In this document: positions 1 to 33,207 of the stretch, in pieces
Position numbering within the stretch: the first letter of the stretch is position 1
How the letters are laid out: each line of letters begins with the position of its first letter
From: an uncultured Myxococcales bacterium
GTDB lineage: Bacteria > Myxococcota_A > Polyangia > Palsa-1104 > JAEUJZ01
NCBI GenBank assembly: GCA_937868485.1
Contig: CALMML010000323.1
Coordinates: forward strand, 1-33,207
Length of the DNA: 33,207 bases
Direction of reading: 5' to 3'
The notes under the pieces: generated by a model
Databases searched by the model: none
What the model saw: only the letters and a program-made list of their open reading frames with translations
Told to the model about the DNA's origin: nothing
Translations under genes and position numbers: made by a program

Positions 1-342
1 GAGCTGGATCATCAAGATCGGCTGCTTGATGACTTGCTCAAGCGACTGCCACTTTACGACGAAGATCAGCAGCTTATCCGTCGCTGGCAAAAGCCAGGAA
101 GCTTGACGCTAAGCAGTCAACCCGACGGAGCCACGGTTGCATTTCAGCGCTATCAGCTCGACGCACAGGGCCACTGGTCCGTCGTCGAAAATAAAGTGAT
201 TGGGAAGACGCCCGTTTCGGAGCAGACGCTGCCGCCGGGAAGCTACCTCATCACCGTGTCGCAGCCCGGACACCGCGACGTTCGTCTGCCGATGCTGATC
301 GGTCACGACGAGGAGTTAAAGCAGCATGTCATCCTCCCCTGA
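1..342 (+). CDS. C-terminal part of a kinase/STAND-like signalling protein (5' end outside window)
   Basis: The frame is open from base 1 and ends at TGA 340-342, so this is the last 113 codons of a longer gene. The segment closely resembles residues about 855-965 of the next gene. It has the same helical stretch ending LPLYDEDQQLIRRW (compare MTLYDVGQSRLRRW), then a beta-rich PEGA-like domain with the shared pattern LPPGSYLITVSQPGH and a final VRLPMLIGHDEEL. It stops exactly where the downstream paralogue continues into its FGE-like domain, so this copy lacks that module. The last 17 bases overlap the next gene, which suggests translational coupling. The N-terminal domains cannot be seen, so kinase and NTPase content is inferred only from the paralogue. 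Confidence 0.8.
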   Translation, partial: ELDHQDRLLDDLLKRLPLYDEDQQLIRRWQKPGSLTLSSQPDGATVAFQRYQLDAQGHWSVVENKVIGKTPVSEQTLPPGSYLITVSQPGHRDVRLPMLIGHDEELKQHVILP

Positions 343-3300
343 AACCGAGTGGAAGCCCCCCAAGCTGTTCGACGGCTACCGCGTCTTGTGGACGATCAGC
401 CGAACCGAGCGCAGCTCGCTGTGCATGGGCCAAGACTCCGTGCTCGACAGACCCGTCACGATCCGGTTTCTGGATCTGACGGATCGCGACACCTTGCTGC
501 GTGAGCGCTTCGTCGCCGAGGCTCGATCGATAGCACGCGTCCAGCATCCCAACGTGGTGATGGTGCATCGCGTCGGAACCATCGACGGACGACCGTACAT
601 CATCTGCGAATACGTGCGAGGACAGAGCGTCGAGCAGCTTCCCAAGCCACTGCCGTGGCGACAGGTTCTGCCGCTGGCGATGGCGGCGGCGCGGGGACTT
701 GCGGCAGCACACCGTCGCGGCGTTCTGCATCGCAGCCTACGTCCGAGCAATCTGCTGGTGGCGTCCGACGGAACGATCAAGATCACCGACTTTGGACTTC
801 GTGAGTTTTGTGGAGAAGAGATCTCGCGCACACGGTCGGTGGCCGACGGACCGGGACAAGCGGCGGACTCGCAGCCAGAGCTGCTTTTGCCACAGCGTGC
901 CGAGGAGCTTCGTCAGAAAGCCAGCCTGTTTGTCGCGCCGGAGGTCAAAGCCAAAGAGCCGCCGACGCAGCGTGCGGATCTGTTCGCGCTCGGGGCCATC
1001 TTGTATGAGCTGTGCATCGGAAAGCCGCCGCCCGCGTCGGTGATTGATCAGCCGCCGAGCGATGACTTGCAAGCGAGTGGCTGGCCCGTCGACATCGACT
1101 CGCGCTTTGCCAAGGTCATCTTGCGCTGTCTGCGTGCGCATCCACCGGATCGCTACGGCTCGTCGGAAGAGCTGGAATCCGCGCTCGATCTGCTTCAGCC
1201 TCGCAGCGGTGCCGACAAGATTCCTGAAGGAAATCCGTATCGAGGACTGCTTCCGTTCGAGGCCGAGCATCGCTCGCTGTTCTTCGGTCGTCGCAGTGAA
1301 ATCGGAACGCTGGTGGAGCGGCTGCGTACGGATGCGTGTGTGCTCGTCGCTGCAGAGTCAGGTGTTGGCAAGTCGTCGCTGTGTCGCGCAGGTGTGATTC
1401 CGCTGGTGGCCGAAGGAGTGCTCGGTTCGGGTCGAAGCTGGCGCGTCGTGACGATGGTTCCAGGACGGCATCCGCTGCGGGCGCTCACCCAAGCACTGTC
1501 GTCGCTGAGCAAGCACGGAGAAGAAGAGCTGCTGACCGAGCTGCGCAGCGAACCCGAGCGACTGGGACGGCTTTTGCATCAGAGCCTGGGCAGCGATCGC
1601 GGCGTGATGCTGTTTGTCGATCAGCTGGAAGAGCTGTCTACGATTGCCGATCCAGCCGAGGCGCAGATCGTCGGAGAAGCGCTGGGAAGTCTGCTCGCGC
1701 GGATTCCAGGGGTTCGGCTGCTCATCACCGTGCGCAGCGATTACTTGGGTCGGGTCGCGAGCCTGCCAAGCATCGGGGAAGCGGTAACGCGCTCGCTGTA
1801 TATTTTGCGACCGCTTGGCGCGGATCGAATTCGCGAAGCGGTCGTCGGTCCGGCGCACGCAAAAGGAGTGCTGTTTGAGAGCACGGATCTCATCAGCGGA
1901 CTGGTGGATTCAACGGCTCACACCGACGGTGCGCTGCCTCTTTTGCAGTTTACGCTGGCAGAGCTGTGGGAAGCGCGCGAAGGAAACAGAATCACCAAGT
2001 CCGCGCTGGAAACGATAGGTGGTGTGACGGGTGCGCTGTCTCGACACGCGGATCATGTGATTGGCACGCTGCCGCCTCCGCAGCGAAACAGTGCGCGTCG
2101 CGTGTTGATGTCTCTGGTGACGCTGGAAGGAACGCGCGCACGTCGCAGCGAAGAGGAGCTGGTCAACGACGATCCGAATGCGAAAGCGGCGCTCGAAGCG
2201 CTGGTTCAAGGACGGCTGTTGGTTGCGCGCGATACGGCGGATGGAACTGCGTATGAAGTCGCGCACGAAGCGCTCATCAAAGGCTGGTCGACGCTGGGAA
2301 AGTGGCTGGAAGAGTTTGCAGAGAGCCGAGCCGCCAAGCAGAGACTCGAGTCCGCAGCAGCAGAGTGGCGCAGACTTTCGCGCAGCAGTGAAGGTCTGTG
2401 GTCGACGCAGCAGCTTGCGGAATCTGCGGTGATTGATGCAGCAGACATTGGAAGCAAAGAAGCAGAGTTTCTGGAAGCATCGCGAAAACATCAGCGCAAA
2501 CGGCAGATCGTACGGAACCTGCTGATTGGATCGATTCCTCTGCTGGCAGGACTCACGTACGGAGCGGCAGAGTACGCAGCACACCGAAACCTCTCGAAAC
2601 GAATTGCATCCTATCTGGCGGAAGGAACGAGCGAGCTACAGAGCGCGCGTCGTCGAAATCGAGAAGTGGAAGCGCTTCGCAAGAGTGCGTTTACAGCGTT
2701 TGACAGCATGAACATCGCAGACGGTGAAGCGATGTGGAGTCGAGCGATCAGCGCAACGGTGGAAGCAGAGCGATCCTATTCCCGTGCAAGCCAGACGTTT
2801 GAAGCGGCACTGACGGCAGATGGATCAAATCTGTCCGCCAAAGATCTGCTTGCTGATGTGCTGTATGAACGCGCGCTGATCGCAGAGCGAGACCGCAGAC
2901 CACAGCAGCTGGATGATCTGCTTCAGCGCATGACACTGTATGATGTGGGACAGAGTCGTCTCCGTCGCTGGAATGCGCCCGCTGTGCTGTCTGTTCAGAC
3001 CAAGCCAACGGGTGCGCGCATCACGATTGGAAAGTACGAACACGATCAAAAAGGAAGACGGCTCCTCACCGGAATTCGTGATCTGGGAATGAGCGCACTG
3101 TCCGATGTATCGCTGAGTCCGGGATCGTATCTGCTGACCGTGGTAGCGCCAGGTCACAGCGAAGTGCGATATCCGATCTTGCTGGGTCGGGAAGAAAAGC
3201 TCTCTTTGCAGATCAGTCTTCCGACGCAAAGTCAGGTTCCCAGCGGCTATGTCTATGTTCCGCCCGGACGATTCCTGTTCGGTTCCGGTGCGGAAGAAGC

Positions 3301-4066
3301 GATGCGAAAAGGAATGCTCAATACGGTTCCGATTCACGAGCTGAAGACAGACGGATTCCTGATCGCCAAGACAGAGACTACGTTTGCGGACTGGCTGGCA
3401 TTCCTACTGGCGCTCTCAGCGGACAAGCGCAAGCAGTACATGGCTGAACCCACCAACGGAACGCTCCCCGGTGCCGTCGGTCTGGCGCAGCTCCCAAGCG
3501 GTGAGTGGGAGCTTACGCTGCAACCAACGAACAAGAAGTACATTGCGCGCGGAACCCAGAACATTGTCTATTCCTCTCGCAAGCAGAATCAGGAGCAGCG
3601 CTGGTTAAAGATCCCTGTGAGCGGAGTCACGCTGCAAGATGCCAAAGACTACGCAGCATGGATGGACAAGAGCGGCAAGCTGCCAGGTGCGCGACTCTGT
3701 CATGAACAGGAGTGGGAGCGCGCAGCCAAAGGTGCCGATGATCGAGAGTGGCCGCACGGCGATGAGCTACTGCCCGGAGATGCCAACTTCGATCTCACAT
3801 ACGGAGCCGATGCAGCGTCGATGGGTCCTGACGAAGTCAGCAGCTATCCACAGTCACGCAGTCCGTTCGGTGTCGACGACATGGCGGGAAACGTACTGGA
3901 ATGGACGGACTCCTTTTTGAACAAGGGAGAGAGTCTGGTTCGCAGTGGCAGCTACTTCTTTTCCGCACTGGTTCAGCGCAGCACCAACCGAAGTCAGCTC
4001 GATGCCACCACACGCAGTCCCGGCGTCTCTTTGCGACTCTGTGCAACGCTCAAGCTGATGCCCTGA
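326..4066 (+). CDS. Pseudokinase / STAND NTPase / PEGA-like / FGE-sulfatase-like fusion protein
   Basis: Large modular protein of 1246 residues. Residues about 17-290 have a Ser/Thr kinase fold, but the VAIK lysine is Arg47, the HRD motif is HRS (Ser137) and the glycine loop has no glycines. DFG (155-157) and APE (204-206) remain. Residues about 301-720 match novel-STAND NTPases: NPYRGLLPFE, then FFGRRSE, a Walker A (ESGVGKSS, with Ala343 for the usual first Gly), and a Walker B (VMLFVDQLEEL, 427-437). A membrane helix lies at about 730-752, then a helical region, a PEGA-like domain (about 880-965), and an FGE-sulfatase/SUMF1-type domain (about 972-1246) with MAGNVLEWTD. The start ATG at 326 overlaps the preceding paralogue by 17 bases. 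The likely role is membrane-anchored signalling or scaffolding; kinase catalysis looks improbable. The substrate or partner is unknown. Confidence 0.88.
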   Translation: MSSSPETEWKPPKLFDGYRVLWTISRTERSSLCMGQDSVLDRPVTIRFLDLTDRDTLLRERFVAEARSIARVQHPNVVMVHRVGTIDGRPYIICEYVRGQSVEQLPKPLPWRQVLPLAMAAARGLAAAHRRGVLHRSLRPSNLLVASDGTIKITDFGLREFCGEEISRTRSVADGPGQAADSQPELLLPQRAEELRQKASLFVAPEVKAKEPPTQRADLFALGAILYELCIGKPPPASVIDQPPSDDLQASGWPVDIDSRFAKVILRCLRAHPPDRYGSSEELESALDLLQPRSGADKIPEGNPYRGLLPFEAEHRSLFFGRRSEIGTLVERLRTDACVLVAAESGVGKSSLCRAGVIPLVAEGVLGSGRSWRVVTMVPGRHPLRALTQALSSLSKHGEEELLTELRSEPERLGRLLHQSLGSDRGVMLFVDQLEELSTIADPAEAQIVGEALGSLLARIPGVRLLITVRSDYLGRVASLPSIGEAVTRSLYILRPLGADRIREAVVGPAHAKGVLFESTDLISGLVDSTAHTDGALPLLQFTLAELWEAREGNRITKSALETIGGVTGALSRHADHVIGTLPPPQRNSARRVLMSLVTLEGTRARRSEEELVNDDPNAKAALEALVQGRLLVARDTADGTAYEVAHEALIKGWSTLGKWLEEFAESRAAKQRLESAAAEWRRLSRSSEGLWSTQQLAESAVIDAADIGSKEAEFLEASRKHQRKRQIVRNLLIGSIPLLAGLTYGAAEYAAHRNLSKRIASYLAEGTSELQSARRRNREVEALRKSAFTAFDSMNIADGEAMWSRAISATVEAERSYSRASQTFEAALTADGSNLSAKDLLADVLYERALIAERDRRPQQLDDLLQRMTLYDVGQSRLRRWNAPAVLSVQTKPTGARITIGKYEHDQKGRRLLTGIRDLGMSALSDVSLSPGSYLLTVVAPGHSEVRYPILLGREEKLSLQISLPTQSQVPSGYVYVPPGRFLFGSGAEEAMRKGMLNTVPIHELKTDGFLIAKTETTFADWLAFLLALSADKRKQYMAEPTNGTLPGAVGLAQLPSGEWELTLQPTNKKYIARGTQNIVYSSRKQNQEQRWLKIPVSGVTLQDAKDYAAWMDKSGKLPGARLCHEQEWERAAKGADDREWPHGDELLPGDANFDLTYGADAASMGPDEVSSYPQSRSPFGVDDMAGNVLEWTDSFLNKGESLVRSGSYFFSALVQRSTNRSQLDATTRSPGVSLRLCATLKLMP

Positions 4067-4098
4067 CAAACGCCCAAGATTGACCAATCGCAGCGGCA

Positions 4099-4132
4099 CT
4101 GGGGTCTGCCGGGTGGGATCTACAGACCCCAG
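4099..4132 (+). terminator. Perfect 10-bp hairpin after the STAND fusion gene
   Basis: CTGGGGTCTG (4099-4108) pairs perfectly with CAGACCCCAG (4123-4132) across a 14-nt loop, 32 bases after the stop codon at 4066. No T-run follows, so it is either a non-canonical terminator or an mRNA 3'-end stabiliser. The 294-base gap between genes (4067-4360) shows nothing else convincing beyond a small CCGCT/AGCGG stem near 4175-4189. Confidence 0.5.
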
Positions 4133-4360
4133 CTTCACGTAGGAAAGCAACCCACAAAAGCGCAGAAGGACGGACCGCTTAGACAGCGGCTCAGCGACGA
4201 ACAAATCCCAAACCATGGAAAACGCTTCGGAGTCCGCATAAGTCAGCAATATGTGTAGCAACTCTGCAGCAGAAACCACGAACAGACGGAACCTGGGCCA
4301 CACGCTGATTCGATGAAGGCATGACACTTGCTTCTCTTTGGCGATGAGGAACACAGGTCC

Positions 4361-5410
4361 ATGAGAACTTCACAGCTTTGTTATCTGGCGAGTCTGTTTC
4401 TGATGGGAGCCTGTGGCAGTCATTCTGATCTCTCGCTCGATCTGACCAAGCTCAACTCGATCGAACCGAATGACTCCCAAGTAAACGGATTCTCGGTCAA
4501 CGGACTCACCGTCAACGGACTCACCGTCAACAGCTCTGCTGCCAGCATCTCTTCTACCATCCATCGCACAAACGACCTGGCCAACGTTCGCTTCGACAGC
4601 GCAGCACTCCACGGACATCAGCCCGCGCAGGTGTGGCTGACCCAGTCCACGCTGGAAGCAAACGATGGACAGACCTCGCTATCGGGTGCGCAGCTGGTTG
4701 GGACGACCTTTGCTGGCAAGCTGCTCGACGGAATGAACATTCCGCTGCGCATTGAAGACGTACAAGTCAGCAATGGCGTCACGCTCTACTCTGTTTCGAT
4801 TTTGACGGATGCTGGACCGATTCCGTTGTGCGCAACATCGAACGGAAGTCCGATTCCGTCCATCGCACTCGCAGGATTTTGGGACAAGTCCGCTACGCAT
4901 GTGGACGACGCCAGCGCCTTTACCTTCGGCTGCGTAAACGCCGCCATCGGCAAGTGCGTTCTGTGGGGATACCGACCCTGGGAACAGACCACAGAGTGTC
5001 GCAACAACTCGTGCAAGACCCGCAACCTCATCGACTGGCATCGAGCCTGCGTGCGCTTGGTTCGCGCCGACTACTGCGGAGACGGAATCGCACACACTCG
5101 ATCCGGAACGCACATCAACGTCTACGATCAGCTCGGCATTCAGCAGTCGTCCAATCCCGGCTGGGCCATCGAGTCGGAGTGGCGTCAAGACGGCGCAGCG
5201 TGCATCAACCACACGCGCTGGCTTCAAGCGGATTCGAACTGGACGGAAAACGATCTCGCGTACGTTCAAAGCGTCTGCCCAGATCGACTCGCTACCGCCA
5301 AAGGATCACGCTGCGACGAAAGCAAGTCCACCTACAACACGCAGTTCGGATTCAACAAATCGAGCGATGATCGTCCGCTCATCCGCAACGAGTCTCCGCA
5401 GTACGAATAG
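4361..5410 (+). CDS. ADYC-type secreted lipoprotein
   Basis: Protein of 349 residues starting at ATG 4361. An upstream in-frame TTG at 4328 would put charged residues before the signal peptide, so it is rejected. The N terminus is a lipoprotein signal ending LMGAC, with Cys18 as the lipidation site. Residues 42-57 carry NG-x-x-V pentapeptide repeats, a feature I associate with myxobacterial lipoproteins. The C-terminal half is Cys- and Trp-rich, contains the literal ADYCGDG motif, and later has DGAACINHTRW, matching the ADYC domain known from Myxococcota secreted proteins. Function is unknown; it is probably an outer-membrane or surface lipoprotein. The downstream radical SAM gene follows after about 73-88 bases on the same strand, so co-expression is possible but unproven. 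Confidence 0.8.
   Translation: MRTSQLCYLASLFLMGACGSHSDLSLDLTKLNSIEPNDSQVNGFSVNGLTVNGLTVNSSAASISSTIHRTNDLANVRFDSAALHGHQPAQVWLTQSTLEANDGQTSLSGAQLVGTTFAGKLLDGMNIPLRIEDVQVSNGVTLYSVSILTDAGPIPLCATSNGSPIPSIALAGFWDKSATHVDDASAFTFGCVNAAIGKCVLWGYRPWEQTTECRNNSCKTRNLIDWHRACVRLVRADYCGDGIAHTRSGTHINVYDQLGIQQSSNPGWAIESEWRQDGAACINHTRWLQADSNWTENDLAYVQSVCPDRLATAKGSRCDESKSTYNTQFGFNKSSDDRPLIRNESPQYE
4496..4531 (+). repeat. 15-bp tandem repeat coding for NG-x-x-V units
   Basis: GTCAACGGACTCACC occurs twice in tandem (4496-4510 and 4511-4525), followed by a partial third GTCAAC. It codes for the VNGLT pentapeptide repeats just after the lipobox of the ADYC lipoprotein. A more diverged unit (GTAAACGGATTCTCG) precedes it at about 4481. 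Confidence 0.75.
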
Positions 5411-5483
5411 TCAAACTCTCGACGGATGCTGACTCCGTCTGAGCGCTCCTCGCAAACAATTTGCACTTCCTCGCAGCCGCTGC

Positions 5484-6590
5484 TTGTATCGTGTCATCGT
5501 GTCTGCTGTTCGCTTCCTTCAGATCGAGCCGACCACTCGCTGCAACTTCACCTGCGGCTTTTGCTGTGGTCGATACATGGATCAGGCCGACCTTCCTTTT
5601 GAGCGCTTCGAGAGCCTGCTCGCTGCGCATCCCAGCGTCGAGCACGTCGAACTACAAGGAGAAGGAGAGTCGCTGCTTCATCCACGCTTTTTCGACATGG
5701 TCAAAGCGCTGCGCGAACGGAACATCAAGGTCTCGATCATCACAAACGGCAGCTTGATCAGTGAAGCGCATGCCGCGCAGCTGGTCGCGCTAGGAATCGA
5801 AAAAGTATCGGTATCGATGGAGTCCGCAGAGTCCGAGACGTTTCGACAGATTCGAGGAGGAAAGCTCGAAAAAGTCATCGCCGGACTGTCCGCGCTGGTG
5901 TCAGAAAAAAAGAAGCAGCAGAGCCTGCGTCCGATCATTGGTCTGTCGATCACCGTGCTGCGAGACACCCAAGATCATCTGCCCGGAATCATCGCGCTGT
6001 ACAAGAAGCTGGGTCTCGATGGCGGCGTCACTCTTCAGCCACTGTCGACGATGCCGCTGTATGAAAAGAACTATCCAGACGGACTGCGAAGACAGGTTCT
6101 GTCCGATCACGAAGTCGATGATCTGTGGGTTCGCGTGCGCATGCACAAAGAGCTACGGCAGATTCAGAAGCAAAAAGACAAGCTCCGTGTAGACAGTTTT
6201 TACGATGAGCTACTGTCTGGATTTCAACCAGGTTCCCGTCGCTGTCCTTGGCTTGAACAGGGTCTGTATGTCAATCATCAAGGCACTGCCACCGCGTGCT
6301 GCATGATCAAAGACACCGAGCGATTCCGATTGGGAGTCATCGGTCAAGACTCGCCCCAGCAGATTCAAGCGGAGCGCGCAGCACTCGCCGCAGAGTTAAA
6401 AAAGGGAGTCCTTCCCGCGCCATGTACCGGCTGTGAGCTGGGACGCTTTGCGCTGATGAATCGCTGGCAGCTCTTTGCGTTTGCGATGGGAGGCGTGCTG
6501 CGTCGCTATTCTCCGCGCGCAGTGTGGCGCAGGCTGCGTCCACAGAAGCCGAAGGTACGACTCCCACTGCTGCCTCCTACCGCATCCTGA
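5484..6590 (+). CDS. Radical SAM protein with SPASM-like C-terminal cluster
   Basis: Radical SAM enzyme of up to 368 residues. The motif CNFTCGFC (Cys20, Cys24, Cys27) would bind the SAM-cleaving 4Fe-4S cluster. The following ELQGEGESLLHP resembles the glycine-rich SAM-binding segment. A SPASM/twitch-like C terminus has Cys near 254, a CC pair near 272 and CTGC at about 314-317, probably holding an auxiliary Fe-S cluster. The start is uncertain: TTG 5484 gives the longest form, but GTG 5499 (V-S-A-V-R-F-L-Q-I-E-P) looks more like the family; neither has a good Shine-Dalgarno. The substrate is unknown. SPASM proteins often modify peptides or mature enzymes, but no obvious precursor peptide is adjacent. 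The C-terminal tail after 330 is basic and Pro-rich. Confidence 0.85.
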   Translation: MYRVIVSAVRFLQIEPTTRCNFTCGFCCGRYMDQADLPFERFESLLAAHPSVEHVELQGEGESLLHPRFFDMVKALRERNIKVSIITNGSLISEAHAAQLVALGIEKVSVSMESAESETFRQIRGGKLEKVIAGLSALVSEKKKQQSLRPIIGLSITVLRDTQDHLPGIIALYKKLGLDGGVTLQPLSTMPLYEKNYPDGLRRQVLSDHEVDDLWVRVRMHKELRQIQKQKDKLRVDSFYDELLSGFQPGSRRCPWLEQGLYVNHQGTATACCMIKDTERFRLGVIGQDSPQQIQAERAALAAELKKGVLPAPCTGCELGRFALMNRWQLFAFAMGGVLRRYSPRAVWRRLRPQKPKVRLPLLPPTAS

Positions 6591-6664
6591 TCGTCGCATT
6601 CACCGTCCGTGCGCACCTTTCATGCGTAGCCGCCCTCGCCTACCGTGAAGTATAGTGAAGCGAT

Positions 6665-6669
6665 AGGAG
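6665..6669 (+). promoter_or_regulatory. Shine-Dalgarno site for the repeat protein
   Basis: AGGAG lies 7 bases before ATG 6677 and fixes that start. A TATAGT hexamer at 6651-6656 resembles a -10 box, but no convincing -35 partner is visible. Confidence 0.6.
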
Positions 6670-6676
6670 TTCTCTG

Positions 6677-7654
6677 ATGCAGCGACGTGTGGTGTCTTCT
6701 GGCTGCGCACTGTGGGCGCTCTGTGCAGCCACGGCTTTTGCGATTCCTGCAGTGCAGCTTGTCTGTGCGCAAACGGCCAAGGCCGATGCAGGTCCCGTCG
6801 AACGAACCGTCGTCACCAAAGACGGCAGCATGTACCGAGGCGAAGTCCTGGAGTACACCATCGGCTCGCACATTGTACTCAAGCTCTCAGGCGGGGAATC
6901 CAAGCGCATCACCTGGGACGAGATCGATCAGGTGTCGCCGCCGCGTCCAAAGAATCCGTCCGGCAGCGCACCGTCTGCGAGTCCTCCGCCTGCTGCGAGT
7001 CCTCCGCCTGCTGCGAGTCCTCCGCCTGCTGCGAGTCCTCCGCCCGCTGCGAGTCCTCCGCCCGCGAGTCCTCCGCCTGCGAGTCCTCCGCCTGTCTCGA
7101 GCGGTCCACTCGTCCCGAGCGGCTTTGAGCGCACCGTCCAGATCCGCGACAACATCACCTACTTCGGCGAGGTCATGGAATACGAGGTCGGCAGCCACCT
7201 CATCCTCAAGCTCGGCGACGGCAGCATCAAGCGGATTTCCTGGGCGGAAGCCAAGCGCATCTCTCCGCCCCGTCGCAAAGGGGACCAAACCCACGTCGGA
7301 TCCCCCGAGCGCACCATCGTGCTTCGCAACGGCAACACCCTGCGAGGCGATCTCGTCGAGTCCGTTCAAGGCGTTCACACCACGATTCGCCTGGGCTCCG
7401 GCGAAATCCGTCGTGTCGGCTGGACCGACATTCAGCGCATCACCGCCCCGCTCGCCCCTGGTGTCTCGTCGCCCATCCCACTCACCGGAGAGCTGCTCGT
7501 ACACCTCGACAGCGGCTCGCGTGTGCTTGGCTCCTACTTCGAGTACGTCCCCGAGCAGCAGCTCATCCTCCGTCACCAAAACGGACGCCTGTTCTACATT
7601 CCGGTGAACTCGATCATCAAAGTGACCATCACCGACGAAGGCAAGACCGAATAG
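6677..7654 (+). CDS. Secreted protein with four SH3/LSm-like repeats and a Pro-rich linker
   Basis: Protein of 325 residues with a signal peptide (cleavage near residue 31, ending VCAQT). It contains four copies of a roughly 45-50-residue beta-rich unit at about 42-90, 150-199, 210-258 and 271-320. The first three share an ERT start, a central G(E/D) followed by a hydrophobic strand, and a conserved R-x-x-W. Their pattern is (V/I)x(L/I)(R/K)(D/N)G-x-x-x-x-G(E/D)(V/L). Units 1 and 2 are joined by a low-complexity ASPPPA linker (101-140) encoded by a tandem DNA repeat. I do not recognise a named family; the repeats resemble small beta-barrels used for binding. The start is supported by AGGAG 7 bases upstream. 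The next gene, DUF1684, begins 36 bases downstream and may share the transcript. Confidence 0.8.
   Translation: MQRRVVSSGCALWALCAATAFAIPAVQLVCAQTAKADAGPVERTVVTKDGSMYRGEVLEYTIGSHIVLKLSGGESKRITWDEIDQVSPPRPKNPSGSAPSASPPPAASPPPAASPPPAASPPPAASPPPASPPPASPPPVSSGPLVPSGFERTVQIRDNITYFGEVMEYEVGSHLILKLGDGSIKRISWAEAKRISPPRRKGDQTHVGSPERTIVLRNGNTLRGDLVESVQGVHTTIRLGSGEIRRVGWTDIQRITAPLAPGVSSPIPLTGELLVHLDSGSRVLGSYFEYVPEQQLILRHQNGRLFYIPVNSIIKVTITDEGKTE
6977..7093 (+). repeat. In-frame Pro-rich minisatellite (4 x 18 bp + 3 x 15 bp)
   Basis: Four 18-bp units of GCGAGTCCTCCGCCTGCT type (6977-7048; the fourth has one C variant) are followed by three 15-bp units of GCGAGTCCTCCGCCY type (7049-7093). They encode ASPPPA and ASPPP. 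All units are multiples of three, so copy-number change would keep the frame. Confidence 0.92.
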
Positions 7655-7690
7655 CCTCAGCGAGTTCCTCTTCCGCGAAAGTTCCCATCC

Positions 7691-8620
7691 ATGTCGCTGT
7701 CCCGACGCAGTCTGTTGCGGTTAGGCTTGGGCCTGGTCACGCCTTCAGTCACTGGTTGTAAAACACGTCCGCCGGAGCCCGCGATGCCACAGCTGTCCCC
7801 CGACCTGATGCAGTCCGTCCACGCGCAGCGTCGCGCCTGGCGAGCCAGTCAAGATGCCAAGATGCGCGGTCCGCTGAGTCCGCTCGCACGCATCGACTAC
7901 CAGCACATTCCGCTCGGTGAGCACACGCTCAGCACAAACAGTCACGATCCGCTGCATCTTCTGCCCGAACAGCTCGCGCCGTTCTCAGGACAGCTTCGAG
8001 TGATCGCCCAGCCTGGGCTCGTGCGCTTTGTATCGACGCAGCCAATTCAGCACAACGATCAGCCACAGACGGAAGCGACTCTCCGCAAAGGAGATACGCT
8101 GCTTATCGGACAAACACGCCTGCTTCTAACCGGCGCTGTCAGCGATCCAGGCCTGGCGGTCTATTCCGACACAGCACCGTCTAGAGTCACGTATTCCGGC
8201 CTGCACTATTATCCCGATAGCGACGACTTTGTGGTGATGGCCAAGCTGGTGCGTACATCTCCACATCCGGTAAAGCTCTTGGCCTCACGAGGAGAACCGC
8301 AAGAGCTTACGTCGATCGGCGACCTACACTTTTCGCTGGGAAGTCCGTGTGTGCTAGAGGCGTATTTGGAAACGCCCGACGGTGACACCCTGTTTCTGAT
8401 CTTCCGCGATCAGACCAGCGGCACGCCCGATGGCAGCTACGGAGCCGGTCGATTTCTGCTCGCCAAGCTCCAAGCGGATGACACGGCTTTGCTCGACTTT
8501 CACCAAGCGTGGAATCCGCTGTGCGCCTATTCGCCCTATTTTCACTGCCCGATGCCATCACGGAAAAATCACTTGTCCGTCGCAATCAAGGCAGGAGAAA
8601 AAAGCTACGGCGACCATTAA
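7691..8620 (+). CDS. DUF1684 lipoprotein with Tat-like signal
   Basis: Protein of 309 residues. The N terminus SRRSLLRLGLGL resembles a twin-arginine signal and is followed by a lipobox SVTGC with Cys23, so export as a lipoprotein is likely. The C-terminal part matches DUF1684: FRDQTSGTPDGSYGAGRFL, then LDFHQAWNPLCAYSPYF, then HCPMPSRKNHL and IKAGEKSY. These are the family's most conserved segments. The biochemical role of DUF1684 is unknown. It follows the repeat protein by 36 bases on the same strand, and the region 3' of it holds a strong bidirectional hairpin. Confidence 0.88.
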   Translation: MSLSRRSLLRLGLGLVTPSVTGCKTRPPEPAMPQLSPDLMQSVHAQRRAWRASQDAKMRGPLSPLARIDYQHIPLGEHTLSTNSHDPLHLLPEQLAPFSGQLRVIAQPGLVRFVSTQPIQHNDQPQTEATLRKGDTLLIGQTRLLLTGAVSDPGLAVYSDTAPSRVTYSGLHYYPDSDDFVVMAKLVRTSPHPVKLLASRGEPQELTSIGDLHFSLGSPCVLEAYLETPDGDTLFLIFRDQTSGTPDGSYGAGRFLLAKLQADDTALLDFHQAWNPLCAYSPYFHCPMPSRKNHLSVAIKAGEKSYGDH

Positions 8621-8625
8621 AAACA

Positions 8626-8682
8626 AAAATGCCCGGTCTGTTCACCGATGGTTTCCCATCGAGCGACCAAACCAGGCATTTT
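8626..8682. terminator. Bidirectional terminator between convergent genes
   Basis: AAAATGCC (8626-8633) pairs with GGCATTTT (8675-8682). After one mismatch a GGT/ACC extension follows. Inside the loop a second perfect hairpin, CGATGG-TTTC-CCATCG, can form. On the minus strand the stem is followed by a T-rich run, which suits termination of the RRM gene. On the plus strand it ends in TTTT, serving the DUF1684 gene. Confidence 0.85.
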
Positions 8683-8684
8683 GC

Positions 8685-8709
8685 GTCACGGGCCTGCGCC
8701 CGAAGTGAC
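8685..8709. terminator. Second hairpin right after the RRM stop codon
   Basis: GTCAC (8685-8689) pairs with GTGAC (8705-8709), and GGGC pairs with GCCC inside, with a small GAA bulge. It begins one base beyond the RRM stop codon at 8711-8713 and may stabilise the mRNA end or add to termination. Confidence 0.6.
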
Positions 8710-8710
8710 A

Positions 8711-9058
8711 TTAGTACGACGAGCGGGGAGACCGACCGCCGCCACCACCGCGACGATCGCCACCGAAACCACCACCGCCGCCGGGACGGCCACCGCGACG
8801 ATCGCCTTCCTCACGCGGGCGCGCTTCGTTCACAGTCAGAGCACGGCCACCCTTGACTTGGCCGTTCAGAGCGCTGATCGCGGCCTGAGCTTCCGCATCG
8901 GTATCCATCTCGACGAAGCCGAAGCCTTTGCTGCGACCGGTCATGCGATCTTCGATCACCTGCGCGCTACGGACGTTGCCGAAGGCGTGGAACATCTCGG
9001 TGAGCTGCTCGCTGGTGGTGCTGTACGAGAGGTTGCCGACATACAATTTGGTGCCCAT
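8711..9058 (-). CDS. Small RRM RNA-binding protein with Gly/Arg-rich tail
   Basis: Protein of 115 residues: one RNA recognition motif and a flexible tail. RNP2 is KLYVGNLS (residues 4-11) and RNP1 is KGFGFVEM (about 44-51). Both carry the aromatic residues that stack on RNA. The tail from about residue 80 is rich in Gly, Arg and Pro, as in bacterial cold-inducible or glycine-rich RNA-binding proteins. It probably binds single-stranded RNA as a chaperone or post-transcriptional regulator. The start at 9058 is fixed by a good Shine-Dalgarno (AGGAG, 9066-9070 on the other strand) and by the typical MGTKLYVGNL opening. A longer reading from 9118 has no support. It is divergent from the sulfatase-like gene. 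Confidence 0.95.
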   Translation of the reverse strand: MGTKLYVGNLSYSTTSEQLTEMFHAFGNVRSAQVIEDRMTGRSKGFGFVEMDTDAEAQAAISALNGQVKGGRALTVNEARPREEGDRRGGRPGGGGGFGGDRRGGGGGRSPRSSY

Positions 9059-9065
9059 TCTGTAT

Positions 9066-9070
9066 CTCCT
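9066..9070 (-). promoter_or_regulatory. Ribosome binding site of the RRM gene
   Basis: Read on the minus strand this is AGGAG, 7 bases before ATG 9058. It decides the start. The divergent spacer 9071-9313 must hold promoters for both directions, but I see no convincing -35/-10 pair. Confidence 0.75.
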
Positions 9071-9313
9071 AACGATGTTGCGATTCGAGCCGGGTAAGAA
9101 GCCGAGCGGTGGTAACAAGGCGGCACAGGCAGTCGAGGCTTCGGTAGGAGCTCAAGCGCCAAATGTTGCGGAACCTCTTCAACAACCGAACTAGCTTTAC
9201 CAGCGTGAGGCTATCCCTTGGTCTGATATTTCGCAAGCACTATCTGTGGATATCTCACCCCTTCGCGCTAGCCAGCGATTATGCTGAGGGCCCTTGTAGG
9301 CTCTGAAACGCTG

Positions 9314-11623
9314 ATGACAACTGACAGCTCTTCTTCCCAATCCCAACCGGCCATGGGTGGCTCGCCCGTGGCAGAATCGTCCCAGACTGCGTCGACATCG
9401 CAGGCGCAACCTGATTCCGTACAGACTGCACGCAAGGTTCCGTGGTGGACCGCTGCGCTGTTTGCGGCCTTGCTGGTGGCCATCGGAGACGTCCTGCTCG
9501 CTGCGCACGCTGCGACGACTCCAGTTGCTGGTGATGCACTGCTCAAGGCCATGATCTGCGCATCGGGCCTGCTGATGGCTCCTGCGTTCTTCGTCGGACT
9601 TGCGGAAGAGTGGCTGTATGGCTCTCTGCGCGCCGTGTTTGGTCCACACTTTGTCGCGCGAGGAAAAAGCGCACTGTCGGACGAAGCGTACGATCGCTGG
9701 CTTGCGGCGCTGATCTTGGCGCTGGCGCTGGTGCTGCTCGTCGATGCAGCGCTGCTGTATGGCTTTGTGAAGGCACTCGCGCTGGAAATGGCCAACAAGC
9801 GAAATGGAGCGCTGTCGTCGGCACTGGTTTCGGTCGCGTCGCTGATTGCGCTGCTGCCGTTTGTGATTCCGCTGTATCGGCTGAGCCATCGCTTGGTGGG
9901 TCTTCTGCTGCCTCGTCCGCGCGTGCTGTGGCTGTGCGGACTGTTTGTCGCAGGATCACTGGCGGTCGTCGCGCTGGCAGTGCTGTCCGTCGATTGGCGC
10001 ATCATTCACTTTGGCCCGTGGAAAGCGCTGGCGATGTGGCTCGTGCTGCAGCTAGGACTCGCGCTGAGCCTTGCCAAGCTGCATCGTCCGCAGCTGATGG
10101 GAATTGGTCTGTCCGTGCTCCTCGCAGGCTGTCTGTTTGTGACGATCCAGCAGTTCGGAACCGAGCCGCGAGCCTTGGCGCTGATGGCCGAAGAGACCGC
10201 AGCCGGACGCACGCTGCTTCTGTCTGCGCGACGAGTCTTCGATCGCGATCACGATGGCTACGCCGGACGACTGGGAGGCGGAGACTGTAACGATCGCGAT
10301 CCCAACGTACATCCGGGTGCCGACGACGAACCAGGCAACGGAATCGATGAAGACTGCGATGGTGCAGATGCCGAAAAGATCGTGGAAGCAGAGCCTGCTG
10401 CGGCTGTCCCAAGCACTCCGGTCGTGGTGGAAAAGCCAGCAAACGCAAGCGCGATCTGGAAAGGCAACTGGCTGATCATCACCGTCGATACGCTGCGGGC
10501 GGATCGGATCAATGAAAAGATCGCGCCGAATCTGTCCAAGCTTGCGCAAAAGGGAGTCCTGTTTACGAACGTCTACGCGCAGGCTCCGAACACGCCACGC
10601 AGCTTTCCTTCGTTTTTGACGTCGCGTCTTCCGTCGGAAGTTCACTTCGTCAAGCAGTCGCTCAACTTCTCTCCGCTGACTGGAAAAGATCCGACGCTGT
10701 TTACCGCGCTCAAAGCCGGAGGCGTGCGCAACATCGGTCTGTTTTCGCACTTCTACCTGGACAAAAAGACCGGTCTTTCGCTCGGGTTTGATGAATACAA
10801 AAACGACGCAGCGACGAACCTTCATGACTCGAACGGAGACATTGCAGAGCCGCGCATCACAGCGCAGGTGATCGCAAAGCTACAGAGCCTGGGAAAGGAA
10901 GCGAAGGGCGGACCGAAGTTTGCGCTGTGGACGCACCTGTTTGGACCGCACAGCACGTACGTCGATCATCCCGAATTTCCCGTCGGAAAAGGCTTCAAAT
11001 TCCTAAAGGAACGCTACGATGCAGAGGTCAGCTTTACCGATCTTCACATCGGGAAGATGCTGGCTGCGCTGACGGAAGCAGGACTGGCGGAAGACACAGC
11101 GGTGGTGGTCTTTTCCGATCACGGAGAAGCGTTCGGAGAACACAAGCTCAGCGGCGAGCCGCTCTACTTTCACGGAGAAGCGCTGTACAACGAAGTGCTG
11201 AAGGTTCCGCTGCTTGTGTATCTGCCGGAACAAGCGGGAATCAAGCCGCAGATCCTCAGCGACAGAGTGCGTCTCATCGATATGGCACCGACGGTGCTTG
11301 CGCTGGCTGGGATTCCGATTCCTCCCTCGTTTAAGGGACAGTCTCTGCTTGCGCTGATGCAAGGAAACAAACTACCAGCGCCGCTGGTCGCGATTGCAGA
11401 GATGCTGCCCTGCACCGCGTGGCAAAAGAATGAGCGTGTGGTGGTCGATACCGTCGATGGAACCGAGTATGCGCTGTATGCAAAGTTTACCGACAACCTC
11501 ACCGAGCTGTTCGATCTCGCGAGCGATCCCACGCAGCAAAAGAACCTCGCGTCGCAAAAACCACAGGTTGTGGCTGCGCTCAAGAAGCGACTTCAGTCCG
11601 TCGCTGTGAAGCCAACAAACTAG
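9314..11623 (+). CDS. Seven-TM sulfatase-like (alkaline phosphatase superfamily) protein with MopE-type motif
   Basis: About 769 residues from ATG 9314; a longer start at ATG 9281 is possible, and neither has a clear Shine-Dalgarno. Seven hydrophobic segments fill the N-terminal 280 or so residues. Then comes a MopE-like acidic metal-binding motif at about 309-350: DRDHDGYAG, then DCNDRDPNVHPGADDEPGNGIDEDCDG split over two loops. From about 385 there is a sulfatase fold: VDTLRAD (Asp392) and FSDHGE (Asp602-His603) for metal binding. The nucleophile segment reads NTPRSFPSFLTSR, with Thr427 in place of the sulfatase Cys or Ser that becomes formylglycine. It therefore resembles phosphoglycerol- or phosphoethanolamine-transferase relatives more than a true sulfatase. 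It likely acts on an envelope substrate outside the membrane. Confidence 0.86.
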   Translation: MTTDSSSSQSQPAMGGSPVAESSQTASTSQAQPDSVQTARKVPWWTAALFAALLVAIGDVLLAAHAATTPVAGDALLKAMICASGLLMAPAFFVGLAEEWLYGSLRAVFGPHFVARGKSALSDEAYDRWLAALILALALVLLVDAALLYGFVKALALEMANKRNGALSSALVSVASLIALLPFVIPLYRLSHRLVGLLLPRPRVLWLCGLFVAGSLAVVALAVLSVDWRIIHFGPWKALAMWLVLQLGLALSLAKLHRPQLMGIGLSVLLAGCLFVTIQQFGTEPRALALMAEETAAGRTLLLSARRVFDRDHDGYAGRLGGGDCNDRDPNVHPGADDEPGNGIDEDCDGADAEKIVEAEPAAAVPSTPVVVEKPANASAIWKGNWLIITVDTLRADRINEKIAPNLSKLAQKGVLFTNVYAQAPNTPRSFPSFLTSRLPSEVHFVKQSLNFSPLTGKDPTLFTALKAGGVRNIGLFSHFYLDKKTGLSLGFDEYKNDAATNLHDSNGDIAEPRITAQVIAKLQSLGKEAKGGPKFALWTHLFGPHSTYVDHPEFPVGKGFKFLKERYDAEVSFTDLHIGKMLAALTEAGLAEDTAVVVFSDHGEAFGEHKLSGEPLYFHGEALYNEVLKVPLLVYLPEQAGIKPQILSDRVRLIDMAPTVLALAGIPIPPSFKGQSLLALMQGNKLPAPLVAIAEMLPCTAWQKNERVVVDTVDGTEYALYAKFTDNLTELFDLASDPTQQKNLASQKPQVVAALKKRLQSVAVKPTN

Positions 11624-11672
11624 CGGTACAGAAGCGGTACGGTAGAAGCGGAAACGGCGAAGGAAGGAAGGA

Positions 11673-11699
11673 AGCGCAGCACCCAAAAGGCACTGCGCT
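11673..11699. terminator. Hairpin between convergent sulfatase-like and S9 peptidase genes
   Basis: AGCGCAG (11673-11679) pairs with CTGCGCT (11693-11699) around a loop containing CCCAAAAGG. It sits in the 83-base gap between two converging stop codons, 50 bases after the plus-strand stop and 8 bases before the minus-strand one. There is no clear T-run, so the strength is uncertain. Confidence 0.5.
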
Positions 11700-11706
11700 G
11701 CACGGA

Positions 11707-13734
11707 CTACTTCAGCAGGAACTCTTCGATGTAGAGCACGGTCGCAAAGAACTGGAAGTCTTGGTTCTTCTTCTTCGCAAAGCCGTGTCCTTCGTCTTTC
11801 GCGAGCAGATACCACGCAGGAACATTGTTCTGTTTGACGGTGCGGATCATCTGCTCGGCCTCACTTGCGGGGACGCGCGGATCGTTCTGTCCTTGCACGA
11901 TAAACAGCGGCTTCTGGACGTTCTTGGCCAGGTTCAGCGGCGCAATCCGGTTGAGGAATTCCCGCATCTTGGGATCGCGCTCGTCGCCGTATTCGACACG
12001 ACGCAGATCCCGACGATAGCCTTCGGTGTTTTCCAAAAACGTCACCAGGCTGCTCATTCCCACCACCGCGAGCGCGCAGCGAATCAGCGCACTGTGATGC
12101 GTGGCAGACACCAGCGTCATGTGTCCGCCGTAGCTTCCGCCCGTCACCATGATGCGGTCGCCATCGATCTCTGGAAGCGTCTTTAACCACTTGTACAGAG
12201 ACTCTGCATCTTTGTAGGAATCTTCGCGCTGAAAGCCATTGTCGAGCTTGAGGAACGTCTTTCCGTATCCCGACGATCCGCGCACGTTCGGAAACAGCAT
12301 CGCGACGCCCAGCTCGTTTAGAAGGAAGTTGATGCGACCAAGGAACGTCGGACGAAACTGCGCTTCTGGACCACCGTGAATGTTCACGATCACCGGACGC
12401 TTTCCGGTGAACTTCTTCGGTGGCAGATACAAAAATCCAGAGATCTCACGGCCATCAAAGCTCTTCCACTTCACCAGCTTGGGCTCGGCAAACTCACTGG
12501 TATTGAGTCCGCCGCTTTCACTTTGGGTCCAGCGCGTCAGCTTTCCTGTCGCCACGTTGACCGAATAGGAATCCGAGCTTGCACGCGCAGAGCTGATCGT
12601 CAGTCCCAGCTCTGTTCCGCTGCGATGGAACGCCACACCGGACACAACACCGACGGGAATTTCCTTGAGCGGCTTCAGCTGCTTGGTCTGTGTCGAAAGC
12701 AGATAGACGCGGCTCTCTCCGTTTTCGTTCGACGTAAGCGCCAGCGTGCGACCATCGTGCGACAGATCAAAGTCTTCGATGTCCCACGGAATCGAGGTCG
12801 ATAGGAATGTGTACTTCTTCGTCGCCAAGTCGAAGTACGCAAGCCGCTGAAACTCCGATTCCTGATCGGTGGTTAGGTAGATTCCTTTGCCGTCTTTGGA
12901 AAAGCGCGACCGACCATAGGAGATCTTTTCCGCTCCTCCTTTGGGCGTAAGGAGTGTCTTTTCCTTTTTCTCAATGTCGACGAGCCACAGATAGCTTTCG
13001 TTGATCGACAGCTCTTCTTGCAAAATGATCTGCTTGCCGTCTGGCGAAAAATCCAGCGCGCCCCAGCCTCCGCCCGCAAGCTCAAGCACCAGCTTATCGC
13101 TCGACTTATCGAGCGGATTCATCACCCACAGATCCGTGTCTTTGCCCGTCCGACGAGTAGACGAGTACGCAATCTGGGTTCCGGTGTGATTCCAGATCAT
13201 TCCCAAGTTGCGACTTTTTCCGTCGGTGAGCATCGTGATGTCACCGTTTGAAAGATCGTAGCGGAAGATCTGAAACCACTCTCCGCCACCGACGTCTTTC
13301 ATAAACAGAAAGTAGTCGCCGCGCGTCGGTTCATAGCTCGCGTTTCCGATGCGATCGGGAAAGAACGTAAGCTGTGTGCGCGCGCCAGCAGGAAACGTAA
13401 CTTTGTGAATCTGGGGAACGTCTCCGAAGCGGGTAATGATCAGCTGTTCTCGACGGAGAGGATGCCAATCAGCAAACCCGGCTGTGCGAAACTCTGTGTA
13501 GCGACCCACGCGCTCCACAAGACGCTTCGGAACGGACGGAACACCAGCCACCACCAAGTTATCACTCGGGGCGATCACGGGCTCTGTTGGCTTGTCTGTG
13601 GTCGGTTTTGCCGCAGCAGAAGCAGCAGGATTAGGGGCCGGAGCTGCCGTCGCTGTGGTGCCCGCAGCCTGTACGGAAGAAGCCAACCCAAGCAGGAAAG
13701 GAATTGCAAGAGAGAGGGATCGAGCGTGACGCAT
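11707..13734 (-). CDS. S9 family (prolyl oligopeptidase-like) secreted peptidase
   Basis: Protein of 675 residues with a signal peptide (MRHARSLSLAIPFLLGLASS, then VQA), an Ala/Pro/Thr-rich linker, and a seven-bladed beta-propeller-like region with SPDGK and DLW-type strands (about 60-400). A C-terminal alpha/beta-hydrolase domain follows. The catalytic serine is in GGSYGG (Ser534), the aspartate in QGQNDPRVP (near 617), the histidine in DEGHGF (near 650), and the oxyanion segment is NIHGGP. It probably cleaves short peptides in the periplasm or outside the cell, as dipeptidyl or acylaminoacyl peptidases do. The signal peptide favours ATG 13734. A GTG at 13773 would place the gene 4 bases after the upstream stop. 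A GGAGG lies 14 bases before the ATG, which is longer than normal spacing. Confidence 0.9.
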   Translation of the reverse strand: MRHARSLSLAIPFLLGLASSVQAAGTTATAAPAPNPAASAAAKPTTDKPTEPVIAPSDNLVVAGVPSVPKRLVERVGRYTEFRTAGFADWHPLRREQLIITRFGDVPQIHKVTFPAGARTQLTFFPDRIGNASYEPTRGDYFLFMKDVGGGEWFQIFRYDLSNGDITMLTDGKSRNLGMIWNHTGTQIAYSSTRRTGKDTDLWVMNPLDKSSDKLVLELAGGGWGALDFSPDGKQIILQEELSINESYLWLVDIEKKEKTLLTPKGGAEKISYGRSRFSKDGKGIYLTTDQESEFQRLAYFDLATKKYTFLSTSIPWDIEDFDLSHDGRTLALTSNENGESRVYLLSTQTKQLKPLKEIPVGVVSGVAFHRSGTELGLTISSARASSDSYSVNVATGKLTRWTQSESGGLNTSEFAEPKLVKWKSFDGREISGFLYLPPKKFTGKRPVIVNIHGGPEAQFRPTFLGRINFLLNELGVAMLFPNVRGSSGYGKTFLKLDNGFQREDSYKDAESLYKWLKTLPEIDGDRIMVTGGSYGGHMTLVSATHHSALIRCALAVVGMSSLVTFLENTEGYRRDLRRVEYGDERDPKMREFLNRIAPLNLAKNVQKPLFIVQGQNDPRVPASEAEQMIRTVKQNNVPAWYLLAKDEGHGFAKKKNQDFQFFATVLYIEEFLLK

Positions 13735-13777
13735 TGGAACCGTAGAAACCTCCAGTGCGGCAGTCTGTAGCACGACT

Positions 13778-14203
13778 TTAGGTAAAGACGTTCAGCAACA
13801 GACAGAACACGCCCGTGGCCAAGCCAAAGTAGCTGAGGCTGCGCTCGTTGCGGATGAGCCACGCTTGGACGTTATCGCAAGTGCTCTGTATGCCCGGTGT
13901 CAGCTTGCTGCCAAACCAAGTCAACAGCGTCGCATATCCAAAGCGCAGCCCGAGCAGCACAGACAGCACGCCGCCTCCCATAAAGCCCAGGTACACCATC
14001 GGAGCCAAGCGCACAAAGCCCAGGTACGCAGCCATCTCGATGATGGTCAGGATTCCCGAGATCGCTGCGCCCACACCGAGCATTCCCGATAGCGGAAGCA
14101 GCGCGGTCAGCCAAAACCGAGACGAAGGCCACAGCTTGCCAATTCCGTCTGCATTGGCCAGCGCGGCCAGCACGATAAGGAGCGTACTGCTTAAGGTTCC
14201 CAT
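13778..14203 (-). CDS. Small polytopic membrane protein, unknown function
   Basis: Protein of 141 residues with about four hydrophobic helices: residues 5-20, 30-60, 62-88 and 122-141. A hydrophilic stretch with KLTPGIQSTCDNVQAWLIRNER lies before the last helix. I do not recognise a family. A GGGAG is placed about 9 bases before the ATG at 14203. It lies just upstream of the S9 peptidase on the same strand (43 bases to its ATG), so the two are probably co-transcribed. It is divergent from the glycosyltransferase, which starts 93 bases away. Confidence 0.75.
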   Translation of the reverse strand: MGTLSSTLLIVLAALANADGIGKLWPSSRFWLTALLPLSGMLGVGAAISGILTIIEMAAYLGFVRLAPMVYLGFMGGGVLSVLLGLRFGYATLLTWFGSKLTPGIQSTCDNVQAWLIRNERSLSYFGLATGVFCLLLNVFT

Positions 14204-14296
14204 GTCGAAAGTCTCCCAGCGCGGCGTCAGCCCGTTTGCATCATCTCAGCCCGAGTTGTGCGCGACCGCAAGCGCCCGTGTGCTAGCTTCGCGCCG

Positions 14297-15460
14297 ATGG
14301 CGATCTTGCACATGGTTTCGCTGACCCCGTTTTTGTGGGGCGTGGCATTTTGTCACTTCGCGCTGGCGCTCTTGCTGCTGTTCAATCGACTGCGCACGCC
14401 GAAGCTGCCGCTTGGAGACCAGGCCCAGCGCAATCCCAAGTCGGTGCTGATTGTGGTTCCGGCCCGCAACGAAGAAGCCAACATCGGCGACTGCGTGCGC
14501 AGCTTGCTCAATCAAGACTATCCGGCGCTGACGGTGAAGGTGGTCGATGATCACTCGACGGATCGAACCGGAGCCATCGTCGGCAAGCTGGCGGAGAGCG
14601 ATCGCCGACTGACGCTGGTGAATCCCCCCGCGCTGCCGCCGGGCTGGCTCGGCAAGCCGCATGCGGTCCACAACGGAGCGCTCGGTGCGAGCAGCGACTA
14701 TCTGCTGTTCATTGATGCCGATGTGCGACTTCGTCCGACGGCGGTTCGTCAAGCGGTGGCGCTCGCGGAAGCGCAGAACGCGGGTCTGACGACGCTGATG
14801 CCCGAGCTGGTCGCCGGAAGCTTCTGGGAACGAGCGACCCAGCCGGTGGTGGCGCTGCTCTTGTGGGGACTGCTCGATCCGGTCAAGGTAAACGATCCAC
14901 AGCGCAGCGACGCCTGCGGCTTTGGGCCATTTATGCTGTTCCGTCGCGATGCCTACGAACAAATTGGCGGGCATCAAGCGGTCCAGCGAGAGGTCATCGA
15001 AGACCTTCGCATGGCGCAGCTTATCAAGCAGCACAAGCTCGGGCTGTGCGTCGCGCATGGAACGTCGGTGGTCAAGCTGCGGATGTACGACTCGCTGTCG
15101 GCGATTGTGTCGGGCTGGATCAAGAACTTCTACGTCGCACTCGGGCCCGTGAAGGCGCTGGCACCGCTGCTGAGCGCCATCGTCGCGCTGGTCTTCACGC
15201 TACCGACGATTGCGTTTGGGACCGCGCTCGCGATGACGCTGCTACACGGCCAGCCGCCCCGCTTCCTGCTCGCTGCGACGATCTGTTACGGCGCGGACTG
15301 GCTGGCGAGGCTGTCGCTCTACGCTTCGTATCATGTGACCCCGCGAGGCGTCCGATCGCTCGGCGGGCTCGTGGTGGCCTACATCTTGTGTGTGTCGGTG
15401 TTTCGAGCGCTGGCAGGAAAGCCCGTGACGTGGCGCGGGCGCTCGTATCAGGCGGAATAG
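14297..15460 (+). CDS. Membrane-bound family 2 glycosyltransferase
   Basis: Protein of 387 residues from ATG 14297. It has an N-terminal membrane helix (about 3-25) and a GT-A catalytic domain with VPARNEEANI, the acidic pair VVDDHS, and the metal-binding DAD (Asp140-Ala-Asp142). The segment PPGWLGKPHAV is typical of the hopanoid/carotenoid-type GT2 branch (HpnB or CrtQ relatives), and EVIEDLRMA supplies the likely catalytic acidic pair. Three or so C-terminal membrane helices follow (about 290-375). It probably transfers a sugar to a lipid or carotenoid acceptor at the cytoplasmic face; the substrate cannot be told from sequence. Its stop lies 4 bases from that of the convergent PilZ-like gene. 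Confidence 0.85.
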   Translation: MAILHMVSLTPFLWGVAFCHFALALLLLFNRLRTPKLPLGDQAQRNPKSVLIVVPARNEEANIGDCVRSLLNQDYPALTVKVVDDHSTDRTGAIVGKLAESDRRLTLVNPPALPPGWLGKPHAVHNGALGASSDYLLFIDADVRLRPTAVRQAVALAEAQNAGLTTLMPELVAGSFWERATQPVVALLLWGLLDPVKVNDPQRSDACGFGPFMLFRRDAYEQIGGHQAVQREVIEDLRMAQLIKQHKLGLCVAHGTSVVKLRMYDSLSAIVSGWIKNFYVALGPVKALAPLLSAIVALVFTLPTIAFGTALAMTLLHGQPPRFLLAATICYGADWLARLSLYASYHVTPRGVRSLGGLVVAYILCVSVFRALAGKPVTWRGRSYQAE

Positions 15461-15464
15461 CGGC

Positions 15465-17459
15465 TTAGGTCGCGGGCTTTTCTTCGGCCTTTTCCTCGGC
15501 CTTTTTCTCTTCGGCTTTCGGCTTTTCTTCGGCTTTTTTCTCTTCGGCCTTCGGCTTTTCTTCGGCCTTGGCCGGTTCCGCCGCCTTGTCCGCTGCCGGT
15601 GCTGCCGCCGGAGCCGCTTCCGCAGCTTCCTTTTTGCCCGGACGAGCCTTCTTTGCGCCCGCATCCGCGCTCGGCGAAAGCGTCGCTTCCACCGTCAGCA
15701 CTTCCTTGCCTTTTTTGACCTCGAAGGTATCCGCCGACGAAACGGTGCGCGTCCACGAGGCAAACCCAGCCTTGCGCAGCTCAATTTCGTGCTTTTCCTT
15801 CGTGTCGAGCTTCTTGATCTGGAACGGCGTCTTTCCGACCTTTTTCCCGTCGAAATACACGTCCGCGCCCTTCGGCTGCGACGTCAGCTCCACCACGCGC
15901 TCAATCGCCGTCAGCGTGAAGCTCAGCGGCTCGCCATCTTTGGGCACCGCTTTGATCTTCGGCTTCACTTCCAGATAGCCCGGCAGCGTGATGTGCAGCG
16001 ATTTGCCCGCCACAAGACCCGGAATCCGCGCTGGAGTCGGACCAAACTGCTTGCCCTCGTATTCCACCTGCGCGCCCGGCGGCTCCGTCGTGACTTCCGT
16101 GCCATCGATCGGCTTGTCCGGCTTCACGGGAACGCTCGTCGGCTCCGGCGGCTTGGCCACTGGTTCAACCGGCTTCACTTCCGTCGGCTGCGCAGTTGGC
16201 TGCGTCGGATTTCCTGAGCCCGCCGGATTGGTCGCTGGACCCGGCGTCGTCGAAATCAGCGTCGGACCGGTATCCACCGGCTTTTTGCTGAGCACCAGCG
16301 CGTAATAGGCACCGCCACCGCCCAACAGCAGCGCAAGCGCACCGACGACAGCAATCAGACCGGACTTTCCGCCTGGCTTCTGCTGCGTCGGCAACATGGA
16401 AACCGGCGCCGATTCCGAAAACAGCGACTCTGGCGCATCCAGCTTCGGCGGAGGCACCGACGGAGTAGCCGCAGGCTTGGGCGCTTCTTCCGACTCTTTG
16501 CTCGCACTTGCAGGCGGCGGATTCGTCGGCGTCGCGGCAGAAGGCAGATCGAGCGGCTTCTGCGGCGTCGCGGCAGACGAGGCTCCCGTCGGAGTCCGGC
16601 TGCTGTCTGCGATTCGCTGCTGCTGCTCTTCCACCGAAGCGGTTGGCGTCTTCGCCGAGTCCGGCACAGCGCGCACAGGCTCAGGCGGAGGCGGCGCAAT
16701 CGGCTTGGGCGGCTGCGGCGGCAGCACCGGACCGACGGCAGGCTTGGTCGGCGGCGTCATCATGCCAAAGCCCTGACCCAGCAGCGTCTTTGACAGACCC
16801 GCTTTCGCCGCCGCAGGCGTCATCGGAGCCATCGACGGCTGATTTTCCGCCTTCTTACGCAGCGCTTCAGCGACGGCAGCAGGATTCGCCTTCGTCGGCG
16901 CATCTTCTTCCATCAGGCCGCTCATGCCCATCGCTTCGGCCAGCTTGTTGACCTGATCGGCAGCCATCGCGCGCGTCGGTTCGTCGCCAAACTCGTTGTG
17001 ACCGCCGCCACCACCCGAAGGATTTGCCGTCGGTGTCACTTGGCTCGGAGACGCCGCGTCACTGAGCGACGATCGAACGCCCGCATCGAAGCGAGACTCC
17101 ACGCCCGTCTCACCACGACGCGCTTTTTCGGCCAAGATCTGATCGAGTCGCTCTTGGCTATCCGTCGTCAGCTTGTCGAAACGAACGCCCATTCCCGGCG
17201 CAACCGACGGCTTGCTGGGATCGGGAGATCGGTTCCACACCACGGTGCCTTCGCCAACGATCAGCGGCGTTCCGTCTTGGAGCTGAAACTCAAACCGCAG
17301 GCTCGTACCGACGGCTTGCGGTTCCTTGGTGCGAATGAAGATCCCGCCCTTGCTCACATCCACCGAGTACCGCTCGATAAACTGCTCGAGGTTGGCGGAC
17401 TTGAACTTGATCTTCATCGTCAGCGGGGCTTTGCCCTTGGAGTTCTCAGAGGCCGACAT
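15465..17459 (-). CDS. PilZ-like / single-TM / tandem PEGA protein
   Basis: Protein of 664 residues. Residues 12-110 form a PilZ-like domain of the myxobacterial gliding-paralogue type: the DVSKGGIFI core keeps the DxSxxG motif, but there is no RxxxR, so c-di-GMP binding is doubtful. A long Pro/Ala-rich, charged linker (about 115-365) follows, then one membrane helix at about 368-392 (LIAVVGALALLLGGGGAYYA). Two PEGA domains lie at about 451-510 and 518-575, each with the PxGAxV-(Y/F)-x-G-K pattern. The tail is a Lys/Glu-rich AEEKPK repeat (630-664). The expected topology is cytoplasmic PilZ and external PEGA. The start ATG 17459 is chosen because GGGAG sits 6 bases upstream; an extension to 17657 has no support. 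It is divergent from ggt. Confidence 0.85.
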   Translation of the reverse strand: MSASENSKGKAPLTMKIKFKSANLEQFIERYSVDVSKGGIFIRTKEPQAVGTSLRFEFQLQDGTPLIVGEGTVVWNRSPDPSKPSVAPGMGVRFDKLTTDSQERLDQILAEKARRGETGVESRFDAGVRSSLSDAASPSQVTPTANPSGGGGGHNEFGDEPTRAMAADQVNKLAEAMGMSGLMEEDAPTKANPAAVAEALRKKAENQPSMAPMTPAAAKAGLSKTLLGQGFGMMTPPTKPAVGPVLPPQPPKPIAPPPPEPVRAVPDSAKTPTASVEEQQQRIADSSRTPTGASSAATPQKPLDLPSAATPTNPPPASASKESEEAPKPAATPSVPPPKLDAPESLFSESAPVSMLPTQQKPGGKSGLIAVVGALALLLGGGGAYYALVLSKKPVDTGPTLISTTPGPATNPAGSGNPTQPTAQPTEVKPVEPVAKPPEPTSVPVKPDKPIDGTEVTTEPPGAQVEYEGKQFGPTPARIPGLVAGKSLHITLPGYLEVKPKIKAVPKDGEPLSFTLTAIERVVELTSQPKGADVYFDGKKVGKTPFQIKKLDTKEKHEIELRKAGFASWTRTVSSADTFEVKKGKEVLTVEATLSPSADAGAKKARPGKKEAAEAAPAAAPAADKAAEPAKAEEKPKAEEKKAEEKPKAEEKKAEEKAEEKPAT
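15468..15566 (-). repeat. Lys/Glu low-complexity coding repeat
   Basis: Imperfect units of about 15-33 bp encode AEEKPK and AEEKKAEEK at the very end of the PilZ/PEGA protein, immediately before its stop. On the plus strand it reads as TTCTTCGGCTTTT-like pyrimidine-rich runs. Confidence 0.8.
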
Positions 17460-17464
17460 CTTTG

Positions 17465-17469
17465 CTCCC
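17465..17469 (-). promoter_or_regulatory. Ribosome binding site of the PilZ/PEGA gene
   Basis: Minus-strand GGGAG lies 5 bases before the start codon at 17459-17457 and decides this start over longer readings that run into the divergent ggt gene. The divergent spacer to ggt is 146 bases; no clear promoter boxes are seen. Confidence 0.65.
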
Positions 17470-17605
17470 AATCGAAGATTGCGCCCTATCGCCCACTGTT
17501 CTTCCGTCTTCTGCTCAGCACTCGCCCTGTCGTAACGTGTAAGGGAAGACACAGTGGCGCGGTGCCATCCCCAACCTGCGGCCGGCAGAGAAGCCAATAG
17601 AGGCG

Positions 17606-19417
17606 ATGAAAAACAATAACATGAGCTACATTTTTTCGCTGAACTGTAAGCATTCACGTCGGAAATTGGTTCGACGTACTCTGGCCGGAGCCATCACACT
17701 GGCCGTCTCAGTCGCGAGCTTGCCTGTGGGACACACTGCGTATTCTCACACGGCTGTTGGCCAAGCCGGCGCGGTGGCTGCCGATCACGAGCTGGCTTCA
17801 CAAGCTGGCGCCGAGATCCTCAGTCAAGGCGGCAACGCGGTGGATGCAGCGATCGCAGCAGCGCTCGCGCTCGGAGTGGTTCAACCAGCTGGTTCCGGCC
17901 TGGGTGGCGGCGGATTTTTGCTGATCCGCAAGAGCGACGGACAAGTGGCAGCGCTCGACTTTCGCGAGGTGGCCCCCAAGCAAGCGAGCCGCGACATGTT
18001 CGTCGATCCCGCCACCGGTCAAGCCGTTCCAGAGCGATCGCGGGTCGGAGGCTTGGCTTCTGGTGTTCCCGGAGAAGCCGCCGGTTTTGCCAAGGCGCTC
18101 GCCGACTATGGATCGCTCAAGCCCGCGCAGGTGGTCGCACCGGCGCTGCGACTGGCAGACAAGGGCTTTGCGGTTGGAAGACACCTGGCTCGGAGCGCGG
18201 CCAATGTCGTCCCCAAGCTGGCTGCCGATCATCCGCTGCGCAGTCTGCTCGCCCCGCAAGGTCAAGTCCTGACGATGGGTACCCAGATCCGCCGTCCCGA
18301 GCTGGCTTCGACGCTACGCGTGCTGTCTCAAGACGGATTCTTGGCTTTCTATCGGACCCAGCCGGGCAGCATTGGCGACGATCTGCTCAAGGCGAACCAG
18401 CGCGCAGGCGGCATCTTGCAAGCCGACGACTTTGCGACCTACAAGCCCGTCGTTCGCACGCCGATCGAAGGGCACTATCGCAACCATCAGCTCTTTGTGA
18501 TTCCGCCACCGTCGGGAGGAATCACTGCACTCGAAGCGCTCCAGATCCTCGACGCACGTCCGCCGCTCGCCCAGGGCTTTGGATCGTCCGCGACGCTGCA
18601 CGAGACCATCGAAGCGCTCAAGCATGCGTTTGCCGATCGCGCCAAGCTTCACGGCGACCCAGCCTTCACCGAAATTCCCGTCGCAGAGCTGGCCAGCGCA
18701 GCCTATGCCAAAGGTCGCGCCGAGACGATTCAGAGCGATCGCGTCCTGCCAAGGAACGGCTACGGTCGGCCCGGTACCGGCAAGCCCGCGTCGCCCCCAC
18801 GAGACAAAGGCACCAGCCACCTGTGCGTCATCGATCGCAATGGCAACGCCGCCGCACTCACCACCACCGTCAACCTTGGCTTTGGCTCGCGCGTCGTCGG
18901 CCCAAAGTCCGGCGTCATTCTGAACAACCAAATGGATGACTTCACCGCCAAGCCAGCGACGGAAAATGCCTTCGGACTCGTCGGAGACGAAGCAAACCTG
19001 GTTGCGCCCGGAAAGCGTCCTGCCTCTTCCATGGCCCCGATCATTGCCGTCGGAAAAGATGGCTCGATCATCTGCGCAGGCGGCTCAGGCGGTCCCACCA
19101 TCGTCACCGGCGTGGTTCAGACGATGATCAACCTGATCGACTTTGGCATGGAAGCCGAAGCGGCTGACTCATCGCCGCGTGTGCATGCCCAGTTTTTGCC
19201 TGAAAACGTGCTCGTCGAGCCCGAAGTTCCCGTCGATGTCCGCGAAAAGCTGACCCAGCGAGGACACACGCTCGTCATCACCCCCGCGCCGCTCGAAACC
19301 GCTGTGCAAGTCGTGGTGTATCGTCCCGCCAGCGAGGGTCGTCCCGCCAGCTTCGGCGCTGCCAGCGATCCACGCAAAGGCGGCAAGCCCGCACTCGCCA
19401 CCGCGCCACGCAAGTAG
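17606..19417 (+). CDS. ggt: Gamma-glutamyltransferase
   Basis: Protein of 603 residues, the usual length for the autoprocessing N-terminal nucleophile hydrolase. An N-terminal signal-like segment (about 22-45) suggests a periplasmic location. GGNAVDAAIAAALALGV opens the enzyme domain. The large/small subunit cleavage site is DKGTSHLCV, with Thr403 as the new N-terminal nucleophile. Downstream landmarks are GVILNNQMDDF, RPASSMAPII and the oxyanion-loop GGSGGPTI. It hydrolyses or transfers the gamma-glutamyl group of glutathione and related peptides. The start is ATG 17606 with a GAGG very close to it; ATG 17621 is possible. hrpB follows after 94 bases on the same strand. Confidence 0.95.
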   Translation: MKNNNMSYIFSLNCKHSRRKLVRRTLAGAITLAVSVASLPVGHTAYSHTAVGQAGAVAADHELASQAGAEILSQGGNAVDAAIAAALALGVVQPAGSGLGGGGFLLIRKSDGQVAALDFREVAPKQASRDMFVDPATGQAVPERSRVGGLASGVPGEAAGFAKALADYGSLKPAQVVAPALRLADKGFAVGRHLARSAANVVPKLAADHPLRSLLAPQGQVLTMGTQIRRPELASTLRVLSQDGFLAFYRTQPGSIGDDLLKANQRAGGILQADDFATYKPVVRTPIEGHYRNHQLFVIPPPSGGITALEALQILDARPPLAQGFGSSATLHETIEALKHAFADRAKLHGDPAFTEIPVAELASAAYAKGRAETIQSDRVLPRNGYGRPGTGKPASPPRDKGTSHLCVIDRNGNAAALTTTVNLGFGSRVVGPKSGVILNNQMDDFTAKPATENAFGLVGDEANLVAPGKRPASSMAPIIAVGKDGSIICAGGSGGPTIVTGVVQTMINLIDFGMEAEAADSSPRVHAQFLPENVLVEPEVPVDVREKLTQRGHTLVITPAPLETAVQVVVYRPASEGRPASFGAASDPRKGGKPALATAPRK

Positions 19418-19511
19418 TCGCCGTTCCCTTCACACGCACCACAGCGCGCTAGACCCGCACAGCCCGAGCCTGTATCGTGCGCCGCCGCGTAGGCCCCACG
19501 CCTGTCTTCCG

Positions 19512-22184
19512 ATGTCTTCAGCGCACAACCCTTCATCGCTCGACCTGACGATTTCCCCGTCGCACAGCTTGCCAAGTGGGCTGGTGCCGCTGCCGATCGA
19601 CGAGCTGCTGCCGACGATCCTGGCGACGCTGACGACGCACAACAGCGTGGTCATCGCAGCGCCACCGGGTGCGGGAAAGACCACACGCGTTCCGCACGCG
19701 CTGCTGTCGATGGTGCCCGAGGGTGAAATCGTGGTCCTGGAGCCACGACGGATTGCCGCGCACTTGTCGGCGCTGCGGGTCGCTGAAGAGCGAGGCGAGA
19801 CACTGGGTGATACCGTCGGTGTTCAGCTCCGCTTCGAGTCGATTGTCAGCGAAAAGACCCGCCTGCGCTTTGTGACCGAAGGCGTGCTGCTCCGTCAGCT
19901 TGCGTCCGATCCACAGCTTCGCCGCGTCTCGATGGTGATCTTCGATGAGTTCCACGAGCGGCATCATCAGACCGATCTGCTCTTGTCGCTGCTCCGTCGG
20001 CTTCAGCAGTCCACGCGACCCGATCTGCGTCTGTGCGTGATGTCCGCGACGCTGCACACCGCCAAGGTCGCGGCGTTTCTCGGTGACTGTCCGATCCTCG
20101 AAAGCCAAGGCCGACAGTTTGAAGTGTCCGTCGAGCACCTCGCGCTTCCAAGTGGTGAGCCTTTGGCCCGACAAGTTCGACGCGCCGTTCGCGAGGTGGT
20201 GTCCCGTGACAGCGCGTCACGCAGCGAGGCCGGATCGCAGCGGCAAGGCGACATCTTGGTATTTCTGCCAGGTAGCGCGGAAATCCGTCGCTGTCAGGAA
20301 GATTTGGCCGAGCTGGTTCCGCTGTTTTCTCTCGAAGTGCTGCCGCTGCATGGTGACTTGTCGCTCGCCGAGCAGCGACGGGTTGTCGCACCGCGCGCAC
20401 CGAATGAGCCTCGTCGCGTCATCTTGGCCACAAACATTGCCGAGACCTCGCTCACCATCGACGGAGTCACCGTCGTCATCGATAGCGGCCTTCAGCGCCA
20501 AGCGGGATATGCGCACTGGTCGGGACTGCCGACGCTGAAAGTGGTGCCGATCAGTCGAGCCGCCGCCGCGCAGCGCGCTGGACGCGCCGGACGAACCCAG
20601 CCGGGCCGCTGCCTGCGCCTCTACACCAAGCACGATCACGATCTGCGTCCAGAGTTTGATAGCCCTGAGATCCTGCGCATGGATCTGGCCGAGCCGCTCT
20701 TGCTGCTGCACACGCTGGGACTGACGGTGTCTGACGTGCGATTCCTCGACCCGCTGCCTCCGTCCGCGATCGACTCCGCCGAGTCGCTCTTGCGCAGCCT
20801 CGGAGCCATTGACCAGTCATCACAGCTTACGTCGCTGGGAAGCAAGCTCACCGCCCTGCCCTTGTCACCACGTCTGTCTCGTCTGCTCGTCGCTGGTGCC
20901 GAGCTGGGAATCCTCGATGATGCAGCCGTGGTCGCGTCGCTCCTCGGGGAACGTGACATCTTGCTTGCCAGTCGCGGCATCGGAGGCGATGCCCGCGCGC
21001 TGTCTTCCGTCGCCAGTGAGCCTTCCGACCTCGGTCATCGTCTGGATCGCTTTCGCTGGGCCGAGTCACAGCGCTTTGCCAAAGGCTCGCTTCAGCGTGA
21101 AGGTCTCGACGCAGATACCGTCTTGCGCGTCGAAAAAGCCCGTCGCCAGCTTGTCGAAAAAGCCCGTCGATTTGCGGCAAAACGCACGCTCTCACCGTCG
21201 GAACGAGAGGCTGCCCTTGGTCGCGCCGTGCTGCTCGGCTTTCCCGATCGCGTCGCCCGTCGTCGCAAAAAAAGCGATGCCATCGAGCTGGTTCTCGCCG
21301 TCGGAGGCTCTGCTGTACTTTCACCAAGCAGCGTCGTTCGCGATGCCGATTGGCTGGTCCTGGTCGATGTCGAAGAGCGAGGCAGCCAGCCCGTCGCTCG
21401 TCTCGTCTCAGCGATTGATGCAGACTGGCTGCTCGAGCTGCCCGGTGATCCCGTCAAAGACAGCGAAGATCTCGTCTGGAACAGCAGCACCAACCAAGTC
21501 GAGCGCTGTCAGCGACTGCGACTCGGTCAGCTCATCCTCGACGAGTCTCGCTCGGTCGCACGCGGAGATGATCCGCGCGCCGTCGCGCTGCTCTGTGAAC
21601 AAGCCAGCGCACGAACCGATCAGATCTTCAGCGACGGAGAACGCCTCGTAGATCTGACGGCACGACTCGCCGTGCTGTCGTCTGCGTATCCAGAGCTTGC
21701 GCTGCCGCCGCTGTCGAGCCCGCTGATTGCCCAAGCGATTCGCGTGCTGTGCGACGGGAAAGTTGCGCTGTCACAGCTCAGCGGACAGCCGCTGATTCCG
21801 ACGCTCCTTGGAGAACTCAGCAAGTCGCTTCCGACGGAACGAAACCTGCAGCGACTGCTCAGCGAACAGCTTCCCGAGCACATCACCTTGCCCGGTGGTC
21901 GTCGCACCCGCGTTCACTACGTCAGCGGACAGCCGCCGTGGGTCGAGTCGCGTCTGCAAGACTTCTTCGGCATGACCGACGGGCCCAAGCTGGCTGCGGG
22001 ACGACTGCCGCTCGTGATTCACCTGCTCGCCCCAAACCAGCGAGCCGTCCAAGTCACCACCGATCTGCGCGGCTTTTGGGCCAAGCACTATCCCGCCATC
22101 CGTCGAGAGCTGATGCGAAAATACCCGCGCCATGCCTGGCCCGAAGATCCGCTGACCGCTGAGCCACCAGCCCCTCGACGATAA
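19512..22184 (+). CDS. hrpB: ATP-dependent RNA helicase HrpB
   Basis: Protein of 890 residues, somewhat longer than typical HrpB (about 810-850). Motif I is APPGAGKTT (Lys56), motif II the family-typical DEFH (145-148), motif III MSAT (177-180), and motif VI QRAGRAGRTQPG near 353. The C-terminal HrpB-specific domain ends with the diagnostic segments GRRTRVHY, ESRLQDFFG, and DLRGFWAKHYPAIRREL. It belongs to the DExH (DEAH/RHA) helicases and probably remodels RNA; its precise role in bacteria is poorly defined. The first 25 residues are an unrelated Ser-rich extension. The EamA gene follows 40 bases later. Confidence 0.95.
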   Translation: MSSAHNPSSLDLTISPSHSLPSGLVPLPIDELLPTILATLTTHNSVVIAAPPGAGKTTRVPHALLSMVPEGEIVVLEPRRIAAHLSALRVAEERGETLGDTVGVQLRFESIVSEKTRLRFVTEGVLLRQLASDPQLRRVSMVIFDEFHERHHQTDLLLSLLRRLQQSTRPDLRLCVMSATLHTAKVAAFLGDCPILESQGRQFEVSVEHLALPSGEPLARQVRRAVREVVSRDSASRSEAGSQRQGDILVFLPGSAEIRRCQEDLAELVPLFSLEVLPLHGDLSLAEQRRVVAPRAPNEPRRVILATNIAETSLTIDGVTVVIDSGLQRQAGYAHWSGLPTLKVVPISRAAAAQRAGRAGRTQPGRCLRLYTKHDHDLRPEFDSPEILRMDLAEPLLLLHTLGLTVSDVRFLDPLPPSAIDSAESLLRSLGAIDQSSQLTSLGSKLTALPLSPRLSRLLVAGAELGILDDAAVVASLLGERDILLASRGIGGDARALSSVASEPSDLGHRLDRFRWAESQRFAKGSLQREGLDADTVLRVEKARRQLVEKARRFAAKRTLSPSEREAALGRAVLLGFPDRVARRRKKSDAIELVLAVGGSAVLSPSSVVRDADWLVLVDVEERGSQPVARLVSAIDADWLLELPGDPVKDSEDLVWNSSTNQVERCQRLRLGQLILDESRSVARGDDPRAVALLCEQASARTDQIFSDGERLVDLTARLAVLSSAYPELALPPLSSPLIAQAIRVLCDGKVALSQLSGQPLIPTLLGELSKSLPTERNLQRLLSEQLPEHITLPGGRRTRVHYVSGQPPWVESRLQDFFGMTDGPKLAAGRLPLVIHLLAPNQRAVQVTTDLRGFWAKHYPAIRRELMRKYPRHAWPEDPLTAEPPAPRR

Positions 22185-22224
22185 ATAACCACTTTTACCA
22201 AATCAAAAACCAGAACCTCTCGTG

Positions 22225-23160
22225 ATGAACTTTTCCGATCCACAGTCGCTGCTTGGGCCGCTCTGCGCGCTCGGTAGCTCGCTGACCTGGGCGCTTGGCT
22301 CGTCGGTGTACGCTCGCCAAGCCGGTCGTGTCGGAGCGATGGAAGTCAACTTTTCGCGCGCCGCCATCGCTTCACCGCTCTTTTTTGTCGTCGCCATGCT
22401 AAGCGGCGGACTCGCCAGCATCGGAGCGCTCACCCTGCACAGCGTCGGATGGCTGTCTTTGTCCGTCGTGTGCTCCTACGGCCTTGGCGACATGCTGTTC
22501 TATCATGCAGCAATGCGCCTCGGGACACCGACGGCGCTGGCGATTGCTTCGATCTATCCGCTGTGGGCGACGCTGTTTGGCGCACTCACCCTCGGCGAAC
22601 ACGTCGGCGGCCAGCGCCTGCTTGGAACGATGCTGTGCGTCGCAGGCGTCGTCTGGCTGGTGTTCTTGCAAGCCGCCGCCAAGGGAAACTCCGCCGACGC
22701 GCAACCCAAGCGACATCGACTGACTGGCCTTCTTCTTGCGCTGCTCACGTCGCTGATGTGGGCGGGAAATACCTATTCGGTCCGTCGCGGCGGAATCGGT
22801 CTGACTCCGTTTGTCGTCAACGGCTTTCGCTATCTGCTGGCTTCGACGGTGCTTGGATCGCTGTGGCTGATCCGTCGTCTGAAACATCCGCCCGGGCCGA
22901 ATGAACCACAGCTTTTTTGCTCCAAGCCCGATCTGCTGCGCTTCGTTCCCGCCGTCATCACCGAAGCGTTCATCGGAAGCTCGATCTTTGTCTACGCGAT
23001 GACCCACACCGACTTGAGCATCGCCACGCCGCTCGCTGCCATGTCGCCGCTGTTCGCAGTCCCCGTCGGTATCTTGCTGGGCGGAGAGCCGCTCGACGTA
23101 AGACGACTGCTCGCCATCATCGTCACCGTCGCTGGCGTCGTCTGTTTGGTCACAGCCTAG
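22225..23160 (+). CDS. EamA / DMT superfamily transporter
   Basis: Protein of 311 residues with about ten membrane helices in two EamA repeats, about residues 8-150 and 170-310. Features typical of the family are SSLTWALGSSVYAR in helix 1, YHAAMRLGTPTALAIASIYPLWATLFGA in helices 3-4 followed by GE, and the matching second-half segment IATPLAAMSPLFAVPVGILLGGEPL. Transport substrate (metabolite export is usual for the superfamily) cannot be read from the sequence. ATG 22225 is preferred; a GTG immediately before it is also possible. Its stop codon overlaps the stop of the convergent gene in a CTAG. Confidence 0.9.
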   Translation: MNFSDPQSLLGPLCALGSSLTWALGSSVYARQAGRVGAMEVNFSRAAIASPLFFVVAMLSGGLASIGALTLHSVGWLSLSVVCSYGLGDMLFYHAAMRLGTPTALAIASIYPLWATLFGALTLGEHVGGQRLLGTMLCVAGVVWLVFLQAAAKGNSADAQPKRHRLTGLLLALLTSLMWAGNTYSVRRGGIGLTPFVVNGFRYLLASTVLGSLWLIRRLKHPPGPNEPQLFCSKPDLLRFVPAVITEAFIGSSIFVYAMTHTDLSIATPLAAMSPLFAVPVGILLGGEPLDVRRLLAIIVTVAGVVCLVTA

Positions 23161-24905
23161 CGCTCGCGACGCAGCACACCCGCGGCATGAATCACCACCG
23201 GCTCGTCGGCGATCCGAACCACCAAGTCACCCTGAAGCTTCTGCTCATCGACGCACGCAGCAATCTGACCGAGCAGCGTCGCCAGCGCATCGACCTGATC
23301 GGCATCACCGGGCGCAGCCCACGCTCGCGCCAGCGCATCCGCATCGTCTGAAAACATCGGCAACAGCGACGCTTCTGATTCGGCATCAGCCATCAGCGGC
23401 TCGACCCGCAGCACGTCACCGAGCCCACGCTCGCGCTGAAGCAAAATGCGCAGCGACGGACCACGCGGTGACACTTCCCGAAGAAGCACGTACGCATAGC
23501 GCTCCAGCAACAGCGACGTCTGACGCTTTACCTCGGCCTGCGTTTCACACAGCACACCGTCGCGCGACTCGGTCGTCGCCAGCTTCGTCACATCTTCGCT
23601 CGGCGGCAGTCCCGGCAGCACCCACACTGGCGTCCCCAGCTTGGCCACGACGCGCAGCGCCGACGTCGTCGTGCTTACCGGCGCTTGCCGCGTGACACGC
23701 ACGCCATACGAGTGGAGCAGCCGCTTGATGTCATGGTCCCCGAGCGGCTCGCTCTGCACCATCTCACCCGCGACGTACAGCGGAGGCGGCAGCTCGGACA
23801 GCACCGAATCCAGGCGCTCACGCACCGGACGAACCACCACTTTGGCATGAGCCAGCGACGGAACCGACAGCGACTGAATCGCAACCAGCAGCGCCCGCAG
23901 CCGATCGCGCTCCGACGGATCCAGCAGCAGTGCCGGTCGCGACGGACGAAGCTCCGCAAGCTGATCTTTGTCACCGCACAGGATGAGCAGCTCGGACTGC
24001 TCTGCGGCTCGGTGCAGCGCACGCTCTACCGCTTCGTCGTCGTCGGCATCAATCCGCACCGGCGCCGGCATCCGCAGCGCATCCAGCTCGCGCTGAATCA
24101 GATCCGCACCAGCCCCGAGCACCAGCACGCTGGCTCGTCGCTGACTTGCCGAAGCGCGTCGCACACTCGACCGACCTTGCGGAACCGGACCAAAGCCCGC
24201 ATCAAGCAGCGCACCGTGAGCCAGCCACTCCTCGAAGTTGGCCGTCACCCGCGACAGCGACCGTCTGGCCACCGCACGAAGCAGACCCACATCACGATGC
24301 AGCGTCGGCAGCAGCACCACCGATGGCTTTCCCGCGAGCGCGTCGAGCAGCGTCTGTGGTCGCACACCTTTGCCCAGCGCAATCAGCATCCCTGCCGTCG
24401 CTGGATCATGCTGCAAAAAGCGCAGCACTTCGGACGGTTCTCCGTCGCCCACCGAGATCAGCCACGACACCCCGAGCAAGCGACTACACAGCAGCGGCGC
24501 CAGCTCAGGAAGCGCATCTCGACGAGGAACCACCAGCGCAACGCGACCGACGCGAGGCCGCTCACCAAGTGGGGCTGCGAGCGGTGCAATTCCGTCGGTG
24601 TTGTTCAAAAAGCCAAAGCTGTGCGGTCCCAGCAGCGCCGCGCCATCATCGAGCGAGATCCCCAGCTTGTCCTCGGGCACGCGACCGTCGGAAATCCACG
24701 CCACAGCCTCTTTGTCGAGCGGCACAGTGCCAAGCTGAAGGTTTGCGCGCACCCGCTGCGCCGCCTTGCTGTCACCTTCGACCCAAAAGGATCGCGCGCG
24801 CAACAGTCGGCTCACGTCGCCCAGCTTCTCTGTCGAAGCGGGCGATCGTCCCGCGCCCAGACTCTGCGCGGATGGTGCTGCCGATTGAACGCGTGGCCGA
24901 CCCAT
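23157..24905 (-). CDS. Degenerate ADP-forming acyl-CoA synthetase (acetate-CoA ligase)-like protein
   Basis: Protein of 582 residues, shorter than the roughly 700 of the full family. I recognise the family from order and spacing. LGPHSFGFLN (92-101) corresponds to the GPNCLGIIN motif. GVSWLISVGDGEPSEVLRFLQHDPAT (145-170 overall) corresponds to the ACD helix region. The C-terminal part (about 385-582) follows an ATP-grasp outline: DIKRLLHSYGVRV, then KLGTPVWVL, then LLREVSPRGPSLRILLQRERGLGDVLRV. The N-terminal CoA-binding glycine motif is lost, the ATP-grasp lysine after GTPV is Leu, and the HKSD-type segment is absent. Catalysis is therefore unlikely. It is the last gene of a three-gene operon, starting 6 bases after the EtfB-like stop. 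Family placement is by eye only. Confidence 0.6.
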   Translation of the reverse strand: MGRPRVQSAAPSAQSLGAGRSPASTEKLGDVSRLLRARSFWVEGDSKAAQRVRANLQLGTVPLDKEAVAWISDGRVPEDKLGISLDDGAALLGPHSFGFLNNTDGIAPLAAPLGERPRVGRVALVVPRRDALPELAPLLCSRLLGVSWLISVGDGEPSEVLRFLQHDPATAGMLIALGKGVRPQTLLDALAGKPSVVLLPTLHRDVGLLRAVARRSLSRVTANFEEWLAHGALLDAGFGPVPQGRSSVRRASASQRRASVLVLGAGADLIQRELDALRMPAPVRIDADDDEAVERALHRAAEQSELLILCGDKDQLAELRPSRPALLLDPSERDRLRALLVAIQSLSVPSLAHAKVVVRPVRERLDSVLSELPPPLYVAGEMVQSEPLGDHDIKRLLHSYGVRVTRQAPVSTTTSALRVVAKLGTPVWVLPGLPPSEDVTKLATTESRDGVLCETQAEVKRQTSLLLERYAYVLLREVSPRGPSLRILLQRERGLGDVLRVEPLMADAESEASLLPMFSDDADALARAWAAPGDADQVDALATLLGQIAACVDEQKLQGDLVVRIADEPVVIHAAGVLRRER

Positions 24906-24911
24906 TTGTAG

Positions 24912-25565
24912 TTACTCCAAACCGTCGCTGCGCAGCCGAGCGACCAGCGCGCCCGGGGACAGAAACAGACGAGGACGGTGATGACGAACCGACTGCGCCA
25001 CCACTTGAAGCTGCGGCGACGGCAAATCCGCGACGCCGAGCGAGACATCGTGAAGCGACCACTCCGTCACGGAAGTCACCGACTGTGCAGGTTCCGAAGC
25101 TGGCTGTAGCGATGGAAGAACCGACAGCACCGCTTGGCTCGTACCGCGAAGCACTTGCAAGCTGCGCAGTCCTCGACGGTGAACCAGAAGCTGTGGATCA
25201 TCGTCTCCGTCGGATACAAGCTTCGCCGATACCACTTCACTAACGTGCGCCAGGTTCAGCTGCTCGGCAATCCCTGCGCTTAAGAATCCCGTCAGTGACT
25301 CCGTCAGCAGCACGATGGATGTGCCCAGACGACGCGCCGCCTGCGCAAGCACCGCTGCATGACGAGCTTCCACGTCGAACGGATGAAACGACGACGGATC
25401 CAGCGATTCGTCCCACAGCCGAATCCGCGTGCTCGACGCAGGCAGCGAAAGCGATGCGAACACCGTATCGTCCGGTGCAATCGCCAGCGCAACGACATCA
25501 CCCAGCGACGACGCAATCTGCGCGGCACGCTGACACTGCGGAGAAACCAGCATCAAGACCTTCAT
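24912..25565 (-). CDS. Degenerate electron-transfer-flavoprotein beta (EtfB/FixA)-like protein
   Basis: Protein of 217 residues, slightly shorter than usual EtfB (about 250). It opens MKVLMLVSPQ like an Etf Rossmann-like domain. A middle stretch RHAAVLAQAARRLGTSIVLL, then GIAEQLNLAHVSEVVSAKLV, follows the EtfB pattern of dispersed nucleotide-binding helix, DLVLLG strand and Ae.Lg.p.v. Next comes HRRGLRSLQVLRGTSQAVLSVLPSLQPASEP, like the EtfB beta-hairpin ending in 'lPavvtv....nePr'. The GxxxxDGDxxQVG nucleotide loop of true EtfB is replaced (TESLTGFLSAG). The ATG at 25565 overlaps the upstream stop in ATGA, so the two are translationally coupled. Function is unknown; redox activity is doubtful. 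Confidence in the gene is high, in the family moderate. Confidence 0.6.
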   Translation of the reverse strand: MKVLMLVSPQCQRAAQIASSLGDVVALAIAPDDTVFASLSLPASSTRIRLWDESLDPSSFHPFDVEARHAAVLAQAARRLGTSIVLLTESLTGFLSAGIAEQLNLAHVSEVVSAKLVSDGDDDPQLLVHRRGLRSLQVLRGTSQAVLSVLPSLQPASEPAQSVTSVTEWSLHDVSLGVADLPSPQLQVVAQSVRHHRPRLFLSPGALVARLRSDGLE

Positions 25566-26854
25566 GGCTGCTCCTCTCGCTTGGCATTTTCGTCGCTGGC
25601 TGCGGCTTTCGGTGATTCGCTGTGACTGTCTTTGTGACCCAGCTCGGTGATCGGCTCGGTATCGATTCCGTCCAGCTCCGCTTGCGGCACGGCGTCTTGA
25701 ACCGAGTGCGGCGTCGGATCGCCATCCCACATCTCGTCGCTGCCCGCATTGGTTCGCTCAAACGACGGGCTCGCGCTCTCTGTGCGTGGCGGATGCGCGA
25801 CGGATGAATCAGCAGCTGTCGACGGAGCAGACACCGGCAGCCGAGGCTCTGTGTCACCCGTCACAATGTCGCTGCCATCCCAAGATCGTCCCGTCGACGG
25901 AGTCAGCTCTTCATCATCATCGCCATGGAAGCTCAGCAGACCGCTCAGGTTCAGCTCGACGGAAGGCTCTTTCGGTCGCGCAAACTCCGCTTCGATGACG
26001 CGCAGCAAGTCCTTGGTCACGCCGTCGCCCAGCGGTAGCCCAAACTGCACATCGGAGCGGTCCACAACGCTCTGACCGACGGCAATCAGCGAATGAACGC
26101 TGCGTCGATCCAGCAAAGCGCGCTCGGATGAAACCGCAACCAGCGGCGGAATCGTATCGGGCCCAATCGTCGCAGGCGGCTGAATCCACAGACGCTGGCT
26201 TCGGGAAAACGGCTCGCAGTGATCTTCCGCCAAACCGCCACCTGGCACCGGGGTCCGCTCGGAGCTGGCATCGACATCAAGCGGCGCCATAAAGCGAACC
26301 GGAACCGCCGTGCTACCTCGCGACAGCGCATACCGTCCCGCTTGCAGCGTCATCACCACCGGCAGCATCGTCGGTGCGAACATCTCATCCGCGAGCGGAT
26401 CGTCACACGGCATCACCTGCTGACCGTGCGAGTCAAACAGCTTGAGTCCTCCGTGTTCGCAGGCCGGCTCTCCCGACGCCAAAAACACGCCACCGATTCG
26501 CGCCGACAGCCGAGGCGCAATGTCGCGAGCCCCCGGCGTATCGGCCATCAGGAACAGCTTCGGAGGAAGCTCCTCGCAGGCTTGCTGTAGCGCGCGCGCA
26601 TACGGCGCAAAGCGCAGCTCATGTTCGTGAACCGTCGACTCTGCGGTCAGCAGCACAACACCGTCGGCGCCAAAGTGCCCAAGAAGCTGCCCGAGCCGCT
26701 CACGAGCTTGCGGTGCCACCGACTGCATCGGCAGCAGCGCATAGACAGTCATGCCGACCGCACTTCCCAGACGCCGAGCCTGACCCAGCGCTTCCAGCGA
26801 GGCGCACAGTGGCTCGCTGTCCAGAAACTCGATCATGACCAAGACGTTTGCCAC
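25562..26854 (-). CDS. EtfA/FixB-like N-terminal domain with acidic disordered tail
   Basis: Protein of 430 residues starting at GTG 26854. Residues 1-185 match the EtfA N-terminal domain: ANVLVMIEF, LEALGQARRLGSAV, then PPKLFLMADTPGARDIAPRLSARIGG split over 97-122. The last is like the 'dlvl...t..GRDlaPRlAarLga' segment. The diagnostic C-terminal FAD-binding motifs of EtfA (GGRG, SRAxVDaGW, QVGQTGK, GISGAIQH) are missing. Instead residues about 230-300 form a short alpha/beta remnant and about 305-430 are a long Asp/Glu/Ser/Pro-rich, probably disordered tail. It is first of the three-gene minus-strand operon. The 194-base gap upstream (26855-27048) probably contains the promoter. FAD binding in the classical manner is unlikely. 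Confidence 0.62.
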   Translation of the reverse strand: MANVLVMIEFLDSEPLCASLEALGQARRLGSAVGMTVYALLPMQSVAPQARERLGQLLGHFGADGVVLLTAESTVHEHELRFAPYARALQQACEELPPKLFLMADTPGARDIAPRLSARIGGVFLASGEPACEHGGLKLFDSHGQQVMPCDDPLADEMFAPTMLPVVMTLQAGRYALSRGSTAVPVRFMAPLDVDASSERTPVPGGGLAEDHCEPFSRSQRLWIQPPATIGPDTIPPLVAVSSERALLDRRSVHSLIAVGQSVVDRSDVQFGLPLGDGVTKDLLRVIEAEFARPKEPSVELNLSGLLSFHGDDDEELTPSTGRSWDGSDIVTGDTEPRLPVSAPSTAADSSVAHPPRTESASPSFERTNAGSDEMWDGDPTPHSVQDAVPQAELDGIDTEPITELGHKDSHSESPKAAASDENAKREEQP

Positions 26855-27048
26855 GAGACTGTTTACCTATCTGCCGAGCGGCCCGCTTGCACGGGAAGAC
26901 AACGGCTGCACCGACGCCAAGTATACAAAAGTCCTCTCTTTGGCGGGGACTTGAGCGTTTCTTGCGCCGATTTCAGAGCCACCATGTAGGACACTTACGC
27001 ACAGAGTAGGACGGCTTCGCAAGTTTTTGCCGCCATCTGCGTGTGCGT

Positions 27049-29334
27049 CTAACGACACACATCTCGTACATCCGCGTGCTGCGGCTGAAACCGCAAGCGC
27101 TGACAGGCATCGTGAAACATCGACTCCAAGCTCGAGCCAAACGTATCGCGATAGACCTTGATGCGACCATCGGCCCCCGCCACCGCAAACGCGCTGCCAT
27201 CGGGAACATAGTCGCCGTGCTCGATGTCATCGGCAATCACCGGAAGCTCAGCCAGCGGCAAGATCGAGTCGGTGTGCGGCGCAGCGGAAATGTCCCAGAC
27301 CCGCACCACGCGATCTTTGCCCACCACGAGCAGTCGCTCTCCGCCTTTTCCCACCGACACCGCCATCGGTCGATCGGGCAGCGCGCGGAACTTGGCCACT
27401 GGCTGACGCTTTTGCACATCCCACAGCCGCACCGTCTGATCGTCGGACGCCGTCACCAGCAAGCCGCCTCGACTCGTCGGTAAAAACGTCAGCTGATTGA
27501 CCGGATCGGGCGTATCGGGAAGCGCGCCGAGCGGTCGCAGGCTGCTCGCATCCCAGACGATGACCTTGCGATCCGTCGCGGCACTCACCAAATAGCGACC
27601 ATCGGGCGACACAGCCATCCAAATCGGCGTGCCACTGTGCGCCAGCGCCGATCCCAGCAGAGCGCCCGTTTGTGCATCCCACATCCGAAACGAGTCTCGA
27701 CTGGCTGAAAACAGTCGTCGGCTATCGCTGCTGAACGCCACCGCAAAGACCGTGTTCGCATGACCGCTCAGCGTCTTTGTGTGCGATCCCGTCTGACCAT
27801 CCCACAGCCGCACCGTCTTGTCCGAGCTGGCCGTCGCAACCTGTCGACCATCCGGCGAAAAACGCGCCATGTGAAGCGGTCCCGCGTGACCCATCAGCTC
27901 GGCGATCAGCTCACCGCGTAGCTTGCTGCGATCCCAGCGCCACAGCCGCGCCGTCCGATCGAGGCTGGCACTCACCAAGCGCGTTCCGTCCGTTTTCAGA
28001 AACTCCAGCGAGGAGATACGACGGCGATGTCCGACCAGTGTCGTCGCTGGAAGCACGCGCTCCAGGTTCCACACCCGCGCCGTGCGATCGTAGCTGCCAG
28101 TGACCGCTCGTCGACCATCTGACGTTAGGTCCAAGTGACGAATCTCTCCACGATGACCGCTCAAGATCGCAACGGGACGCTCCGACGCGATGTGCCACAG
28201 ATAAACGCCGCGCTCTCCCGAGCCCACCGAAATCAAGTGTTCTCCGTCGGGCATAAAGCGCAGATCCGTCACCGTTTCTTCGTGACCCCGTAGCTTTTGC
28301 AGCAGATCACCAGTTCGCCCGTCCCACAGCGTGATCGTACCGCTCGCATCACCGCTCGCCAAAAACCGTCCATCGGGTGAAAAGTCGACGCGCACGACCT
28401 GTTCTTCGTGACCACGCAGCGTAAAAATTTCCCCGAGGCTCAGGCTCCACAGCCGAACGGTCTTGTCATGACTGGCCACCGCGATCTTTTGACCGTCGCT
28501 GGCGAAGCGAACGAAGGTGACGCGATCTCCCGTCGGAATGACATGCTCCACTTTGCCCGTCGTCGTCTCAAAGACTCGCGCGGTCTTGTCCAAGCTCCCC
28601 GACACCAAGTGCCGTCCGTCGGGAGAAAACGCCAGCGAGCGCACCGCATCCACATGTCCAGTCAGCGTCCGTGAAAGCCGACCGGAGACGACGTCCACCA
28701 AGTGAATGCTCCCGTCTCGATATCCAACGGCCACTTGCCTTCCGTCCGCAGCCGGAGCGGCGCTCAGGATCGACTCGTGACCGGCGTGCTCGAACAGCAG
28801 ATTGCCGCTTGGCAGCGCAAACACGCGCAGACGCTTGTCGAGGCTGGTCGTCCAAACGAGCGATCCCTGCGCAGCAAACAAAAGCTCGGTGATGCGATCG
28901 CCGTGCTTGGGCAGCTGAAGCAGGGGCTGTCCGGTTCGCTCATCCCACAGACGCACCGTCAGATCATGACCCGCAGTCGCCACCGTCTTGCCGTCGGGAG
29001 AAAACGCGACATGCGACACAATGTCGTCGTGTCCGTGCAGCGCCAGCGAGTTTTCCGCAACCCGCAGCGCAACCATCAATCCTTCCTTGGCTTCCGTCGG
29101 TAAGGGCCGTCCGTAGAGCAAGCTCGGAGCCGCCGCTTTCACCGCCAGAGCAAGGCCTTCTCCGTCGAGACCGGGCTGACGAACCAGCAGCGCCGCCCGC
29201 GCACCACGCTCTCGCTGAAGCGATTCTTCCGTCGAGCGCAGACGCAAAAACAGCCGCACAAACAGGCCCACAAGCAGCAGCACCGTCAGCAACCCTGCAA
29301 GCCGCACAAGCTGACGCAGCGCCCGCTGATTCAT
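27049..29334 (-). CDS. Membrane-anchored WD40 double-propeller protein
   Basis: Protein of 761 residues from ATG 29334. A single membrane helix lies at about 8-27 (LVRLAGLLTVLLLVGLFVRL), followed by a linker of about 80 residues (with RQPGLDGEGLALAVKAAAPS), then about 14-15 WD40 repeats. Repeats show GH...SPDG..(L/V)(A/V)(T/S)(A/G)S.D.T.R(L/V)WD. The linker closely follows the one that precedes the WD40 part in nSTAND1-WD40 fusion proteins, but no NTPase or kinase is present here. It likely forms one or two beta-propellers for protein binding at the membrane. The upstream extension to 29508 adds basic, low-quality sequence and is rejected because the hydrophobic anchor starts right after ATG 29334. 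It is divergent from the AttH-like gene, with 196 bases between them. Confidence 0.88.
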   Translation of the reverse strand: MNQRALRQLVRLAGLLTVLLLVGLFVRLFLRLRSTEESLQRERGARAALLVRQPGLDGEGLALAVKAAAPSLLYGRPLPTEAKEGLMVALRVAENSLALHGHDDIVSHVAFSPDGKTVATAGHDLTVRLWDERTGQPLLQLPKHGDRITELLFAAQGSLVWTTSLDKRLRVFALPSGNLLFEHAGHESILSAAPAADGRQVAVGYRDGSIHLVDVVSGRLSRTLTGHVDAVRSLAFSPDGRHLVSGSLDKTARVFETTTGKVEHVIPTGDRVTFVRFASDGQKIAVASHDKTVRLWSLSLGEIFTLRGHEEQVVRVDFSPDGRFLASGDASGTITLWDGRTGDLLQKLRGHEETVTDLRFMPDGEHLISVGSGERGVYLWHIASERPVAILSGHRGEIRHLDLTSDGRRAVTGSYDRTARVWNLERVLPATTLVGHRRRISSLEFLKTDGTRLVSASLDRTARLWRWDRSKLRGELIAELMGHAGPLHMARFSPDGRQVATASSDKTVRLWDGQTGSHTKTLSGHANTVFAVAFSSDSRRLFSASRDSFRMWDAQTGALLGSALAHSGTPIWMAVSPDGRYLVSAATDRKVIVWDASSLRPLGALPDTPDPVNQLTFLPTSRGGLLVTASDDQTVRLWDVQKRQPVAKFRALPDRPMAVSVGKGGERLLVVGKDRVVRVWDISAAPHTDSILPLAELPVIADDIEHGDYVPDGSAFAVAGADGRIKVYRDTFGSSLESMFHDACQRLRFQPQHADVRDVCR

Positions 29335-29530
29335 GGTCGACACCACAAAAAAGGCTCGCAGCGACAGAGCATCTGGCAGCAGTGATCGGACCACATCGCA
29401 TGACCACGATAGCGCATCCGATCGCCACGCGTCTTGCCTCATCGTCGCATCACGTCGCAGTCGGAAACAATTCCGCGCCGACGGACGAGCCCAAGCCAGA
29501 AAGCCCAAAATGGTGTAGTTTCAGCCCATC

Positions 29531-30619
29531 ATGTCATCGCCTCGGCCCATTCCTTTGCAAACCCCCGTCGCACAAGACCACAACCGGATGGCTTGGCAGG
29601 GTCAGTCCGGTCACTACGAGGTCTGGTTTCTGACGCTGGCGCATCGAGAAAGCAAGACCGGCTTCTGGATTCGCTACACGCTGGAGTCTCCCGAATCGGG
29701 TCACGGTCCGCCCTATGCCGAGCTGTGGTTTTGCCGATCCGATGGCAAGCAGCCCGCCAAGACCTTCGGCATCCATCGTCGCTTCGACATCAGCACGCTC
29801 CACAGCCAGCAGCGACCGTTTGTGATTCGCATTGCCGGGTCGGAGCTGGGGCACAGTCACTCGAGCGGAACACTCAGCGGCGACGGACACACCATTCGCT
29901 GGGATCTGCACTGGGATGGACAAAATCGCCCGCACCTGCTGTTTCCCAAAGCGCTCTACGCCAATCCGATGGGCATCGCAGAGACGCTGCTCACGTCGCC
30001 AAACCACAGCATCTTGGTGTCCGGCACGATCGAAATCGACGGAGAGCGCTACGATCTTCACCAAGTTCCGTCGGGACAGAGTCACTTGTGGGGCAAAAAG
30101 CACGCGTACGGCTGGGCCTGGGCTCGCTGCAATGCCTTCGATCGCGAAGACGAGCGTCCGACGCAAAAGCCACAGGCTGTGTTTGAAGCGCTGACGGTGC
30201 GCATGCGCCGAGGCCCGGTGGTCCTGCCGATTACGATGCTGTCGGTCTATCCCGACGGATGTCAGGGCAAGGAAGTCGCGTTCAAAGAGTGGGCGGACCT
30301 GCCGCTCAATCGGGCAGAGTATCGAACCGGTAGCTACGTGCTATCCGCCGAGGGTCCACGCACGGGACTGGAAGTTCAGCTGTCCTGCGGCGCCGATGAC
30401 ATGGTGCGGACCGAGTACGTCGATCCCGACGGAACGCCAGCGTTTAATCACTATGCAGGTACGGCAACCTGCACGCTGCTGCTCAAGCGCCGAATCTGTC
30501 CGGGTGCCGCGTGGCGAATCGAGCGAACCTTCCGCAGTGAGCAGGGCGCGCAGTTTGAGTGGGCGGGACGCGCCGGGGACTCGATGGTCCGCAAACGGCA
30601 CGTCTTGGTGAGCGACTAA
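29531..30619 (+). CDS. AttH / CrtC-like (lipocalin-type beta-barrel) protein
   Basis: Protein of 362 residues with no signal peptide. The fold cues are those of the AttH/CrtC/tocopherol-cyclase-like family. An early block HYEVWFLTLAHRESKTGFWIRYTL is split over residues 24-50, PYAELWFCRSDG follows, and a central HLWGKKHAYGWAWARCNAF (about 187-205) carries the family-like W.WA..N segment. Many alternating strands follow to the end. The activity is not known; relatives include carotenoid hydratase (CrtC) and hydrolase-like proteins. No Shine-Dalgarno is obvious before ATG 29531. It converges on the thiolase with only 3 bases between stops. Confidence 0.65.
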   Translation: MSSPRPIPLQTPVAQDHNRMAWQGQSGHYEVWFLTLAHRESKTGFWIRYTLESPESGHGPPYAELWFCRSDGKQPAKTFGIHRRFDISTLHSQQRPFVIRIAGSELGHSHSSGTLSGDGHTIRWDLHWDGQNRPHLLFPKALYANPMGIAETLLTSPNHSILVSGTIEIDGERYDLHQVPSGQSHLWGKKHAYGWAWARCNAFDREDERPTQKPQAVFEALTVRMRRGPVVLPITMLSVYPDGCQGKEVAFKEWADLPLNRAEYRTGSYVLSAEGPRTGLEVQLSCGADDMVRTEYVDPDGTPAFNHYAGTATCTLLLKRRICPGAAWRIERTFRSEQGAQFEWAGRAGDSMVRKRHVLVSD

Positions 30620-30622
30620 CGA

Positions 30623-31780
30623 TTAGGCCCGCTCGACGAGAGCGGCAGCGCCCATCCCACCGCCGATGCACATCGAGATGATGCCGTATCGGCCACCGCT
30701 ACGAGCCAGCTGACGCAGCGCGGTCAGCGTCATGCGCGCACCGGTCGCACCAAGTGGGTGACCGATGGCAATCGCACCGCCGTTGACGTTCAGACGGTCC
30801 GACGGAACGCCCAGCTCGCGTGCGCAGTAAATCGCCTGGCTGGCAAACGCTTCGTTCAGCTCCCACACGTCGATGTCCGACACCTTGAGCCCCGTCTTGG
30901 CGAGCAGCTTGCGCACCGCCGGAACCGGACCAATGCCCATGATCTCCGGGGGAACGCCAGCGACGGCAAACGCGCGGAAGTAACCCAGGAAGGGACGATC
31001 GCCAATCTTGTCCTTGCCAGCCATCACCAGCGCGGCAGCACCGTCGGTCAGCGGCGAGCTGTTCCCTGGCGTCACCGACCCGGTCGGATCGAACGCGGGA
31101 CGAAGCCCCGACAGCTTGGCCACATCGGTATCGCCACGAGGAAGCTCGTCACGATCCACCTTGATGCTGCGCGGCTTGCCGGTCTCGTCGAACACCGTCG
31201 TCTCAATCGGCAGGATCTCACCGTCGAAAAAGCCAGCCTTCTGTGCGGCAACCGCCTTCTGGTGGCTCTGGTACGCAAACTCATCTTGCTCGTTGCGAGC
31301 GATCTGGAAGCGACGCGCGACGTTTTCAGCGGTCACACCCATCGGCGTATAAAGTGCCGACTGCTCTTCGACGAGACGAGGGTTGAGCGACACCTTCGCT
31401 CCGGTCATCGGAATCATCGACATCGACTCGACGCCACCGGCGATACCGAAGTCAATCTGTCCGACGGCAATGCGATCCGCAACGATGGCCGCAGCCTGGA
31501 CACCCGACGAGCAGAAGCGGTTGATGGTCATCGCCGGAACTTCGACGGGAAGACCTGCGCCAACCGAGACAAGTCGAGCCATGTTCATGCCCTGCTCAGC
31601 CTCGGGGAATGCACAGCCGAGAACGACGTCTTCGATCTCAGCGGCGGCCACCCCAGAGCGCGACAGCGCGGAACGGACCACAGCAATTCCCAGGTCGTCG
31701 GGACGCGTGTCTTTGAGCGAACCCTTTACACCACGACCGAACGGAGTACGAGCACCCTGCAAAATGACGACTTCACGCAT
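30623..31780 (-). CDS. fadA: Acetyl-CoA C-acyltransferase (thiolase)
   Basis: Protein of 385 residues from ATG 31780, a normal thiolase length. Catalytic residues are all present: nucleophile Cys90 in NRFCSSG, His341 in GGAIAIGHPLGATGAR, and Cys371 in CIGGGMGAA. It catalyses cleavage of 3-ketoacyl-CoA with CoA to give acetyl-CoA, or the reverse condensation of acetyl-CoA. FadA-type beta-oxidation and biosynthetic roles cannot be separated here, and no hydratase/dehydrogenase partner lies in the window. A longer start at 31819 is rejected because MREVVILQGARTPFG is the typical thiolase opening. The polytopic protein gene lies 116 bases upstream on the same strand. Confidence 0.95.
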   Translation of the reverse strand: MREVVILQGARTPFGRGVKGSLKDTRPDDLGIAVVRSALSRSGVAAAEIEDVVLGCAFPEAEQGMNMARLVSVGAGLPVEVPAMTINRFCSSGVQAAAIVADRIAVGQIDFGIAGGVESMSMIPMTGAKVSLNPRLVEEQSALYTPMGVTAENVARRFQIARNEQDEFAYQSHQKAVAAQKAGFFDGEILPIETTVFDETGKPRSIKVDRDELPRGDTDVAKLSGLRPAFDPTGSVTPGNSSPLTDGAAALVMAGKDKIGDRPFLGYFRAFAVAGVPPEIMGIGPVPAVRKLLAKTGLKVSDIDVWELNEAFASQAIYCARELGVPSDRLNVNGGAIAIGHPLGATGARMTLTALRQLARSGGRYGIISMCIGGGMGAAALVERA

Positions 31781-31896
31781 GGCGGCAGTGTGAGCCAAAG
31801 CGCCGCCGCTGACAAGCACTCTCTATCAAGCTGCGACAGCAAGGTCAGACGGAACAAGCACTTAGCCAGCGAGCGTACGGCTGACGAAGCGCGGTT

Positions 31897-33207
31897 TTAG
31901 TTCACCGGAAAGAAGCCGTTGAAATAGAACGCGCCCATGCGGTTGAAGGTGAGCGCGCCAAACAAGTTGATGACGACGCCAAACACAACGCAGACCCGAA
32001 ACAGCAGCGAGCCCGGAATCGTCGGACTACCGAGCCGAAGCAGCAGCACGAGCAGCACCATGTAGTCGAGGCTGAAGCGATAGCCGAACTGCACAAAGCC
32101 CGAGTTTTGGTACAGCAGGCTCGCCAGCGCGATCGGAACAATCGTCAGACAGATGCCCAGCCGAAGCTGACGCGAGCGCTCTTGCGCAGGCTCTCGGTCG
32201 ATGGGCGACGGCAGCCAGAGCGGACGCTGCGGCCACAAAAGAAACAGCAGCGCGGGCGTCGTAAACCACAGCGCCAGGCCGTGATAGCTCACTTGCACGT
32301 ACGGAAACTGCGGCAGCAGCTTGGGGAGCAGCGTCAGCGCCGTCGCCAGGTTGCGCGGCAAAAACTGATAGTTCATCAGCCCGAAGCGCTGGATGTTGTC
32401 GGCTTGAATCGTCTGCAGAAAGCTGTGACCGAACTCAAACAGCCGTCCAAAGCGCAGCCAGTTGAGCGTCACGCCAAGCCCCGCCAGCGTCGCGGCAGGC
32501 AGCGCAAACAAAACGAGCGGCTTGGCCAGCTTGCGCAGCGTCGGAACCAGCTCACGCTGAAGCAGGCGAAGCGATGGATACGCGGGCGAGTCGGCGGCGC
32601 GTCGGAGCAGTTCAAGAACAAACAGCAGACCCATCGAAGCCATCTGGGGACGCGTCAAAAACAGCGCGCCACACAGAAACCCACAGGCCAGCGGTCGCAG
32701 CGGAAACAGACACAGCAAAAACAGCACGGCGAGCAGCGACGCGACAATGTGCGCGGTAAACCACACCTGCCCTTGCACCGCTGAAAAGTAAAACACCGAT
32801 CCAATGCCAAACATCACCGTCAGCCACAGGTCGAATGACTCGGGCCGGCTCTCGGTGTTTGTGCGATCCAGCGCACGCGGGATGCGTCGCAGCAGCAGAT
32901 AGAGCAGCGCAGGAACCAGGCCCGCAAGCAGCACCGTCAGCAGCACATCGTTTGTTCGATGGTGAAACACCGCGACAAACGGCAACATCAGCATCGACGG
33001 AAACGGAGGAAACGACACGTAGAACTTCCGCTCGCGGGCGACGATATCTGTCGATGCAATGTCGTCGACAAAGCCGGACAGCGTCCGAAAGCGCGTCGGG
33101 TTTGCACGCAGAAACATCCCCGAGACCTTGCGACCACTGCGCAGCGTCAGCGTCTCGACTTCGGCCCAGTCGTTTTGATGCGGCGGTGGACCACCCAGAT
33201 CGAGCCG
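31897..33207 (-). CDS. Polytopic membrane protein, glycosyltransferase-like (5' end outside window)
   Basis: The frame stays open from the stop TAA (31897-31899) to the right edge, at least 436 codons. The 30 codons before Met 33117 are open and read as a plausible coding segment (WAEVETLTLRSGRKVSG), so the ATG at 33117 is not the true start. About nine or ten hydrophobic helices follow, with a soluble segment near the N-terminal side. The arrangement resembles GT-C-fold polyprenol-dependent mannosyltransferase-type proteins (GT39/PMT-like), but no diagnostic catalytic motif is visible because the N terminus lies outside the window. The family is therefore uncertain. Confidence 0.7.
   Translation of the reverse strand, partial: RLDLGGPPPHQNDWAEVETLTLRSGRKVSGMFLRANPTRFRTLSGFVDDIASTDIVARERKFYVSFPPFPSMLMLPFVAVFHHRTNDVLLTVLLAGLVPALLYLLLRRIPRALDRTNTESRPESFDLWLTVMFGIGSVFYFSAVQGQVWFTAHIVASLLAVLFLLCLFPLRPLACGFLCGALFLTRPQMASMGLLFVLELLRRAADSPAYPSLRLLQRELVPTLRKLAKPLVLFALPAATLAGLGVTLNWLRFGRLFEFGHSFLQTIQADNIQRFGLMNYQFLPRNLATALTLLPKLLPQFPYVQVSYHGLALWFTTPALLFLLWPQRPLWLPSPIDREPAQERSRQLRLGICLTIVPIALASLLYQNSGFVQFGYRFSLDYMVLLVLLLRLGSPTIPGSLLFRVCVVFGVVINLFGALTFNRMGAFYFNGFFPVN

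Follow-up and report, generated by a model that had tools for sequence, protein, structure and literature searches.

A three-gene operon of ETF-like and ACD-like proteins lacking defining catalytic residues, with homologous loci in eight families of one Myxococcota class

The operon and its surroundings

The window (the whole stretch of DNA analysed, 33,207 nucleotides) is an entire contig in a draft genome of 6.36 Mb. It carries three tightly coupled genes, A, B and C, whose products resemble the two subunits of electron transfer flavoprotein (ETF), EtfA and EtfB, and the ADP-forming acyl-CoA synthetases of the ACD superfamily (Table 1). Genes A and B share an ATGA overlap, with the stop codon of A at 25562–25564 and the start of B at 25565, and C follows B after a short gap. 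Both junctions were described by an earlier reading made from the letters alone (the sequence-only reading), and the positions, the strand, the overlap and the gap that it gave are all borne out. The spacer upstream of A is the probable start of the operon.

The gene directly upstream of the operon encodes a WD40-repeat protein, and its linkage to the operon is confined to the genus. Two further products are encoded elsewhere in the window: a multidomain kinase fusion and a radical SAM/SPASM protein, the latter closest to the maturases of tungsten-cofactor oxidoreductases, though far under the cut-off. Searches of the window for known RNA families and tRNAs returned none.

Table 1. Positions of the operon, its neighbours and selected features of related loci (window numbering unless a locus or genome is named).
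Feature	Position	Strand	Remarks
Kinase fusion	326..4066		1246 aa; protein kinase domain, nSTAND1 NTPase, PEGA and FGE-sulfatase-type domain
Radical SAM/SPASM protein	5484..6590		
Gene C, ACD-like	23157..24905	-	582 aa; hhalign to canonical ACDs, 98.6% probability
B–C intergenic gap	24906..24911		6 bp
Gene B, EtfB-like	24912..25565	-	217 aa, ATG start; PF01012 24.6 bits
Gene A, EtfA-like	25562..26854	-	430 aa, GTG start; PF01012 41.5 bits
Tail of A	25562..25960		low complexity
Spacer, A to WD40-repeat gene	26855..27048		194 bp
WD40-repeat gene	27049..29508		819 aa; at least 12 WD40 repeats
Fused A and B, G045	L080:5809..7062		417 aa
C behind aroC, G102	L085:7349..8749		
Gene close to A for a small Rieske [2Fe-2S] protein	L033:11940..12308		
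Canonical etfA and reduced A–C locus, G127	G127:C1:3916437 and 3942557		f8 genome
Canonical etfA and reduced A–C locus, G113	G113:C2:2143868 and 2116127		f8 genome

Relationship to ETFs and to ACD enzymes

The labels that the sequence-only reading attached to the three genes agree with profile comparisons. The family profile of A matches an ETF-alpha structure over its whole length (5ol2_A, E = 9.8e-34), that of B an ETF-beta structure (1o94_C, E = 8.7e-20), and that of C the structure of an ADP-forming synthetase (8wzu, E = 1.2e-32). The term acyl-CoA synthetase holds for C in so far as the protein is a synthetase relative, but its kin are the ADP/NDP-forming enzymes of the ACD superfamily and not the AMP-forming ligases. 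AlphaFold2 gave unusable models for C (three sequences) and A (two sequences), with pLDDT of 34.6 and 34.4, respectively, so the structural statements made here about these two proteins are taken from profile alignments.

Protein A of the window consists of an N-terminal ETF domain (residues 12–121), which clears the Pfam cut-off of 26.7 bits for PF01012, a collapsed FAD domain, for which Pfam reports no match to PF00766, and a low-complexity tail from about residue 300. The Met-Ala start is invariant among its relatives. Recurring MW-x-G and DTxP motifs in the tail are common to genomes G003 and G005 and are possibly short binding motifs. Protein B falls slightly below the PF01012 cut-off, and the region of the EtfB AMP-binding motif is, as a region, four residues shorter in it and altered in its relatives.

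Canonical EtfA proteins of the class (n = 10, including the window genome's own) carry RQQTSQHNDD at ten conserved positions of the FAD domain, the last of which is missing from one truncated sequence. A comparison of FAD-domain residues, covering the contacts SR, QVGQT, ISGAIQH, INKD and VADYG, found this set in no A homologue of the family. The member closest to the canonical proteins, A of locus L082, has RVITSGHNDT at the ten positions and scores 76 bits for PF00766 and 70 bits for PF01012, and its partner B reaches 84 bits for PF01012, well above the cut-off. In the A proteins of L082, L034 and L086 the FAD domain is recognisable, the His of GAIQH being kept and the Arg and Asn sometimes, and several such members lie beside a Rieske-type gene; on these grounds some flavin or redox function may persist there. 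The fold of the domain is retained in members from families f11, f14, f23 and f24; in the window's lineage the domain can no longer be recognised. The A family forms a single side-branch, divided from canonical EtfA in the tree by a branch with 100/100 support. Genomes with the operon also have separate canonical EtfA genes, the window genome's own EtfAB pair being G000:C500/C244. In two large f8 genomes, canonical etfA is located some 26–28 kb from a reduced A–C locus (Table 1).

Protein C is composed of a shrunken N-terminal CoA-binding part, a ligase part and an ATP-grasp half. When the window-type profile of C is aligned with canonical ACDs of the phylum by hhalign, the match extends over 420 columns and begins at residue 91, LLGPHSFG. 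In the window's lineage the Rossmann CoA-binding subdomain cannot be aligned before this point, and f11, f14 and f24 lack it, while the stretch from GPxSFGFLNN to SVGDGDP aligns with the boundary of the ACD ligase subdomains. The C profile matches the Pat structures 9isq and 9it0 as well. By Pfam, only a trace of ATP-grasp_5 (15.4 bits) is left in the window protein; relatives score 55–113 bits (65 for C of L082 and 113 for C of L072).

ACD enzymes relay phosphate from H535 of the ATP-grasp part to H256 on a swinging loop (PMC11494057). In alignments to 8wzu and canonical ACDs this loop is deleted from both the window-type and the f11/f14/f24-type C profiles, and a pattern search for its SHTG/SHTA motif, which is present in 20 of 21 ACDs, was negative in all 48 C homologues, discounting a single chance match, AHSG, close to the C-terminal end of L077. 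The equivalent of H535, found in 95% of the 21 ACDs, is not kept in the C family either (0/48). Next to it is a Lys that all 21 ACDs possess; f8 members partly retain this Lys after the lost His, together with an ELNP-like metal region. The window's lineage has other residues at the positions of the ATP site that are 90–100% fixed in ACDs (Lys, His-Lys, Glu, Asp, Asn and the Gly-Gly loop). The loss of cofactor and catalytic motifs proposed from the sequence alone is confirmed for A and C, in that both phospho-His motifs are missing from 48 of 48 C proteins and the FAD-contact set from every A; the defining catalytic residues are lost in every member examined. Other residues are held firmly. 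The HxxK and RQ of the ATP-grasp half are invariant, with H391, K394, R406 and Q407 (window C numbering) 96–100% fixed across the C family, whereas the commonest residue at these positions in ACDs reaches only 48–67%, which means that the constraints on C differ from those on the enzymes. Like A, the C family is one side-branch, split from ACDs by a branch with 100/98 support.

Conservation and selection

A class-wide search of 241 genomes with C profiles, combined with ORF scans of the loci, yielded 48 distinct C homologues in eight families (f1, f2, f3, f8, f11, f14, f23 and f24); the profiles were partly trained on the same sequences, and homologues outside the training sets include L055, L058, L061, L070, L079 and L097–L099. 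The neighbourhood survey advised by the sequence-only reading does reveal homologous loci well beyond the window. Among loci with at least 600 bp of upstream sequence, 39 of 42 have an ETF-like gene just upstream of C, the exceptions being L070 (G134), L084 (G149) and L085 (G102). In tblastn searches with the window genes, A, B and C stay together outside the genus but their GGT, HrpB, EamA and WD40 neighbours do not. The A-B-C order holds at 25–50% identity and in unrelated contexts, with genes that touch or overlap.

The set is not constant in composition. Family f8 lacks B and has just one short ETF-like protein encoded ahead of C, and in G102 and G149 C occurs without A and B, the sole EtfA that a genome-wide search recovers in either genome being canonical by score range and residues. 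At locus L080 A and B are fused into one protein. G102 is a small, AT-rich genome (1.6 Mb, 98% complete) in which C lies directly behind aroC. The constant part is C; A and B are in places shortened, fused to each other or missing. The idea that the three genes are conserved as a unit is therefore only partly right: their order is kept, but one large family has no B and two genomes that keep C have neither A nor B.

Within a sample of 237 genomes of the phylum, high-scoring C homologues were confined to the class. Matches outside it fell mainly over the ATP-grasp part and look like canonical ACDs (12 such loci inspected). These 237 genomes contained no intact EtfAB-ACD ancestor operon, and no homologous operon with intact catalytic motifs was found; such an operon is what, for the sequence-only reading, would have marked this copy as simply decaying. 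A measurement of dN/dS, which that reading had also suggested, gives values of 0.10–0.18 within the genus. Between the window and genome G002 the estimates by NG86 and YN00, respectively, were 0.16 and 0.12 for A, 0.18 and 0.10 for B, and 0.16 and 0.11 for C; the values for HrpB (0.15 and 0.14) and EamA (0.13 and 0.08) are similar. A, B and C are under purifying selection and are not decaying.

In families other than the window's, the locus is embedded in a wider synteny. DUF507 and a divergent NUDIX gene are found upstream in f3, f8, f23 and f24, whereas f11 and f14 have aroC upstream; downstream, a convergent gene for a CCA-adding/poly(A) polymerase is shared by f2, f3, f8, f11 and f14. None of these (DUF507/NUDIX, aroC or the CCA-adding enzyme) was detected at the locus in the window's own family. 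Vertical inheritance of the operon from an ancestor of the class would be the simplest reading of this distribution. In f2, f3 and the other genera of the window's family, the gene immediately before A encodes a short-chain dehydrogenase (SDR), 53–64% identical to that of G005. In the window's genus there is none at the locus, and only distant SDRs (38%) are found elsewhere; as it is missing there, the SDR cannot be an obligatory partner. In several f11 and f14 loci a Rieske-domain gene occurs near A in place of the SDR; small Rieske [2Fe-2S] proteins are encoded near A at L033, L080 and L081.

Interpretation and comparison with known systems

ETFs and ADP-forming acyl-CoA synthetases are regarded as metabolic enzymes. 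Given that the set has lost its cofactor and catalytic parts and that selection has kept the genes throughout the class, the proteins probably do a non-enzymatic job that has not been described. We give a probability of a little under one half to the reading that this ETF- and ACD-derived set, its chemistry gone, has been repurposed as a non-catalytic complex with C at its core, a reading drawn from sequence comparisons. On this model, an ancient side-branch of EtfA and EtfB would have become joined, early in this Myxococcota class, to an ACD derivative, and the joined set would have lost its original chemistry and been retained for another task. The products of A, B and C may assemble into a complex, with the ETF-fold subunits holding C and C acting as a non-catalytic regulator or scaffold for a partner enzyme; C is placed at the functional core because it persists in genomes that have lost the other two. 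Elsewhere in the order, the adjacent SDR would be the best candidate for a client or output. The full proposal is of a class-wide ETF heterodimer and ACD protein that are both non-catalytic and jointly regulate a partner (within the window's order, one of SDR type), C being a core kept even in a 1.6-Mb genome; it is offered tentatively and is less likely than not to hold.

The sequence-only reading favoured a non-catalytic complex that senses nucleotides or acyl-CoA. Of this, three pseudo-enzyme genes under selection throughout the class are borne out; sensing is a conjecture, and it is precisely the parts that would bind a ligand that erode. In the more specific form of this idea, C would bind acyl-CoA, or A and B a nucleotide, and the signal would be passed to a partner, as happens with the inactive ACD domain of Pat/PatZ. 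The ACD domain of type I and type II Pat, in which the catalytic histidine is missing, has nanomolar affinity for acetyl-CoA and controls a GNAT domain (PMC8556138). This precedent, the match of the C profile to the Pat structures and the alignment of the GPxSFGFLNN–SVGDGDP stretch with the ligase subdomain boundary all favour a sensor. However, the Rossmann CoA-binding part of C is unalignable or absent, depending on the lineage, and the operon has neither a GNAT nor another output domain. The erosion of the FAD domain of A and of the Rossmann part, phospho-His loops and ATP site of C supports a scaffold no less than a sensor, and we regard the sensor as rather unlikely.

It is similarly doubtful that the operon encodes an active enzyme with new chemistry, either an ETF with altered flavin binding that exchanges electrons with the SDR or Rieske protein, or an ATP-grasp enzyme using another nucleophile. 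The FAD domain fold kept in f11, f14, f23 and f24, the adjoining Rieske or SDR genes, and the Lys and ELNP-like region partly kept by f8 C are consistent with such activity. Against this, the FAD domain in the window's lineage has collapsed beyond detection by PF00766, the Lys, His-Lys, Glu, Asp and Asn of the ATP site are all replaced there, and these genomes are served by separate canonical EtfA genes.

A and B might also be functionally unrelated to C and merely share a conserved locus with it. C does occur without them, and position alone could have been conserved, since the wider locus, with DUF507 and NUDIX upstream and the CCA-adding enzyme downstream, is syntenic too. Yet the overlapping or touching A-B-C order survives relocation in the window's family, where that wider synteny is undetected, and this makes the explanation improbable. 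That the operon is a remnant of a metabolic cluster heading for loss, as the stepwise shortening of A and B from family to family and their disappearance from G102 and G149 might suggest, is very improbable, and we reject simple decay in view of the intact frames, the dN/dS values, the family-specific residues that stay highly conserved from one family to another, the persistence of C even in a genome of 1.6 Mb and the lack of an intact ancestor operon among the 237 phylum genomes.

Several known systems were compared with the operon. The mycofactocin-associated EtfAB proteins (NF038209, TIGR04503) are the top NCBIfam match of the L082 proteins, at 112 and 67 bits, far under the curated cut-offs of 240 and 200; no NCBIfam model was matched at its cut-off by any operon protein. 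A link to mycofactocin, considered on account of this match and of the radical SAM gene in the window, was rejected: none of eight operon-carrying genomes has a mycofactocin radical SAM gene over the cut-off, and the radical SAM protein of the window is nearest to other maturases. The literature searched (on EtfA-like and EtfB-like pseudo-enzymes, on ETF with ACD in myxobacteria, and on Sorangium) contains no such system.

If the preferred reading of a repurposed, non-catalytic complex is correct, evolution can put the ETF fold to uses other than redox chemistry, of which the literature searched holds no case, and the operon would be a second setting for inactive ACD modules, after Pat/PatZ. 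Automatic annotation would tend to label the genes as ETF subunits and synthetases, and so to introduce false steps into metabolic models. With canonical EtfAB (PF01012 and PF00766) the operon has in common the fold, the pairing of subunits and the adjacency of the A and B genes; it differs in that the FAD-contact set is replaced in every A and, in the window's lineage, the FAD domain has collapsed, and in that only the operon's A and B are linked to an ACD-like gene, in a genome that has a separate canonical pair. C can be aligned with the ACD superfamily (8wzu, 4xyl) over the ligase and ATP-grasp parts, but both phospho-His residues are absent from all 48 homologues, the CoA-binding subdomain is reduced or gone and ATP-site residues are lost. 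Pat/PatZ, whose structures C matches, likewise has a non-catalytic ACD module without the catalytic His; in contrast, C carries no GNAT family in either the Pfam or the NCBIfam results, and its partner genes are ETF-like. We class the operon as a variant on the ETF and ACD superfamilies whose way of working differs from both, and as a member of neither enzyme family.
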